In this document: positions 1 to 64,000 of the stretch, piece after piece | Numbering within the stretch: position 1 is the first letter of the stretch | How the letters are laid out: every line of letters starts with the position of its first letter | Assembly: GCF_002005145.1 (NCBI RefSeq) | Contig: NZ_CP019698.1 | Span: forward strand, 3,038,001-3,102,000 | Length of the DNA stretch: 64,000 bases | Reading direction: 5' to 3' | DNA from: Desulforamulus ferrireducens | GTDB taxonomy: Bacteria > Bacillota > Desulfotomaculia > Desulfotomaculales > Desulfotomaculaceae | Notes under the pieces: model-generated | What the model was told of the DNA's origin: nothing | Seen by the model: only the letters and a program-made list of their open reading frames with translations | The model's database searches: none | Made by a program: the position numbers and the translations under genes

Positions 1-20
1 CGTTGTTTCTCCTTTCATTC
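1..20 (-). promoter_or_regulatory. Shine-Dalgarno of a leftward gene just outside the window
   Basis: Read leftward, this edge contains AAAGGAG followed by about eight bases and then the window ends. That is the spacing expected before a start codon, so a minus-strand gene probably begins immediately left of base 1. Its product cannot be seen. Confidence 0.4.
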
Positions 21-56
21 ACCGGCGGTATTTTCTTCTGCCGGTTGATTTGCAAT

Positions 57-116
57 CGGCGGCGGGAGTGGCCGGACCCCCGCCGCCGAAATACAAAAAG
101 GCCGGAATTTCCGGCC
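57..116 (-). terminator. GC hairpin plus terminator-like hairpin upstream of the left-edge gene
   Basis: CGGCGGCGGG at 57 pairs with CCCGCCGCCG ending at 88. A second hairpin (GGCCGGA/TCCGGCC, 100-116) is followed leftward by TTTTT (bases 95-99). On the minus strand this looks like an intrinsic terminator or leader attenuator ahead of the left-edge gene. No gene is supported between 21 and 293. Confidence 0.4.
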
Positions 117-245
117 AATTTCACCTTAGCACAGGTTGTTACACTGATCAACTGTTTTTGGTATTTTTATACGTTCGGCCGGCAAAAAGAAAGGCAAACT
201 TGTCGGGCATTGATTTTGGGTGCCGGTTTAACGGTGTTTGAAAAA

Positions 246-259
246 GGAACACATGTTTG
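246..259. promoter_or_regulatory. SOS (LexA) box
   Basis: GAAC-ACAT-GTTT at 247-258 matches the Gram-positive LexA box pattern GAACNNNNGTTY. It lies about 35 bp before the LexA-like gene, next to a TAAAAT that could be its -10. It could also act on the leftward gene at the edge. Confidence 0.55.
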
Positions 260-293
260 GTAAAATGGATAAAAATGTTTGGAGGTGGCGATT

Positions 294-497
294 ATGGTGG
301 ATGATGCCCGGATAATCGATGCCATAGAAGAGTTAAGCGGCAAAGGGTACCCGCCCACATTCAGGGAATTGATGCAGGAAGTCGGCCTGCGTTCCCCATC
401 CACAATTAAGTGCCGTTTGGAAAAGCTGCGCCGGGCCGGCTACGTAGACTGGCAGCCCAAACAGCCGCGCACGCTGCGGGTGGTGCGACGTGTCTAA
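294..497 (+). CDS. Short LexA-type winged-helix DNA-binding protein
   Basis: A protein of 67 residues matching only the N-terminal DNA-binding domain of LexA: a helix with GYPPTFRELM, then a recognition helix around EVGLRSPSTI, then a wing. The C-terminal autoprotease domain (Ser-Lys dyad) is absent, so it cannot self-cleave like LexA. ATG at 294 was chosen because GGAGGT sits 7 bases upstream; a TTG at 279 overlaps that site. It overlaps the next gene by 8 bases, so the two are probably cotranscribed from the SOS-box promoter. It could compete with or mimic LexA at SOS boxes; this is inference. Confidence 0.75.
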   Translation: MVDDARIIDAIEELSGKGYPPTFRELMQEVGLRSPSTIKCRLEKLRRAGYVDWQPKQPRTLRVVRRV

Positions 498-723
498 GCT
501 GTACCGGGAGCCGGTGGAAGCCCGGGAGGACGGCTGCGGCCGCCCGGCCGCGTTCCGCTGGCGCGGCCGGTGGTACAAGGTGGAGTCGGTGGCCCTGGTA
601 AGGCCCGGTATATACAATACGTGGGAACCCGACCGCTGGCGGGTATTTACCCGGGACGGCGGGGTGTTTGAGCTGGCCAGGGATAAAGATAAGAAGTGGA
701 TGCTGTGGCGGGTGTGGGATTAA
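490..723 (+). CDS. DUF6504 family protein
   Basis: A protein of 77 residues starting at GTG inside the end of the preceding gene. It has the family layout as I know it: an N-terminal YREPV segment, a central PAAFRWRGRWYKVE block, then a WRVFTRDGGVFEL strand and a WRVWD ending. DUF6504 genes often sit next to DinB/ImuB-type translesion polymerases and SOS genes, which fits the SOS box and LexA-like partner here. The molecular function is unknown; a role as an accessory in mutagenic repair is inferred from context only. Confidence 0.65.
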   Translation: MSKLYREPVEAREDGCGRPAAFRWRGRWYKVESVALVRPGIYNTWEPDRWRVFTRDGGVFELARDKDKKWMLWRVWD

Positions 724-725
724 GT

Positions 726-1481
726 TTAATCCAGCATAATTGCATTTTTTATTGTACTTGTAATGGTTTGTATGCCAGGATAACTAATTTGCCCTTGCCC
801 AAAGAACGGTGTTTGTAAAAGATAGATTTTCCTTTTTTCTTCTAAATCAAGTTGCCATAGGAAATATTTCTGATTCTTAAATATTACCCACTCCCCTGCT
901 TTTTGCGCACGTACCCCCTGCAATAATTGGGCAGTAGCATCGTGATCATAAGATATAATTAATTTTACAGCCTGTTTTCTCTGTAGGGTTTCCAAGATAA
1001 TCTGCAGTCTTTTAGGTGCGACCTCTTGTTTATATTGAGTGGGTGTACTCCATATTAAGTTATAGGGTTCAATGCTATTTTTACCCCGTTTGGGTAATGG
1101 CATGAATTCACATAAAAAATGGTCACCATCTAATTGGCCAAGTAATTTATCTTCAAACACGAACCTTTGGACAGATTCTTTATCAGGCGTTTTCCCTTGT
1201 AGAGATAACAGTAAGGCGGCCATGAAACGCCAAGTGGTTGGACCTTTGAATTGTTTCAGTGGTATACCATACAATTCCTCCCATACATGGCGGAAATCCA
1301 TAGCAAAGTTAAAACTACTCCGCAAGGCCAGGCTTTCTTCCAGAGTTAGTTTTTGAAAACGCCAGATTTCGGCCCCACCCTCTTCAGTGCCCAAAAACCA
1401 AGTACTTCCGTTTAAATTCCCGTAACCCAGGAAGTTGTAAAGGCATGGTTCGATGGTTTTTCTATTCATTTTTTCATTCAT
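726..1481 (-). CDS. Hypothetical protein, 251 aa
   Basis: A complete convergent gene, clearly more AT-rich than its neighbours. The first ATG lies very close to AAAGGGG; a second ATG 12 bases downstream (position 1469) is an alternative start. I do not recognise the family with certainty. The N-terminal stretch GNLNGSTWFLGTEEGG and the C-terminal LLQTPFFGQGQ segment recall the two active-site regions of uracil-DNA-glycosylase-fold proteins, but the match is too weak to name a function. The minus-strand TATAAT at about 1508-1513 may be its -10. Base composition suggests a late insertion into the element. Confidence 0.6.
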   Translation of the reverse strand: MNEKMNRKTIEPCLYNFLGYGNLNGSTWFLGTEEGGAEIWRFQKLTLEESLALRSSFNFAMDFRHVWEELYGIPLKQFKGPTTWRFMAALLLSLQGKTPDKESVQRFVFEDKLLGQLDGDHFLCEFMPLPKRGKNSIEPYNLIWSTPTQYKQEVAPKRLQIILETLQRKQAVKLIISYDHDATAQLLQGVRAQKAGEWVIFKNQKYFLWQLDLEEKRKIYLLQTPFFGQGQISYPGIQTITSTIKNAIMLD

Positions 1482-1666
1482 AACCCCTTTCCGGTATTAT
1501 TTTGTTCATTATAATTTTCTTTCCGGTCAATGTATTGTCAAAATATATTGAAATGAAATGTTTCCTGAGATTCTTTCAAACATCCAACCCTGCCGCCCCC
1601 ATATACTCGCTAATTTTACCATCTTACTGCATTTAGATCAATTTTTTCGGCGATGCGCTACTTGAA

Positions 1667-1832
1667 CTATGTGTTTATGACGTCCGGGTTTGTATTCGTC
1701 TCACGTACCACACGGAGAGTTGGTTTTGTATTAAATGTTATTGTCTCGCCGTCACTGGTGGCAATAAATGATACCTTGCTGGTCTGTGCGGAAAACCTGT
1801 ACACCTGCAGTTGCTAACCTGGATAAAGTTTC
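1667..1832 (-). pseudogene. Remnant: C-terminus of a ComEC-like metallo-beta-lactamase protein
   Basis: On the minus strand one frame reads LSRLATAGVQVFRTDQQG and the adjacent frame continues SFIATSDGETITFNTKP before a TAG at 1667-1669. Together these resemble the end of the secreted ComEC-like MBL hydrolases (LxxxGVxVFRTDQxG...TSDG). The reading needs a frameshift, and the rest of the gene is missing. It runs opposite to the lamin-tail fragment that starts at its other end, so the two halves of what is normally one gene are inverted here. Confidence 0.5.
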
Positions 1833-2072
1833 GGGGCCGCGGTTGATATCTCCAGCTGGAAGCTTGTTAGCGAGAAGGGCAATCAGGAGTTCACTTTCCC
1901 GGCAGGGACGGCACTTGCACCCGGGGGAACCCTTAAAATTGCAACCGGCCCCGATACAACGGCGGGACAGGGGGTCCTGGTCTGGACCAGGAAGAATATA
2001 TGGAACAATAACGGCGACCCCGGCGCTATTTATAATTCCGGCGGGAAACTGGTATCAAGGTATCCGAGGTGA
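1830..2072 (+). pseudogene. Remnant: lamin-tail domain (LTD) fragment
   Basis: An open frame from a TAA at 1824-1826 to TGA at 2070 encodes VDISSWKLVSEKGNQEF, FPAGTALAPGGTLKI and a NNNGDPGAIYNSGGKLVS ending. This is the classic lamin-tail domain pattern, normally fused to the C-terminus of secreted ComEC-like MBL proteins or nucleases. There is no start codon, signal peptide or catalytic part, so this is a 5'-truncated remnant. It ends 5 bases before the DUF3006 start, the usual order of this locus in Firmicutes. Confidence 0.6.
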
Positions 2073-2077
2073 TAGAA

Positions 2078-2353
2078 ATGATAATTATTGACCGTTTTGA
2101 AGGGAAATGGGCCGTAATAGAATATGGTGACGTAACTTTTAATTTTCCGAGAGAGCTTTTGCCTGAGGGTGCCAAGGAAGGCGATGTTTTGAGTATTACT
2201 GTAGCGTTTGACGAGCAAGCCACAGAAGGGCAGTCTAAAAAAATAGATAAGCTGGTAAATGATCTGTTTAACTTATTCTTTCTACCTGTAGAGATTGCAA
2301 ATAAGGTAGCCACACATCACCAGGCCCGGCTTTTGGGTCGGGCTTTCGGGTAG
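2078..2353 (+). CDS. DUF3006 family protein
   Basis: The protein begins MIIIDRFEGKWAVIEYGD, the family signature, and continues with an acidic beta-rich segment and the typical C-terminal helix KKIDKLVNDLF. ATG 2078 has GAGGTGAT about 7 bases upstream and is preferred over the GTG at 2069. The last 25 or so residues do not look like the family and run into the hairpin repeat at 2310, so the original stop was probably lost when the repeat arrived. DUF3006 genes usually follow a ComEC-like MBL gene; here that partner is decayed, so this gene is an orphan of unknown function. Confidence 0.65.
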   Translation: MIIIDRFEGKWAVIEYGDVTFNFPRELLPEGAKEGDVLSITVAFDEQATEGQSKKIDKLVNDLFNLFFLPVEIANKVATHHQARLLGRAFG

Positions 2354-2370
2354 GGCCTGGTCATGTGTGG
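2310..2370. repeat. Conserved-loop hairpin H1
   Basis: An 18-bp stem with one mismatch (CCACACATCACCAGGCCC against its complement ending at 2370) closes a 25-nt loop. The loop holds two tandem copies of the 11-mer unit, CTTTTGGGTC and GCTTTCGGGTA. The stem is unrelated to those of H2-H4 although the loops match. Confidence 0.7.
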
Positions 2371-2425
2371 CCTTATTGTACCGTGCATGCCCGGGCACCG
2401 GGGTCTGCGTGCATGTCGGCCAGAG

Positions 2426-2478
2426 TGCCGGCAAAGCCGCTTTGGGGTTGCAAGCTTTCGGGTCCGGCTTTGCCGGCA
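2426..2478. repeat. Conserved-loop hairpin H2
   Basis: A perfect 14-bp stem (TGCCGGCAAAGCCG / CGGCTTTGCCGGCA) closes a loop with the units CTTTGGGGTT and GCTTTCGGGTC. It lies just ahead of the SWIM gene. Confidence 0.7.
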
Positions 2479-2500
2479 AGATGGGCTGGTTGAAGGGTAT

Positions 2501-2695
2501 GTGAAGCACGGCAGCAAGCAGTACATGGTGGTCATCGAGCGCCGGGGCCGCGGCGGGTCAGCGCGGTGCGGCTGCGAGGATGCGGTCAAGCGCGGGGTGC
2601 TGTGCAAGCATATTGCATTTGCCGCCATGTCAGAGCTGGGGCTGGCAGCGGCGGCGCGTAGCGCGCACAGGCAGCTGCAGGTGCTGGGGCGCTGA
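2501..2695 (+). CDS. SWIM zinc-finger protein
   Basis: A small protein with the SWIM signature: CGCED, then VLCKH, that is CxC...CxH, which binds zinc and is a DNA- or protein-interaction module. The open frame extends upstream to 2363, but that part is encoded by hairpin H2 and is probably not translated. GTG 2501 is my choice, though its Shine-Dalgarno (GAAGGG) is closer than usual; ATG 2525 is another option. The gene ends inside its own terminator. SWIM proteins occur with Swi2/Snf2 helicases and in phages; no partner is visible here. Confidence 0.5.
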   Translation: MKHGSKQYMVVIERRGRGGSARCGCEDAVKRGVLCKHIAFAAMSELGLAAAARSAHRQLQVLGR

Positions 2696-2709
2696 GGCGC
2701 CCTTTTTTT
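2687..2709 (+). terminator. Intrinsic terminator of the SWIM gene
   Basis: GGGCGC-TGAG-GCGCCC followed by seven T residues. The TGA stop codon of the SWIM gene forms the loop. Confidence 0.75.
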
Positions 2710-3173
2710 GGTCGCGGCGGTATCCCGCTCCTCGGGCACCGGGCGCAGCTGCGCCTGGGAAGGCAACAGCCGGGGCCGCAGTTGCGGTCCGGCTGGAACG
2801 ATACGCTGTCAACGCGGTACAACCCGGGGCTTCAGCGGAACGGTTCGGGCTTTGCGCTGGTAACCTGGGACTTTATGTGAAACGCTATTGGCCACCAGGG
2901 CCGCAGTTGCGGCCCTGGTACAGCTGCAAACTGCCGGGCTGCTGACCGGCTGAGTAGCGCAACACCGGGCTACTTTCCCCGGGCACACCACGGCCCGGGC
3001 CGTAGTGTGCCCGGCCTAGGCAGTAGTGCTCACCTGGTCCACTTACGGCACGGCGCACATCGGAGCAGGGCTAAAAATAGCGGAAAATCTACCGCCCCGC
3101 TCCGAAGTGCGCTTTACACGGGTGGTGATAACCGGGGGTATAGCGGCCGGCGAATCCGGCAAACTCCCTACTG
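2710..3173. other. GC-rich non-coding stretch with a large palindrome
   Basis: I see no supportable gene here. A near-perfect palindrome centred on GGCCCGGGCC spans 2980-3013 (CGGGCACAC...GTGTGCCCG). Several short CCGGGC-type inverted repeats occur around it. Apparent open frames have no family resemblance or ribosome binding sites and reflect the GC content. Confidence 0.5.
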
Positions 3174-3232
3174 CCGGGCAAAGTGTGGCTAGCTTCAGGG
3201 CCAGGCTTACGGGTCAGCCACACCTTGCCCGG
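3174..3232. repeat. Conserved-loop hairpin H3
   Basis: A 17-bp stem with one mismatch (CCGGGCAAAGTGTGGCT against AGCCACACCTTGCCCGG) closes a 25-nt loop with the units AGCTTCAGGGCC and GGCTTACGGGTC. Confidence 0.7.
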
Positions 3233-3266
3233 GCGAAACCCGGGTGGCAGGCGTTTTGTGCATGTC

Positions 3267-3366
3267 GGCCGCACTCCGGGCCGTTTTTGGGGTCATAGCT
3301 TTAGGGTCCGGCCTGGAGTGCGGCCAGCTCTGGGGTCTTGGCTCACGGGTTATTCTCTGGGGTCCT
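3267..3366. repeat. Conserved-loop hairpin H4 plus trailing 11-mer units
   Basis: A 16-bp stem (GGCCGCACTCCGGGCC / GGCCTGGAGTGCGGCC, one G-T pair) spans 3267-3325, with TTTTTGGGGTC and GCTTTAGGGTC in the loop. It is followed by a run (CTCTGGGGTC, GGCTCACGGGTT, CTCTGGGGTC) very like the repeats between core genes at 24.1, 33.6 and 53.1 kb. From 3367 to 3630 I see only short GC-rich palindromes and no gene. Confidence 0.65.
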
Positions 3367-3630
3367 CAAAAGGAACAGTAAGGTCATGCGCAAAAAGCGC
3401 GCATCACCTTACCTCATTCACCAGGCCGCCGGCTTCGCCCGCGACCCTCTACGCGCGATGGTAGTATCGTCCCGCACACCCGCGTAAAGGCTGGCGTACG
3501 CACATGGGCTCGTGCCGCCAGGTGGGCGGCGCTGCCGCCCCGGGTATGAGGACCGCGGCTGTGCGGCCCCACGCGCGCTACGCGCGCGCCCTTCCGCCGG
3601 GTTGCGGAAGATTATTGAACTATTTTAACC

Positions 3631-4947
3631 TTAAAAATTTCCTATTGGAACATTAATTCTCGCTCTGGCTACGCATACGTTATTTTTCACAAGATAACAT
3701 TCAACATAGTGTGGTCCTTTAAAATCTGTTCTTTCTTTTTGATGCTTGTTGTTAGTTCTAATTACCTGCCCTCTAATACAGTCTTTTTGAATTGCCACCT
3801 CGCCTTCATTCTTTACCTTCCAATAAATATCATAAGGTTCTGGTGCATCCGTATAATCTATATAAAAATCTAATTTTTTATTTATCCTTAATAATCCACG
3901 TTGTTTCAGTATTGCACTTAACCATTGGTCCCTCCAACCATCTTGTGTGACCTTACAATCAATGACAAGGTTGTATCTAATATCAACCGGAAATTTACGT
4001 TCAATAAATTCTTCAGTATTCCTATATTTTCTTGTATAGAGACCCTTGTATAGATTTGCTTGCTCTGTTGCAACCTCCTTTTTAGGAAATTCAGTACCCA
4101 ATAGGTTTCTTAAAACATCATTGATATTTTCAGATTCTTCATCCAAATCTTTTATCTCTTCATAAGCTTCCTTTGCTTTGTCTATAAAATTACCATTATC
4201 AGTGTTATATACATGCTGATTACTACCTAAAGCATACCAATAACTCTGTTGTTTATTTAAACCTTTTAAATAATTAAATAACTCTTTTAATACCTCTAAA
4301 TACGCGTCATAGCCCACAGCCTTATAAGAAGTGTTGTCATTAAAAAAGTTGTAGACTAAGGTATCTATTAATAAACCACTAAACTTAAATCCTTTTTTAT
4401 TCTTCCAAGCTCTTATTGTGTGACAGAAATTGAGAAAGTTGCCCCCTGTTTCAATGTCAAAATTTTTACTTTCCTCTTTTTCGGGTATGGGGTCGGTCTT
4501 TTTCCAGCTACCTCCATCATGGGTATCCGGATACTTAAATTTACCATCAGACTGCTTAAATCCAGGAACCAGTTCAACTGTATAGTTAGTAAATTCAATA
4601 ACTACAACCTGTCCATCCCCTCTTAACTTTGTCTTGGGATACCTTTCTTTTAAATGGTCTTTGACCTCTTGCAGTAATGCAGATTGTCCATTACCTGTGT
4701 AATTATCAAATTTTTTATATGTCTCATTAGGCAAATCAAAAATAAGGTCTAGATCGCTTGAACCCTTTATTGCCGATTCCCTACCCACAGAGCCTACAAT
4801 ATACATATGTTCTTCTTTTTCAGAAGACAAATCATAATATACATTGTTAAGTTTTTTAGCTATCTCACCCGCTGATGTTTCCATATCAGCCCTATTTTTT
4901 AAAAGTATATCATTGCAAAATGTATTGAAATCGTCCGATAAACTCAT
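3631..4947 (-). CDS. CD-NTase (SMODS) with C-terminal AGS-C-type sensor domain
   Basis: A protein of 438 residues. The nucleotidyltransferase core (about 1-200) has the polymerase-beta motif GSVGRESAIKGSSDLDLIF and a third acidic position in VELVPGF, as in cGAS/DncV-like cyclic-oligonucleotide synthases. The last 110 or so residues (from about 325: PVDIRYNLVIDCKV, then QRGLLRINKKLDF, then GPHYVECYLV) resemble AGS-C, predicted to sense nucleotides and often fused to SMODS enzymes. Its ATG overlaps the SLATT stop as TAATG with GGAGG just upstream, so the genes are translationally coupled. The pair forms a compact CBASS-like defence module: phage cue, nucleotide signal, membrane effector. No Cap2/Cap3 or HORMA/TRIP13 genes are present. 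The product nucleotide cannot be predicted. Confidence 0.85.
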   Translation of the reverse strand: MSLSDDFNTFCNDILLKNRADMETSAGEIAKKLNNVYYDLSSEKEEHMYIVGSVGRESAIKGSSDLDLIFDLPNETYKKFDNYTGNGQSALLQEVKDHLKERYPKTKLRGDGQVVVIEFTNYTVELVPGFKQSDGKFKYPDTHDGGSWKKTDPIPEKEESKNFDIETGGNFLNFCHTIRAWKNKKGFKFSGLLIDTLVYNFFNDNTSYKAVGYDAYLEVLKELFNYLKGLNKQQSYWYALGSNQHVYNTDNGNFIDKAKEAYEEIKDLDEESENINDVLRNLLGTEFPKKEVATEQANLYKGLYTRKYRNTEEFIERKFPVDIRYNLVIDCKVTQDGWRDQWLSAILKQRGLLRINKKLDFYIDYTDAPEPYDIYWKVKNEGEVAIQKDCIRGQVIRTNNKHQKERTDFKGPHYVECYLVKNNVCVARARINVPIGNF

Positions 4948-5507
4948 TAATTACCTCCCTTTTTTAAGTAGATTGGTAAGAAGCTATCAATATCTTCATC
5001 AGAATAGGTTAAATCTCCTCTTTCTTTTAAATGTTGACTTGCTTTATTCAATGCCCCGGAGGTTGCATCTCTTGCATTATCGTAAGCATTCATTAACTCT
5101 TCCAGAATTTCATCCCTTTCTTTTATAATCTCATCCTCATTAAGCTTTTGCATTTTAATACCGCATAGCAAGCAAATTAGTTTTTCCCTTAATCTTAATA
5201 ACTGTAATGCAGAATGTTTATGCTCATTGGCCATACTAACCAGATCAAAATTTTTGTAGTATGTATTTATAGCAATGGTAATCATAGAAATTATAGCGGT
5301 GGCAATTTTTAACCATAAACCGTCAACAAAAATTATAGATAAAATACCTGCCGATGTAATAGAGGAAACTAGTATTTTTGCCGTCTCCAATTTGTTATAT
5401 CTATCTCTATAGATGTCTGCCTGTTTTTCTTGAATTTTATGGGTCCAAACTACACTTGCAAAAATTTGTCTAATTTGTGATTCTAACAATTCAATATTAG
5501 TATTCAT
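4947..5507 (-). CDS. SLATT-domain two-TM membrane effector
   Basis: A protein of 186 residues with an N-terminal helix, two adjacent transmembrane segments (about 45-62 and 68-86; ILVSSITSAGILSIIF and ATAIISMITIAIN) and a long charged helical C-terminal half. This is the SLATT layout (SMODS- and SLOG-associating 2TM effector), thought to form pores when a nucleotide signal is made. It is the first gene of the two-gene operon. GGGGGAG lies upstream of ATG 5507, and a minus-strand TATAAT at 5560-5565 is a likely -10. The AT-rich codons contrast sharply with the GC-rich early operon, marking the pair as transferred cargo. Confidence 0.8.
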   Translation of the reverse strand: MNTNIELLESQIRQIFASVVWTHKIQEKQADIYRDRYNKLETAKILVSSITSAGILSIIFVDGLWLKIATAIISMITIAINTYYKNFDLVSMANEHKHSALQLLRLREKLICLLCGIKMQKLNEDEIIKERDEILEELMNAYDNARDATSGALNKASQHLKERGDLTYSDEDIDSFLPIYLKKGGN

Positions 5508-5782
5508 GGTGCAAAACTCCCCCTATTGTTTTAAGCTTAAGCGTATTTTACCCAGTGTAATTATAATATTAAAATTCGTTTGATGAATACATGCTTCAGG
5601 TTATATTTTACCACTTAACCTCGATACTGCTGCAAAAAGTCTTTAATAGGATAACTGTCTGATTTGAGTCCCCACTTTTGGCCCATGAAGGTAGCTTTTT
5701 TACGGGTTATTAATAGATTTTTGAGTCAAAGCAAAGGGTTTCCTCCACTAAAAGCTTCGCAAAGAGGTTTATGAACGGTAGC
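5508..5782. other. AT-rich intergenic region upstream of the CBASS-like pair
   Basis: It contains the probable promoter of the SLATT gene (TATAAT on the minus strand near 5560). No gene is supported. Lines around 5640-5760 could be debris of an older gene, but I cannot identify it. Confidence 0.4.
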
Positions 5783-5803
5783 AAAAAACCCCACAAAGGG
5801 GTT
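5783..5803 (-). terminator. Intrinsic terminator of the leftward early operon
   Basis: On the minus strand AACCCC-TTTGT-GGGGTT followed by TTTT, directly after the TAA of the last operon gene. It insulates the CBASS-like pair from the operon. Confidence 0.8.
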
Positions 5804-6170
5804 ATTTGTCATTATCTTTCATTTCCCTGGCCCATTCCCTGGCGATCCTGCCGATTTCCCGGTCGGCGCTGACTTCGTTGGGGTCGTCTTCGTCGACGGG
5901 CGCAAACTGGTACAGCTCAACTACCTTGCCGTTACCTTTCAGCCTCGCTTCCCGCTTGCGGAGTATTTCCAGGTATTTTTGCCTGCCCGATTCGGTCCTG
6001 TGTTCCATGTCTACGTGAGCATGGATTTCCCGGGCGCTGTTCAGCAAGTCGTGCAGCTGCTGCACTTCGGCGGCCCGGTCGATTTGGTTGAGTTTTTCGT
6101 AACAGAACCGGGCCATGTTCAGGGCGTTCATCAGGCAATGTCTTTCCTCTATTTCCAGTTCAATTTTCAT
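5802..6170 (-). CDS. Hypothetical phage-type protein, 122 aa
   Basis: The last gene of the leftward early operon. ATG 6170 has GGGAG 8 bases upstream; a GTG at 6179 overlaps that site. The protein is helical and charged (EIEERHCLMNALNMARF, then a HVDMEHRTES segment, then an acidic VDEDDPNEV patch) with no motif I recognise. Composition matches the operon, and the terminator follows its stop. Confidence 0.65.
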   Translation of the reverse strand: MKIELEIEERHCLMNALNMARFCYEKLNQIDRAAEVQQLHDLLNSAREIHAHVDMEHRTESGRQKYLEILRKREARLKGNGKVVELYQFAPVDEDDPNEVSADREIGRIAREWAREMKDNDK

Positions 6171-6192
6171 TTCCGCCACTCCCTTCTATTTT

Positions 6193-6310
6193 GGGGACAT
6201 TCCTCCTACCCCAAAGCTACGACCCCAGAAAGGAGGTGTGTCCCGTTTCTAATTAGCTGAGGTGTATCCCCTTTAACCAATTGGGGATATTCCCGTCCCC
6301 AAGGAGTACC
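6193..6310. repeat. Conserved-loop hairpin H6 with an adjacent partial copy
   Basis: The GGGGACATTCCTC arm at 6193 pairs with GGAGGTGTGTCCC ending at 6244. On the minus strand the loop reads TTTCTGGGGTC then GTAGCTTTGGGGT. A second, opposed half copy (GAGGTGTATCCCC ... GGGGATATTCC) follows to about 6295. Confidence 0.65.
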
Positions 6311-6353
6311 CTGGGTTCAGCAGGTGTATCACCATTTCTTATGTCACCATTCC

Positions 6354-6704
6354 TTAAACCTTGAATTCCCGCACCACTTTCCCGGGCGGGGTCTGGTCAT
6401 CTTCTACAAAAGAGAGAAATTCCTCATCATCTTCTGCACCGTCCAGGGCCTGCTGCTGCTTTTTGAAAGGCTTGCCCACTTCGCCGCTGCGGTGAGCCTG
6501 CATGTCGAACAGGTTTAACTGTACCGGTTCAATGTTCACGTTAACCTGCTCGTTGGGCCGAAATTGGCGCAGCTCCAGCAGGTTTTCGTTGGTCAGTTCG
6601 ATGTCGTCCAGCTGTACCCGGATGGCCTGGGCCCAGCCGTCGGCCAGCACTTTGTTGACGATCTCTATTTTTTTAATCCGCGCCTGGAAGTCCGCTTTAC
6701 GCAT
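6354..6704 (-). CDS. Hypothetical protein, 116 aa
   Basis: A real gene by its Shine-Dalgarno (GGAGTGAG before ATG 6704) and position in the operon. The N-terminal half is a mixed alpha/beta region (IKKIEIVNKVLADGWAQAI) and the C-terminal half is acidic and probably disordered (AEDDEEFLSFVEDD). The general shape recalls small phage single-strand-binding or annealing accessory proteins, but there is no specific match and I assign no function. Confidence 0.6.
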   Translation of the reverse strand: MRKADFQARIKKIEIVNKVLADGWAQAIRVQLDDIELTNENLLELRQFRPNEQVNVNIEPVQLNLFDMQAHRSGEVGKPFKKQQQALDGAEDDEEFLSFVEDDQTPPGKVVREFKV

Positions 6705-6733
6705 TAATTCTCACTCCTTGTAGTATTTTCCTT

Positions 6734-6961
6734 CTATATTGCTTTACCCGGCTCATATCCCATTACCTCATCCAATTCGCTCAACCGGTTTCGTCTCCGG
6801 GCCGCGTAGACCAGCGCACGAATTTCTATCCGGCGCAGATTCGGGCGACCGGGTTCTTTCAGGCCGGCCAGCGCGTCATCAAAATAAACGTCTTTCGCCC
6901 GCACGCCGAGGCCGTCCATTTCACGAACCAGGTAATAAAGGCATTCATCGAGGTGCTTCAT
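6734..6961 (-). CDS. Hypothetical protein, 75 aa
   Basis: A small charged protein (MKHLDECLYYLVREMDG...) overlapping the end of the rusA reading frame by 17 bases, consistent with translational coupling inside the operon. No family recognised. Confidence 0.5.
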   Translation of the reverse strand: MKHLDECLYYLVREMDGLGVRAKDVYFDDALAGLKEPGRPNLRRIEIRALVYAARRRNRLSELDEVMGYEPGKAI

Positions 6962-7369
6962 TTCTCAGCTCCTGAATCACCACTTCCGCCCGCTCCTGCA
7001 CTCCGGGCCGGACGAACAGGCCGGCTTTCAGCCTGGTGACCTGCCGGTCGTCACGCCAGGCGATGCCGTTTAAGCCGTCCTGGATGCTTTTGACGTAGTT
7101 GTCCAGGTCGCCCCCGGGCGCGGACAAATATACGTTTACCTGCAGCTTGACCGGACCGTCGTAGGGGTTTTTAAACACCTGTTTGCCCACCCAGCCCACG
7201 GTTTCTTCGTAGCTGCGGCTTTTCTTCGGGGGATTAAGGAAAGGGGACACACCTCAGCTTTCGGGTCAATGCTTTGGGGTCGAGGAATGTCCCCAATGGA
7301 ATTTTCCGTTTCTGCCTGCCCGGGCCGCTGTTTGGGCACCGGGCGGCCCGGGATGGTGAACGTCACCAA
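6945..7369 (-). pseudogene. rusA: RusA-family Holliday junction resolvase, interrupted by hairpin H5
   Basis: The N-terminal piece (7369 down to about 7300, FTIPGRPVPKQRPGQAETEN) and the C-terminal piece (from about 7238, NPPKKSRSYEETVGWVGKQV, then APGGDLDNYVKSIQDGLNG with the DxDN catalytic motif and WRDDRQV) are in different frames. The interruption is about 59 bases of hairpin repeat H5. Removing it joins the halves into a normal RusA of about 120 residues. The insert is not a multiple of three, so full-length resolvase cannot be made. A GTG inside the repeat (7250) could start a 101-residue product lacking the first strand. RusA resolves Holliday junctions in phage recombination and partners the Sak4/SMC genes here. 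Confidence 0.75.
7243..7294. repeat. Conserved-loop hairpin H5, inserted in rusA
   Basis: GGGGACACACCTC ... GAGGAATGTCCCC arms around a loop with GCTTTCGGGTC and GCTTTGGGGTC. Its arms match H6, H8 and H9. Position inside a conserved coding sequence shows it moved there. Confidence 0.8.
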
Positions 7370-7771
7370 TCAAATCACCCCCGCATTTTGCAACGTGCGG
7401 AACATGTCCCGGCACGCTCTGGGGGTCCGGGCCAGCCGGGCTGCTGCCTGGTGGGGCTTTTGTTTTTGGACGGCGACAAGTACCGCCAGCCGGTACATTT
7501 CGGTGTCGGTCCAGGCGTTTTTGGTCCGGTGCCGGCGGGCGGCGTTGAATCTTTGCACCCGCTCCAGCAGCTCGTAAGGCGGTTGAACTGTTCCGGTTTG
7601 CGCCCCGCGGGGCTGCGGGCCGGCATAACCATGCATGGCCGGGTTGCTGTGCCATACGGGGTCGGGCAAATCGCTGCGCCGGGACTGGGTCTCCCAGAAG
7701 GCGTGCAGGTTGTCTTCCAGCACCCGACCGGTGGGGATGTCCACCCTGATGATGCACTCATTGCTGGACAT
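7370..7771 (-). CDS. Hypothetical protein with C-terminal Myb/SANT-like helix-turn-helix
   Basis: A protein of 133 residues; ATG 7771 has AAAGGAG 8 bases upstream. The N-terminal half is non-repetitive and unassigned. The C-terminal half (NAWTDTEMYRLAVLVAVQ ... RTPRACRDMFRTLQ) reads like a single Myb/SANT-type three-helix DNA-binding domain of the kind seen in phage replication and terminase-region proteins. It sits between the replication initiator and rusA. Confidence 0.6.
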   Translation of the reverse strand: MSSNECIIRVDIPTGRVLEDNLHAFWETQSRRSDLPDPVWHSNPAMHGYAGPQPRGAQTGTVQPPYELLERVQRFNAARRHRTKNAWTDTEMYRLAVLVAVQKQKPHQAAARLARTPRACRDMFRTLQNAGVI

Positions 7772-7790
7772 GGGGACCACTCCTTTCTCT

Positions 7791-8954
7791 TTAGCTCATG
7801 TACAGTGACCGGATTAATGCTTTTTTCTCGTCCTGCCGGTTGTCCGCCAAGTTGTCCGTCCGGTCGTCCGACCGGCTTTTTTGACCGTCTTGCGGTGGTT
7901 TTATCCAGTCTAAATACGGTTTGTCCGGCCCCAGGAAAGTGGCGGCGTGTTTGATGTACCGCTGCTGCGTGCCCTGCCTGCGGCACTCGGCGGCGTAGTT
8001 TGCTGCGGCGTTGACCAGGTCCCCAACCAGGCCTTCCGTAGTCAGGCCTTCCGATAGACCTTCCCTGATGCGAATTTTCCAGCACCTGTAGGCACGCTGT
8101 TTTTCCACCTTCCGGGGATAGACGGCCCAGAATTTTTCAAAGTGCGGGTCGTACGCACATGTTTCTTTTTCTTTACTTTTCTTTAATGTTTCTTTAATAT
8201 TTCTTTCGGCACCGCCCGGGCCCTTGCCGCCCCTGGCCTGCGGGGTTTGCAAGGTTGGTGTTTTACCAACCCCGGGGTTGGTGTTTTGCCAACCTTTAGG
8301 TTGGTGATTTACCAACTCGGTAGTTGGTGTTTTACCAACCGGCCCCGTAAGAGTTGGTGATTTACCAACCAAGCCGGCAGGAATAGTTGGTGTTTCACCA
8401 ACCGGTTCTGCAATAAATGTTGGTGTTTTACCAACCGGGCCGGCGGGAATGGTTGGTGAATTACCAACTGCTGTTTCCGCGCCTGGCAATTTACCAACCC
8501 AATTTGCGGTAGTTGTCGGTGAATTACCGACCTTTGCGCCCGGGCCGGTTGATGATTTGCCGGCCCCTGTTCCGGTGCCGGCCGGCGCTGAACCGGCCGC
8601 TTTTTCCGCCAGGTTCCGCTTGAGGATTTGTTTGAAACGCTCCTGCCCGCCGGGCCGGGCCCGGGGAATGCGCCAGCGGTCGTAGTCTTTGTTCAAGGCG
8701 ACCCGCTCGCCGTTTACGGTCAACACTCCGCATTCCACCAACAGGAGCAATTCTTTTTTGATGTCGCTTTTGTCGATGCCGATGACCTGGAAGTCGGCCT
8801 GCCGCAGTACGGCGTATTTGCGGCCGCACCCGTAGCTCAAGCGGATAACCAGCAGGATGATGTTCAGCTGCCGTTTTTTAAAACCAGCCAGGATGATGGC
8901 CTCGAATAATTCGTTGGATATTCTGGTGAACTCGTCGGGTTGCGGGTTGGCCAT
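7791..8954 (-). CDS. Phage replication initiator, lambda-O-like
   Basis: A protein of 387 residues. Residues 1-110 or so match the phage replication protein O N-terminal winged helix (DEFTRISNELFEAIILAGF, KRQLNIILLVIRLSYGCG). The middle (about 140-260) is a low-complexity region of VGKTPT/VGNSPT repeats encoded by the iteron array. The C-terminal region (FEKFWAVYPRKVEKQRAY, then QQRYIKHAATFLGP) is the element common to phage replisome organisers. It would bind the origin within its own gene and load the host helicase. No separate helicase-loader gene is evident nearby. ATG 8954 follows GGGG at 6-bp spacing. Confidence 0.85.
   Translation of the reverse strand: MANPQPDEFTRISNELFEAIILAGFKKRQLNIILLVIRLSYGCGRKYAVLRQADFQVIGIDKSDIKKELLLLVECGVLTVNGERVALNKDYDRWRIPRARPGGQERFKQILKRNLAEKAAGSAPAGTGTGAGKSSTGPGAKVGNSPTTTANWVGKLPGAETAVGNSPTIPAGPVGKTPTFIAEPVGETPTIPAGLVGKSPTLTGPVGKTPTTELVNHQPKGWQNTNPGVGKTPTLQTPQARGGKGPGGAERNIKETLKKSKEKETCAYDPHFEKFWAVYPRKVEKQRAYRCWKIRIREGLSEGLTTEGLVGDLVNAAANYAAECRRQGTQQRYIKHAATFLGPDKPYLDWIKPPQDGQKSRSDDRTDNLADNRQDEKKALIRSLYMS
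8254..8564. repeat. Iteron array: probable replication origin inside the initiator gene
   Basis: Nine full 17-bp palindromic copies of GTTGGTGWTTTACCAAC plus two degenerate ones start at 8254, 8277, 8300, 8323, 8353, 8386, 8419, 8452, about 8482, 8515 and 8548. Spacing is 23 bp for the first four and 30-33 bp for the rest, near whole turns of the helix. Copies at 8277 and 8300 fall in other reading frames (GWQNTN, LVNHQP) than the VGKTPT copies, so the DNA is what is conserved. This matches lambda, where ori lies in gene O. Confidence 0.8.
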
Positions 8955-8969
8955 GACGTCCCCCTGATA

Positions 8970-9185
8970 CTATTTGATTAAGAATGCGCACAGCCGCAGC
9001 AAAAAGTACCCCGCCGCCAGGGCCAGCACGGTATAGGCAACATTTTCCCCCCGGCGCGTATGCGGCGCTTCCAGCCATTCCTGCACCCGGGTGACCAGCC
9101 TGTCCAGCGCACGGGCCGGGCGGCGGACCGGTCCCGGCCTGGTGGATACTCCCTGCTTGAAGACTTGTGCTTTTATGTCCTTCAT
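8970..9185 (-). CDS. Small membrane-anchored hypothetical protein, 71 aa
   Basis: The ATG overlaps the TGA of the upstream gene (ATGA), so the two are coupled. The N-terminal half is basic (RPGPVRRPARALDRLVTR) and the last 22 residues form one hydrophobic segment (VAYTVLALAAGYFLLRLCAFLI), predicting a tail anchor. Function unknown. Confidence 0.55.
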   Translation of the reverse strand: MKDIKAQVFKQGVSTRPGPVRRPARALDRLVTRVQEWLEAPHTRRGENVAYTVLALAAGYFLLRLCAFLIK

Positions 9186-9523
9186 TTGTCCAGCACCAGC
9201 TTGAAGTGCCGGTCGAACATGGACTGGGCTATCTTCTCCAGCGCCCGGGCGCGTTTGAATATTTTCACCGCCCGGGGCCTTAAGTGCCGGGTGGCTATTT
9301 CCATGTCTTCGGCGCTTGTGATGATGAAGTAACCGCCGGCGCCGGGCTCGGTGCTGCTGCCGATGGGCAGGCCGTGTTCCACCACCAGGTGGTAGATGAT
9401 TTCCCGAGCCTCCCGCTCGCTTAAGCCGGTCAGTTCGGCCAGCCGGCGTTTATGCACGGCCTGCTTGCAGCCGGCGGGGATCAGCCCCAGCACCAGGCGC
9501 TCTTTGCGGGTCAACTGTTCCAC
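9182..9523 (-). CDS. Winged-helix/HTH protein of the replication operon, 113 aa
   Basis: Starts at GTG with AAGGAG upstream. Residues 5-60 form a helix-turn-helix (KERLVLGLIPAG, then RRLAELTGLSEREAREIIYHL) followed by a wing (GYFIITSAEDMEIATRHL). This layout is common in phage early operons next to the initiator gene. It probably binds DNA; its targets are unknown. The 188 bases upstream to 9711 show no gene. Confidence 0.6.
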   Translation of the reverse strand: MEQLTRKERLVLGLIPAGCKQAVHKRRLAELTGLSEREAREIIYHLVVEHGLPIGSSTEPGAGGYFIITSAEDMEIATRHLRPRAVKIFKRARALEKIAQSMFDRHFKLVLDK

Positions 9524-9711
9524 TGCTGTTTCACTCCTTCCCCGGGGGTTGCCCCCGCAAGTCTTCCGTTACAAATTCCGCCGGGTACGTTCTGCGCACA
9601 CCCCCTGCGGCGATGTGCCCCTGTACCTGGTTGCAGCGTTATTCACCAGGCGTTCTTTGCACTGCGGGACGCGCCGCGGCCCGTTTGTTTATGATTAATC
9701 GGCGTTTTACA

Positions 9712-9954
9712 TTAGCGCACTGCTTTGCTCATGCGCTCGCAGAGTTCGGCTTTTTGCTCTAAAGGCCAATCTTTGATTATGGATAGCAGCACCGCTCGCA
9801 GGCAGCTGTGGCACTGGTCGATTTCCCGGTATTCTTCTTCCGTGCGCCCGCTGGCTGTATCTCTGTAAGTGTCATAGGGTATGTGCAGCGGGCGGCAGCC
9901 GGACGGCAGCTTTTCCCCGCAGCGGTCGCAGGTGCGGTAAGTGTGTTCCGCCAT
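9712..9954 (-). CDS. Small zinc-ribbon protein, 80 aa
   Basis: ATG 9954 is preceded by GGGGGA; an upstream ATG (9999) lies in the neighbouring hairpin repeat and is not used here. CDRCGEKL near the N-terminus and CHSCLRAV later give a CxxC...CxxC zinc-binding pattern. Function unknown; probably a small DNA- or RNA-interacting protein of the early operon. Confidence 0.6.
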   Translation of the reverse strand: MAEHTYRTCDRCGEKLPSGCRPLHIPYDTYRDTASGRTEEEYREIDQCHSCLRAVLLSIIKDWPLEQKAELCERMSKAVR

Positions 9955-9989
9955 TTGGAGTCCCCCTTTAATCACAGTTTTTAAGATGA

Positions 9990-10147
9990 AAGGGGACACA
10001 CCTTTAGCTTTCGGGTCACCGGTTAAGAGATACCTTTCAGCTTTAAGGTCAATGCTCCCGGGTCAAGTGATACCCTTTTAGCTTTATGATCAATGCCCCC
10101 GGGTCAAGGTATGCCCCAATAAAGTTTGGGGTTCCAGGCATGTCCCC
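9990..10147. repeat. Compound cluster of the 11-mer hairpin family (H7)
   Basis: It opens with GGGGACACACCTTTAGCTTT and closes with GGCATGTCCCC. Between lie two tandem blocks, each AGCTTTAxGxTCAATGC followed by CCCGGGTC. From 10148 to 10259 I see no convincing gene. Confidence 0.55.
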
Positions 10148-10259
10148 AATTAAATTCCGCAGTTTTTCCGCAGTCTTAATCGCTGCGCGGCAAGGCCGCA
10201 TTTTTGCCGGGGTCCGGCCCCGCCTGCCGGCAAGCGGGACCGGTTCAGCATGCGCCCGG

Positions 10260-10724
10260 CTAACCTCGTACCGCCACCAGCATCCCTTCGTGCAGCGGGC
10301 AGTGGTCGCCTGTGTCATTGAAAAAATAGTAACCGCCGTACCGGCTGGCGTGTTCCACCCGGCCCAGGTGCCAGCCTCGGTCCGGGCCGCCGGGGATATA
10401 CACTTCGATGGGCCGGCCGCTGGTGAATTCGGTGCCGGTGGTGTCCATGACGTACCGCCCGTTGGGCTGTATAAATATCCGTCCCTCGGTGCGGGGTTTT
10501 TGCAGGTACTCCACCCACCGGGCCAGGTCTGCGATTTCCGCGCCGTTTTCGCAAAGGTTGATCAGCTTTTGCAGTTCCGCCCGCTCGATGCCCTTCAGCC
10601 GGTCCAGGTAGGGGTAGAGGCCGGCCACCCGGTCCATTTGGTCCAGGGTGGCGGCCAGCAGTTCGCCCAGTTTGGTTACTTCTCTATTTGCGGAAATTCC
10701 ACGCCCCCGTTTAATCGGGGACAT
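10260..10724 (-). CDS. Hypothetical protein whose only plausible start lies in a repeat
   Basis: The gene-like part runs from VTKLGELLAATLDQMDRVAG to the end, with a beta-rich C-terminal half (GRPIEVYIPGGPDRGW, SRYGGYYFFNDTGDH) that looks like a genuine small domain. No ATG, GTG or TTG lies in frame at its natural beginning; the nearest is ATG 10724 inside hairpin H8, giving 154 residues. The repeat has probably replaced the native start. Function unknown; composition fits the operon. Confidence 0.5.
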   Translation of the reverse strand: MSPIKRGRGISANREVTKLGELLAATLDQMDRVAGLYPYLDRLKGIERAELQKLINLCENGAEIADLARWVEYLQKPRTEGRIFIQPNGRYVMDTTGTEFTSGRPIEVYIPGGPDRGWHLGRVEHASRYGGYYFFNDTGDHCPLHEGMLVAVRG

Positions 10725-10800
10725 TCCTCGCCCGAATAGACCCGACCCCGTAACAGAGGTGTGTCCCCTTTCATATAAAGCTGAGGGGTGTCCCCTTTTC
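10717..10800. repeat. Conserved-loop hairpin H8 plus partial copy
   Basis: GGGGACATTCCTCG at 10717 pairs with AGGTGTGTCCCC ending at 10768. The loop on the minus strand holds TTACGGGGTC and a degenerate second unit. Another GAGGGGTGTCCCC arm follows to 10796. Confidence 0.6.
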
Positions 10801-12822
10801 TTATCCTGCAGCATGTGCGGCACCCCCTTCCACGGCGGGCCTGCCGCGCCCGCCGCCCAGCTCGCTGACCGCGCCGCCCTCCACCCAGAACATTTTTACG
10901 CCCGGCAGCCCGGGGTTTTGAGGGATTACGTCGCCCACGGTGCAAAAGAGCATGATTTGGTCGAACTGGCCCAGCATGCCCAGCAGGGTACCCGTGAGCA
11001 AATCCCGGTTGTCCTGGTCCAGCATGTCCACTTCATCCACGGCCAGAAATTTCAGCCCGGTTATTTTTGCGATGGCGGCCTGCAGCGCGATGCCCACCCG
11101 GAGCTGCTCGCTTTTGGAGAGCAGCTTGACGGGCAGGGCCGAGCCGTCCCGGTGTACCAGCGGGGTGAAGTCTTCCTTCCAGGTGATCTGGTAGCGTTCG
11201 TCGGTAAAGGCGGCCAGCAGGGTGTTGATCTTTTCCGTCAGCCCGGCTATCCGGTCGCCCAGCAGGGTTTTCCGGATGCCGTCCGGCCCCAGGGCCTTGA
11301 CCATACGCTCGGTAACGGCCAGTTCCTTTTCCAGCACTTCCAGGTCCTGCTGCAGCTGGCGGGCCTGCCGGCGGCCGTGTTCGGCCACTTCCAGCTGTCT
11401 CAAAATATCCCGCCCCTGGTCGATGCGCCCCTGCAGGCGGTCGATTTCCTCGGGGTCGGCCCCGCTTTTGTGCAGGGTTTCTTCCCAGGCGGACGCCTCC
11501 TGCCGGGTGTTGTCCAGTTCCCTCTGGGTGCGGGCGATGGCTTCGCCCAGGCCGTGTAGTGCGGTCCGGGCGGCGTCCAGTTCGGCCAGGGTTTTCTCTA
11601 TTGCGCCGGCCCGGTGCTGCAGTTCCCGCTTTTGGCCCTGTATTTTTTTGATGCCGGCACGGAGGTGGTCAACTTTCTCGGCGGCAGCGGTGTTTTCCAG
11701 TTCCAACTGGTTGATTAGTTCCTGTACTTCGCCCCCGCTCATGCGGCAGGCTATCAGTTCCGGGGCCAAGGGACACCGGCCGTCGAAGGCCTGCAGTTTT
11801 TCCGCCACCGCCCGCCTGGCCCGGTCCGCGGCCTGCAGCGCGGCCAGTTCCCGATCGTATTCGGCCGCCGTGTTCGCGGCCTGTTCCGCCTGCGATTTCA
11901 ACCGGTCCAATTCTTGAGCCAGCCCGTCCCGGTCCCGTCCCGCCGTTTCCCGCTCCAGCCTGCTTTTTTCCCCGTTCAGGCGTTCCAGTTCAGCGGCCAG
12001 TCTGTTGACCCGCTCCCGGCACCTGGCCAGGTTTTCCTGTGCGGCCCGGCGCGCGCCGTGAGCCTTGAGCAGTTCGTTTTTCTCCCTTTCCAGCTCGGCC
12101 AGCTGTTTTTCCACAGTTTCTTTGTCCTCCAGGTCCAGGCCGTCCGGCAGATTGGGCAGTTCCATTTCGGCCAGCGCCGCCCGGGTGCGTTCCAGATCCT
12201 TTTTGGCCTCCCGGCGCTGTTCCCAGGCACGCTTTTCCATACCTTCCAGGATGGCGGGGTCCCCGCCGAATCCCCGGGGTAGCAGGGCTTTTACCCTGGC
12301 GGCCGCTTCTTGGGCCTGGTCACCGGCAGCCCCGTTGCCGCGCAGGTACTGCACGGTGGCGTCGGCTATTTCTTCCGCGGTGCAGGAGATACCGCACAGG
12401 GCGAACAGGAACGCTTTTTGTTCTGCGGGGGACATAGTTGTAAAGGAGCCAGCGTTTAGTACCAGCTGCACCACTTGTTCGTCTGCCCCCAGATGGTGGT
12501 GGATGGCGGCCTGTCCTTCCTGGATGTTCCGGCTTTTGCCCACGGTGAGGGTGTGGGGCGGCATGGCCCGGACCACGCCGCCCAGGCCGGCCAGTTCCAA
12601 CCCCACCTGGCAGTTTTTCTCTTTCCGGGTGACCAGGTCGCCCGCTCCCCGGCCGGCCCGGTCGGTCCACAGGTTGCGCCCGGTCAGGGCCCACTCGATG
12701 GCGGCCAGGATGCTTGATTTGCCGCTGTTGTTGCGCCCGATGAATATGTTCATTTTGTCAAGCTCAATGGTGCTGTTTCTGTGGTTGCGGAAATTGTGCA
12801 GGGCCAGTTTGGTAATGTGCAT
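10801..12822 (-). CDS. SMC/Rad50-like ATPase of the element's recombination module
   Basis: A protein of 673 residues with split ABC-type ATPase ends and a coiled-coil middle. Residues 1-60 contain the N-terminal strand ITKLALHNFRNHRNSTIEL and Walker A GRNNSGKSS. A Gln/Glu-rich coiled coil spans about 190-500 with RCPLAPELIACRMSGGE, a possible degenerate zinc-hook-like turn, near the middle. The C-terminal lobe has LLSKSEQLRVGIALQ (signature-like) and FLAVDEVDML (Walker B). Such proteins, resembling SbcC/Rad50 or phage gp46, process DNA ends with a nuclease partner; no SbcD-type partner is visible. ATG 12822 follows AAAGGAGGAT. It lies directly after the Sak4-like gene in the operon. Confidence 0.8.
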   Translation of the reverse strand: MHITKLALHNFRNHRNSTIELDKMNIFIGRNNSGKSSILAAIEWALTGRNLWTDRAGRGAGDLVTRKEKNCQVGLELAGLGGVVRAMPPHTLTVGKSRNIQEGQAAIHHHLGADEQVVQLVLNAGSFTTMSPAEQKAFLFALCGISCTAEEIADATVQYLRGNGAAGDQAQEAAARVKALLPRGFGGDPAILEGMEKRAWEQRREAKKDLERTRAALAEMELPNLPDGLDLEDKETVEKQLAELEREKNELLKAHGARRAAQENLARCRERVNRLAAELERLNGEKSRLERETAGRDRDGLAQELDRLKSQAEQAANTAAEYDRELAALQAADRARRAVAEKLQAFDGRCPLAPELIACRMSGGEVQELINQLELENTAAAEKVDHLRAGIKKIQGQKRELQHRAGAIEKTLAELDAARTALHGLGEAIARTQRELDNTRQEASAWEETLHKSGADPEEIDRLQGRIDQGRDILRQLEVAEHGRRQARQLQQDLEVLEKELAVTERMVKALGPDGIRKTLLGDRIAGLTEKINTLLAAFTDERYQITWKEDFTPLVHRDGSALPVKLLSKSEQLRVGIALQAAIAKITGLKFLAVDEVDMLDQDNRDLLTGTLLGMLGQFDQIMLFCTVGDVIPQNPGLPGVKMFWVEGGAVSELGGGRGRPAVEGGAAHAAG

Positions 12823-13216
12823 TTTATGTGATCCTCCTTTGGGGGGTATGGTGGTAATGTGGTTATGTTCATTTAGCTTTTGCCACTAGCAAAAGGGTGC
12901 GCGTTAGCGCATGGGGCGGCAATTGCAGACCCTTATGGAAAGAGGCACCGTTTAAGGAATGGGGACACACCTTCCCCTCTTAGGGGTCGTAGCTTTGGGG
13001 TCGAAGGAATGTCCCCGATTATATGGGTCGAGGAATGTCCCCAACGTATTGCGCGTTAGCGCATGGGGCGGCTTCCGCCGCCCCTATAAGGGTAGGGGTT
13101 GTGCCCGCTATATAAGCCGGCCCGCCGCCAAGCCGCTATCGTTCGTCACCGGTCCCGGTTACCCGAAGGTATTGGCTCTCCCGTCGCAGGCGGGCCGGCA
13201 TTTTTACAGGAATACG
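12823..13216. repeat. Non-coding gap with hairpin H9 and two copies of a TGCGCGTTAGCGCA element
   Basis: Hairpin H9 (12961-13016) has arms GGGGACACACCTTC / GAAGGAATGTCCCC and loop units CTCTTAGGGGTC and GTAGCTTTGGGGTC. A half copy lies at 13030-13042. GCGCGTTAGCGCATGGGGCG occurs at about 12899 and again at 13051. The Shine-Dalgarno of the SMC-like gene is at its left end. No gene is supported. Confidence 0.6.
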
Positions 13217-14452
13217 CTAAAACAGCCGCATTCTGCCGCCGTTCGCCGCCCGGGGCGGGAGCGGTGCCGATTCGGGTTTGGGGTTTGGCCTGCCGCCGGC
13301 CACGCTCAGGAGCAGTTCAATCACCCGGCTGGCCTCGGGTTTGGCCAGGTCCCTGGCCGATTGCTTGCCGGTTTCCTGTTCGATAAGCTGGTGCAGTGCC
13401 GTTTCGTCCAGCCCGGCTTCACCGGCCGTGGCGAATATCTTCTTCAGCTGGGCCTGGGTGGCCGGGGTCTGGCTGGCCGCCCGGGACTGCCGGGCGGTTT
13501 GGTCCGGGCCGGTGGGAGCGGTGCTGTGTGTGTGATTTCCCCCGCTGTTTTGCAGCCGCCCGGCACGCCCCGCGGCCTGCTGCTTGCGGTCAAAAGCGGC
13601 CCGCTCCGGCGCCGGCGGGTTTACCGCTTCTCCCGGCCCGTGTCTCATCGAATTACCGCCGCCGGTATCCGCCTCAGGCGCGGGCCAGGTGCGGTTTTCC
13701 CCGGCACCGCCCGCGGTGCCGCCTGCAGCACTTCCCGCCTCGGCCTGACCGCCGCCCACCACCGTCAGGTTTGGTTGTCGGTCGGCCCGGGACTGTACTT
13801 CCACCCCGGTTTCCGCACCCGGCTTGAACACCAGTCCGTCAAACAGCCCGGTGCGATCCTTAGTGGCGCTGGCGGTGTGGTTGTAATCCAGGTCCAGGAA
13901 AACGGTGAATTCGTACTCCAGCCCGTCCCGCTGGATGGGGTTCAGGCCTACTTTTTTGACCACCGTTTTGCCGTTTTCCACCACCTGGACGTGCTCCATC
14001 TTGGAACGCAGGGTGGCGATGATGTGGCACCTGGACTGCAGCATGGCGTCCACCAGTTCGTTGTGCCTGGGGGTCACCTGCCGCCAGGCGGACCAGGAGT
14101 TGCCGCCCTTGTCCGCGGCGTACCCGTGGATGTCCAGCACGCCGCCGGGCCCGGCCCAGGCGTGGGAAAGGCTGTCGATGATAATTACGTCGTACCCGGC
14201 GTTTTCCGCCGCCCGGATGGCCTCCACGTATTTTTCCGGCGTAAATGGTGCGGTGAGGGTGCAGACGTCGTATTCGCCCAGGTGGGCGTATAGTTCGCCC
14301 GAGCCGCGTTCAGTATCAATCAGCACCACCCGGCCGCCCAGGCCGAAAGACACCTGCAATGCGCTGTATGTTTTTCCGCTGCCGGCCGGGCCGGCAAAGG
14401 CCAGGCGCAGTTTGGCCTTTTTGCGCTGTGCGCGGTGGAATTGTAACGCCAT
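13217..14452 (-). CDS. Sak4-like RecA-fold ATPase (phage recombinase)
   Basis: A protein of 411 residues. Walker A is GPAGSGKT (about 21-28) and Walker B is YDVIIIDSL (about 92-100), followed by HIIATLRSK and a VFLDLDYNHTAS segment, as in AAA_24/Sak4-type phage ATPases that promote single-strand annealing with a partner SSB. The C-terminal third (about 260-411) is a Pro/Gly/Thr-rich linker ending in a small helical domain (TPATQAQLKKIFATAGEAGL...QSARDLAKPEASRVIELL). ATG 14452 follows AAAGGAGG. It is placed upstream of the SMC-like gene and a (broken) rusA, forming a recombination set. Confidence 0.8.
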   Translation of the reverse strand: MALQFHRAQRKKAKLRLAFAGPAGSGKTYSALQVSFGLGGRVVLIDTERGSGELYAHLGEYDVCTLTAPFTPEKYVEAIRAAENAGYDVIIIDSLSHAWAGPGGVLDIHGYAADKGGNSWSAWRQVTPRHNELVDAMLQSRCHIIATLRSKMEHVQVVENGKTVVKKVGLNPIQRDGLEYEFTVFLDLDYNHTASATKDRTGLFDGLVFKPGAETGVEVQSRADRQPNLTVVGGGQAEAGSAAGGTAGGAGENRTWPAPEADTGGGNSMRHGPGEAVNPPAPERAAFDRKQQAAGRAGRLQNSGGNHTHSTAPTGPDQTARQSRAASQTPATQAQLKKIFATAGEAGLDETALHQLIEQETGKQSARDLAKPEASRVIELLLSVAGGRPNPKPESAPLPPRAANGGRMRLF

Positions 14453-14468
14453 TGAATATTCCTCCTTT

Positions 14469-15110
14469 TCAAATGGCAGCCATGTATTCGCTGCGGGTTT
14501 CCTTGACTAGCCAACTTGATGGTGTTAAACTTTGGTAAGAGGTTTTTTCTTGTGCCCCTTCCTTTGGGAGGGCTTTTTCTTTTGTCTGTAAGTAGCCTTT
14601 CTGCAGCATCTTGTCCCTGTGCGCTTTGCCGGCCGTTTCGGCGGCCCGGACCCCGAAGATCCTCATCATCACCCCCTCCACTTCGGCTACGGCCTGTTTG
14701 ATGTTGGAAACGCACTTCCCGTACAGTGCAAAATACTGGCTCTTTTCATGCTCGGTAAAGTCATAGCTGGTCATCTTGTTGGTCACCAGGCGACAGAGCA
14801 TGTCGGCCGCCGGCACCGCCTCGTCCAGTTCCCGCACCAGGCAGTAATGCACCGCCTGGGGGCTGTTGACGATGGCGTTCAGCACCGGCGGGTTGACGCG
14901 CCTGCCGATGGGGTCGGCCTCGCTTTGCTGCCACCTAACCAAGACCGGGTCGCCGTACAGCACGGCCATGTGCCAGACCAGTTCCGGCGGTGCCGGCTGC
15001 TGCCCCGCCTCGATGCGGTAAAGACTGCGCTTGTCGATGTGCAGCTGCTCTGCCGCCGCCTGGGCCGTTATACAAGCTCGCTTGCGGCTTTTTTTGAACG
15101 GCAATTCCAC
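14469..15110 (-). CDS. XRE-type helix-turn-helix protein, 213 aa
   Basis: Starts at GTG with GGGGGTG 7 bases upstream. Residues about 12-65 form an XRE HTH (ITAQAAAEQLHIDKRSLYRI). The rest is helical and contains a conserved-looking middle (LVRELDEAVPAADMLCRLV) like phage regulators placed first in early operons. Likely a transcriptional regulator of the element. Confidence 0.65.
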   Translation of the reverse strand: MELPFKKSRKRACITAQAAAEQLHIDKRSLYRIEAGQQPAPPELVWHMAVLYGDPVLVRWQQSEADPIGRRVNPPVLNAIVNSPQAVHYCLVRELDEAVPAADMLCRLVTNKMTSYDFTEHEKSQYFALYGKCVSNIKQAVAEVEGVMMRIFGVRAAETAGKAHRDKMLQKGYLQTKEKALPKEGAQEKTSYQSLTPSSWLVKETRSEYMAAI

Positions 15111-15182
15111 CTGTTTTCACCCCCTCTGTGCCGCTGTTTGTCATAAAGCTGGGTATTGTTGACTAATTGACTGGTGATAAAC

Positions 15183-15392
15183 TTAGCGCAGTTTATTTTT
15201 CACATCTTTCTGAACAGCCAATTTTTGCTCTTTTTTGTTTAGCTGTATATATAAACCATGCGCCAGTATCCTGGCCATTTGATCCAGATATGCATCGGGA
15301 TCATCCGCAGTAAAACCGATAATCTGCCGCCCGGTGGTCACCAGCCTGGTTTTGTATCGCCTGGCTGTAACTCTGCATAGTGCTACCTGCAT
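15183..15392 (-). CDS. Hypothetical protein, 69 aa
   Basis: A small basic protein with GAGGTAACTCAT before ATG 15392, starting 5 bases after the repressor stop. It contains a short helical region (DDPDAYLDQMARILAHGLYI). No family recognised. Confidence 0.55.
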   Translation of the reverse strand: MQVALCRVTARRYKTRLVTTGRQIIGFTADDPDAYLDQMARILAHGLYIQLNKKEQKLAVQKDVKNKLR

Positions 15393-15397
15393 ATGAG

Positions 15398-15631
15398 TTA
15401 CCTCGCCTGCCCCTTATTAAGCATTTCGCTTACTTCGTGGGCTAAAAAAAATCGGGCTACATCCACACCCAACACATCGGCTATGGCCTCCAGTTTTTCC
15501 AGGGACGGGACCCTTTTGCCGTTTTCAATCATGGACAGATACCACAGCGAGATACCCGCTTTGCGGGCCACATGCTTGGCCATCACGCCCGATTCCTGGC
15601 GTATCTCCTTAATCCGCTTACCAACATGCAT
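15398..15631 (-). CDS. XRE repressor of the element switch, 77 aa
   Basis: A single XRE HTH (IKEIRQESGVMAKHVARKAG, then ISLWYLSMIENGKRVPSLEKL) with a short C-terminal helix. It is transcribed leftward from a strong promoter (TTGACA, 16 bp, TATAAA on the minus strand) whose spacer carries an operator copy. A further perfect operator palindrome lies inside its own 3' end (15418-15432). It is divergent from the second XRE gene, giving a Cro/CI-style switch for the leftward early operon. Confidence 0.75.
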   Translation of the reverse strand: MHVGKRIKEIRQESGVMAKHVARKAGISLWYLSMIENGKRVPSLEKLEAIADVLGVDVARFFLAHEVSEMLNKGQAR

Positions 15632-15646
15632 AACGACACCCCTTTC

Positions 15647-15757
15647 TAAGCGATATGCTTACCTGTAAAACCATTTTATATTAGGCGTTATGCTTATGTC
15701 AAGAAATTTTTTAGCATTTCGCTTAAAAATATATTATCAAAGTAAGCGTCGTGCTAT
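15647..15757. promoter_or_regulatory. Divergent switch region with four operators and two promoters
   Basis: Copies of the 15-bp palindrome TAAGC-N5-GCTTA lie at 15647-15661, 15682-15696, 15711-15725 and 15743-15757 (half degenerate). The leftward promoter is TTGACA/TATAAA around 15702-15674; the rightward -10 TATACT at 15755-15760 overlaps the last operator. A fifth copy is at 15418-15432 within the repressor gene. Confidence 0.8.
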
Positions 15758-15783
15758 ACTAACGCCAAGGAGTGATAAGCGGG

Positions 15784-16194
15784 ATGCGCAATGAAAAGTT
15801 TGCCAAACGGCTCAAAGAGGAAAGGGAAAAAAAAGGCTGGACCCAGGAGCATATGGCCAAATTGCTAAACATTAAAATCGGCACCTTATCCGGATACGAG
15901 CGCAACTACCGGACCCCGGACCTGGAAATGGCCAGCAAAATCGCCAAAGTACTGGGGGTCTCTGTGGACTACCTGCTGGGGTTGAAAGATAATGAAGCGG
16001 CCCCCTGGTGGGAAAAAGACACCCCGCCCGCCGACATCGAGCTGGATAAATTTATCCGAGAGCAACCCAACCTTCGCATTTTCGGAGATCCCCTTGATGA
16101 AGAAGTGAGAGATGATATCATGCTGGCGCTGCGCGCCGCCTGGGAGGCATTAAAAAAAGAAAGAGCCGCTTCCAAGCAACCCAAAGGAAAGTGA
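15784..16194 (+). CDS. XRE repressor partner of ImmA
   Basis: A protein of 136 residues: N-terminal XRE HTH (FAKRLKEEREKKGWTQEHMA, then SGYERNYRTPDLEMASKIA) and a longer C-terminal region ending with a basic helix. Followed after 10 bases by an ImmA/IrrE metalloprotease, the arrangement in ICEBs1 and many Firmicute elements, where the protease cleaves this repressor to release the element after DNA damage. ATG 15784 is 11 bases after AAGGAG; a GTG at 15772 overlaps that site. Confidence 0.8.
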   Translation: MRNEKFAKRLKEEREKKGWTQEHMAKLLNIKIGTLSGYERNYRTPDLEMASKIAKVLGVSVDYLLGLKDNEAAPWWEKDTPPADIELDKFIREQPNLRIFGDPLDEEVRDDIMLALRAAWEALKKERAASKQPKGK

Positions 16195-16204
16195 TATTTG
16201 GCTT

Positions 16205-16633
16205 ATGTTGTATAAAGAAGCCAGGGAGCTTGCCAAGAGCGGGGAGAAACCGCTGGATATTGCCCGTAGTCTGGGGATTAAAGTTTTGTTCGCCCCGTTT
16301 CGAAAAATAAAAGGCCTGGCCATGTCGCTGGGCGACAAGAAAATAATTATTATTGACAACGGCCTGTTGGAAGCAGAACAGCAATTCGTCTGCGGACACG
16401 AACTGGGCCATTTTTTATTGCATCCATCGACAAACTTCGTATTTGTTTTACACAACACATTTTCGTATTCCAAGCAAGAATACCAGGCCAACCGTTTTTC
16501 CTGCGAGCTGATACTCGGTGAGAAGGCGGAAAACTATAAATGCATGATCACTGAAATGGCCGCCTCCGGGAAACTCGACCAGTTGAGCCGGTTCGTCAGC
16601 GAAATATCCAGTATGGATGAAGAAATACCGTGA
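16205..16633 (+). CDS. immA: ImmA/IrrE-family metallopeptidase
   Basis: A protein of 142 residues with the zinc-protease motif HELGH in FVCGHELGHFLLHP and downstream EYQANRFSCELIL, which supplies the third ligand region. By family it cleaves the XRE repressor encoded just upstream (anti-repressor). Its 3' end overlaps the possible ATG of the recombinase gene, so induction and excision genes are adjacent. Confidence 0.85.
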   Translation: MLYKEARELAKSGEKPLDIARSLGIKVLFAPFRKIKGLAMSLGDKKIIIIDNGLLEAEQQFVCGHELGHFLLHPSTNFVFVLHNTFSYSKQEYQANRFSCELILGEKAENYKCMITEMAASGKLDQLSRFVSEISSMDEEIP

Positions 16634-16649
16634 AAGGGGTCAGCATAAA

Positions 16650-18155
16650 TTGAATGCAGTTATCTACGCCCGGTTTTCCAGCGACAACCAGCGGGAAGAA
16701 AGCATTACCGCACAGGTGCGGGCCTGTACGGAATACTGCAAACGAAAGGGCTACATCATCGTAAAAACTTACACCGACGAAGCCCGCTCCGCCCTGACCG
16801 ACGACCGCCCCCAGTTCCAGCAGATGGTTCAGGACGCCCGGGACGGCCTGTTTGATGTCCTGATTGTTCACAAACTGGATCGGTTCGCCCGCAACCGCTA
16901 CGACAGCGCCTTTTATAAGCGGGAACTGCGCCGCGCCGGGGTAAAGATGGAATCCGTTCTGGAACACCTGGACGATTCGCCAGAAAGCATTCTGCTGGAA
17001 AGCTTACTGGAAGGCCTGGCCGAGTATTACAGCAAGAACCTGGGCCGGGAAGCCATGAAAGGGATGAAAGAAACCGCCCTGCAGGCCAAACACTGCGGCG
17101 GCATACCACCGCTGGGGCTGGACGTGGGGCCGGACCGCAGCTACATGATTAACGGACATGAAGCAAAGGCCGTGCACCTGATTTTTGATATGTATGACCA
17201 AGGTTTTGGTTACGACAGGATTATCGACGAATTGAACTCTTTTGGTTACCGCACCAAACGGGGCGGTCCGTTCGGCAAGAACTCTTTGCACGAAATTTTA
17301 AAGAACGAAAAGTATATCGGCGTCTACACCTTCAACAAACGCCAGGGCAGGACAGCCTACGGGCGCAAAAACAACCGCCGGCAAAAACCGGCGGAAGAGA
17401 TCATCCGCATCCCCGGTGCCATTCCCGCCATTATCGACGAGGCCTTATTCAACCGGGTGCAGGAAAGAATGCTTAAACGCAAGCAAAACCCCGAACGGGC
17501 CAGGCAAAAAGCCAAAACTGTGTTTCTGCTCACAGGTTTGGTATTCTGTGGAGTGTGCGGCACCGCTTATATAGGCAATACCGCCACCAACAACGGCACC
17601 CGCTACGGGTATTATGAATGCGGGGCCCGGGACCGCACCAGGACCTGCACCAACCGGCGCATCAGGAAAAACGTGCTGGAGCAAATAGCTCTTGATGAAA
17701 TAGACAAAATCTTTGCTCCGGATGTGCGACCAACGCTGGTTAAGAAAACCATAGATTTTTATCACCAGTTATATAACCAGTCTGGTGATGAGAAAAAGTA
17801 CCTGGAAAAGGAACTCAAGCGGGTTCAAACAGCGATAAACAACCTGCTGCGCTTAATCGAGCAGGGTCAGGCATCGGACGCACTGGTGCAGCAGTTATCC
17901 AGGCGGGAACAGGAGGCGGCTTTGCTGCAGCAGGACTTGGACAGGCTATCCGCCAGGACGGCCATCATGTTGACTCAAAAGGATGTTGAGCTGTATTTTG
18001 AAAGCCTGTATCAGCAGTTTAAGGATAAAGAAAACGAGGAGCTGTTAAAGCACCTCGTCCAGCAGTTTGTTGCCAAAGTTACTGTTTTTGAAGATGAGAT
18101 TAAGGTTGATTTGAAAATAGTTTTGGTTACCATTGGTGGAGGCGGGGGGAGTTGA
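16650..18155 (+). CDS. Large serine recombinase (integrase) of the element
   Basis: About 501 residues. The catalytic domain has the active-site serine in YARFSSDNQ, then VLIVHKLDRFARNR. It is followed by a recombinase domain (GIPPLGLDV ... ILKNEKYIGVYTFNK), a zinc ribbon (GLVFCGVCG ... CTNRRIRK) and a C-terminal coiled coil (about 390-460). It would integrate and excise the element. TTG 16650, 10 bases after AAAGGGG, is my preferred start; ATG 16617 is possible. The last codons (GGGGGS, stop) lie inside the tmRNA 3' end, so ssrA is the attachment site and supplies the stop codon. Confidence 0.88.
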   Translation: MNAVIYARFSSDNQREESITAQVRACTEYCKRKGYIIVKTYTDEARSALTDDRPQFQQMVQDARDGLFDVLIVHKLDRFARNRYDSAFYKRELRRAGVKMESVLEHLDDSPESILLESLLEGLAEYYSKNLGREAMKGMKETALQAKHCGGIPPLGLDVGPDRSYMINGHEAKAVHLIFDMYDQGFGYDRIIDELNSFGYRTKRGGPFGKNSLHEILKNEKYIGVYTFNKRQGRTAYGRKNNRRQKPAEEIIRIPGAIPAIIDEALFNRVQERMLKRKQNPERARQKAKTVFLLTGLVFCGVCGTAYIGNTATNNGTRYGYYECGARDRTRTCTNRRIRKNVLEQIALDEIDKIFAPDVRPTLVKKTIDFYHQLYNQSGDEKKYLEKELKRVQTAINNLLRLIEQGQASDALVQQLSRREQEAALLQQDLDRLSARTAIMLTQKDVELYFESLYQQFKDKENEELLKHLVQQFVAKVTVFEDEIKVDLKIVLVTIGGGGGS

Positions 18156-18484
18156 ACCCACCGTCCGAAAGAGCAACCACAACAGGCTCTACGAGCGTAT
18201 ACTATGCTTTAGGTTTCGCTTCATTGGCGGCCATAGTCAGCCTACAATGTCGCTAGTCCGGCAATCTTAGCTATAGCCCTCCGAACTGCAGGCTATAGAG
18301 CGTCCCGCTATGTCGACCCCCTATCCCTCACCGCGGGCGCAGAGGGTAGAAGGTTAGACAGCAATTAAGCTGCTAAAGCGTAATTATCGTTGGCAATTAA
18401 ATTGCGTTCACCGTTTAACGGGTGGGTGAGATCCCGGCTCGCTCCTCTTGCCATTGCATCCCCCGTCGAAGCCATTTCGCCCCC
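18134..18484 (-). ncRNA. ssrA: tmRNA (10Sa RNA)
   Basis: The 5' end GGGGGCGAAATGGCTTCGAC and the 3' end with TTCAACTCCC and encoded CCA form the tRNA-like half. The tag reading frame encodes (A)NDNYALAA followed by TAA at 18365-18367; GCC is the likely resume codon, giving ANDNYALAA. tmRNA rescues stalled ribosomes with SmpB, encoded directly upstream. The 3' end doubles as the attachment site of the element to the left. Confidence 0.95.
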
Positions 18485-18518
18485 GAGTAATAAAGATGCT
18501 TTGCCAACAGGTATAAAA

Positions 18519-19013
18519 TTATATTTTTTGCCTTTCCCGGATGGCCCTGTCCATTTCACGTTTGGCATCCCGGTGGGCAATATCTTGACGTTTGTCGTAG
18601 GACTTTTTCCCTTGAGCTAAAGCTAGCTCAACTTTTACTCTACCTCTGGGATTAAAGTATAGCTTTAGCGGTACCAGTGCCAGGCCTTTCTCTCTGACCT
18701 TGCCCAAAAGCCGCATAATCTCTTGTTTATGCATAAGCAGTCTGCGGGGTCTTTTGGGTTCGTGGTTAAAGCGATTACCCTGTTCATAGGGGCTTATGTG
18801 CATATTATAAAGCATCATTTCGCCATTTTCAACACGGGCAAAACTATCCTGCAGGTTGGCTTTACCAGCGCGCAATGACTTAACTTCTGTACCTTGCAGG
18901 GATATACCCGCTTCATAGGTTTCCAGAATATGATATTCATGTCTGGCACGGCGGTTTTCTGTAATTGTTTTATAACCTTTTGTTGATTCTGCAGGCTTGG
19001 CCTTGGCAACCAT
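18519..19013 (-). CDS. smpB: SsrA-binding protein SmpB
   Basis: 164 residues, full length. It has the conserved [11 protein letters not shown]-type start ([12 protein letters not shown]), [14 protein letters not shown] and [22 protein letters not shown], ending in the basic tail [10 protein letters not shown] that mimics the codon-anticodon in the decoding centre. ATG 19013 follows AGAGGTG; a GTG at 19022 overlaps that site. It is cotranscribed with or just ahead of ssrA. Confidence 0.95.
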
Positions 19014-19033
19014 GGGAAACACCTCTGACAGAT

Positions 19034-19075
19034 AAAGCCCAGGTTCTCACTGAGACTCGGGCTTTACACGGCACA
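19034..19075 (-). terminator. Hairpin between the HD gene and smpB
   Basis: AAAGCCCAGGTTCTCA pairs with TGAGACTCGGGCTTT. On the minus strand the stem is followed by a short T-run (TTTATC). It is likely a terminator or attenuator after the HD-domain gene. Confidence 0.5.
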
Positions 19076-19130
19076 AATTCTTAAATCAAGTATTTATATT
19101 ATAACATTGTCAAAGGTTATGTCAAGATTA

Positions 19131-19682
19131 TTATAATCCAAGTTCCTTTGCTGATCCTTGCATTGCTTCTAAACTTAGTCCTAAAAATTCTTCCAAAGTA
19201 AGTCCTAATTCAGAGCAGGCGCAAATTTGCTCACGATTGGCTCCCTTGGCAAAGTGTTTTTCTTTCATCCGATTCAGCAAAAATGTTACATCGATGGCAG
19301 CCAGTTTCTTTTCTGGCTTGATCAAGGCACCGGCCACAATTAAGCCGGTGGTAGGATCTGTGGCATAAAGCGCTTTATCCATTAGACTTTGACGTGGTAG
19401 ACCATGTCTGGCATTGTGTACCTTCACTGCATAAATAACATCCGCGGGCATACCCATTTCTTCCAACATTTTGGCTCCTTCCAGACTATGCAGTTCCGGC
19501 TTATCCTTGGTCTCATCATAGTCAATATCATGCAATAGGCCAGCTAATCCCCACTTTTCCTCATCTTCGCCAAAATGTTGGGCCAGACTTTTCATGACAA
19601 CTTCTGCTGCAATAGAGTGATTAACCAAGTTTTTATTCTTCAGTTTCTTCCTCAGCACTTGCAGTGCTTCTTCCCGCTTCAA
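19131..19682 (-). CDS. HD-domain phosphohydrolase-like protein
   Basis: About 183 residues with an HD fold: HSIAAEVVM, then GLLHDIDYDETKDKPELH (the HD pair) and a later VKVHNARHG histidine. Related to HDIG-type putative metal-dependent phosphohydrolases. TTG 19682 is preferred (AAAGGGG 8 bases upstream); the start lies inside the end of the thioesterase gene (about 50-bp overlap), so they are coupled. Substrate unknown. Confidence 0.75.
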   Translation of the reverse strand: MKREEALQVLRKKLKNKNLVNHSIAAEVVMKSLAQHFGEDEEKWGLAGLLHDIDYDETKDKPELHSLEGAKMLEEMGMPADVIYAVKVHNARHGLPRQSLMDKALYATDPTTGLIVAGALIKPEKKLAAIDVTFLLNRMKEKHFAKGANREQICACSELGLTLEEFLGLSLEAMQGSAKELGL

Positions 19683-20115
19683 GCTGAAGTCCCCTTTCTG
19701 TCTTAATAAATTTTGCCGTAGATCTGGCAACCGGTGTGCCATCGGACAGGGTGACTTCCGCTTCCATATAAGCAATTCTCCCCCGATCCATCTTCTGTCG
19801 GGCCGTTACCACAATGGGTTCACCAATGAGAACAGGTTTAAGATAGCGCACATTCATTTCCACGGTCATCACCGGGGCTCCCCTGCTCCACAGCCAGTGT
19901 CCCATAACCTCATCCATCAGGGTGGAAAGTAGGCCGCCGTGCATAATATTGAGCCAGCCGGAATGCTCCGGCCCCGGCGTAAAGGTGGTATAGCTGATGT
20001 CCCCCTTATGCTTAACAGAAATTTTCAGGCCAATGGGATTGTTTTTCCCACAAACAAAACACTTGTTGGCTTCTTGCCACTTTTCACTACCGTAAATTTC
20101 TTGATAAGTAGGCAT
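19633..20115 (-). CDS. PaaI/hot-dog-fold thioesterase
   Basis: 160 residues. CFVCGKNNPIGLKISV at the start is typical of a hot-dog subfamily with an N-terminal CxxCG. It is followed by EHSGWLNIMHGGLLSTLMDEVMGHW, carrying the HGG motif and the catalytic acidic residue. Likely hydrolyses an acyl-CoA; the substrate is not evident. ATG 20115 is chosen over the GTG at 20130. Confidence 0.8.
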   Translation of the reverse strand: MPTYQEIYGSEKWQEANKCFVCGKNNPIGLKISVKHKGDISYTTFTPGPEHSGWLNIMHGGLLSTLMDEVMGHWLWSRGAPVMTVEMNVRYLKPVLIGEPIVVTARQKMDRGRIAYMEAEVTLSDGTPVARSTAKFIKTERGLQLEAGRSTASAEEETEE

Positions 20116-20174
20116 TTGCTTCACCACCAAACTTTTTGATTTATAAACATTTTACAAAATTTTAACCAAAAAGA

Positions 20175-20200
20175 AAAGCCGGCCCAAAGGCCAGCTTTTT
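20175..20200 (-). terminator. Intrinsic terminator of hppA
   Basis: On the minus strand AAAGCTGGCC-TTT-GGGCCGGCTTTT, then further T residues, just after the hppA stop. Confidence 0.8.
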
Positions 20201-20209
20201 CCTTGTTTC

Positions 20210-22312
20210 TTATAGTCTGGTAAGAAGGGGACCAAGGATCAGGGAGATAGTACCAGCAACCTTGATCAGCGGGTTCATAGCAGGACCGGAGGTGTCTTTG
20301 CAGGGGTCACCTACAGTGTCACCAACAACGGCTGCTTTGTGAGGATCGGACTTCTTACCACCCAGGTTACCTTGCTCAATCCACTTCTTAGCATTGTCCC
20401 AAGCACCGCCGGCGTTAGCCAGGAACAGAGCCAACAGAACACCGGTTACGGTTAAGCCAGCTAAGAAACCAGCCAGAGCTTTGGCACCAAGAATGAAACC
20501 TACCAGGATAGGAGCAGATACTGCAACCAGACCAGGAGCGATCATCTTGGATATAGCGGAACGGGTAGCAATGTCAACGCAACGAGCATAGTCAGCCTTA
20601 GCACCGGGTTTGCCTTCCAGCAGACCAGGGATTTCACGGAACTGACGACGAACTTCTTCAACCATTCCATAGGCAGCTTCACCAACGGCACGCATGGTTT
20701 GTGCGCCTACTAGGAAAGGAATAGAACCACCGATAAATACACCTACCAGAACCATAGGTTCGGTTAAGTTAACAACGAATTTACCGCCGGGTAGTTGAGC
20801 AGCAAACTTGTGGGTTACAGATTCTACATAAGCGCTGAACAGTGCCAGAGCGGTCAGTGCAGCGGAACCAATAGCGAAACCTTTAGCGATAGCAGCGGTG
20901 GTGTTACCAACTGCATCCAGTTTGTCGGTCTTAACACGAACTTCGGGAGGAAGTTCAGCCATTTCAGCAATACCACCGGCGTTGTCAGCAACAGGACCGA
21001 AGGAGTCCATAGCAACTACGAAACCAGCGGAGGATAACATACCCATAGCAGCCATAGCAATACCATAGATAGCCCACATTTCTGCTTTGTCAGCAGGAGC
21101 GGAAGAACCTACAGCCCAGAAAGCGAAGAAAATAGCAGCTGCGAAGGTCAGCATGGGCAGGAAGGTGGATTCCATACCAACAGCCAGACCATGGATAACG
21201 TTAGTAGCAGGACCGGACTTGGAAGCTTCAGCGATACGGGTTACAGAAGCTTTACCAGTACCGGTATAGAGTTCAGTTAAGTAACCAACGGCTACGTTAA
21301 CGATCAGACCGGCTACAACAGCCATGAAGATACCGGTGGCAACAGCAGCAGCTTCACCAACGAAGGTGGCTTTAGCTATAAAGAACACACCAACAGCAGT
21401 TAGAATGTTGGTCACCCAGAGGCCTACGTTCAGAGCGGCTTGAGGGTTGCCATCTTCGGTAACACGAACGCAGAAGGTACCGATAATAGCAGCAATAATA
21501 CCAACAGCACCTACTAACATGGGGAAGATAACGCCAGGGAAACCAAATAAGGTATTACCAATCAGCATAGCAGCAATGGTGGTAGCTGCATAGGATTCGA
21601 ATAAGTCAGCACCCATACCAGCGGTGTCACCAACGTTGTCACCAACGTTGTCAGCAATAACCGCAGGGTTACGTGGGTCGTCTTCAGGAATACCAGCTTC
21701 AACTTTACCTACCAGGTCAGCGCCTACGTCAGCAGCTTTGGTATAGATACCGCCGCCGATACGGGCGAAGAACGCGATAGCAGAAGCACCGAAAGCGAAG
21801 GAGTTAATAATGGTAGGTTGACCAAAGACAATGTATAGAACGGAAACACCCAGCAGACCCAGACCTGCTACGGACAGACCCATAACAGCACCGGCGCGGA
21901 AGGATACGTTCAGAGCTTTGCCCAGACCGTGGCTGCGAGCAGCTTCAGCGGTACGAGCGTTAGACTTGGTGGTAGAGGTCATGCCGATGTAACCGGCTAC
22001 GGCAGACAGAACAGCACCAACTAAGAAGGAAATAGCAGAAGCGGGACCTACAGGCATATGGTCGCTGCCGCCGCCTTCAACAAAATACTGAGCAGCCCAA
22101 AGAATTACGAAAATTACAAGTGCAAAGGGAATAAGAGTTTTGTACTGACGGTTCAAGAAAGCCATTGCACCTTCGTGAATAGCTTCGGAAATTTCACGCA
22201 TTTTGGGGGTACCCATATCTTCTTTCAGGATGCTGGACAGTGTAAACAGCGCAAACAACAAAGCCAGCGCACCGGCACCCGCTGCGTAATAAGCCAATGT
22301 CATATTTTCCAC
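20210..22312 (-). CDS. hppA: Membrane-bound ion-translocating pyrophosphatase
   Basis: 700 residues with about 16 transmembrane helices. The pyrophosphate site is in [19 protein letters not shown] and [11 protein letters not shown], with a second acidic cluster in [24 protein letters not shown] has Ala where K+-independent enzymes have Lys, so it should belong to the K+-dependent class; H+ versus Na+ transport cannot be settled by eye. It pumps ions with PPi energy, useful in energy-limited anaerobes. Starts at GTG 22312, 10 bases after GGAGGG, and follows secG closely. Confidence 0.93.
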
Positions 22313-22353
22313 TTGAAAGTTACCCTCCTTGTCCCGATTGGTATTTTAGGACT

Positions 22354-22584
22354 TTACCTCCAAACCACAAGAACCAGTGAAGTTACGGCAAAAGCGATGC
22401 CGATAAAGACCGTGAGTCTTCCGAGTTTTTCATCTAATCCTTTTGTCTTTCCTCCGAAGATCGCTTCAGCCCCACCAGCAATAGAGCCAGACAGCCCCGC
22501 GCTTTTACCAGACTGCAGCAAAATAGTTGCGATCAAAGAAAGTGCGATTAGTACATGAATTGCAGTCACTAACCCTTTTAACAA
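22354..22584 (-). CDS. secG: Preprotein translocase subunit SecG
   Basis: 76 residues, two transmembrane helices, with the family motif LLQSGKSAGLSGSIAGGAE between them. It is an accessory of the SecYE channel. TTG 22584 follows GGAGGTGGAG. Its place after eno is conserved in Firmicutes. Confidence 0.93.
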   Translation of the reverse strand: MLKGLVTAIHVLIALSLIATILLQSGKSAGLSGSIAGGAEAIFGGKTKGLDEKLGRLTVFIGIAFAVTSLVLVVWR

Positions 22585-22689
22585 AACTCCACCTCCTTTT
22601 AGTAAAAATATGTAAAAAATAAGTACTTGTATACTACTGTATTATAGCATAACGTGAAATATGTGACAATCTTTATTCATCTGCAATTA

Positions 22690-22730
22690 GGTAGCCAAGG
22701 CTTCTCCTGTCAAGCCCTGGCTACCTTTCT
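22690..22730. terminator. Long hairpin between eno and secG
   Basis: GGTAGCCAAGGCTT pairs with AAGCCCTGGCTACC. It lies 32 bp after the eno stop. The T-run is weak on the minus strand, so it may be a processing or attenuation hairpin. Confidence 0.5.
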
Positions 22731-22761
22731 CGTCTCTTTTGTGATTATTTGAACAATCCCT

Positions 22762-24060
<1,299 letters not shown>

Positions 24061-24109
24061 CTATGATAGGGTTATCTTAAACACACAGTTTTATTTTGCT
24101 TAGTAGGAT

Positions 24110-24332
24110 GTATTATTGTCTGGGCTCAAGGTTTTTTGTCTTGGCTCTTGGGCCCATCTTTTGGGTCTTGTCTGGGCTTATGGGTTTTTCTTTCTGGTTC
24201 TGTCTGGGCTTATCCTGCATTTCTTTGGGGTCCTGGGTAGAAATACCCCTTAAGCTCAACCATGACCCCAAAATACTACCCAAAAGTCCAGTCAAGACCC
24301 CAAAGCATTACCCACAAGCCCAGACCAGACCC
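24110..24332. repeat. Repeat island between eno and gpmI (11-mer family, both orientations)
   Basis: It contains GCTCTTGGGCCC, CTTTTGGGTC, GGCTTATGGGT and CTTTGGGGTC on the plus strand to about 24240. The rest carries the same units on the minus strand (GGCTTGTGGGTAATGCTTTG and others), so the whole forms a large imperfect inverted repeat. It splits an otherwise tight glycolytic operon. Confidence 0.65.
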
Positions 24333-25889
24333 TTAAGCATTACCCTTAAGCAAAAGGCTCTCCCCGGTCATCTCCGCTGGTTTCGGTAGGCCGAGGATAT
24401 CCAGCATGGTGGGGGCGATGTCTTGTAGACTGCCGCCGGTACGCAGTCTGGCTTGTTTATACGCCTCACCCACCAACAGGAAGGGTACCGGGTCGGTGGT
24501 GTGGGCGGTGAAGGGGCCGCCTTTGTCATCCCGCATTTTTTCGGCATTGCCATGGTCTGCGGTAATAATGACCGTGCCGGACTTCTCCAGCATGGCAGTA
24601 ACAATTTTCCCTAAACATTTATCCACGGTTTCAATAGCCACCTTAGTGGCTTCCAGATCGCCGGTGTGTCCCACCATATCCGGGTTGGCAAAATTAACAA
24701 TTAACACCTCAAATTTGCCACTGTTAAGGTTTTCAAGAAAGGCCTCGGTCACCTCATAGGCGGACATTTCCGGTTTCAAATCATAGGTAGCCACCTTGGG
24801 TGAGGGAATAAGTACCCGTTCCTCATTGGCGTTGGGGGCTTCCACGCCGCCATTAAAGAAAAAGGTGACATGGGCATATTTTTCGGTCTCCGCCAGCCTC
24901 AATTGCTTTAAACCCTGCTTACTGAGCCACTCTCCCAGGGTATTCTCCAACTTCTGCGGCGGAAAGGCCACCGGTGCCTCAATGGTTTTATCGTAGACGG
25001 TCATGCAAACAAAATGCACCCGGGGTCTGCCCGGCCCCCGCTCAAAGCCAGCAAAATCTTCGTCCACAAAGGCACGGGTAATTTGTCTGGCCCGATCCGG
25101 TCGGAAATTGATAAAGATGATGGAGTCCCCATCTCTCACCTTAGTCAGGGGTTGCTTATGATCATCGGTGACAATGGTGGGTTTGATAAATTCATCGGTT
25201 TCCCCCCGCTCGTAGCCAATATCAATGGCTTCCAGAGGGGAGTTGGCAAATATCCCTTCGGCATAAACCATCGCCCGGTAGGCCTGTTCGGTGCGCTCCC
25301 AGCGGCGATCCCGATCCATGGCGTAATACCGACCACTGACCGTAGCCACCTCGCCCACGCCATACTCTTTCATTTTGGCCAACAGTGCCCGCATATAAAC
25401 CTTGGCACTGGAGGGCGGAACATCCCGACCGTCCAGGAAGGCATGATAGTACACCTTGCTTAAGCCATGCTCAGCGGCCAATTTAAGAGTGGCAAAGAGA
25501 TGCTTTATGTGACTGTGCACACCTCCATCGGACAGCAAACCCATAATATGTAGGGAACTGTTCTTCTCTTTTACGTTCTGTACAGCCTTAAGGAGTTCCT
25601 GGTTGTTAAAGAAATCTCCATCTTTAATGGCTTTGGTAATTCTGGTTAACTCCTGATATACCACCCGTCCGGCGCCAATATTTAAGTGGCCCACCTCGGA
25701 ATTACCCATTTGTCCTGCGGGCAAGCCCACCGCCTCACCGGAACAATCGAGGATGGTATGGGGATATTTTGCTAAATACTCCTTGATATGGGGAGTCTCA
25801 GCCTGGAGGATGGCATTGCCGTCCCGCTGCTGGCTTAACCCCCAGCCGTCAAGCACAATCAGTGCCAAAGGTTTTCTTTGCTGGTTCAA
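24333..25889 (-). CDS. gpmI: 2,3-bisphosphoglycerate-independent phosphoglycerate mutase
   Basis: 518 residues of the Mn-dependent family. VLDGWGL holds a metal ligand, MGNSEVGHLNIGAGR the phospho-accepting serine, and ITADHGNAEKM with HTTDPVPF further metal ligands. It interconverts 3- and 2-phosphoglycerate. Starts at TTG 25889 after GGGAGG; that binding site lies in one arm of a hairpin (see 25890-25975). Confidence 0.96.
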   Translation of the reverse strand: MNQQRKPLALIVLDGWGLSQQRDGNAILQAETPHIKEYLAKYPHTILDCSGEAVGLPAGQMGNSEVGHLNIGAGRVVYQELTRITKAIKDGDFFNNQELLKAVQNVKEKNSSLHIMGLLSDGGVHSHIKHLFATLKLAAEHGLSKVYYHAFLDGRDVPPSSAKVYMRALLAKMKEYGVGEVATVSGRYYAMDRDRRWERTEQAYRAMVYAEGIFANSPLEAIDIGYERGETDEFIKPTIVTDDHKQPLTKVRDGDSIIFINFRPDRARQITRAFVDEDFAGFERGPGRPRVHFVCMTVYDKTIEAPVAFPPQKLENTLGEWLSKQGLKQLRLAETEKYAHVTFFFNGGVEAPNANEERVLIPSPKVATYDLKPEMSAYEVTEAFLENLNSGKFEVLIVNFANPDMVGHTGDLEATKVAIETVDKCLGKIVTAMLEKSGTVIITADHGNAEKMRDDKGGPFTAHTTDPVPFLLVGEAYKQARLRTGGSLQDIAPTMLDILGLPKPAEMTGESLLLKGNA

Positions 25890-25975
25890 AGATACGAACC
25901 TCCCTTTTGCGAGGTTCGAAGTTCGCAGTTCGAGGTATAAAAAACCCCGCTTAGTCCGACCTCGTCTAGATTGCT
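25890..25975 (-). promoter_or_regulatory. gpmI leader with ribosome-binding-site hairpin and GTTCG heptads
   Basis: On the minus strand CGAACCTC pairs with GAGGTTCG across a short loop and includes part of the gpmI Shine-Dalgarno GGGAGG. Just upstream the sequence repeats in steps of seven (GAGGTTC GAAGTTC GCAGTTC GAGGT on the plus strand). Confidence 0.5.
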
Positions 25976-25979
25976 TATC

Positions 25980-26732
25980 TTATAGTGAATTCTCAATAAT
26001 ACCTACAAAATCCTCCACCTTTAGGCTGGCGCCCCCCACTAAACCCCCGTCGATATCGGGCTGGGACATCAAGCCTTTGGCGTTACTGGCTTTTACACTG
26101 CCGCCATATTGAATACGCACTGCTTCGGCGGCGGCACTGCCAAATTCGCTGGCCACCACCTGACGTATGTAGCGGTTAACCTGTTGGGCATCCTCAGCTG
26201 AGGCAGTTTTACCGGTGCCAATGGCCCAAACCGGTTCATAGGCAATAACCAAACCAGCCACTTGCTCCGCTGTCAGCCCCTGCAGGGCCCCTTTGGTTTG
26301 GCTGGCCACAACTTGCTCCGTGATGCCGGCTTCCCGCTGTTCCAGGGTTTCACCCACACAAACAATGGGTATTAATCCCTGGGCCAGGGCTGCCTTAACC
26401 TTCCTGTTGACCGTCTCATCAGTCTCGCCAAAGTACTGGCGTCTTTCGGAATGGCCCAGGATCACATATTGGCAGCCCAACTCCTTCAGCATTACCGGGG
26501 ATACTTCACCGGTAAAGGCACCTTGACTTTCCCAGTGCATATTTTGAGCTGCCAGGGCAATATTGCTGCCCTTTAAAACCTCTGCCACCGGAGCCAGGGC
26601 GGTAAAGGGCGGACATACTACCACTTGTACCGCGGGATTAAGCTCCTTTTGCTTTAGTTCCTGAACAAAGCTTACCGCTTCGGCCACTGTTTTATGCATT
26701 TTCCAGTTGCCCGCAATAATAATCTGTCGCAT
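25980..26732 (-). CDS. tpiA: Triosephosphate isomerase
   Basis: 250 residues. Catalytic Lys in GNWKMHK, His in ILGHSERR, Glu in [12 protein letters not shown], and the phosphate loop near [11 protein letters not shown]. Interconverts DHAP and glyceraldehyde 3-phosphate. Confidence 0.97.
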
Positions 26733-26756
26733 CTAGAACACTCCTTTAACATAGGG

Positions 26757-26802
26757 AAAAGGGGTGTCGCAACACTACCATAGTAGTTAACGACACTCCC
26801 TT
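26757..26802. repeat. GGGAGTGTCGCA-type hairpin, copy 1
   Basis: GGGGTGTCG at 26761 pairs with CGACACTCCC ending at 26800, with an inner ACTAC/GTAGT stem. It lies between pgk and tpiA. Confidence 0.7.
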
Positions 26803-26878
26803 ATTCTTGTACCGGTTAGTACACCCTGTCAACCTTCCTAGAAAGGAAGGTGCTCTTGATAGATATATGCTATTAAAT

Positions 26879-28060
26879 TTATTTATCCTGCAAGGCAGCC
26901 ACACCTGGCAGCACTTTTCCTTCCAAAAATTCAAGGGAAGCACCGCCACCGGTGGAGATATGACTGATTTTATCAGCAACTCCCACTTTATTAACAGCCG
27001 CCACAGAATCCCCGCCACCCACAATGGAAGTAGCCTGAGATTCTGCCAGGGCCCGGGCCACAGCCTCGGTTCCCTTGGCAAAGGCATCCATTTCAAAAAC
27101 ACCCATGGGACCGTTCCAAACCACAGTGTTGGCTTGCTGGACCGCTTGAGCAAAGGCAGCGGCACTGGCGGGACCAATATCCAGCACCATCCAGTCCTCG
27201 GGGATCTCGTTGACCGGCACCACCTTATGTTCTGCATCGGCTTCCAGGGCCACGGCTACCACGGCATCGGTGGGCAGCAACAAATTCACCTGGTTGGACT
27301 TAGCCTTGGCCATCAGCTCTTTGGCCAGATCCACTTTATCCTCCTCCACCAGGGATTTACCCACCTGGTAGCCCTGGGCTTTCAGGAAGGTGTTGGCCAT
27401 CCCACCGCCAATGATTAAGGTATCCACCTTACCCAAAAGATTTTCTATCACACCAATTTTATCGGAAACCTTGGCGCCGCCAATGATTGCCACAAAGGGG
27501 CGTTCGGGATTGTTCACAGCTTTGCCCAGGTTCGCCAATTCCTTTTCCATTAAAAACCCGGCTACCGCAGGCAAGTGTTGAGCTATACCGGCGGTGGAAG
27601 CATGGGCCCGGTGGGCGGCTCCAAAGGCATCGTTAACAAAGATATCGGCTAAATTGGCCAACTGCCGGGCATAATTGGGATCGTTTTTGGTTTCCTCAGC
27701 ATGGAAGCGAACATTTTCCAACAGCAGTACATCACCGTTATTCATCTTGGCGATGGCTTGCTCAGGCTCCGCTCCCACGGATTCATTCACTTTAATTACC
27801 TCTTTACCGAGAAGCTCGCTAAGTCTTTTAGCCACGGGGGTCAGGCGGTATTTCTCCACCACTTCACCCTTGGGTCGCCCCAGGTGGGAAGCCAGGATAA
27901 CCTTAGCCCCTTGCTCCATGAGGTACTGAATGGTTGGTAACGCCTTTTGGATTCTGGTATCATCGGTAATCATATCCCCAGCCAGGGGGACGTTGAAATC
28001 CACCCGAACAAAGACCCTTTTCCCTTTGACGTCTATGTCTTTGACGGACTTTTTCTGCAT
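26879..28060 (-). CDS. pgk: Phosphoglycerate kinase
   Basis: 393 residues, full length. N-terminal [12 protein letters not shown], substrate-binding SHLGRPKG, and C-terminal nucleotide loop [10 protein letters not shown] with the hinge [11 protein letters not shown]. Makes ATP from 1,3-bisphosphoglycerate. Starts 4 bases after gap ends, so the two are cotranscribed. Confidence 0.97.
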
Positions 28061-28064
28061 CCTC

Positions 28065-29135
<1,071 letters not shown>

Positions 29136-29244
29136 TTATAGTATGTCACAATGGCTCAGGTCCCTATTAAATTGTATGTCTAATTAACCTAAAAGTTTCA
29201 ACATTAAATTGAATATCCCTGCCAAAAACAGAGAAATTTTTACA

Positions 29245-30636
29245 CTAGTATCTTTTCCTTCTATTGGTAGAAGGGATACCCAGTTCATCGCGGTACTTGG
29301 TTACCGTACGTCTGGATATTTTTATGCCCCTTTGTTTAAACAATTCGGTGATCTTCTGATCGCTCAGGGGATTGGCGCTATCCTCTCCCTGAATAATTTC
29401 CTGTAAAATCTTTTTCAGGCTTTCCGCCGATACCTGGTTGCCGCTGCTGCCGCTGAGACCTGTGGAAAAGAAATATTTCATTTCAAAGACACCCTGGGGA
29501 GTCTGTATGTATTTGTTGGAGGTGGCCCGACTAACGGTGGATTCGTGTACACCCACGATATCCGCCACCTTTTTTAAATTAAGGGGTTTCAAATACTTAA
29601 CACCGTAATCCAGGAAGTCCCGCTGTAATTCCACCAGACAATTGGCTACCTTATACAGGGTGAGCCGGCGTTGTTCAATACTGCGGATTAACCAGGCCGC
29701 TGCATGTAGTTTTTCCTCAACAAACTGTTTGGTATTCTGATCAGCGGTACTATTTTGGGCCAGTACATTACGATAGGTGTTGTTAATGGTCAGTCTGGGC
29801 ACCGCCACATCATTTACTAAAATGACATACTCGCCCTCCACCTTTTCCACCACTACATCGGGAACAATATAACGGGTATCATTCTGTTGGCTAAAATTAC
29901 GACCAGGTTTAGGTTCTAAGGTTTTTATAATATCCGCCGCTTTTTGAATTTCCTGAGGCGATACATTTAACTGAGCAGCTATTCTGGCCATACGCCCGCT
30001 GGCCAAATCAGGCAAAAAATCGTCCACCAGCCTTCTAACAATGGGGTTATCTTCCGGCAATTGATCCAATTGGATATGCAGGCACTCCTGCAGATTACGC
30101 GCCCCTACCCCCGGTGGTTCAAAACTTTGCAGCAGCTTAAGGGCCTGTTCTATTTTCTCCTGCCCCACCTTCAGTTGTTCGGCGGCCTCTTCCAGACTGA
30201 TCACCACATAACCCCGGGCATCTAAATTGCCAATGAGGTACTGGACAATTTTCCTGATATCCTCGGCAACGCTGACCAAACTCAACTGAAAGTTTAAATG
30301 TTCCGCCAGGGTGGGAGCCTGGGTCACAAACTGTTCATAGTTGGGCTGTTCAATAACTTCCCGCTGCCCCCGATTAGGGGACAGGCCCAGGTCGCTGCGA
30401 TCCTGAAAATACTCCACCCATTCTAAATCCTGCTCCCTTTTTTCCTGGGGTGGTTCCTCCGACCGCTCCGGCTCTTGCTCCTTTACTTCCAACAGAGGGT
30501 TTTCCATGACCTGCTGCTCTACATACTCAGTCAATTCAACAGAGGACAACTGCAATACCGTGATGGCTTGGCGAAGCTCCGGTGTCATTATTAACTTTTG
30601 GGTTTGCTCCAGATGGAGCCCAAAATCCATGCGCAA
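29245..30636 (-). CDS. rpoN: RNA polymerase sigma-54 factor
   Basis: 463 residues. N-terminal activator-interaction region (LHLEQTQKLIMTPELRQAI), an acidic linker, core-binding domain, HTH (LKKVADIVGVHESTVSRATS) and the RpoN box SRRTVTKYRDEL that reads the -24 element. Needs an AAA+ enhancer-binding activator; none is encoded here. ATG (MDFGLHL) can also be taken 6 bases downstream of the first start. Confidence 0.96.
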   Translation of the reverse strand: MRMDFGLHLEQTQKLIMTPELRQAITVLQLSSVELTEYVEQQVMENPLLEVKEQEPERSEEPPQEKREQDLEWVEYFQDRSDLGLSPNRGQREVIEQPNYEQFVTQAPTLAEHLNFQLSLVSVAEDIRKIVQYLIGNLDARGYVVISLEEAAEQLKVGQEKIEQALKLLQSFEPPGVGARNLQECLHIQLDQLPEDNPIVRRLVDDFLPDLASGRMARIAAQLNVSPQEIQKAADIIKTLEPKPGRNFSQQNDTRYIVPDVVVEKVEGEYVILVNDVAVPRLTINNTYRNVLAQNSTADQNTKQFVEEKLHAAAWLIRSIEQRRLTLYKVANCLVELQRDFLDYGVKYLKPLNLKKVADIVGVHESTVSRATSNKYIQTPQGVFEMKYFFSTGLSGSSGNQVSAESLKKILQEIIQGEDSANPLSDQKITELFKQRGIKISRRTVTKYRDELGIPSTNRRKRY

Positions 30637-30679
30637 GTTCCATCACTCTCCCTAGATTAACCTTAACCTGTTCCAAATA

Positions 30680-31663
30680 TTATGCCAAACTAGCTAAAAT
30701 ATCGTAACAGCGCCCATCCTCCGCATAAAGGGTGCGGGTACCACTGTTGTTCTCTACGAAATTTGCCATAGCCGGGCGTAAATCCTCCGGCCACAGACAG
30801 CAATGATTAAAATGGGTAATAAAGCAGAGCTTTACCTTACTGCCCTGCAGCAGATGGGCTAAGCCCAGGGTGGTAATGTGCCGATGGGCGTAAACATTAT
30901 GCCCCGTGACATTGGCAATGAGCACATCCACCTGACTAAAAGTATCCTTGATGTCCCGGCGAAAATCCACTATTTCCGTTAAATCCATAATGGGTCCCCT
31001 GCGGGGTAGATACTGTATCCCTGTGGGACTTAAATAACTTTGAATATAATTAGTGTCACTGGTGTAAGCCAATGTTAGTTTTCCCGTATCCAGGATAAAT
31101 CCGTAATTTTCTTCGGCGTGATGCACAGGAATGGGTGTTAGGGTGGCATCCTTAAGCAAAATGGGCCGGTGTGCCTGCAAAGGGATAACACTGGGGCCCC
31201 CTTTGTAGCCCAAACCACTGTTTTTCCCCTGATGATAGCGGCTGATTAGGCGATCTCGCTCTAAGACCTGTTCCGGTGCCATTAACAACCCCCGGCGGGT
31301 AAACATGCCCCAGCACATACCTTCAATAACAGCCTCAGCACCGGCATAATGATCCAAATGGCCATGGGAGATATAAATGCCGTCCAGCAGCCCCAGATCG
31401 ATACCGGCCTCCCTGGCCCGTACCACAGCACCGGGACCGGGGTCCACATAAAGACGTAGTCCCGCCACTTCTAAGTAAAAACCCGCTGTGCAGGGAAGCT
31501 GGCTAAACACCGCCTCCGGGTTACCACCGGTGCCCAGAAAGGTAATGCTGGCACCCTGGGAGGGTGGCGGATTATCCTCCCGCTGCCGATATTGACTAAA
31601 GGCAAGGGCGGCGGCTGCCGCTGTCTTTTCTCTTAATTCAGCATCTAGCTTCTGTATCTTCAT
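30680..31663 (-). CDS. Metallo-beta-lactamase-fold hydrolase
   Basis: 327 residues. N-terminal [16 protein letters not shown], metal site [11 protein letters not shown] (HxHxDH), later [15 protein letters not shown] and ITHFNHC. The start resembles RNase Z/phosphodiesterase-type MBL proteins, but the substrate is not evident. ATG overlaps the whiA stop as ATGA, so it is translationally coupled with whiA. Confidence 0.8.
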
Positions 31664-32613
31664 GGCCTACCTTCTTTTGCCCGCAGCTTTTCTGCCAAAC
31701 GCTCCAGCTTGCGCATGCGGTGATTCACGCCGGATTTACCCACCGGCGGATCCCACATTTCCCCCAGTTCCTTCAGGCTGGCATCGGGATTGTTCAGCCT
31801 AAACTCTGCTGTTTCCCGCAGGGTTTTGGGCAGCTTGGCCAATCCGATGGTGTCGGCTATGTAATTAATATTCTCCAGTTGCCTTAAGGCCGCACTGACA
31901 GTCTTTTGTAAGTTGGCAGTTTCACAATTAACCAAACGGTTCACCTGATTACGCATATCCTTATATATGCGGGCATTCTCAAAATCCAACAAAGCAGAGT
32001 GGGCACCCATGTGGTTCAAGCATTCCACAATTTGCTCACTGCCCTTTAAATAAACCACATACCAGTTTTTCCGGGGGCTTACCTTAGCCGGCAGGTTAAA
32101 GTGCCGCATGAGGGCCGCTAAATCTTGGGCGTGCTTGTGGTTATCGGTAATAATCTCCAAATGATAGGTACCTTCGGGGTTGTTCACAGAGCCGCCCCCT
32201 AAAAAGGCTCCCCGCAAGTAGGCCCTGCGGCAGCAATCCTTTTTGATCAAATCCTGTACAATACCTTCTTCACGAAAGGCAAAGCCACCCTCGGTAATAC
32301 CCAGGGCTTGTAATATCTGCTCTATACCCGGTTGGGAAGGGATGCGCACCAGATAAACATTATTTTTACGCAGTCTGGCCTTGCGCCGCACCAAAATCTC
32401 TGTACTAAGGCCAAAGAGATTCTTAAGCAGTTTAAAGATCTTGCGGGCCACCGCAGCATTTTCAGTCACTATATTTAAGGAAAGTTTCTTTTGCCCGCTA
32501 ATTTGCACACTGCCATCCATTTTCATAAGCGCCGCCAGTTCCGCTAACCGGCAACAATCCTTGCTGCCCACAATCCTGGCCAATTCGTTTTTGGTTACTG
32601 CCGAGAAGGACAT
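31660..32613 (-). CDS. whiA: WhiA, sporulation/cell-division regulator
   Basis: About 317 residues. N-terminal LAGLIDADG-like domain ([34 protein letters not shown]) and C-terminal HTH ([20 protein letters not shown], then [19 protein letters not shown]). Binds DNA and links division to growth in Gram-positives. ATG 32613 (MSFSA) is preferred over the TTG at 32619. In most relatives it follows rapZ-yvcK; here two deacetylase genes lie between. Confidence 0.94.
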
Positions 32614-32772
32614 CAACAACCCCCCACTCCGATGCTATTATACCATAGTTTAATTGGTGTAATATGGGCAAGGTACCTCGAGGTTTTATTATTTGCCAAT
32701 AATTTTTCTTCATAAGATAATCTTCCAACTAAATACCACATAATGCCACTCCAAGGCAAATATATTGTATTG

Positions 32773-33591
32773 ATGAAAAGGAGAGGGGCTGGCAGGGTGG
32801 TATTTTATCTGGCTAAAAGAACTATTAAAACCATAATTATTGGTATTCTGGTGCTGGGCTTGGTGGCTTTAGCCACTTCCTATACCGCAACTACCACAGC
32901 GAAAGGAGCACCGGTGGAGGATTGGTTGCGTAACGGACAGGTTATTAAACAGGTAAGTACTTCAAAAAAATTGGTAGCCCTCACCTTTGATGATGGGCCC
33001 AGCCAAACCTTTACCCCGCAGGTGTTAGATATTTTGCAGCAGCACCAGGCTAAGGCAACCTTTTTTGTGGTGGGAAAAAGGGCAGAAAAATATCCTGAGC
33101 TGATCAAACGAATAGCCGCTGAAGGACATGAGCTGGCTAACCATACCTATAATCACCCTTTATCCCCTGTTAAGGCAGACAAGTTGGCTGAGGAACTGGA
33201 TAAAACCGATGAGGTAATATTTAATATTACCCAAAGGCACACCCTATATTTTCGTCCCCCCGGCGGCAAGTGTACCAAAGCAACGGTGGAACCTGCTTTA
33301 GATAAAGGGTATAAGGTGGTACTTTGGACGGCTCAGGAAGATCCCAAGGATTGGTCGGACCCGGGGGTAGCAAAGATTGTCTCCCAGGTGGTGGATAACG
33401 TTCGTAACGGTTCAATTATAATTCTGCATGATTGTGGTGGGGATCGGACACAGACGGTGGAAGCGCTGCCGCAGATTATTGAAGCCTTGCAGAAGAAGGG
33501 ATATGTGTTTGTGACTGTCAGTGAACTGCTGAGGGACAGCAATACTGTGCCGGCCATTGAGGAGTTTAGGATGGAGAATTGGCTGGAGTAG
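32773..33591 (+). CDS. Polysaccharide deacetylase (NodB domain), membrane-anchored
   Basis: About 272 residues: one N-terminal hydrophobic anchor (IKTIIIGILVLGLVALATS), then a NodB domain with catalytic Asp and metal Asp in LTFDDGPS, metal His pair in HELANHTYNH, RPPGGKCTKAT and the C-terminal IIILHDCGG. Likely removes acetyl groups from peptidoglycan or another surface polymer outside the membrane. Start uncertain: ATG 32743, ATG 32773 or a GTG near 32797 downstream of AAAGGAGAGG. Confidence 0.85.
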   Translation: MKRRGAGRVVFYLAKRTIKTIIIGILVLGLVALATSYTATTTAKGAPVEDWLRNGQVIKQVSTSKKLVALTFDDGPSQTFTPQVLDILQQHQAKATFFVVGKRAEKYPELIKRIAAEGHELANHTYNHPLSPVKADKLAEELDKTDEVIFNITQRHTLYFRPPGGKCTKATVEPALDKGYKVVLWTAQEDPKDWSDPGVAKIVSQVVDNVRNGSIIILHDCGGDRTQTVEALPQIIEALQKKGYVFVTVSELLRDSNTVPAIEEFRMENWLE

Positions 33592-33594
33592 TTT

Positions 33595-33685
33595 TGCTTT
33601 GGGGTGGGGCTTTGGGGCCCTGTCTTGGCTTACGGGTAGTGCTTATGGGTCCTGGCTGGGCTAATGGGTAATTCTTTGGGGTCTG
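33595..33685. repeat. 11-mer repeat array
   Basis: Successive units GCTTTGGGGTG, GGCTTTGGGGCC, GGCTTACGGGTA, GCTTATGGGTCC, GGCTAATGGGTA and CTTTGGGGTC follow the deacetylase stop. Confidence 0.7.
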
Positions 33686-33729
33686 AACTCCCCCAGTCGC
33701 TACGCGACAGCCCCCTCAGCGAGGGGGCT
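33686..33729. repeat. CCTC two-hairpin repeat (type A)
   Basis: AACTCCCCCAGTCGCTACGC then GACAGCCCCCTC-AGC-GAGGGGGCT. Lies between two convergent genes and may serve as their terminator. Confidence 0.75.
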
Positions 33730-33754
33730 TAGTTCTGCCTGGGTGGTTTGCAGG

Positions 33755-34585
33755 TTAGTATTTGTGGAGTTCTTCGATGAATTTTTGGTTACTATAATGT
33801 CCTGTTATTCGTATTCGCTTGAGTTTGTGGGGGGCGGAGTCTATTTTGGCGAGGCCCAGTTCGGTGGTAACGGCGGCGCGGAAGCCGGCTTGTTTGGTAA
33901 TCTCAGCCACGGTATCATTGTAGCTGCCGTAGGGGTAGGCAAAGACTTCTACGGGTTTTTTTAGGCCGTTTTCCAAAACCCGCTTGGATTCTTCGATTTG
34001 GTGGCGGGCCACCTCGGGGGGGATGTCCGCCAGGCGGGGATGGTCCACGGTGTGGGCACCAATGACAAAGCCCCCTGCTTCAATGGCTCTAATTTCATTC
34101 CAATCCATCATTTTATTTTTTGGTTGAAGTTTCTTTTCCACATCAAAAAAGTTGGTATTGCCGATGGCCTTGGTAACCACGAAAACTGTGCCGGTAAAGC
34201 CATATTTCTTCATAATGGGGTAAGCGTAGTCGTGGTTATCCTTGTAGCCATCGTCAAAGGTAATAACAATGGGTTTATCCGGCAGGTGCTTGCCATGTTC
34301 AAAGTGATCCATAACGTCTGTGAGAGAAACGGTTTGGTAACCGTTTCTTTTTAAATATTTCATCTGCCATTCAAATTTATCCGGAGGTACTCTCAGGCCC
34401 AGGCCGCCTGTGCGGGGATCGGGATTCACCTTATGGTACATTAAAATGGGAATACCCTGCTGTTTGGGTAACTTGGCGTCGGAGGGGATATGGTTTTTCT
34501 GCTGTTGGTACCACATACCAAACCCTGTGAGGCATAGGGTGGTAATTACTAAGCTAACTAGGATGATTTTGTATTTGGTGTTAAT
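33755..34585 (-). CDS. Polysaccharide deacetylase with signal anchor and probable ATT start
   Basis: About 276 residues if started at ATT 34585. GGAGGTGA lies 6 bases upstream of that ATT, and the frame then encodes NTKYKIILVSLVITTLCLTG, a signal anchor, before the first ATG (34516). No ATG, GTG or TTG lies in between. The NodB domain follows: ILMYHKV, VITFDDGYKDN with the catalytic Asp, HTVDHPRL metal site, YPYGSYN. Family members act on cell-wall or biofilm polysaccharides. It is convergent with the other deacetylase and lies downstream of yvcK. Confidence 0.85.
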   Translation of the reverse strand: MNTKYKIILVSLVITTLCLTGFGMWYQQQKNHIPSDAKLPKQQGIPILMYHKVNPDPRTGGLGLRVPPDKFEWQMKYLKRNGYQTVSLTDVMDHFEHGKHLPDKPIVITFDDGYKDNHDYAYPIMKKYGFTGTVFVVTKAIGNTNFFDVEKKLQPKNKMMDWNEIRAIEAGGFVIGAHTVDHPRLADIPPEVARHQIEESKRVLENGLKKPVEVFAYPYGSYNDTVAEITKQAGFRAAVTTELGLAKIDSAPHKLKRIRITGHYSNQKFIEELHKY

Positions 34586-34635
34586 GGTAAGTCACCTCCG
34601 TTGATCGGCCATAAGTGTTGAACCAGCAGCTTTTT

Positions 34636-34735
34636 ACTCCTTCCGGCAACTGCGCTGCCACCTTCCTCAGGGAGGAAGGTTTGGGGGTACTCCCTCCGGC
34701 GGCTACGCCGCCACCTCACTCGGGGAGTGAGTTTT
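34636..34735. repeat. Two tandem CCTC repeats (type B) with different stems
   Basis: Copy 1 has CCTTCCTC-AG-GGAGGAAGG; copy 2 has CTCACTC-GGG-GAGTGAG. Both keep the preceding ACTCC(C/T)TCCGGC box and the small GGC...GCC hairpin. Stem changes are paired on both sides. Confidence 0.75.
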
Positions 34736-34761
34736 TGGGCAGCTCAATTTAAAGGCTTCTG

Positions 34762-36096
34762 CTAATTCCCTCGTGCTCGTCTGGGTTGGTAGATTTTTAC
34801 CGGGGTGCGTTCTGATACATCCACTTTGGAGATTATTGACATAACTGCTTGGGCCAGTTTTTCCGGTTGGTGTCTAACCAGGTTGCTGTGCTGTACCAGA
34901 TATTTGGACCAAACTTTTACCCCCAGGCGATTGAGGGCCGGAGTATCCACTTTCACCGGTGCAGCACCTTTTTCGCGGTATTTTTTCAGCAGGCGGTTGG
35001 GTATGGGTTCGCTGTTGACCAGAATTTGGTCCACAATGGGTCCCACATGGTCAAAGATGGCTTTAATATGCTCATAGGCGGTATAGCCTTGGGTTTCCCC
35101 GGGCTGTGTCATAATATTACAGATATATAGTTTTTGGGCCGGTGAATTTTTGATGGCTTCGGCCATGCCCTGTACCAGCAGATTGGGAATGATGCTGGTA
35201 TAGAGGCTGCCCGGACCAAGGATAATGATACCCGCTTCCCGGATGGCATCTAGTGCCTCCGGCAGGGGGCGGCAAATCTCCGGTCTAAGGAATATTCTTT
35301 TAATTCTGCTCCGGCTGGCGGAGATATTGCACTCACCAAACACCAGGGTTTTATCCTCCAGTTCCGCTCCCAGGGTAACATTTTCCAAAGTGGCCGGCAG
35401 CACTTGCCCCCGGATGGCCAAAACCTTGGAGAGAGCCCGCACCGCTCCGTCAAAACCACCGGACACGTCGGTTAAGCCGGCCAGAAATAAATTGCCCAGG
35501 TTGTGGCCGGCCAGTTCACCACTGGTAAAACGGTATTGCAGTACTTCCTCCATAAGGGATTCCTTATCTGCCAGGGCCACCACACAGTTACGTATATCTC
35601 CCGGTGGTAAAATCCCCAAGTTATCCCTCAGGCGGCCGGAGCTTCCTCCATCGTCCGTTACGGTAACAATGGCCGTAATGTTACTGGTGTATTCCTTCAG
35701 CCCCTTTAATAAACTGGAGAGGCCGGTGCCACCGCCGATGGTGACTATTTTGGGTCCCCTTTGCAGGGATCGTCGATTATAGATGGTTTCTACCAAACGT
35801 TCGGATTGATCTGGTTTAATGACCCCGATAATGGACCGAAAGGCCATTTTAAAGCCGTAGCCCATCATAGTTAAGCCTAGGATGATAATAAAAACGCCCA
35901 TTAATCCCTGGGGCACAAAGGACAATTGATTGGCCATCAGCTCCATAATGACCCCCATCAGACCCACCACATGGCGGTCCAGGAGGGCGGCACCCAGCCC
36001 AATGAGGGCACTGCCCAGCATAGCCAGGAAAAGCCAGCGTTTTATTTTCATGCCCGGGGTAAACCATTTTAATAACGTGGCCAATATTTCCACCAC
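34762..36096 (-). CDS. yvcK: YvcK/GlmR-family protein with N-terminal membrane segments
   Basis: 444 residues. Two hydrophobic helices at about 20-40 and 60-80, then the YvcK/CofD-like domain: VTIGGGTGLSSLLKGLK, VTVTDDGGSSGRLR, PPGDIRNC and GPGSLYTSIIPN. It binds UDP-GlcNAc and controls entry of carbon into peptidoglycan synthesis. Many orthologs lack the membrane part. GTG start overlaps the rapZ stop region, so they are cotranscribed. Confidence 0.93.
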   Translation of the reverse strand: MVEILATLLKWFTPGMKIKRWLFLAMLGSALIGLGAALLDRHVVGLMGVIMELMANQLSFVPQGLMGVFIIILGLTMMGYGFKMAFRSIIGVIKPDQSERLVETIYNRRSLQRGPKIVTIGGGTGLSSLLKGLKEYTSNITAIVTVTDDGGSSGRLRDNLGILPPGDIRNCVVALADKESLMEEVLQYRFTSGELAGHNLGNLFLAGLTDVSGGFDGAVRALSKVLAIRGQVLPATLENVTLGAELEDKTLVFGECNISASRSRIKRIFLRPEICRPLPEALDAIREAGIIILGPGSLYTSIIPNLLVQGMAEAIKNSPAQKLYICNIMTQPGETQGYTAYEHIKAIFDHVGPIVDQILVNSEPIPNRLLKKYREKGAAPVKVDTPALNRLGVKVWSKYLVQHSNLVRHQPEKLAQAVMSIISKVDVSERTPVKIYQPRRARGN

Positions 36097-36966
36097 CTAT
36101 ACTCGCATGATGTCTCGGTGCCTCACATTACAGCGATATCCTTTATCTTTGAGTATATCCCCCAGCTTATTGGCCAGGGTAACTGACCTGTGCATACCAC
36201 CGGTACAGCCGATGGCAATCATCAAGGTGGCCTTACCTTCATTTTGATAGTGGGGCACTAAAAAGGTTACGAAGTCAATTAATTTAGCCATAAATTCCTG
36301 GGTTACATCCTGGGATAACACATGCCGCTGCACCGGCTCATCGTTACCGGTCAGGCAGCGCAGTTCCGGAATATAGTGGGGATTGGGTAAAAACCGCACA
36401 TCAATAACCAGGTCGGAGTCCAGGGGGATACCGTATTTATAGCCAAAGGAGATAACGGTTATCAGTAACCTGTTTCTTTCTTCCCTCTCTCCACCATATT
36501 CGGCAAAAATTTGCTCCTTCAGTTGGCTGTTGGAAAGGTTGGTGGTATCAATAATTTTGTCGGCCCTGCCTCGGATCTCCCGCAGCAGTTCCCGTTCTTC
36601 CCTAATTACGGCCAGAACTTCCCCGTGGTTATCCAAAGGATGACGGCGCCGGGATTCTTTATAGCGGCGCACCAGGGATTCATCCGAAGCTTCTAAAAAC
36701 ATAATTTCGTATTGGTAGCCCTGTTGGCTGAGCTCGTTTAATACCTCATTGACCTGATTAAAAAAGGCCCCGCCGCGAATATCTACCACCAGGGCCACTT
36801 TATCAATTTTTCCGTTGGACTGGGATACCAGTTCGGCAAACTTGGGTATCAGGGTGGGAGGTAGGTTATCCACACAGAAGTAGCCCAGATCTTCCAATTT
36901 TTGTACAGCCTGGGTTTTACCTGCTCCTGACATGCCTGTAACAATAAGTAATCTTGGACTGGACAC
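36097..36966 (-). CDS. rapZ: RapZ/YvcJ nucleotide-binding protein
   Basis: 289 residues. Walker [32 protein letters not shown], and the C-terminal [10 protein letters not shown] typical of the family. In Gram-negatives it is the GlmZ RNA adaptor; in Firmicutes it is a GTP/ATP-binding protein linked to competence and yvcK. GTG start follows GGGGGTG. Confidence 0.95.
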
Positions 36967-37127
36967 TTCAACACCCCCTTCTCTAGGAGTCTTCTCTATT
37001 GTAAACAGTTCGTATTATTAAAGCAAAGGTAACAATAAATCCTATAGGGGTAGAAATTGCCAGTTTTCATATAAGGTTTTTATACCCCTAGTATAGTCAA
37101 AAGGTTGGCAGAGTGTGCTGGTAGTTG

Positions 37128-37160
37128 GTGGTACTCCCTCGGGGAGGGAGGTCTTTGGTG
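37128..37160. repeat. Short CCTC repeat
   Basis: ACTCCCTCGGGGAGGGAGGT, a shortened type B copy after the HPr-like gene. Confidence 0.6.
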
Positions 37161-37185
37161 CGTTCTTCCGAGGTTGTGATTATTA

Positions 37186-37440
37186 CTAAGTTATTTCTTT
37201 TTCCAATATACTACCCAGGACCTCTATGGCGGTGGCTTCGTCTTCGCCTTCGACCAGGAGAGTAAGGGTATTGGCTTGGTGATTGGCCAGTTCCATGACG
37301 GACATCATGCTTTTGCCATCCACCCGGTGACCGTCCATTTCCAGGCTGATGCGGGATTGAAATTGGTTAGCCGCTTTTACAAAACGGCTGGCTGGTTGAG
37401 GCTCTAATTTGTGCGTGATTTGTAAACTTCTTTTCAACAT
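37186..37440 (-). CDS. crh: Crh-like HPr paralog lacking the catalytic histidine
   Basis: 84 residues with the HPr fold and the Ser-46 region GKSMMSVMELA. At the position of GLHARPAS it has KLEPQPAS, so His-15 is replaced by Glu and PEP-dependent phosphotransfer is impossible. Crh in Bacillus also lacks this His, keeps Ser-46 and lies in the yvcJ-yvcK operon. The role is therefore probably regulatory (HPr kinase target) and tied to YvcK/RapZ. No PTS enzymes are seen here. Confidence 0.8.
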   Translation of the reverse strand: MLKRSLQITHKLEPQPASRFVKAANQFQSRISLEMDGHRVDGKSMMSVMELANHQANTLTLLVEGEDEATAIEVLGSILEKEIT

Positions 37441-37498
37441 ACATCTTCCCCTTGCTGTCGATTCTTATCTGTCTTACTATACCTCGGATGGCAGCTCT

Positions 37499-38305
37499 TC
37501 ACTCTTGGAAAATAAACTTGGCAATAACATGGGCTACCCCGTCTTCCTCGTTGGAGGGTGCAATATAATCTGCCTTGGCCTTAACCTCCTGGCTGGCATT
37601 ACCCATCACCACCCCCAGTCCGGCGTATTCCAGCATTTCTAAATCGTTGGGGGCATCGCCAATGGCAATCACCTGCTCCCGATTGATGCCCCACAGCCGG
37701 GCCAAGTTATCCAGGGCATGTCCCTTGGTGGCCTCTGGGTGGGAGAGCTCCAGGAAGTGCGGCTTGGATTTGCAAATGTGCAGGGAACTGCCAAAATGCT
37801 GTTTCATTTCTACTTCCAGTTGATTCAATTCCTCAACACCGCCCACAAACAACACCTTGGTGGGGTCTTCCTGTAAAAAGTCTAACATATTTCCTACGGG
37901 ATGGGCGGGAATACCGGAAATCTTCACATATTGTTCGGCCTCGGGGGTCATTTTCTCCACATAGAGTTTATCATCAAGATAGACGTTAATATGGTAACCC
38001 AGCCTTTTCACCCAGGCCACTGCTTCCCGGGCCAGCGCCAAGGGTACCGGCAGGTGCAGCAAAACCTCGCCGCTGACGGCTTCTTTAACTAAAGCACCTT
38101 GATAGGTTACCAGGGGCAAATTAAGCCCCAATTCCCTGGCATAGGGTAAGGCCGAGCAATACATGCGACCGGTGGCCAAGGTAACCTGCACCCCAGCCTC
38201 CCTGGCCCGCTGGATGTATTCTTTATTACGTTGGGATATGACCAGCTTGCCATTAAGTAAGGTATCGTCTAGGTCGATGGCAAGCATGCGGTAGGTGGTC
38301 TTCAT
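37499..38305 (-). CDS. Cof-type HAD-IIB phosphatase
   Basis: 268 residues. Catalytic AIDLDDTLL, motif II ATGR, GDAPNDLEML motif IV, and the cap domain between. Likely a sugar- or nucleotide-phosphate phosphatase. ATG 38305 after AAAGGAG; upstream in-frame GTG/ATG codons lack a binding site. Confidence 0.85.
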   Translation of the reverse strand: MKTTYRMLAIDLDDTLLNGKLVISQRNKEYIQRAREAGVQVTLATGRMYCSALPYARELGLNLPLVTYQGALVKEAVSGEVLLHLPVPLALAREAVAWVKRLGYHINVYLDDKLYVEKMTPEAEQYVKISGIPAHPVGNMLDFLQEDPTKVLFVGGVEELNQLEVEMKQHFGSSLHICKSKPHFLELSHPEATKGHALDNLARLWGINREQVIAIGDAPNDLEMLEYAGLGVVMGNASQEVKAKADYIAPSNEEDGVAHVIAKFIFQE

Positions 38306-38371
38306 AAGTGCAAGCTCCTTTCTAATATTAGGAAGAGTATCTATAGGGCTTGGGGCCAGCGGCACACTTCC

Positions 38372-40222
38372 CTACTTACTCCGAAAATAGTTATACACCG
38401 CTTCGGCCGCACGGGTGTTCATGCCGGGGACTTGGGCCAGTTCTTCCAGGCTGGCTTGTTTGATGGCCTCCAGATTTTTGTAGGCTTTGTAAAGTTCCCG
38501 GCGGCGGACGGCGCCGATGCCTTCTATTTCGTCCAGCACCGATTTGAGGTTGCGCTGGCTGCGCAGTTTGCGGTGGTAGGTAAGGGCAAAACGGTGGGCT
38601 TCATCCCTGAGACGCTGCAGCATCTGCAGCCCCTTGGAATCCCGGGGCAGTCGGATGGGGTCCGGGCGTCCCGGAGCAAAGAGTAGTTCTTCCTCCTTAG
38701 CCAGGCCAAAGGTGGCAATATGGGCAAAGCCCTGTTCCAGCATGGCTTCCCTGGCAGCGGATAACTGCCCCTTGCCGCCATCAATGATTACCACATCCGG
38801 CAGGCGGGAAAATTTGGCCTGCTTGGGGGTTAACTGGCCAGCGGCCAAAGCGTCTTGTTCCTCCTTGGCCCGGGCAAACCGGCGGCCGATGGTTTCTTTC
38901 ATGGAGGCAAAATCGTTAGGCCCATCCACCGTGCGGATTTTAAAGCGGCGGTATTGATCCTTGGCTGGCTTGCCCCCTTCAAAGACCACCATGGAGGCCA
39001 CTGACTCGGTGCCCTGGATGTTGGAAATATCGTAACATTCCAGGCGCTGGGGCGGTTGCTGCAGTCCCAGAGCAGCCATTAGTTCCCCCAGGGCACCTTC
39101 CACTGCTTCCTTGCCCGCTTGACGGGCCAGCTGCGTTTGTTCCAGGGTCAGCAGGGCGTTTTGGGCGGCCATTTCCACCAGCTTGTATTTATCTCCCCGC
39201 TTGGGGGTTTTAAGCTGCACCTTACTCCCCCTCAGTTGGCTTAGCCAGTCCGCGAGCAGCTTTTCCTCCTCTACTTCTTCGGAGAGCAGGATTTCCGTCG
39301 GGATAAACTCGGTTTGATTATAAAATTGCTGTACAAAGGTGGCCATCACCTCACCCCGTTCCAGGGTGTCGGTGCCCTCCAGGAAGTAATGTTCCCGGCC
39401 AATGAGTTTGCCACCCCGAATAAAGAAGACCATTAGGCAGGCTTCATCAAAACCCCGTGCCATGGCAATGACATCCTGGTCCACCTGCTCGGTGGACACC
39501 ACCTTTTGCCGTTCCACAATTTTTTCTATGGCCAGCAGTTGGTCCCGCAGTTCTGCCGCTTTTTCAAATTCCAGGTTCTCGGCGGCTTCCTCCATGCGCC
39601 GGCGCAGTTTTTTCAGCAAAGCTTCGTGGCGTCCCTCCAGGAACAGCACCACTTCCTGCACCATTTCCTGGTACTGTTGTGGCTCTACCAGATTGCAGCA
39701 GGGTCCCAGGCAGCGCTTGATATGGTAGTTTAGGCAGGGCCGCTCCCGGGGGGCCAATTCCCGCTGCTTGCAAGTGCGCAGGGGAAAGATTTTTTTCAGC
39801 AGTCGCAGGGTTTCGTTCACTGCGCCCACCGCCGTGAAGGGACCAAAATATTTGGCGCCATCCTTCAATACCCGCCGGGTGGTATAAACCCGGGGAAAGC
39901 GTTCGCCGAGGGTTACCTTTATATAAGGATAGGTTTTATCATCCTTGAGCAGGATGTTGTATTTGGGACGATGTTCTTTAATTAGGTTGTTTTCTAATAT
40001 TAGTGCTTCCATTTCCGAGTCGGTAACGATGTATTCGAGATCCACCGCCTTTTTTAACATGGCCTGTACCTTGGCGGCCTGTTTGGCTGTGTTTTGAAAA
40101 TAGGAGCGGACGCGGTTTCGCAGGGACACCGCTTTGCCCACGTAAAGCACCTGGCCCGACTCATCCAGGTACATATAAACGCCGGGGCGAGTTGGTATGT
40201 TTTTAATCTTGTCTGCTAACAC
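38372..40222 (-). CDS. uvrC: Excinuclease ABC subunit C
   Basis: About 616 residues. GIY-YIG nuclease (RPGVYMYLDESGQVLYVGKA, then NRVRSYF), a Cys-containing turn (RCLGPC), UVR motif (LEFEKAAELRDQL), the second nuclease (RLECYDISNIQG, VIDGGKGQL) and C-terminal helix-hairpin-helix (IEGIGAVRRRELY, VPGMNTRAAEAVYNYF). Cuts both sides of a lesion with UvrA and UvrB. GTG 40222 lies 7 bases after GGGGGGTG; an ATG at 40258 would add 12 residues. Confidence 0.95.
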   Translation of the reverse strand: MLADKIKNIPTRPGVYMYLDESGQVLYVGKAVSLRNRVRSYFQNTAKQAAKVQAMLKKAVDLEYIVTDSEMEALILENNLIKEHRPKYNILLKDDKTYPYIKVTLGERFPRVYTTRRVLKDGAKYFGPFTAVGAVNETLRLLKKIFPLRTCKQRELAPRERPCLNYHIKRCLGPCCNLVEPQQYQEMVQEVVLFLEGRHEALLKKLRRRMEEAAENLEFEKAAELRDQLLAIEKIVERQKVVSTEQVDQDVIAMARGFDEACLMVFFIRGGKLIGREHYFLEGTDTLERGEVMATFVQQFYNQTEFIPTEILLSEEVEEEKLLADWLSQLRGSKVQLKTPKRGDKYKLVEMAAQNALLTLEQTQLARQAGKEAVEGALGELMAALGLQQPPQRLECYDISNIQGTESVASMVVFEGGKPAKDQYRRFKIRTVDGPNDFASMKETIGRRFARAKEEQDALAAGQLTPKQAKFSRLPDVVIIDGGKGQLSAAREAMLEQGFAHIATFGLAKEEELLFAPGRPDPIRLPRDSKGLQMLQRLRDEAHRFALTYHRKLRSQRNLKSVLDEIEGIGAVRRRELYKAYKNLEAIKQASLEELAQVPGMNTRAAEAVYNYFRSK

Positions 40223-40289
40223 GACAGCACCCCCCAGCATGATTTTATAACATTCCATTCATTCTGCCAAATGATAATATTTTTCTCCC

Positions 40290-40346
40290 TTGACAAGTAA
40301 AATAAATAGGTTCAAAATAGGTAAGTAACTAGTTAGTTACCTATTT
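40290..40346 (+). promoter_or_regulatory. Promoter and TetR operator of the export operon
   Basis: TTGACA (40290-40295) is followed 17 bp later by CAAAAT. A 32-bp inverted repeat (AAATAGGTAAGTAACT / AGTTAGTTACCTATTT, one mismatch) at 40315-40346 overlaps the -10 and start region, right before the TetR gene. Confidence 0.8.
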
Positions 40347-40356
40347 GGAGGTCAGC

Positions 40357-41013
40357 ATGAACAGGCAAAATACAGAGGAACTATCCCGGGCGGAGGATAG
40401 TAAAAATCGCATTCTTCTGGCCGCCGAGCAGATTTTTTCCCATAAGGGCTTGGATGGCGCCAGGGTGGATGAGATTGCCGCCAAAGCCGAGATCAATAAA
40501 CGCATGATTTATCACTATTTTGAAAGTAAGGAAAATCTCTATGTGGAGGTTTTGCGTCGTAACTACAACAAGATTTACAACCTAACCAAGGAAGCCATTG
40601 TTCCCGGAGCGGCACCCCAGGAAAACGCGGAACGGGCCCTCCGGCGCTATTTCTATTTTCTGGCCCAGGATGAGGAGTTTGTCCGGCTGGTCAGTTGGGA
40701 GGCCTTGCAACAGGGGCGCTATGGCAGCAAGGTGCTGCCGGAACTGCTTTACTTGCTCCAGGAGGATCTGGGACAAATTTTGCGGGAGGGCATTGAGCAG
40801 GGAGTCTTTCGCCAGGATCTGGACATTCGCCATACCCTGCTGAGCATTCACGCCCTGTGTCACGTGTATTTTAATCGGCATGATATGGTGCAGCCCATGT
40901 GGCCCACCGACAGAATGTCCGAGGACATGCTGGAAAGCCGGTTGCAGCACATTTTGGATTTAGTCTTCCACGGCATTTTAAGTCCGACGAAGCGGGCAGA
41001 TTTTAGCAAATAG
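40357..41013 (+). CDS. TetR/AcrR-family regulator
   Basis: 218 residues. N-terminal HTH (KNRILLAAEQIFSHKGLDGA, then IAAKAEINKRMIYHYFESKENLY) and a helical ligand domain of the TetR_C (YsiA/YfiR-like) type. First gene of a four-gene export operon and very probably its autorepressor through the operator at 40315-40346. ATG 40357 follows TTGGAGG. Confidence 0.9.
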   Translation: MNRQNTEELSRAEDSKNRILLAAEQIFSHKGLDGARVDEIAAKAEINKRMIYHYFESKENLYVEVLRRNYNKIYNLTKEAIVPGAAPQENAERALRRYFYFLAQDEEFVRLVSWEALQQGRYGSKVLPELLYLLQEDLGQILREGIEQGVFRQDLDIRHTLLSIHALCHVYFNRHDMVQPMWPTDRMSEDMLESRLQHILDLVFHGILSPTKRADFSK

Positions 41014-41024
41014 GGGGTCTTACT

Positions 41025-42086
41025 ATGGAAGAATTAGTTAAGGCTGAGCAGAAGAAAAAGAAAATTGCTTTGTTTTTCCTTGGCCTGATAGCAGTAACTG
41101 TGCTTATCTTGGGAGGCTATTTTTACAAAAAACAAGCTAATTTGGCGGAAGAACGTAATAGCTTGACCGCCACCGGCACCGTGGAGGCCACCAGTGTACT
41201 GGCTTCCTTTAAGGTGCCCGGTCGTCTGGCAGAGCTATTGGTGGACGAAGGTAGTCTGGTGAAAAAGGGAGACCTGCTGGCAGCTTTGGAAACCAGGGAA
41301 CTGGAAGCAGAATTAGCCCAGGCCCTGGGCGCCCATGAGGCCGCCATTGCCAACAGCCGCCAGGCCCAGGAGGCCATCCCCCTCACCAGTCAGCAGGTGG
41401 AGACCACCATTGCCCAGTGCCAGGCCAAGGTGGAGCAGGCCCAGGTAAAACTGAAGAGCGCCCAGCAAACCTACGATCGGATGGTGGAATTACATAAAGC
41501 CGGAGCCATCTCGGACAGTCAGTTTGAAGACGCCACCAATAACTACGAGGCAGCTAAGAAGGTGCTGGAGGAAGCTCAAGCGGGCCTGGCCCAGGCTGAG
41601 GCGGCCAGGCTTAAGGTAGGTGTTTCCCAAGCCCAGTATGAAGCTGCCCTGGGTCAGGCCACTCAGGCCCAAGGAGCGGTGGAAAAGGCCACAGCCTATC
41701 TGGAGAACAGTAAATTAAAGGCACCCATCGGTGGCTTTATTACGCAGAAATATCTGGAGCCAGGGGAAATGCTCAGTGCCGGTACTCCGGTGCTGGAGAT
41801 TACCGACTTGGCCAACACCTATGTGAAGGTGTTTATCAGTGAACAGAAAATTGGTCGGGTACAGCTGGGACAGCAGGCGGAAATTCGTGTGGCTGCCTTC
41901 CCGGACAAGGTCTTTAAAGGCGAGGTGGTCTTCATTAATAATGCCGGGGAGTTTGCGGTGAAACGGGCCATTAACGAGCAGTATCAGCACGATTTGCGCA
42001 GCTTTGAGGTAAAGATTGCGGTGCCTAACCCGGACTATGCCTTAAAGGTAGGTATGACCGCCAACGTTAAAATATTGGAGGAGTAA
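41025..42086 (+). CDS. HlyD-family membrane-fusion protein
   Basis: 353 residues. An N-terminal membrane anchor (KIALFFLGLIAVTVLILGGYF), lipoyl-like half (VPGRLAELLVDEGSLVKKGD), a long alpha-helical hairpin rich in Ala/Gln (about 95-215), the second half (LKAPIGGFITQKYLEPGEML) and a beta-barrel domain. Resembles YbhG/YhiI partners of ABC-2 exporters. In a Gram-positive cell it would link the exporter to the outer face of the membrane. Confidence 0.9.
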   Translation: MEELVKAEQKKKKIALFFLGLIAVTVLILGGYFYKKQANLAEERNSLTATGTVEATSVLASFKVPGRLAELLVDEGSLVKKGDLLAALETRELEAELAQALGAHEAAIANSRQAQEAIPLTSQQVETTIAQCQAKVEQAQVKLKSAQQTYDRMVELHKAGAISDSQFEDATNNYEAAKKVLEEAQAGLAQAEAARLKVGVSQAQYEAALGQATQAQGAVEKATAYLENSKLKAPIGGFITQKYLEPGEMLSAGTPVLEITDLANTYVKVFISEQKIGRVQLGQQAEIRVAAFPDKVFKGEVVFINNAGEFAVKRAINEQYQHDLRSFEVKIAVPNPDYALKVGMTANVKILEE

Positions 42087-42088
42087 AT

Positions 42089-42796
42089 ATGCAGCCGGTA
42101 ATTGTAGCCAAAGATGTGGTGCAAGTGGTTAAGAAAAAAACCGTGCTGGAGAATATAAACCTGCAGGTGGGCCAGGGCGAAGCCCTGGGTATCTTTGGTA
42201 CCAGAGGTAGCGGTAAAACCACCCTGCTGCATATTTTAGCCGGGCTGGATCGCTTTTCGTCCGGTACGGTGGAGATTTTAGGTTTTGATGTTCGTAAGAG
42301 TGATCAGTATAAAGGTCGCTTGGGCCTGGTAACCCAGGAAAAAAGTTTGTTTCAAGAGCTTACTGTGGTGGAAAACCTGGATTTTATTGCCACTTTGCGG
42401 CGGGGTGAGCGGGCTGCCTTGGAGCAGTTGGTGGCACAGTTGGAACTGCAGGAAATATTGTCCCAGCCGGTGGCTACCCTGGAGGATGGTCTCTACCAGC
42501 GGGTGGCTCTGGCCTGCGCCCTGCTGCACCGGCCCAGTGTGCTCCTTGCCGATGAATTAATTAAGGATATAGATTTAGCTTCCCGCCGTTTAATCCTGCA
42601 GACAATACGCCAGTTTATGCAGGAGGGTGGCACCCTGGTTTGTGCCTTTAGTAACCTGGATTATGCCTGCCAATTTGACCGGGTGGCCTGGCTCAGTGGC
42701 GGCAAGCTGACCTTTTACAGCCCCGGCGAAGCAAAGGCGGAATGGCAGCGGCTGTTCCAGGAGTTTTCCCTGCAGAGTGGTGAAAAAGATGTTTAA
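42089..42796 (+). CDS. ABC transporter ATP-binding protein with degenerate motifs
   Basis: 235 residues. Walker A GTRGSGKTT, Q-loop VTQEKSLF and Walker B VLLADE are present. The signature is LEDGLYQRV instead of LSGGxxQR, and the switch His is absent (CAFSNLDYA where THxxxEA is expected). These changes resemble the first, weak half of YbhF-type tandem ATPases. It may act as a regulatory or slow ATPase, or need another subunit. Overlaps the following permease gene by 8 bases. Confidence 0.85.
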   Translation: MQPVIVAKDVVQVVKKKTVLENINLQVGQGEALGIFGTRGSGKTTLLHILAGLDRFSSGTVEILGFDVRKSDQYKGRLGLVTQEKSLFQELTVVENLDFIATLRRGERAALEQLVAQLELQEILSQPVATLEDGLYQRVALACALLHRPSVLLADELIKDIDLASRRLILQTIRQFMQEGGTLVCAFSNLDYACQFDRVAWLSGGKLTFYSPGEAKAEWQRLFQEFSLQSGEKDV

Positions 42797-43919
42797 GGCT
42801 GTACTGGTACGAGAACTCACCTATCTGTGGCGGGATCGGGGGTTGCGTAATATCCTGCTTTGGGCCCCCCTGTTGGGGGTGCTAATCTTTTATGCCACCT
42901 ATAGTGCCCAGACTTTAATGGCCATCCCCACAGCGGTGGTGGATTTGGATCGTTCTTCGGCCAGTCGGGATTTAGTAACTAAGGTAGATCAGGCAGAGAA
43001 CTTGCAAATTGTGGCCCGGCCCGCCAGCGCCCAGGAGGCCGAGGAAATGATACGGCGGGGCGAAGTATTGGTTACGGTGGTGATTCCGGAAAACTTTGGC
43101 CGTCAGGTGGCCCTGGGGCGAGAAACCAATGTGTATATTGGTATCGACGGTAGTAATATTATTTACTCTACCAATGCCACCACCGCTGCCATGACAGTGG
43201 CCAAGACAGTGGGTGCCGAGGCCGGGGTCAAGGCACTCATGGCCCGGGGACTATCCCAGGAGCAAGCCAAAAATGCCTACCTGGGTGTGGAAATGCGGGA
43301 GGAGCCCTGGTTCAACCCTACTTTAAATTATGCCTATTTCCTGGTGCTGGCCTTGATTCTTAATGTCTGGCAGCAGTGCTGCACCATGGCGGCAACCATG
43401 ACCATTATTGGCGATACCGGGCGCCCCAGTTGGCTGCAGTTTAAGCTGGCCGGGATATCCAAAGGAACCCTTTTTGTCAGCAAGTCGCTGGTACATATAG
43501 GGCTCTATATGCTGCTGGCGCTGCCGCTCTACGGTATTTGCTTCGGGATACTTAAGCTGCCTATGCATGGCAGTTGGCTGCTGTTGCTGCTGTTTACGCT
43601 GGCCTTTGTCATTGCCCTGCACAGTGTGGGCACCCTGGCCTCCAGCTTTGCCCGCAGTCCGGTGGATGCCACCCGTTTTGGCATGATTATCGCCCTGCCT
43701 TCCTTTATTTTATCTGGCTTCGGCTGGCCCCTGGAGGCCATGCCCGCCTTTGTGCAGAGTTTGGCTAAACTTTTGCCCCAGACCTGGTTTTTCCAGGGTA
43801 TCAATTATTTCACCTTTAAAGATCCTGGTTGGTCCTTTGCTCTGCCATATTTTGCGGCTCTGGGCGTAATTGCTGTGGTTTGTTACAGTGCGGCAGCTGT
43901 CTTCACCAGCCGTAAGTAA
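42789..43919 (+). CDS. ABC-2 type permease 1
   Basis: 376 residues. One N-terminal TM helix, an extracellular domain (about 45-170), then five TM helices, as in YhhJ/YbhS/YbhR. FSGFGWPLEAMP-type motif present (ILSGFGWPLEAMPAFVQ). ATG 42789 overlaps the ATPase stop. Confidence 0.88.
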   Translation: MFKAVLVRELTYLWRDRGLRNILLWAPLLGVLIFYATYSAQTLMAIPTAVVDLDRSSASRDLVTKVDQAENLQIVARPASAQEAEEMIRRGEVLVTVVIPENFGRQVALGRETNVYIGIDGSNIIYSTNATTAAMTVAKTVGAEAGVKALMARGLSQEQAKNAYLGVEMREEPWFNPTLNYAYFLVLALILNVWQQCCTMAATMTIIGDTGRPSWLQFKLAGISKGTLFVSKSLVHIGLYMLLALPLYGICFGILKLPMHGSWLLLLLFTLAFVIALHSVGTLASSFARSPVDATRFGMIIALPSFILSGFGWPLEAMPAFVQSLAKLLPQTWFFQGINYFTFKDPGWSFALPYFAALGVIAVVCYSAAAVFTSRK

Positions 43920-43932
43920 GGGGGCCTTGCCT

Positions 43933-45081
43933 TTGAGACGAATATTAAACATTGCCTATTATGAAACTCGCCTTATCTTTAAAGATCGCATCATGTTCTT
44001 GCTGTTATTTTTGGTACCCCTGCTCTATGCCACAATCTTTGGTTTTGTTTATGTGGGGGGTATTTTAAGTAACGTGCCCCTGGCCATTGTGGATCTGGAT
44101 CATTCCAAGCTCAGCCGTGAGGTGGTAACAGCCTTTGAGAATAGTCCACGTTTCCAGCGGGTGCCGGGGATCGAAACCTACGCAGAACTGGACCAGGCCA
44201 TGCGGCAGGGTAAGGTGCGGGCCGGTGTGGTTATTCCGGAACGCTTTGAACAGGAGCTGCAACAGCAGCATCCTACCCAGTTGTTGGGCGTGTACGATGC
44301 ATCAAATTTGCTTTGGGGCTATAACACCCGCAAATATTTAAATGAGGTGCTCACCGATTTTAACGCCAACTACACCGCCGGTTATTTAGCCGGGTTAGGT
44401 ATGTCGCAGCAGCAAATTAAAGGTGTTATGAATACCGTCAATTGCAATTATGAGGTGTGGTATAACCCCACCTTCAGCTACAGCACCTACTTTTACACCG
44501 GCCTCTTGCTCATGATTATCCATCAGATTTGCCTGCTGAGCATCAGCCTGACGGTAACCAGGGATAAGGAGCGCCGTACCTGGCTGCAGTTTCTTGGCTC
44601 ACCCTTGCCCAGTTGGCAAATCTTCGTGGGTAAGTCCTTACCCTATTTCGTGGTTAATTTCTTCAACTATGTCCTGTTGTTGTGGGTGGGAGCTTATTTT
44701 GTCCACGCCAAAATCGAGGGTTCCCTGGGGCTGGTGGTGCTATTCGGCCTGTTGTTTGATTTGATCATTACCTCCCTGGGTTTTTATATCTCTTACCTGG
44801 CACCCAATTCCCTGCAGGTGACCCGTTATCTCATGCTGGTATCGGTGCCCATTTTCATGACCTCAGGCTTTACCTGGCCCCAGACCCACATCCCGCTGGT
44901 CATAAACGCCCTGGCCAGCCTCATGCCCTTCACCTGGATGTCCGAGGCCTTTCGGATGATTACCTTGAAAAACCTGCCCCTGAGCTATTTGCTTACACAC
45001 CTGGCGGTACTGGTGGGCATGGCTTTAGTCAGCCTCATCCTGGCCAGCACCTTCAGCAAGCGCCGCCGCCCTGCGGCGTAG
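43933..45081 (+). CDS. ABC-2 type permease 2
   Basis: 382 residues, paralogous to the preceding permease (MTSGFTWPQTHIPLVINALA) with the same one-plus-five TM layout. The two probably form a heterodimer. TTG 43933 follows AAGGGGG; the open frame extends further upstream but overlaps the previous gene. Substrate unknown; a TetR-controlled drug or lipid exporter is likely. Confidence 0.88.
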   Translation: MRRILNIAYYETRLIFKDRIMFLLLFLVPLLYATIFGFVYVGGILSNVPLAIVDLDHSKLSREVVTAFENSPRFQRVPGIETYAELDQAMRQGKVRAGVVIPERFEQELQQQHPTQLLGVYDASNLLWGYNTRKYLNEVLTDFNANYTAGYLAGLGMSQQQIKGVMNTVNCNYEVWYNPTFSYSTYFYTGLLLMIIHQICLLSISLTVTRDKERRTWLQFLGSPLPSWQIFVGKSLPYFVVNFFNYVLLLWVGAYFVHAKIEGSLGLVVLFGLLFDLIITSLGFYISYLAPNSLQVTRYLMLVSVPIFMTSGFTWPQTHIPLVINALASLMPFTWMSEAFRMITLKNLPLSYLLTHLAVLVGMALVSLILASTFSKRRRPAA

Positions 45082-45118
45082 GGGTTGAATGGTGTGATGG
45101 ATGTGAGTGACCCCGTGT

Positions 45119-45282
45119 AACTCCCTCCGTCAGCTTCGCCGCCACCTCCCTCGAAGAGGGAGGTTTTTTGTGCTGCATTTTTCCGGGGGAATAGCAATAT
45201 CATATGGCCGTTCCCTTAACATGAAAGGCTATCTAAAAAGCCCCCTCATCGAGGGGGCCGTCGCGTAGCGACTGGGGGAGTT
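45119..45282. repeat. Composite CCTC unit (type B, spacer, type A), copy 1
   Basis: Type B at 45119-45167, a spacer of about 70 bp with GGAATAGCAATATCATATGG and AACATGAAAGGC, then type A at 45239-45282. The same 164-bp layout recurs at 45823-45986. Confidence 0.8.
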
Positions 45283-45289
45283 ATTTTTA

Positions 45290-45402
45290 TTGCTGACTCT
45301 TTGCAGGAAAATAGCAATATCATGTGGTCGACACCTTAGCATGAAAGGCTTCTAAAAAAGCCCCCTCACCGAGGGGGCTGGCGCGTAGCGACTGGGGGAG
45401 TT
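45290..45402. repeat. Partial composite CCTC unit (spacer plus type A)
   Basis: The spacer (AAATAGCAATATCATGTGG, CATGAAAGGC) and type A repeat without the leading type B. It forms the 3' end and stop codon of the DUF559 gene. Confidence 0.8.
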
Positions 45403-45800
45403 ATTTTTTCAGAAGTTCTTCTCCCATGAGGGGACTTCCTCACTCCTCTCCTACTCTTAATAATCCTATCTATCTCCTCACAAACACCTCTAAAGTTTCT
45501 ATCTACATCAAGATTAGAAAAACGCACCACTTCTACACCCAGCTTCTTTAAAACCTCGGTACGCCGTGCATCATACTCTAGTCCTTCACCACTATAGTGT
45601 TGACTACCATCAAGCTCGATAACCAGTCTGGCTTGGTGGCAGTAAAAATCCACTATATAGTCGGCAATTGCTTTTTGCCTTTGGCATCTGGGAGAATATT
45701 TGCTGAGGAATTGATACCACAATTTCTTTTCCTGGGGTGTCATATTTTTTCTCAGTGTTTTAGCCTGTGGGATGAGGTTGCCATTATAGGGTAAGGACAT
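45366..45800 (-). CDS. DUF559 endonuclease embedded in CCTC repeats
   Basis: About 144 residues. Start ATG 45800 has GGAGGT 7 bases upstream. The domain is a restriction/Vsr-like fold: ARTLRKNMTP-type opening (AKTLRKNMTPQEKKLWYQFL), FRRQ-like QRQKAIADYIVDFYC, catalytic VIELDGSQHY and RTEVLKKLGVEVVRFSN. The last dozen residues (TPPVATRQPPR) and the stop are encoded by a type A repeat. The open frame also runs upstream into a type B repeat. Function of such solo DUF559 proteins is unknown; a nuclease that mobilises its flanking repeats is one possibility. Confidence 0.8.
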   Translation of the reverse strand: MSLPYNGNLIPQAKTLRKNMTPQEKKLWYQFLSKYSPRCQRQKAIADYIVDFYCHQARLVIELDGSQHYSGEGLEYDARRTEVLKKLGVEVVRFSNLDVDRNFRGVCEEIDRIIKSRRGVRKSPHGRRTSEKITPPVATRQPPR

Positions 45801-45822
45801 ATACAACCTCCTTTTACTCTTT

Positions 45823-45986
45823 ACTCCCTCCGTCGGCTTCGCCGCCACCTCCCTCGGAGAGGGAGGTTTTTTTGTGCTGCCTCTTTGCAAGGAAATAGCA
45901 ACATTACAGGGTTGTTACCTTGACATGACAGGTTTTCTAAAGAGCCCCCTCAGTGAGGGGGCTGGCGCGTAGCGACTGGGGGAGTT
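45823..45986. repeat. Composite CCTC unit, copy 2
   Basis: Type B (45823-45870), spacer with GGAAATAGCAACATTACAGG and GACATGACAGG, type A (45943-45986). With copy 1 it brackets the DUF559 gene. Its right end adjoins the uvrA stop. Confidence 0.8.
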
Positions 45987-45996
45987 ATTTGGAGAG

Positions 45997-48876
45997 TTAT
46001 GCATTAGCCACCAACATCACCGGTAATTCCCCTTTTTCCAGGGCTTCCACAGTTCTTTGCCGGTCTCTTTCCAGCACGGGTTTGAGGAATTGGCCGGTGT
46101 AGGATTCCGGTACCTGGCAGATTTCTTCGGGGGTGCCGGTGGCTACCACGGTGCCGCCCTTGTCACCACCCTCGGGGCCCAGGTCTATGATGTGGTCGGC
46201 GGTTTTGATTACATCCAGGTTGTGCTCGATAACCACCACGGTACTGCCGCTATCCACCAGGCGGTGCAGTACTTCCAGCAGTTTGGCAATGTCGGCGGTG
46301 TGCAGGCCGGTGGTGGGCTCGTCCAGGATGTAGATAGTACCGCCGTTACTGCGACGGCTGAGTTCGGTGGCCAGTTTCACCCGCTGGGCTTCCCCGCCGG
46401 ACAGTTCCGTTGCCGGTTGACCCAGGCGAATGTAGCCTAACCCTACATCCTGCAGAGTTTTGAGCCGCCGGTGAATCTTCGGGATGTTGGCAAAGAATTC
46501 CACCGCTTCATCCACTTCCATATCCAATACATCGGCAATGCTCTTGCCCTTATACTTAACCTCCAGGGTTTCCCGGTTATAGCGCGAGCCTTTACATACC
46601 TCGCAGGGTACATAGACATCGGGCAGAAAATGCATTTCTATTTTAATGATGCCATCCCCCTGGCAAGCTTCGCAGCGACCGCCCTTAACGTTAAAACTGA
46701 AACGTCCAGGTTTATAGCCCCTTACCTTGGCCTCGGGCATCTGGGTAAACAATTCCCGAATATCGTTAAACACTCCCGTATAGGTGGCCGGGTTGGAACG
46801 GGGAGTCCGGCCGATGGGAGACTGGTTAACATCAATTACTTTATCCAGGTGTTCAATGCCCAGGATGGCGGTATGCTCCCCAGGCTTGTCCTTGGCCCGG
46901 TGCAGTCTGTGGGCCAAGTCCTTGTAGAGAATTTCATTGATCAGGCTGCTTTTACCGGAACCGGAAACCCCGGTCACGACCACAAATTTACCCAGGGGAA
47001 TCTCCACATCAATCCCTTTCAGGTTGTTAGCAGCAGCTCCTTGAATAATTAGCTTCTGGTCTTTCCCAGCGCGGCGGCTGAGGGGTACGGGAATAAACTT
47101 TTTACCGCTCAGATACTGGCCGGTAATGGATTCCGGCACCGCCATAATCTCCTGCATGGTCCCGGCTGCCATTACCCTACCGCCATGTCTTCCAGCCCGG
47201 GGGCCAATGTCAATAACATGGTCGGCTACGCGGATGGTGTCTTCGTCGTGTTCCACCACAATGAGGGTATTACCCAAATCACGCAGGCGTTGGAGGGTGG
47301 CAATTAGCCGCTCGTTATCCCGCTGATGCAACCCAATACTGGGTTCATCCAAAATATACAGCACACCCATTAGCCCGGACCCAATTTGCGTCGCCAAGCG
47401 AATCCGCTGGGCTTCTCCACCGGAGAGGGTGCCGGCGGCACGACCTAAGGTCAGGTAGTCTAACCCCACGTTAACCAGGAAGCCCAGGCGTTCATTGATT
47501 TCCTTTAATATTTGCCTGGCAATGAACCGTTCCCGCTCGGTCAGCTCCAGGTTGTGGAAAAACTTAAGAGCTTCCGCCACGGAGAGGGCAGTGACCTCGG
47601 CAATATTCTTGCCCCCCACCTTTACTGCCAGTGCCTCTGGTTTTAACCTGGCTCCCTGGCAACTGGGACAGGGTTTAGTGGTCATATATTTCTCAAACTC
47701 TTCCCGCATACCCTCCGACTGGGTTTCCTTGTAGCGGCGGGTCAGATTACCGATGATCCCTTCAAAGGGAACCTCGTAGCGATGCACATGACCGTAACCG
47801 TCGGTATAGTTGAACTTCACCCTTTCGTTACCTGTACCATAAAGAATGACCTTCATTTGTTTGGGCGTGAGTTCGGCCATGGGGCTATCCAGACTAAACT
47901 CATATTTCTCCGCCAAGCCGGCCAGATAGGCGGCGGCAATATTGCCTTTGTGCCAGCCTTCGATAGCCCCCTCACGAATGCTCTTCTGCGGATCGGGGAT
48001 GATCAGCTCCGGGTCAAATTCGCGGTTAAAACCCAGGCCGGTGCACTCCGGACAAGCCCCGTGGGGGTTATTAAAGGAAAATAACCGGGGGCTAATTTCG
48101 CTAATATTAATCCCACAATCGGTGCAGGCAAAGTTCTCGGAAAAGGTGTACTCGGGCCCGTCGATCACCGCGGCAATGGCCAGCCCTTCACTTTGCTTCA
48201 AAGCAGTTTCCATGGAATCCGCCAATCTTTTTTCACTGCCCGGCCGGATAATAATGCGATCCACCACTATTTCGATGGTATGTTTCTTTTTCTTGTCCAA
48301 CTGGGGTGGTTCAGCGGCATCATAGATTTCTCCGTTGACCCGTACCCGGACAAAACCGTTACGGCGGATATCTTCGAAGACCTTAACGTGTTCTCCCTTC
48401 TTACCCCGAACCACCGGAGCCAGCAGCATGAGCTTGGTCCCTTCGGGCATGGCCATCAGCTGATCCACCATTTGCTGGATGGTCTGCTGGGTAATGGGCT
48501 GGCCGCATTTAGGACAATGGGCCCGGCCCGCCCTGGCATATAGCAGCCTGAGGTAATCGTAAATTTCTGTCACTGTCCCCACGGTGGAGCGGGGGTTGTG
48601 GCTGGTGGTTTTCTGGTCAATGGAAATAGCCGGGGAGAGTCCCTCAATGTAGTCCACATCGGGCTTGTTCATCTGCCCCAGGAACTGCCTGGCATAGGCG
48701 GACAGGGACTCCACATAACGCCGCTGACCTTCGGCATAGATGGTATCAAAGGCCAGGGAGGATTTTCCGGAACCGGATAAACCGGTGATCACCACCAGTT
48801 TGTCCCGGGGTATTTCTACGTCAATGTTTTTTAAGTTATGTGAACGAGCACCTTTAATAATTATTTTATCTTGCAT
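45997..48876 (-). CDS. uvrA: Excinuclease ABC subunit A
   Basis: 959 residues, two ABC ATPase halves. Walker [11 protein letters not shown] and [10 protein letters not shown], zinc sites [13 protein letters not shown]...CPECTG and CEACQGDG...CEVCKG, signatures [12 protein letters not shown] and [12 protein letters not shown]. Scans DNA for damage and loads UvrB. Downstream of uvrB in the same direction, separated by about 580 bp of repeats. Confidence 0.97.
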
Positions 48877-48879
48877 GGT

Positions 48880-49455
48880 TTTCTCCTTATTTTAGCCATC
48901 GGCTTATTGGTTTAGGGTTGGTTGATGCTCCAAGGAAAATTCCAATACTACTATACTTGATAGGCCAGGAAAAAACAATGGCCCATAGAACATTTGTACG
49001 ATATTTGTAAGAATTACCAGGGACTTTAATGGGTCTGTTGTGCAATTAGGTGATGATGTGTATTGGCCGTCGGCCATCAGCCTTCGGCTTTCGGCTCTTG
49101 GCTTTATGGCCTTGCATAGGCCTTTTTGGACCTCCCTCTTTGAGGGAGGTGGCGGCGCAGCCGCCGGAGGGAGTTGGGTGTAAATCCCTGCAATACTCCC
49201 CCAGGCGCTTCGCGCCACGACCCCCGACCCCTCAGCGAGGGGGCTCAAATAAAGTCCCATCTCCAGGGGAATGTCTACAAGTACCGGGTTTAATCCAAAA
49301 AGCCGACGGCTGATGGCCGATGGCTGATGGCCAAAAGCCAACTGCCAAAGGCCAAAGGCCTTTAAGCCTATGGCTGACGAACAAATAAGGGAGTGTCGCA
49401 ACTACTGTTATGCGACACTCCCTGGCGTGCAGGGGAGTTATTGTTTGAAAGGTTA
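48880..49455. repeat. Nested repeat island between uvrB and uvrA
   Basis: Heptad array GGCCGTCGGCCATCAGCC at 49063-49122; reversed type B CCTC repeat at 49130-49175; type A repeat at 49195-49244; inverted heptad array at 49300-49378; GGGAGTGTCGCA hairpin at 49388-49423. The outer arrays are inverted relative to each other. No gene is supported; the long minus-strand frame here is repeat-encoded. Confidence 0.75.
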
Positions 49456-49459
49456 GTGC

Positions 49460-51478
49460 TTAATATTCCACATCCGGAATTGCCGGCTTGATGTCCTTTT
49501 CTCCCCGCAGTTGCAGTCGCAGTTCGATAATGGCATCCCGCAGTTGGGCGGCACGTTCGAATTCCAGGTGTTTGGCTGATTCTTTCATTTCTTTTTCCAG
49601 CTTGGCAATCATCTTTTTAATTTCTGTCTTGGTCATCTTGCCAGCCTTGGTTTGGGCTACATAGGGAGCCTTTTCTTCGGCGGCCTTGGTGGCTTCTATA
49701 ACATCCCGGACAGCCTTGCGAATGGTCTCTGGGGTAATATTATGGACACGGTTGTACTCCATTTGAATTTTACGGCGGCGTTCAGTCTCGCCAATGGCCT
49801 TCTTCATGGAGTCGGTCATTTTATCGGCGTACATAATAACCCGGCCCTCGGCGTTCCTTGCTGCCCGACCGATGGTCTGAATGAGGGAACGCTCGGAACG
49901 GAGGTATCCTTCTTTATCTGCATCCAAAATGGCCACCAGGCTTACTTCCGGCAGGTCCAGACCCTCCCGCAGCAGGTTGATACCCACCAGCACATCGAAG
50001 GTGCCCAGGCGCAGATCCCGCAGGATCTCCATACGCTCGATGGTACCGATATCCGAGTGCAGATACCGCACTCGCACGCCGTTTTCCTTGAAGTAATCGG
50101 TTAAGTCCTCGGCCATTTTCTTGGTCAGGGTAGTAACCAGGACACGCTCGTCCCGCTCCACCGTACGACGAATCTCGCCCAGCAGGTCGTCAATTTGTCC
50201 CTTGGTGGGTCGCACGAAAATTTTGGGATCAACAAGTCCGGTGGGACGAATAATTTGCTCCACTATTTTTTGCTGATGTTCATACTCGTACTTACCGGGG
50301 GTGGCGGAAACATAGATAACTTGATTGACCTTTTGCTCAAATTCCTGAAATTTTAGAGGGCGGTTATCCAGGGCGGAAGGTAAGCGAAAGCCATATTCCA
50401 CCAAAGTTGTCTTTCGGGAACGGTCCCCTTCGTACATGGCGCCAACCTGGGGTACTGCCACGTGGGATTCATCAATAATTAACAGCCAATCCTCGGGGAA
50501 GAAGTCCAGCAGGGTATAGGGCGCTTCGCCGGGAGCTCGTCCGGTTAAGTGACGGGAATAGTTTTCAATGCCAGAGCAAAAACCTATTTCCGCCATCATT
50601 TCCAGGTCGTAGCGGGTGCGCTGTTCCAGTCGCTGGGCTTCCAACAATTTATCGGCGGCTCGCAGTTCCTTAAGCCGTTCTTCCAGTTCCTCTTCTATGG
50701 TCCTGATGGCTCGCTTCATATGGTCTTCGTCGGTTACGAAGTGGCTAGCGGGGAACACCGCAATATGCTGCCGCTGGCCAATGATTTCACCGGTCAGTAC
50801 ATCCACTTCCAGCAGCCGCTCCACCTCGTCACCAAACATTTCCACCCGCAGTGCCCGATCAGTGGCATTGGCCGGGAAGATTTCAATAACGTCTCCCCGC
50901 ACCCGGAACTTACCCCGGGTGAAGTTAATATCGTTTCGTTCGTATTGGATATCCACCAGCTTGCGCAGGATGGCCTCCCGGTCATAGTTACCGCCCGCCC
51001 GCAAGGATAACACCAGATTGCGGTAGCTTTCCGGGTTACCTAAACCATAGATACAGGAAACACTGGCCACGATAATCACATCCCGCCGTTCAAACAAAGC
51101 TGTGGTGGCAGAGTGGCGCAGTTTATCTATTTCATCGTTTAAGGAGGAGTCCTTTTCTATATAAGTATCGGTATGAGGGATATAGGCCTCGGGTTGGTAA
51201 TAATCGAAGTAACTAACGAAGTATTCCACGGCGTTGTCCGGAAAAAATTCTTTCATCTCACTGCATAGTTGAGCCGCCAGGGTTTTATTGGGTGCTAAGA
51301 TAAGGGTGGGACGCTGCACCTGCTGAATGATGTTGGCCATGGTAAAGGTCTTACCGGTACCGGTGGCCCCCAGTAATACCTGATGCTTTAATCCCTGGTT
51401 CAGCCCCTGCACCAGTTCGGCAATGGCCTTGGGCTGATCCCCCCTTGGCTTAAAATCGGATTTTAAATTAAATTTCAA
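49460..51478 (-). CDS. uvrB: Excinuclease ABC subunit B
   Basis: About 672 residues. Helicase motif [13 protein letters not shown], the beta-hairpin region ([16 protein letters not shown]), DESH box, motif [14 protein letters not shown] and C-terminal UVR motif ([14 protein letters not shown]). Opens DNA at the lesion and recruits UvrC. TTG 51478 follows GTGGGTGA; GTG 51487 is the alternative. A LexA box lies 85 bp upstream. Confidence 0.96.
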
Positions 51479-51563
51479 ATAAATCACCCACTTTCCGTTC
51501 CAGTAATATTATATCACTCCGGTCAAGATGGGAAACCTGCCAGGACAGGCAATAATTTGCAGG

Positions 51564-51577
51564 CGAACAAGTATTCG
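51564..51577. promoter_or_regulatory. SOS (LexA) box of uvrB
   Basis: CGAACAAGTATTCG differs from the palindromic CGAAC-N4-GTTCG by one base. It lies between divergent uvrB and the coiled-coil gene, whose likely -10 is TATAAT at 51595-51600. Confidence 0.65.
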
Positions 51578-51667
51578 TTTTTTCTTTAAACCTCTATAAT
51601 ATTGGTAAATTTTATGCTATGATCAGATAAATACCGAATGCGGGACTTGAAACAGGGGGGGCATGAA

Positions 51668-52063
51668 ATGAGTGAAGATCGCCTGGCACGTCTGGAAACT
51701 ATGGTGGGTGACCTGATCCGTATCGTTGGCCATACTAATTCTCTTTTGGAAGAGCTATGTAACAAGGTTGACCGACTGGAATCACGGGTTGAAAAAATGG
51801 AAGCTAGACTGGAGCGGCTGGACGCCAGGGTGGAGCAGCTGGAATCCAGGATGGGTTCGCTGGAAACCCGTATGGAACGGCTGGAATCCAGGATAGATCG
51901 GATGGAAAACAGGATGGATCGACTGGAAGCAGGTTTAACATCCCTGCGTGAAGAGATGAATGAGCGTTTCACTCGTGTGGAAGATCGCTTTGATTTTATT
52001 TATGAAAAACTTATGGAACACGAACAAAAGCTATATCACTTGAAAAAAACTGCTGCCCGTTAG
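51668..52063 (+). CDS. Coiled-coil protein, 131 aa
   Basis: ATG 51668 follows GGGGGG. Residues about 25-95 form a near-perfect heptad coiled coil (VDRLESRVEKMEARLERLDA and so on) built from a repeated block of roughly 7-14 residues, with a basic end. Similar proteins occur widely and are often annotated as hypothetical or tail-fiber-like. Divergent from uvrB across the LexA box, so it may be DNA-damage inducible. Its stop overlaps the convergent glycosylase gene by 4 bases. Confidence 0.75.
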   Translation: MSEDRLARLETMVGDLIRIVGHTNSLLEELCNKVDRLESRVEKMEARLERLDARVEQLESRMGSLETRMERLESRIDRMENRMDRLEAGLTSLREEMNERFTRVEDRFDFIYEKLMEHEQKLYHLKKTAAR

Positions 52064-52617
52064 GGTAGCAGTTTTTGGTATTCCGCCTGAATCATTTGAA
52101 AGTCTTCCCAGACAGGGCGCCTTTTACTGGGGTCCCGCAGCACCGCTGCCGGATGATAGGTTGGCATAATTTTAATGCCGCTTTTACTCTCCAGCCACTG
52201 CCCTCGCATCCTGGTAATGCGGGAGTCGGGGCCAATGAGATTTTGTAAGGCGGTGCTGCCGAGGAGGACGATAATGCTGGGTTTAATCAGCTCAATCTGA
52301 CGATATAAATAGGGCAAACAAGCCGCAGCCTCTACCCGGGTGGGTACCCGGTTATTGGGGGGACGGCATTTGACGATGTTGGCAATGTAAACCTCTTCCC
52401 TTGTGAGATGAATGGCAGCCAAAATCCGATCCAAAAGTTGGCCGGCCCGCCCCACAAAGGGAATCCCCTGCTCATCCTCGTCTTTGCCCGGCCCCTCGCC
52501 AATGAGCATTAGTTTAGCCTCGGGGTTTCCTACACCAAACACTATGTTATTTCTGCTCTCTGCTAAACCGCACCTGGTACACTGCTGCATATCCGAAGCC
52601 AATTGCTCTAAACTCAT
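52060..52617 (-). CDS. Uracil-DNA glycosylase, Fe-S type (family 4/5)
   Basis: 185 residues. Cluster cysteines in CTRCGL, NIVKCRPPNNR and AAACLPYL; active-site GEGPGKDEDEQGIPFVGRAG and the second motif MPTYHPAAVLR. Removes uracil from DNA. A DNA-repair neighbour of uvrAB. Confidence 0.92.
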   Translation of the reverse strand: MSLEQLASDMQQCTRCGLAESRNNIVFGVGNPEAKLMLIGEGPGKDEDEQGIPFVGRAGQLLDRILAAIHLTREEVYIANIVKCRPPNNRVPTRVEAAACLPYLYRQIELIKPSIIVLLGSTALQNLIGPDSRITRMRGQWLESKSGIKIMPTYHPAAVLRDPSKRRPVWEDFQMIQAEYQKLLP

Positions 52618-52764
52618 TGCATAACCTCCTGTTCTCCAACCTTAATCATAGAGCAAAGCCTTGTCTATGACAACTATCGGTCTATGTATAAAAACCTCCT
52701 ATTTTGCCAAACTATAGATGAAATTGCTGGGTGTTTGCCATTAGCGCCATAAGGAGGAAAAAAT

Positions 52765-53028
52765 ATGTTGGATCTAAGTAAGGCTAACACAAGTTGGGAA
52801 AATTGGAAGAAGTATTTGGGGCAGGCCTTGGAGTTTGCTGAGGAATTAGGTATCCCCAGAGAAAAACTGCAGAGCTATGCCATGACCGCCGGGTCCATCC
52901 TGGCGGATAACGTACAACCGGCTAATCCGGAGCAAAAGGTACTCAAGGAACTGTGGGATGTTGCAGATAGTTCTGAGCAAGAAGTTATCGCTCGGTTAAT
53001 GACCAAGCTGGCCAGCCGTTCCCGGTAA
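52765..53028 (+). CDS. DUF3243 family protein
   Basis: 87 residues. Matches the YmfJ/DUF3243 pattern: WENWKKYLGQALEFAEELGI, then GSILADNVQPANPEQKVLKE and LWDVADSSEQEVIARLMTKL. All-helical, function unknown, common in spore-forming Firmicutes. AAGGAGG precedes the ATG. Confidence 0.85.
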   Translation: MLDLSKANTSWENWKKYLGQALEFAEELGIPREKLQSYAMTAGSILADNVQPANPEQKVLKELWDVADSSEQEVIARLMTKLASRSR

Positions 53029-53466
53029 GAACTGTCTAGGCTTACAGGCATTGCCTTGGGGTCTTGTCTGGGCTCAAGAGCATTATCCTTGGGTCCGGTC
53101 TGGGCTTTGGGGCAAAGCTCTGGGGTCCTGTAGAAGGGAAAACTATTAGGGAGTGTCGCATAATTACGGTAATGCGACACTTCTCTATTTTGGCTATCAG
53201 ACTTCGGCCGTCAGCTTTTTGAGCCTTAGGCCTTAGGCCGTAAGCCATAGGCTTGGTTATAATAACATGTTGCACTCATGCTTTATAGTAGTACATTACC
53301 CTTGAGATGGATTATAAAAGTCCCCTCGCCGAGGGGTCGGGGGTCGTGGCACGTAGTGCCTGGGGGAGTTGCTTTGGGTCCAACTCCCTCCGTCGGCTTC
53401 GCCGCCACCTCCCTCAAAGAGGGATGTCAAAATAGGCCTATGGCCAATCCTTTTTACTGACCCGCT
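53029..53466. repeat. Repeat island: 11-mer array, GGGAGTGTCGCA hairpin, heptad array, two CCTC repeats
   Basis: 11-mer units (CCTTGGGGTC, GGCTTTGGGG, GCTCTGGGGTCC) at 53037-53132; hairpin at 53148-53187; heptads (TCGGCCGTCAGC, GCCTTAGGCC) at 53195-53260; type A repeat at 53319-53370; type B repeat at 53382-53427. No gene is supported. Confidence 0.75.
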
Positions 53467-54783
53467 CTACTGCCCATTCTTTTGCCGGCGGTTGCTTAAC
53501 CAGCGGTTGAGGGGGCCTTGGGTGGATAGTTCCATGTAGTTCCCCTCATTGCCTTCCGGCACAGGCAACAGGCCCAGCATTTCTTGTTCCTTTATCTCCA
53601 GGCCCTCTCGAATAATTTGCCTTTCACTTTGGGAGTAGTAGGTGATTTGCAAGTCTTTATAAATACCCAGGGCAAATTCCAACCCCTGGCGGCTGTTCAC
53701 AGACATACCGTTTACTTCCACTATAATATCGCCGGAACGAATGCCCGCCTGCCAGGCGGGATAACCGGGAATCACATCTAATACTTTTACCCCCTGCTTA
53801 CAGGCCTGATAAATGGGTTTGCCCATCTCCATACGTTTGCCCAGGTAAATTACCAGTTCATGCCCCAGGGGCGCAAACAGTGCAGCCACAAAGGCAAATA
53901 TTGCCAGCCGGTCGGCCCACACTGCTAGGGCCAGCAACAGCAAACTATACAAGCCCAGGATCACAGCGGAAATCCGTCCCTTTTGCCGGGGGGTACGGGC
54001 GGCAGCCAGGTCGCCATAGCCCAGACCGGCAATGACAGGCATTAGTGTATAAATAGCATTTTCAAAGCGGCCCAGGTTTTCCTTAATTAAAGGCCACCAA
54101 TCCCCGGGCACAATAAACAACACATCCTGGGTGTTAAAGGTACTTTTACCTTGCCTGAGCAGGTCCAGCCAATCGGACATGCCCAGGAGCCCGCTGGGTC
54201 CGTTGGTGTGACCCACCAGCATCAATACTGCCATGGGAATAGGCCAGAATTTTTGCAGGAGAAACCCCCCAACCACTTTTCCCTCGGCATTCTTAAAGTA
54301 GGTAGGTACAGCCCCCAGATGCCCGCTAACTAAAATCAAAAAGGCTTCCACCATATGCAATACCGCCACCAGGCCTAAAATCTGCGGCACCTGCAGCTCC
54401 GGCCAGCCAAACAGCAGGGAGGACAGGGCAAGGATACCTCCGGCGTAGGCAAAACAAATAAATCTGACATCAATAAGCATTAGCAAAATGGCCAGGGGCC
54501 ACAGGTACATCAGACCTGAGCCGGACAGGCTTAAGCCCACAAAGATCATGAGATAACTGGCTAATATCCCACCCAGTAGCCCCAAGCCTACGCTAAGTAG
54601 CACATCCCGCCAAATCCCCCGGGGTTTTAAACCGAAAAACTTTTCCTTAGCCTTGCCAATGCGGTAATACTGCAAGGCTACAATGGCTATCACCAGTAAG
54701 AACAGATTCAGAAGGTCTTTTTCGGTAAATACTGCTGCCAAGGCTTCTGCCAACAGTGGTGTAATTTCAGTAAAGGGAAACAT
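53467..54783 (-). CDS. MinJ-like membrane protein with PDZ domain
   Basis: About 438 residues. Eight or so TM helices (about 20-330) followed by a PDZ domain (VLDVIPGYPAWQAGIRSGDI, VEVNGMSVNSRQGLE). In Bacillus, MinJ (YvjD), the DivIVA-MinD bridge of the division-site system, has this architecture and is near ctpB and ftsEX, as here. ATG 54783 is preferred over the upstream GTG/TTG options. Ortholog assignment rests on layout and context. Confidence 0.75.
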   Translation of the reverse strand: MFPFTEITPLLAEALAAVFTEKDLLNLFLLVIAIVALQYYRIGKAKEKFFGLKPRGIWRDVLLSVGLGLLGGILASYLMIFVGLSLSGSGLMYLWPLAILLMLIDVRFICFAYAGGILALSSLLFGWPELQVPQILGLVAVLHMVEAFLILVSGHLGAVPTYFKNAEGKVVGGFLLQKFWPIPMAVLMLVGHTNGPSGLLGMSDWLDLLRQGKSTFNTQDVLFIVPGDWWPLIKENLGRFENAIYTLMPVIAGLGYGDLAAARTPRQKGRISAVILGLYSLLLLALAVWADRLAIFAFVAALFAPLGHELVIYLGKRMEMGKPIYQACKQGVKVLDVIPGYPAWQAGIRSGDIIVEVNGMSVNSRQGLEFALGIYKDLQITYYSQSERQIIREGLEIKEQEMLGLLPVPEGNEGNYMELSTQGPLNRWLSNRRQKNGQ

Positions 54784-54854
54784 GGTAGAACATCCACTCC
54801 ACAAATATCTTTAAGGTGGTGTCGTAAAAAACAATGCCTTATCAATTTAATATA

Positions 54855-54897
54855 AAGCCCCCTCAGTGAGGGGGCAAGGAGCAAAGCCACTGGGTTG
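54855..54897. repeat. CCTC repeat (type A)
   Basis: AAGCCCCCTC-AGT-GAGGGGGC followed by GGAGCAAAGCCACTGGGTTG, a diverged tail. Directly after the ctpA stop. Confidence 0.65.
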
Positions 54898-54906
54898 TTC
54901 GGTTTT

Positions 54907-56055
54907 CTACTGATATATTCTCTGCCGCACCAAGGAAATGGCTTTATTTAATTGCAGGTCTTCCTTAGCATCGATATCCTGTTCAATCACCACATCAGGC
55001 TCAATACCCTTCTTGTGTATGTCATGTTTGTTAGGTGTTAGATATCTAGCAGTGGTTAGTTTAAGCCCGGAACCGTTATCCAGGGGGAAGACCGTTTGCA
55101 CTACCCCCTTACCAAAGGTTTTGGTGCCCACCAGTGTACCAACTTTGGCATCTTTAATAGCTCCGGCTAAAATTTCTGCCGCACTGGCACTGTTTTTATT
55201 AACCAGCACCACCAGGGGCAGATTTAGTTGATCGGGTTCGGCGTTGAAGGTATGGTCACGACCTATACGATAATCTATATGCACAATAGGACCCTTGCCC
55301 AGGAATTGGTCTGCTATCATAATGGCGGAGTTCAGCTCGCCGCCGGGATTATCCCGCAAATCCAACACCAAGCCCGCCATACCCTGTTGACGCAGCTCAT
55401 TCAAGGTCTCCACCAAGTCATGACCGGTGTTTTCGGTAAACTGGCTGATGGCGATATAGCCTATATTATTTTCTTCGGGAAGCATTTTTCCTTCCACGGT
55501 GGGAACACTGATTTCTTTCCGTACCAGCGAAATTTTACGTGGCTCCTCACCTTCCCGGGAGATGGTCAAGACAACGGTGGTGCCCACCGGTCCCCGCATG
55601 AGATTGACAGCGGTCTCGGTGTCCATATCCTTGGTTGGCTTATCTCCAATGGCAACAATGATATCCCCGGCTTCAATGCCCGCATCTGCGGCCGGTGTAT
55701 TGGCAAAGGGTTTCATCACCACTAGATTATTATCCTTCATTCCAACCAATACGCCAATGCCGCCAAAGGAACCACGAATTTGTTCCTGTAGGGAGGAGTA
55801 AGTTTGTTTATCCAGATAAACGGAGTAGGGATCATCCAGGGATTCCACCATCCCTTTGATAGCCCCTTCCACCAGTTTCTCCGGTGCCACCTCAAATAAA
55901 TACTGGCCTTTCACCAGGGTCACTACCTTAACTAAATTACCCAGTCCCTTATAGTTCCCCGCCACTGTCACACCCAGCAACAATATAACTACAAAGGCCA
56001 TGGAAACCAGGACAACGGCCATTCTACCCCAAAAGGCCCACGAATTTCTTCTCAC
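54907..56055 (-). CDS. ctpA: C-terminal processing protease, S41 family
   Basis: 382 residues. N-terminal TM anchor (AVVLVSMAFVVILLLGVTV), PDZ domain (about 95-170, GIGVLVGMKDNNLVV), and the serine-lysine dyad in NKNSASAAEILAGA and GTKTFGKGVVQ. CtpB-type enzymes signal during sporulation; CtpA types trim envelope proteins. Downstream of ftsEX and the M23 gene. Confidence 0.93.
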   Translation of the reverse strand: MRRNSWAFWGRMAVVLVSMAFVVILLLGVTVAGNYKGLGNLVKVVTLVKGQYLFEVAPEKLVEGAIKGMVESLDDPYSVYLDKQTYSSLQEQIRGSFGGIGVLVGMKDNNLVVMKPFANTPAADAGIEAGDIIVAIGDKPTKDMDTETAVNLMRGPVGTTVVLTISREGEEPRKISLVRKEISVPTVEGKMLPEENNIGYIAISQFTENTGHDLVETLNELRQQGMAGLVLDLRDNPGGELNSAIMIADQFLGKGPIVHIDYRIGRDHTFNAEPDQLNLPLVVLVNKNSASAAEILAGAIKDAKVGTLVGTKTFGKGVVQTVFPLDNGSGLKLTTARYLTPNKHDIHKKGIEPDVVIEQDIDAKEDLQLNKAISLVRQRIYQ

Positions 56056-56157
56056 ATTAACACCTGCCCGCTATTTCGTTACACATGTATTATACTACAA
56101 CACATCCGGAGAAATTACAAAGACTTTTCCATTTTCTCCCTCCAAGAAAAAGCCGGG

Positions 56158-56172
56158 TTAACCCGGCTTTTC
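56158..56172 (-). terminator. Short hairpin after the M23 gene
   Basis: AAGCCGGGTTAACCCGGCTTTT lies at 56150-56171 on the plus strand: GCCGGGTTAACCCGGC is a perfect 16-base palindrome flanked by AAAAA and TTTT, so it can terminate in either direction. Confidence 0.8.
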
Positions 56173-56179
56173 TTAATAT

Positions 56180-57304
56180 CTACAGATAATTATGGGGGCT
56201 AACCGCCGTACCGTTCTTCCGCACTTCAAAGTGCAGGTGAGGACCGGTGGACATACCTGTACTACCAACCTTGGCAATGACGGAACCTCTGGTCACCACT
56301 TGTCCCTTACTGACTAACTGGGCAGAACAATGGCCATAAAGGGTAACTACATCACCGCCATGATCGATCATTACCACTTTGCCGTAACCAGACATGGTAC
56401 CGGAGTAAATCACTGTGCCGTCCGCCGGGGCAATAATGCTAACCCCTGTGGAGGCGGGAATATCAATACCTGAGTGAAAACGGGTCTGCTTTAAAATCGG
56501 ATGCAGGCGATTACCGAAGGGGGAGGATATACTAGTGTAACCGGGAACCGGCCAACTAAAGGTACCCCCACTATAGCTGCCACCTTTTTTAGCGTTTTCA
56601 AGGGCAATTTGTCTAAGGATGGCGTCCTCTTCTGCCTCCAAGCGATCCACTTCCGCCGCTGTTTTTTGTAAATCCAGCTTGGCTTCACTTAGCAGCGCGT
56701 TTTTTTCTGCCTGGGCTTTAGCTAAAGACTGTTTAACTAATTCCTGCTCATTCTTTAGAGCAGCAATTTGTTTGGCTCTGGTTTCCAAAGCACTTTTATA
56801 TTCTTCGATTTGCTTCTTTTCTGCGGTGATGCGATCCACAATGATTTTATCACTCTGAATCATCCGCACTAAAAACTCCAGACGGTTGGTAAAATCACTA
56901 AAGCTGCCGGAACTAAGAAGCACCTCCAGGTAACTGACAGTGCCACCCTGGTACATACCTTTAACCCGCTTTTTCAGCTGGTCATTGCTTTCTTGCAGAC
57001 GTTTCTCAGCCACAGCCAATTCTTTTTTCGTTTCTGTCAGTTTGTTTTCCGCATTTTTCAGGCTGTTTTCCAGGTCTTTAATTTGCTGGTTCTTTTGATT
57101 AATGGCATTATTAATGTTGATAATTTCCTGGGTGTAATTTTTTACCACACTTTGCTTCTTTTGTTCCTCATTTTTCTTTTGGTTTAATTGACTGCGCACA
57201 TTGTTTAATTGCTGATCTAAAGAGGTATTGGCTAATACCGGCGTTGTCGCCAGTAACAAACTCAGGGTGATTAGGATAATTTTTTGAGTCCATTTGACTG
57301 GCAC
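56180..57304 (-). CDS. EnvC-like murein hydrolase activator (coiled coil plus M23)
   Basis: About 374 residues. Signal peptide ([18 protein letters not shown]), a long coiled coil (about 28-235), and a LytM/M23 domain with [18 protein letters not shown] and [15 protein letters not shown] and HLH keep the zinc ligands, so it could be an active peptidase. With FtsEX it forms the division-linked wall-hydrolysis complex (as EnvC or PcsB). GTG 57304 follows AGGAGTGAT. Confidence 0.9.
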
Positions 57305-57327
57305 CTGTATCACTCCTAAATGCTATC

Positions 57328-58215
57328 TTAAACCTTTAAGAACTTACGCAGGGAGAACCAACTGCCCAGGGCGCCAATGAGTATGCCCAGGCCAATCATA
57401 CTGCCTAAAATGTAAAGAATTACTCGGGGCTCATTGACCAGTTGAACAAAGGGCAGGGAAATCTTAAGTTTTTGCAGCAGGGACAGGTAGCCTAAATCCA
57501 CCACCAGAACGGCCAGCAGACCTCCGGTAAGACCCAGGACAATACCTTCCAGCATAAAGGGGAAACGGACAAACCAGTTGGTGGCCCCCAGCATTTTCAT
57601 AATGCCAATTTCCCGCCGCCGGGCAAAAACCGACATACGAATGGTGGTGGCGATTAAGAAAACAGCTGCCAGGGTTAACAAACCAAGGGTAACCATACTG
57701 GCCAGACGCACCCATTTGGTTATATTGAGCAGCTTTTCCACCACACCCTGACCGTATCGGACCTGTTCAACACCTTTGATTTTTTCCAGGGCAGTGGCTG
57801 TGGCAGGCACCGCCTCTGCCGTCTTGGTTTTGACGCGGAAGGCGTCGGGCAAGGGGTTGCTGCCTTCCAGGGAGTCTAAGATGTCGGCGCGCTCACCAAA
57901 GCTTTTCTTCATATCTTGCAGAGCCTGCTCTTTGGAGATAAACTCAATGGTATCCACCGCAGCATGCTCTTTAATTTTTTCTTTAATTCGTTCCCGCTCA
58001 ACCTTTCCCACTTCTTCTTCCAGGAAGACGGTGATTTCCACACTGCTCTCCACCGATTGGGCCAACTTTTCCGCATTGACCACCAGCAAGAGTGAGGCTC
58101 CCAGGATGATGAGGGATACGGTGACGATACCAATGGAGGAGATGGACAACCAGCTGTTTCTCACCAAGGAAGTGAAGGCTTCCTTAAAGAAGTAGTTAAT
58201 GGAATTAAGATTCAC
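57328..58215 (-). CDS. ftsX: Cell division protein FtsX
   Basis: About 295 residues: four TM helices with an extracellular loop of about 115 residues between TM1 and TM2 (ESSVEITVFLEEEVG ... VRYGQGVVEKL), and the MacB-type motif RRREIGIMKMLGATNWF. GTG 58215 follows GGGGTG and overlaps the end of ftsE by 11 bases. Confidence 0.94.
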   Translation of the reverse strand: MNLNSINYFFKEAFTSLVRNSWLSISSIGIVTVSLIILGASLLLVVNAEKLAQSVESSVEITVFLEEEVGKVERERIKEKIKEHAAVDTIEFISKEQALQDMKKSFGERADILDSLEGSNPLPDAFRVKTKTAEAVPATATALEKIKGVEQVRYGQGVVEKLLNITKWVRLASMVTLGLLTLAAVFLIATTIRMSVFARRREIGIMKMLGATNWFVRFPFMLEGIVLGLTGGLLAVLVVDLGYLSLLQKLKISLPFVQLVNEPRVILYILGSMIGLGILIGALGSWFSLRKFLKV

Positions 58216-58891
58216 CGCGGTACACCCCGCTCTCTTCATCCCTTACAATGATACCGTTTTGCAGGGCAATGACGCGTTTTTTTAGGCTATTCACAATATC
58301 CGAAGCGTGGGTGACCATCAAAATGGTAGTACCCCGGCGGTTAATTTCCTGAAAGAGATTCATAATTTCCCAGGAGGTGTCCGGGTCCAGGTTACCGGTG
58401 GGTTCGTCAGCAATAATCATGAGAGGGTTATTGACAATGGCCCTGGCTATGCCTACCCTTTGTTGTTCACCGCCGGACATCTGGGCCGGCAGCAGATCAG
58501 CTTTGTCTTTTAAGCCCACCTGTTCTAAGACCGCCGGTACCAGGCGTTTAATTTCCCGGCGGGAGGCGCCGGTGATCTCCAGGGCAAAGGCCACGTTTTC
58601 CGCCGCCGTTTTTTGCGGCAGCAGGCGAAAGTCCTGGAAAACCATACCAATCTTGCGGCGCAGGTAGGGTACTTCCCGGGGTTTCATGCGCAGTATATTG
58701 CGGCCGTTAAACATTACCTGGCCGCGCGTGGGCAGTACTTCCCGGCAAATTAGTTTGATTAAGGTGGACTTACCCGCTCCGCTGGGACCTACCACGAAGG
58801 CAAATTCGCCCTTTCTAATATGTAAAGTTAAATCGGAAATAGCTTTGACACCGTTTTCATAAACTTTTGAGACATTATAAAACTGTATCAT
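58205..58891 (-). CDS. ftsE: Cell division ATP-binding protein FtsE
   Basis: 228 residues with complete ABC motifs: Walker A VGPSGAGKSTL, Q-loop VFQDFRLL, signature MSGGEQQRVGIARA, Walker B LMIIADEP and switch VTHASDIV. Powers FtsX to activate the M23 hydrolase. Confidence 0.96.
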   Translation of the reverse strand: MIQFYNVSKVYENGVKAISDLTLHIRKGEFAFVVGPSGAGKSTLIKLICREVLPTRGQVMFNGRNILRMKPREVPYLRRKIGMVFQDFRLLPQKTAAENVAFALEITGASRREIKRLVPAVLEQVGLKDKADLLPAQMSGGEQQRVGIARAIVNNPLMIIADEPTGNLDPDTSWEIMNLFQEINRRGTTILMVTHASDIVNSLKKRVIALQNGIIVRDEESGVYRGES

Positions 58892-59244
58892 GGTTTACTC
58901 CCAAGCTAAAATTTTTGTATAAAAGTTTTGTGCCACCTAACCCTGTTCGACGCAATTTACTTAAATTCCTTTAGATTTCGCCAAAAAATACTTCCTAATT
59001 CACCAGTTACTGGGAACTCCTTGCCCCTTCAGATGGGTTTTCCGCAACTAAGTAACGCAATTTGGGGGCCATCAGCCATCGGCTAAAAGAATGGCCTTTG
59101 GCTTTTGGCCATTAGCCTTTGTTTTGTTACCCCAAGTGTGGGCTCCCTCGCTGAGGGGTCGGGGGCCGCGAGACGCGAAGCGACTGGGGGAGTTATGCCC
59201 CAACTCCCTCCGGCGGCTTTGCCGCCCCTCCTTCAGGGAGGGGC
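58892..59244. repeat. Intergenic region with heptad array and two CCTC repeats
   Basis: The left 150 bp should hold the ftsE promoter. Heptads (GGCCATCAGCCATCGGC, GGCCTTTGGCTTTTGGCC) at about 59067-59118, type A repeat at 59142-59193, type B at 59202-59243. No gene is supported. Confidence 0.7.
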
Positions 59245-60870
59245 CTATTCTGCTTTGTTTGCTTTGGGATATTGCTGAAGTCCTTCCCTTACAGCTTTAA
59301 TATCAGCCTGGTTCATGTCAAAACGATAGGTTCTGGCTGGCACCTGGCCATCCCAGTCAATGCCATTCCACCAAATCATCACTTTGATATTGGGATAGTT
59401 TTTCATCTTGGCAAAAGCCTCTTTGATCCAGGCATTCTTGTTACCACCGTAGTGATTAGTACCAAACTCAGTAATCATAAAGGGTTTATGGGGAAACATC
59501 TCCATATTTTCCTGGTATAAGGGATCATAAATTTCCGTGAACCCCCGCCATTTTTCCCCGGGATAATAGGTACCGGTGTTGTAGCCGGTGAGCCCTATAA
59601 TGTCCACATATTCATCGCCCGGATAATAACAGGCAGGGTAATTCCATTTAAAATCAGGGAAGGAGGTGTCATGGGGGTTCCACACCCAGAGGGCGTTATC
59701 CACCCCTTGCTCCTTGAAAATTTTGTAGATATAGCGCCAAACCTCCACATACAGATTGGCATCCTTGGAGCTATGATAAGCGGAATAGGAGCACCAGTCA
59801 CCGTTCATTTCGTTGTTTAAGCGGAAAAGTACCGGTTTGCCAAAGGCTTTAACCTCTTTAGCATAATTAATCAGGAATTGATCGTAGACACCATTTAAAA
59901 TATCGTAGGTTTTGGGCCTGGTGAAATCCTCGCCGGAACCAATCATTTGCAGGGTCAGCTCAACGACCCTGTTATACTGGTGTGCTTGCTCCAGTATTTC
60001 TTTGATGGGAACCTTGTTTAAATTGCTATAGTAGAGAACAAAATCAAAGGTATAGTCTAATTGTTTTTCCAGATTCAGTAAGTATTGCGGTTCGGTGGGG
60101 AAGCTGTATTCATAGATGCCCCAGTGCTGCTCTTCTCCCTTAAAATATTGGTTCAGCAGTTCCTCTGCTGCCTCAGATAAAGGAAAGTTACGCTCATTAC
60201 TCTGTGGCAAGGAGTAAACAGCCCTGCCCTGTTTGGGTATGACGCTAAAGCTGTTCACCATTTGCGGCACCAGATTATTGAGTATTTCCAGAGAGTTGGA
60301 TTTAAAATGCAGGGAGTAGATTTCCCTTTGATTGACAATGATATCTACCGAAACATAGACATTTTTATCATTAGCTACTCTATTTAATTGCGGTCTTACC
60401 CACCATAATTGTCTGGTTAGTAAGCCATTAACCCTTTCGCTGCTATTTTTAATAATCTGCACCTTGTCTTTGCCCGTGGTAATGGGGCTATTGCCATAAT
60501 TAACATAGGCTTCGGGCGAAGTGTTTAACGGTTGATAGTAAATCTCTACCCTGGTGTTATCATCCGCCAGGGTAGTTCGGACGGGGGATAGTGATACATC
60601 CAGCCACATGGCAGAGGGGTATTGAATTTGATAGCCATCGGGGTAGTTTTTTAAGGTATTTATGTAATGCTGCCCATACTCAATAATTTTGGTATCCCGC
60701 TGCCAATCGGGGGTAGTGGTTTGCTTTCCGTCCACCAGGATGGTCGGCGCGGTTTGGGCTGGCTGGGCAGTAACAACGTTACCGGTAAAGGCAGCACTTG
60801 CATAAAGTACACAGCTGACAAAGAGCACAGTTAGATATTTTTTGGTTTTGCCAAGTAAGCTGATTTTCAA
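59245..60870 (-). CDS. Secreted GH26-like glycoside hydrolase with an unassigned N-terminal domain
   Basis: 541 residues. Signal peptide (YLTVLFVSCVLYASAAFTG), an unassigned beta-rich domain (about 40-215) and a C-terminal (beta/alpha)8-type hydrolase (about 235-535). The second half has RLNNEMNGDW (acid/base Glu), NALWVWNPHDTSFPDF and MITEFGTNH (nucleophile Glu), as in GH26 mannanase-like enzymes. Substrate is not evident; a surface or biofilm polysaccharide is plausible. TTG start follows GGAGGAGAG. Confidence 0.8.
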   Translation of the reverse strand: MKISLLGKTKKYLTVLFVSCVLYASAAFTGNVVTAQPAQTAPTILVDGKQTTTPDWQRDTKIIEYGQHYINTLKNYPDGYQIQYPSAMWLDVSLSPVRTTLADDNTRVEIYYQPLNTSPEAYVNYGNSPITTGKDKVQIIKNSSERVNGLLTRQLWWVRPQLNRVANDKNVYVSVDIIVNQREIYSLHFKSNSLEILNNLVPQMVNSFSVIPKQGRAVYSLPQSNERNFPLSEAAEELLNQYFKGEEQHWGIYEYSFPTEPQYLLNLEKQLDYTFDFVLYYSNLNKVPIKEILEQAHQYNRVVELTLQMIGSGEDFTRPKTYDILNGVYDQFLINYAKEVKAFGKPVLFRLNNEMNGDWCSYSAYHSSKDANLYVEVWRYIYKIFKEQGVDNALWVWNPHDTSFPDFKWNYPACYYPGDEYVDIIGLTGYNTGTYYPGEKWRGFTEIYDPLYQENMEMFPHKPFMITEFGTNHYGGNKNAWIKEAFAKMKNYPNIKVMIWWNGIDWDGQVPARTYRFDMNQADIKAVREGLQQYPKANKAE

Positions 60871-60982
60871 CTATAACTCTCCTCCTAAATTAAACACTAA
60901 TTAGTTAAACTTCTCTATATTTTTGTAGAATCCTGTCTATCCATAGCACCTTGTAGAGAAAGTCAAAGGAGGTAAATGATAA

Positions 60983-61026
60983 AACCCCCTCTGGGAGGGG
61001 GCTGGAGCAAAGCAACGAGTGAAGTT
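60983..61026. repeat. CCTC repeat (type A, diverged)
   Basis: AAACCCCCTC-TGG-GAGGGGGCT with tail GGAGCAAAGCAACGAGTGAA, directly after the transketolase C stop. Confidence 0.6.
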
Positions 61027-61034
61027 GTTCTGGG

Positions 61035-61976
61035 TTATTTCTTTTTGGCAATAACTTTTTTGGCAGCTTCCACGATGTTGGCTGAGGTCAGGCCAAAGTA
61101 CTCCAGCAGTTCAGCTGGTTTGCCGGATTCGCCAAAGGTGTCGCGCACACCCACCCGCTGCAGGGGAACGGCATGGTGCTCCGAGAGGGTTTCGGCCACT
61201 GCGCTGCCCAGACCGCCAATAATAGAATGTTCCTCTGCGGTGACCACGGCACCACATTTGCGGGCCGCTTCTACAATAGCAAAGATATCCAGGGGCTTGA
61301 TGGTATGTACATCCACCACCATGGCGCTAATGCCTTCTTTAGACAGGGTTTCGGCGGCCTCTAAGGCAGCGGAAACCATAATGCCGGTGGCTATCAAGGC
61401 TACATCAGTGCCTTCCCGCAGGGTAACTGCTTCACCGGGGGTAAATTTAAAATCCTCCCCGTGAATAACAGGCACCCCGGAACGGCCCAGGCGAATATAA
61501 ACGGGACCCTGAATTTCCGCAGCGGCTCGAACACAGGCTGCGGTTTCCACTGCATCGGCGGGTACAAAAACTGTCATACCGGGCAGGGCCCGCATAATGG
61601 CAATGTCCTCAATGGATTGGTGGGAGCCACCATCTTCACCCACAGTAACGCCGGCATGGGTGGCGGCAATTTTCACATTCAGTCGGGGATAGCAAATACT
61701 GTTGCGAATTTGCTCAAAGGCCCGGCCGGTGGCAAACATGGCAAAGGTGCTGGCAAAGGGTATTTTGCCCACGGTGGCCAAACCAGCGGCGGTAACCATC
61801 ATATTGCCTTCGGCAATACCCATGTTAAAGAAACGCTCAGGGTAGTTTTTCATAAAATCATGGGTTTTGGTAGACTTGGACAGGTCTGCGTCCAGTACCA
61901 CCACATCTTTATTTTCAGCTCCCAGACGAACCAAGGCCTCTCCATAGGCCTCCCGGGTGGCAATTTTCTTAGTCAT
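61035..61976 (-). CDS. Transketolase, C-terminal subunit
   Basis: 313 residues covering the pyrimidine-binding and C-terminal domains: VLDADLSKSTKT, the catalytic Glu region MGIAEGNMMVTAAG, and EDGGSHQSIEDIA. Split transketolases are common in Clostridia and archaea. Partner of the gene upstream in the same operon; together they serve the non-oxidative pentose phosphate pathway. Confidence 0.93.
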   Translation of the reverse strand: MTKKIATREAYGEALVRLGAENKDVVVLDADLSKSTKTHDFMKNYPERFFNMGIAEGNMMVTAAGLATVGKIPFASTFAMFATGRAFEQIRNSICYPRLNVKIAATHAGVTVGEDGGSHQSIEDIAIMRALPGMTVFVPADAVETAACVRAAAEIQGPVYIRLGRSGVPVIHGEDFKFTPGEAVTLREGTDVALIATGIMVSAALEAAETLSKEGISAMVVDVHTIKPLDIFAIVEAARKCGAVVTAEEHSIIGGLGSAVAETLSEHHAVPLQRVGVRDTFGESGKPAELLEYFGLTSANIVEAAKKVIAKKK

Positions 61977-62012
61977 GGTAAACCTCCAGTTCTTTTGGGT
62001 ATTTCTTTGGGG

Positions 62013-62040
62013 TCGGCCGTTGGCCCTAGGCCTTAGGCCA
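62013..62040. repeat. Heptad-type repeat
   Basis: GGCCGTTGGCCCTAGGCC and TTAGGCC between the two transketolase halves, preceded by a CTTTGGGGTC 11-mer unit. Confidence 0.6.
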
Positions 62041-62848
62041 ATTCAGCTAAAGCCTGCTCCACCTGCTCGGGCTTGGGGGCGTTGCCATGCCAGCCTACCT
62101 GGTTTTCCATGAAGGACACACCTTTGCCTTTAATGGTTTTGGCGATGATCATGGTGGGTTTGCCCTTGGTGGCTTGTGCTTCGGCAATGGCTTGCAGGAT
62201 TTGACCAATGTCATGGCCGTCTATCTCAATTACGTGCCAATTAAAGGCCCGCCATTTTTCCGGCAGGGGGGCAACATTCATTACCACATCCACCGGACCG
62301 TCTATTTGCAAGTTGTTGTAATCCAGGAAGACCGTTAGGTTATCCAGCTTAAAGTGGCTGGCAGCCATGGCAGCTTCCCAAATTTGTCCCTCTTGTACTT
62401 CCCCGTCTCCCAGCAGAGCATAAACCCGCTGCTGGCCGCCGTCTAAACGTAAGCCCAGGGCCATACCGATGGCAGCAGATAAACCTTGGCCCAGGGAGCC
62501 GGTGGACATCTCCACGCCGGGCAGTTTTTTCATATCCGGGTGGCCTTGCAAACGGCTACCCAGCTTGCGGAGAGTCTTTAACTCCTCCACAGGGAAATAT
62601 CCCCTTTCGGCCAGGGCGGCATAGAGCACCGGCGCGGCGTGACCCTTGGACAGGACAAAACGATCCCGATCCGGCCAGTTTGGTTGTTCCGGATCTAATT
62701 TCATGGTGTCAAAATACAGTACACTGATTATGTCCGCTGCCGAAAGGGAGCCTCCGGGATGTCCGGAGCCAGCTTCGCCCAGCATAGTTATAATGTGTCG
62801 GCGAATGGCTTTAGCCCGCTCCTCTAGATTTTGAATTTTTTCCTTCAT
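62033..62848 (-). CDS. Transketolase, N-terminal (TPP-binding) subunit
   Basis: 271 residues. Start pattern [22 protein letters not shown], diphosphate-binding [16 protein letters not shown] with the GDG motif and DYNNLQIDG. Needs the C-terminal subunit for activity. ATG follows GGAGGG. Confidence 0.94.
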
Positions 62849-62868
62849 CCTTTTCCCTCCAACATTAT

Positions 62869-63723
62869 CTATTGATTTGGCGATGTTAATTCCTTAAAAC
62901 CTTCCCCTAGCACTTCATGCACGTTTGCTAGGATAATAAAGGCAGTGGGGTCTTCTTCCCTAACAATTTTCTTTAACCTGGTTACCTCGGCACGCCCCAC
63001 CACCGATATGAGCACTTCCTGCTCCCCACCGCTGTACATACCCTTTGCTTTCCAGGCAGTTGCACTGCGGTCTAATTCTTTAATTATGGCCTTACTGATG
63101 GCATCCGCCCTTTTGGTAATAATCATAAAGGCTTTTGCTGAGTTGAAGCCTTCGATCACCAAATCGATAATCCAAGATGCCAGGAAAATAGTAATCAGGG
63201 CGTACATGGCCAGTTCTGCTGAACGGAACACCAAACCTGCCCAAATAACCACCAGGCCATCTATCACAAAGAGCAATTGCCCAATATTAATACCTACGTA
63301 GGTACGGAGGATGGCCGCCAACAATTCGGTTCCCCCAGTGGTACTATTAAAACGAAAGACCAGGCCCAAACCTATACCCATGAGAGCCCCACCGTATAAG
63401 CTGGCCAGCAGCAAGTCCTCGGTAAGTACCGGAATATAAGGTACCAGCAGGTCCACGAAAACTGATAAAGCTACGGTGCCAAAAATTGAATTGACGGTGT
63501 AACGCCAGCCCAACCGCAGGATGGACCAAATAAACAGCGGGACATTTAACACTAACATAACCAAACCCACCGGCCACTGAAACAGGTGGTATAAAATGGT
63601 GGCCACACCGCTTAGACCGCCGGCGGCAATCTTGGCGGGAACCAGAAAGGCATCCAGGGCAATGGCTGTAAGAATAACTCCCAAGGTTACACCCAGGTAG
63701 TCTTTTAACCAACGCAGAAACAT
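62869..63723 (-). CDS. YitT-family membrane protein (DUF161/DUF2179)
   Basis: 284 residues. Five or six TM helices with the family repeats ([40 protein letters not shown]), then a cytosolic DUF2179 domain ([20 protein letters not shown]-like, [19 protein letters not shown]-like). Function unsettled; often discussed as transporters. Cotranscribed with, and just upstream of, the transketolase genes. Confidence 0.9.
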
Positions 63724-63863
63724 AGTTAAACCCTTTCATTATTTAGTGTAACAGATACAGTTATCATGCCCCGAATTTTTACAGCCTATTTAGTGTTCTC
63801 TTTCTTAATGCTAATTCCTTCCAAGCCCCCAAAAATCCCTTTAAAATGTCGAAAAAAGAAGGT

Positions 63864-63932
63864 GGGGTCAGGCTTGCATAAGTGCATAACTGTGTAATTT
63901 GCACAGTTATGCACTTATGCAAGCCTGACCCC
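63864..63932. repeat. 69-nt hairpin with perfect 31-bp arms
   Basis: Left arm begins GGGGTCAGGCTTGCATAAGT (63864-63894), loop TAATTTG, right arm is its exact complement ending GCCTGACCCC at 63932. Terminal GGGGTCAGGCTTG motifs of this kind flank REP-type transposase (RAYT) units in some Firmicutes, from memory. No transposase is visible in the window. Confidence 0.85.
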
Positions 63933-63946
63933 GATGGTTACGATGG

Positions 63947-64000
63947 TTAGTTGGCGGAGCCTGCTTTGTATTTTAAGAAAGCGGCAATAAATCTATCGAT
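63947..64000 (-). CDS. Partial C-terminus of a leftward gene entering from the right edge
   Basis: The minus strand reads IDRFIAAFLKYKAGSAN then TAA at 63947-63949. The codon use looks coding and a stop is followed by the hairpin at 63864-63932, which could end the transcript. Too short to identify. Confidence 0.35.
   Translation of the reverse strand: MDRFIAAFLKYKAGSAN

Follow-up and report, generated by a model that had tools for sequence, protein, structure and literature searches.

We read the DUF559 nuclease gene of Desulforamulus ferrireducens, together with the two different hairpin units A and B that bound it, as a very small mobile cassette with passive deletion copies, most likely moved by a nuclease-driven mechanism, and we assign this reading a probability of about 0.6. 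Several observations made on the 64,000-nucleotide stretch (hereafter the window) and on other genomes support it: the cassette has discrete boundaries in unrelated flanks, deletion derivatives exist, the hairpins are conserved, the ends diverge together with the protein, and congeners have the site unoccupied. To our knowledge, DUF559 is a widespread family without a settled function.

The DUF559 gene of the window and its hairpin units

The gene lies within a dense cluster of units, the features of which are as follows.

45366-45800, minus strand: DUF559 (PF04480) EDxHD/Vsr-like nuclease gene, 144 amino acids (Pfam E 1.8e-29; AAAGGAGG before the ATG)
45119-45282: 164-bp composite, copy 1 (A, spacer and B back to back; 85% identity to copy 2)
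45823-45986: 164-bp composite, copy 2 (85% identity to copy 1)
45823-45869, minus strand: unit A, 5' cassette end (unit alignment; fold z -3.4; same end upstream of DUF559 in gut Clostridia)
45359-45402, plus strand: unit B, 3' cassette end (unit alignment; folds better than shuffles)
45239-45282, plus strand: extra unit B with its spacer, 120 bp from the cassette's own B (direct repeat D1)
45120-45165, minus strand: extra unit A at the distal end of the cluster (direct repeat D2, 96% identity to the cassette's own A)
45943-45986, plus strand: extra unit B adjoining uvrA (direct repeat D1)

As the preliminary description had proposed, two 164-bp composites flank the DUF559 gene, and their alignment gives 139 identities, 24 mismatches and 2 single-base gaps. 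Each composite consists of unit A on the minus strand, a spacer of about 75 bp and unit B on the plus strand; an additional copy of spacer and B at 45284-45406 contains the unit B that ends the cassette. The order across 45119-45986 is A(-), B(+), B(+), gene(-), A(-), B(+), with unit A on the 5' side of the gene and unit B on its 3' side, A and B being distinct two-hairpin units. Five units are packed into these 868 bp versus 12 across the remaining window (Poisson P = 9e-7). The further proposal that the repeats supply both ends of the gene held for one of them: unit B at 45359-45402 encodes the 11 final codons and the stop (TPPVATRQPPR*), whereas unit A lies outside the N-terminus. The ATG at 45800, with AAAGGAGG ahead of it, is very probably the start of the gene, and the upstream unit A would therefore be a non-coding 5' untranslated leader.

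Each unit is composed of stem 1 (about 9 bp with a three-base loop), stem 2 (4-5 bp) and the G-rich tail GGGGAG(TT). In type A, stem 1 is CCTCCCTC..GAGGGAGG, stem 2 is GGCGGCGAAGCCGAC and the tail is GGAGGGAGT (consensus CCTCCCTC..GAGGGAGG TGGCGGCGAAGC(C/T)GAC GGAGGGAGT); the corresponding elements of type B are GCCCCCTC..GAGGGGGC, GGCGCGTAGCGAC and TGGGGGAGTT (consensus GCCCCCTC..GAGGGGGC TG(G/T)CGCGTAGCGAC TGGGGGAGTT). As single-stranded DNA, all 5 units of the cluster fold better than shuffled sequences (z -2.5 to -3.5). Among 54 A units from many genomes, for which the flanking letters TGGC...GACGGAG were fixed by the search itself, stem 2 occurs with 31 different arms and Watson-Crick pairing is 91% versus 31% in shuffled arms; hence, the conserved feature of stem 2 is the hairpin and not its letters. 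No Rfam match was obtained at the units, the sole Rfam find in the window being the tmRNA gene (RF00023) at 18134-18484 on the minus strand.

Hairpins placed in this manner could also serve as ordinary bidirectional terminators that insulate a gene acquired horizontally and are themselves immobile. The locus has 6 terminator-like sites versus 1.5 expected, and congeners carry a plain terminator-like inverted repeat at the corresponding place. Stem 2 and the tails are unnecessary for termination, yet they are conserved by covariation and position; moreover, the gene-less pairs have multiplied and the boundaries are sharp with unrelated flanks, all of which leaves terminators a highly improbable explanation.

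A structural model of the window protein (the ORF plus one extra N-terminal residue; pLDDT 85) matched the DUF559 structure 3HRL (TMt 0.81) and I-Bth0305I (3R3P; TMt 0.80), with Vsr further down, and the E, Q, D and E-x-D-G columns of the acidic core were invariant in 33 sequences. By its Pfam match, modelled fold and invariant acidic core, the protein belongs to the DUF559 / EDxHD-Vsr superfamily and is a putative nuclease; the EDxHD family includes a DUF559 gene (PMC9403480). A reading as a defence system was rejected, as PADLOC gave just weak matches to restriction-like and DpdF models.

Passive copies and the association of units with DUF559

Outside the cluster, the window contains the following passive copies and larger repeats.

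33688-33731, minus strand: single passive unit B (profile match E 4e-12)
34638-34735, minus strand: two tandem passive A units (profile matches)
49129-49246: passive A/B pair (A plus, B minus) inside a larger GGCC-array repeat (profile matches)
53314-53428: passive pair (B plus, A minus) inside a larger repeat (profile matches; folding)
54851-54875, plus strand: partial unit, stem 1 only (profile match)
59142-59251: passive pair (B plus, A minus) (profile matches)
60981-61025, plus strand: degenerate passive unit (profile match)
49000-49420 and 53150-53600: copies of a palindromic repeat of about 400 bp (also at L167-L186 and L187-L216)

The unit profile recovered all of the scattered copies named earlier, together with one additional copy at 37.1 kb. 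They had been taken for copies of a palindrome; they do bear hairpins, but they represent two asymmetric units, A and B, and not one palindrome. Passive copies usually consist of A and B in inverted orientation around a short spacer, whose place is taken by the DUF559 gene in the cassette. The genome is complete (3.24 Mb) and has one DUF559 gene, while GGAGGGAGTT-N3-30-AACTCCC, the heart of the inverted A/B pair, occurs 28 times versus 0 for the reversed control; the genome-wide unit counts are based on pattern and profile searches. Neither the A/B-pair pattern nor a strong (true) DUF559 match is present in any of 8 congeners. Four of them keep the permease-uvrA neighbourhood, with gene and units both missing between, and the 3 of these read at the junction have just a short intergenic inverted repeat. 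The DUF559 cluster is most simply explained as a gain in this lineage.

The units and the gene are also linked at the level of whole genomes. In a sample of 200 genomes of one family, which includes incomplete MAGs and for which the statistics ignore phylogeny, A units were found in 29 of 49 genomes with DUF559 and in 14 of 151 without (p = 5e-12), and the difference persisted when one unit per gene was discounted (17/49 vs 14/151, p = 7e-5). The incomplete MAGs may explain some of the 14 unit-bearing genomes in which DUF559 was not detected. Units are carried by 18 of 25 DUF559 genomes, and by none with the reversed-pattern control. The stem-2 arm of passive copies matches the DUF559-linked unit of the same genome slightly better than those of other genomes, a weak effect (p = 0.05). 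Two genomes, G642 and G495, hold 11 and 6 A units without a detected DUF559 gene, and their units are either relics or the gene is missing from the assemblies. In G558, a tandem repeat that contains units (L255, 1291-1772) has a 182-bp period and 96% identity, and four units stand 70 bp apart at C61:62655-62893.

A scan of one genome per species detected at least 575 relatives, and 80 loci, mostly from gut Clostridia, were retained. Inverted similarity between the 300-bp flanks reached at least 18 for 34 of 77 DUF559 genes and for 0 of 770 controls of the same size drawn from the same contigs; 63% of 78 DUF559 loci from other genomes had a hairpin of 8 bp or more on each side, as did 0.9% of controls. 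Thus, the genome-wide test that had been suggested, whether DUF559 genes lie within the units above expectation, gave a clearly positive answer. The typical orientation is A type upstream and B type downstream, although in some clades both sides carry B-like units. Beyond Clostridia, the flanks of DUF559 in Deinococcus and in IMG/VR contigs hold strong inverted repeats whose sequence is a different one; two of the latter (L047 and L050) have DUF559 between CCCTCACCCCCAACCCCTCTCCC..GGGAGAGGGG repeats, which form another repeat family arranged in the same way. At locus L135 (8780-9360), about 46 bp (TACGGTAAGCTCGGAATAATGA...) are directly repeated on either side of the DUF559 cassette, resembling a duplication of neighbouring sequence.

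No units flank the DUF559 homologues of E. coli and Neisseria, nor most of the cyanobacterial, alphaproteobacterial and Photobacterium homologues looked at, and these copies were dropped from the presence/absence comparison. The association with repeats is therefore a property of part of the DUF559 family only. The preliminary description had held that DUF559 genes without nearby repeats, and repeats abundant where DUF559 is absent, would refute it: repeat-free genes do exist in E. coli and Neisseria, and units occur in 14 genomes for which no DUF559 was detected.

Cassette boundaries, deletion derivatives and proposed mobility

Most cross-species alignments of the cassettes extend no further than 55-70 bp upstream of the matched coding segment and about 50 bp past its downstream end. 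In 8 species the breakpoints coincide with the outer edge of stem 1 in each of the two units, the flanks are unrelated, and the cassettes that end in this way are 80-91% identical. Other groups of cassettes have longer flanks in common, which we take to mean that they reside inside another element. None of 45 cassettes showed a target duplication. Complementarity between the immediate flanks exceeds that of shuffled pairs (3.11 versus 2.55, sd 0.15), which is only suggestive of palindromic targets, several loci sharing one host repeat.

In genome G480, two elements of 212 bp that lie 306 bp from each other and are 99% identical sit in different flanks. They span the outer stem-1 edges from A to B and have only this A-to-B stretch in common. 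Of DUF559, their core retains the first 24 or so codons and the final ones ahead of B, whereas the middle is deleted. Among 40 units, the A-to-B spacer is bimodal, with 12 below 50 bp and 26 at 350-400 bp, and the 2 at 117 bp, between the modes, are these deleted cassettes of G480. Some passive copies at least have thus arisen by internal deletion and have moved as A-to-B units. The copies of DUF559 within a genome are divergent, and the gene-bearing form was therefore not seen transposing recently, the best pair being only 82% identical; recent duplication of DUF559 within genomes was rejected accordingly. Neither an exact empty site nor an excision product was observed.

The near-identical cassettes in unrelated flanks also bear on the possibility that DUF559 is a free-standing homing endonuclease that cuts gene-less A/B pairs or palindromes, whereupon recombination copies its gene into the break. 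One of the closest solved structures is that of I-Bth0305I (an EDxHD homing endonuclease), a DUF559 gene has been assigned to the EDxHD family (PMC9403480), and the gene is located exactly at the short-spacer position of the gene-less pairs. Against these points, no single homologous target site was found and insertion sites are unrelated between species, gene-bearing copies are few and divergent despite plentiful gene-less targets, and the spread of the gene-less pairs themselves is left unexplained, so that we consider homing unlikely.

Most pairs in the D. ferrireducens genome sit at one position of the palindromic repeat of about 400 bp. This intergenic repeat has a CCAGGGGAATGTGCTACAAGTACC core, arrays of GGCC heptads and a hairpin formed by GTGTCGCAT..ATGCGACAC, and the A/B pair lies in its middle. 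The genome carries at least 40 copies of it and the 8 congeners none. Copies of this repeat without the pair were sought as empty sites, and none of the 30 inspected was clean (one copy lacked B). Pairs also lie midway in other repeats in G480 (L147-L158) and in G460 and G465 (L270-L285), and imperfect TIRs surround some nested pairs, e.g., GGAGCTGTTGCA ... TGCGACAGCTCC in G480. These larger repeats resemble IS-type MITEs, and much of the copy number of the pairs may be due to them.

Alternatively, A and B might be mere passengers, with a DDE-type TIR transposase moving the larger repeats and DUF559 as cargo captured between the units. Such an arrangement would fit the constant position of the pair in nearly all of the 30 inspected copies among the 40 or more composites, the nested pairs with imperfect TIR arms (such as GGAGCTGTTGCA in G480, with further cases in G460 and G465) and the longer common flanks of some DUF559 cassettes. 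However, the arms that surround the A/B core are unrelated from genome to genome while the core stays the same, which suggests that the core itself was inserted into the larger repeats; the cassettes of 8 species stop exactly at stem 1 without TIR arms, the deleted cassettes of G480 have just A to B in common, and DUF559 recurs at one place with ends that follow its phylogeny. We therefore regard the passenger explanation as doubtful. On the tree of 78 DUF559 proteins, stem-1 type changes 6 times versus 37.8 when shuffled, and one end type corresponds to a single supported clade, although linkage within the cassette alone can yield such co-divergence without specificity.

Under the preferred reading of a nuclease-driven cassette, the mobile element would comprise DUF559 with A upstream and B downstream, about 450 bp in all. 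Its insertion would leave no target duplication and would take place mostly in intergenic DNA, often within palindromes already present. Internal deletion of the gene would produce passive, non-autonomous A-to-B copies comparable to a MITE or REPIN. Most probably, the nuclease would recognise the folded ends, or a palindromic target, as single-stranded or cruciform hairpins; by cutting or nicking there it would cause the A-to-B unit to be excised or copied and joined elsewhere, with host repair or replication completing the remaining steps. We infer in this scheme that the nuclease acts on the A/B ends and is required for movement.

If the repeat-bound branch of DUF559 does supply the enzyme of a mobile element, this branch gains a role, a class of intergenic hairpins that abounds in gut Clostridia and elsewhere is explained, and another nuclease chemistry joins the known routes of moving DNA. 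It would also provide an independent case for the question raised by REPINs, how single-copy enzymes coexist with large populations of passive repeats.

Comparison with known systems

Like IS-derived MITEs, the passive copies are gene-less internal-deletion forms with inverted ends, and the two G480 cassettes are MITEs in the broad sense, i.e., internal-deletion derivatives of an enzyme-coding element. Unlike IS-derived MITEs, they lack target duplication (0/45), their A and B ends are asymmetric and consist of hairpins and not of simple TIRs, and these ends belong to a nuclease cassette and not to a DDE transposase. The fold and the conserved acidic residues are those of EDxHD homing endonucleases (I-Bth0305I, 3R3P) and Vsr (1CW0); known homing genes use a homologous target, whereas DUF559 cassettes stand at unrelated sites and are accompanied by passive derivatives. 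TIRtrons (TIRYT), whose enzyme is a tyrosine transposase (PMC3733652), likewise have the enzyme gene between repeats that also stand alone elsewhere in the genome, but the enzyme of the cassette is not a tyrosine transposase.

The REPIN/RAYT system, in which inverted REP doublets are paired with TnpA-REP, e.g., in Pseudomonas fluorescens (PMC3116915), was the resemblance first noted, and it stands as far as layout is concerned, with few, divergent genes and many inverted doublets. As in REPIN/RAYT, the hairpin doublets are inverted with a short spacer (28 pairs in the D. ferrireducens genome versus 0 in the control, with doublets also in G480 and G460), the enzyme gene lies between such units, and a few distinct enzyme copies accompany many passive ones. 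The resemblance does not extend to the enzyme, RAYT being a Y1 HUH transposase and DUF559 a nuclease of the Vsr/EDxHD fold; nor do REPINs have two hairpins per unit and two different end types as the cassette does, and by inspection the cassette has no GTAG/CGTC tag at the foot of stem 1. No unit was found within 1.5 kb of the two Y1_Tnp genes of the D. ferrireducens genome, and spread driven by RAYT was rejected for this reason. In line with the preliminary description, no DUF559-repeat system was found described in the literature searched (PMC full text).

The layout parallels REPIN/RAYT and the cassette is not a member of that system. As a tentative possibility, it might represent a new minimal class of transposable elements, in which one Vsr/EDxHD-type nuclease mobilises its own gene and many gene-less derivatives via asymmetric two-hairpin ends, unrelated to HUH, DDE, serine and tyrosine transposases and forming a convergent counterpart of REPIN/RAYT over several phyla.
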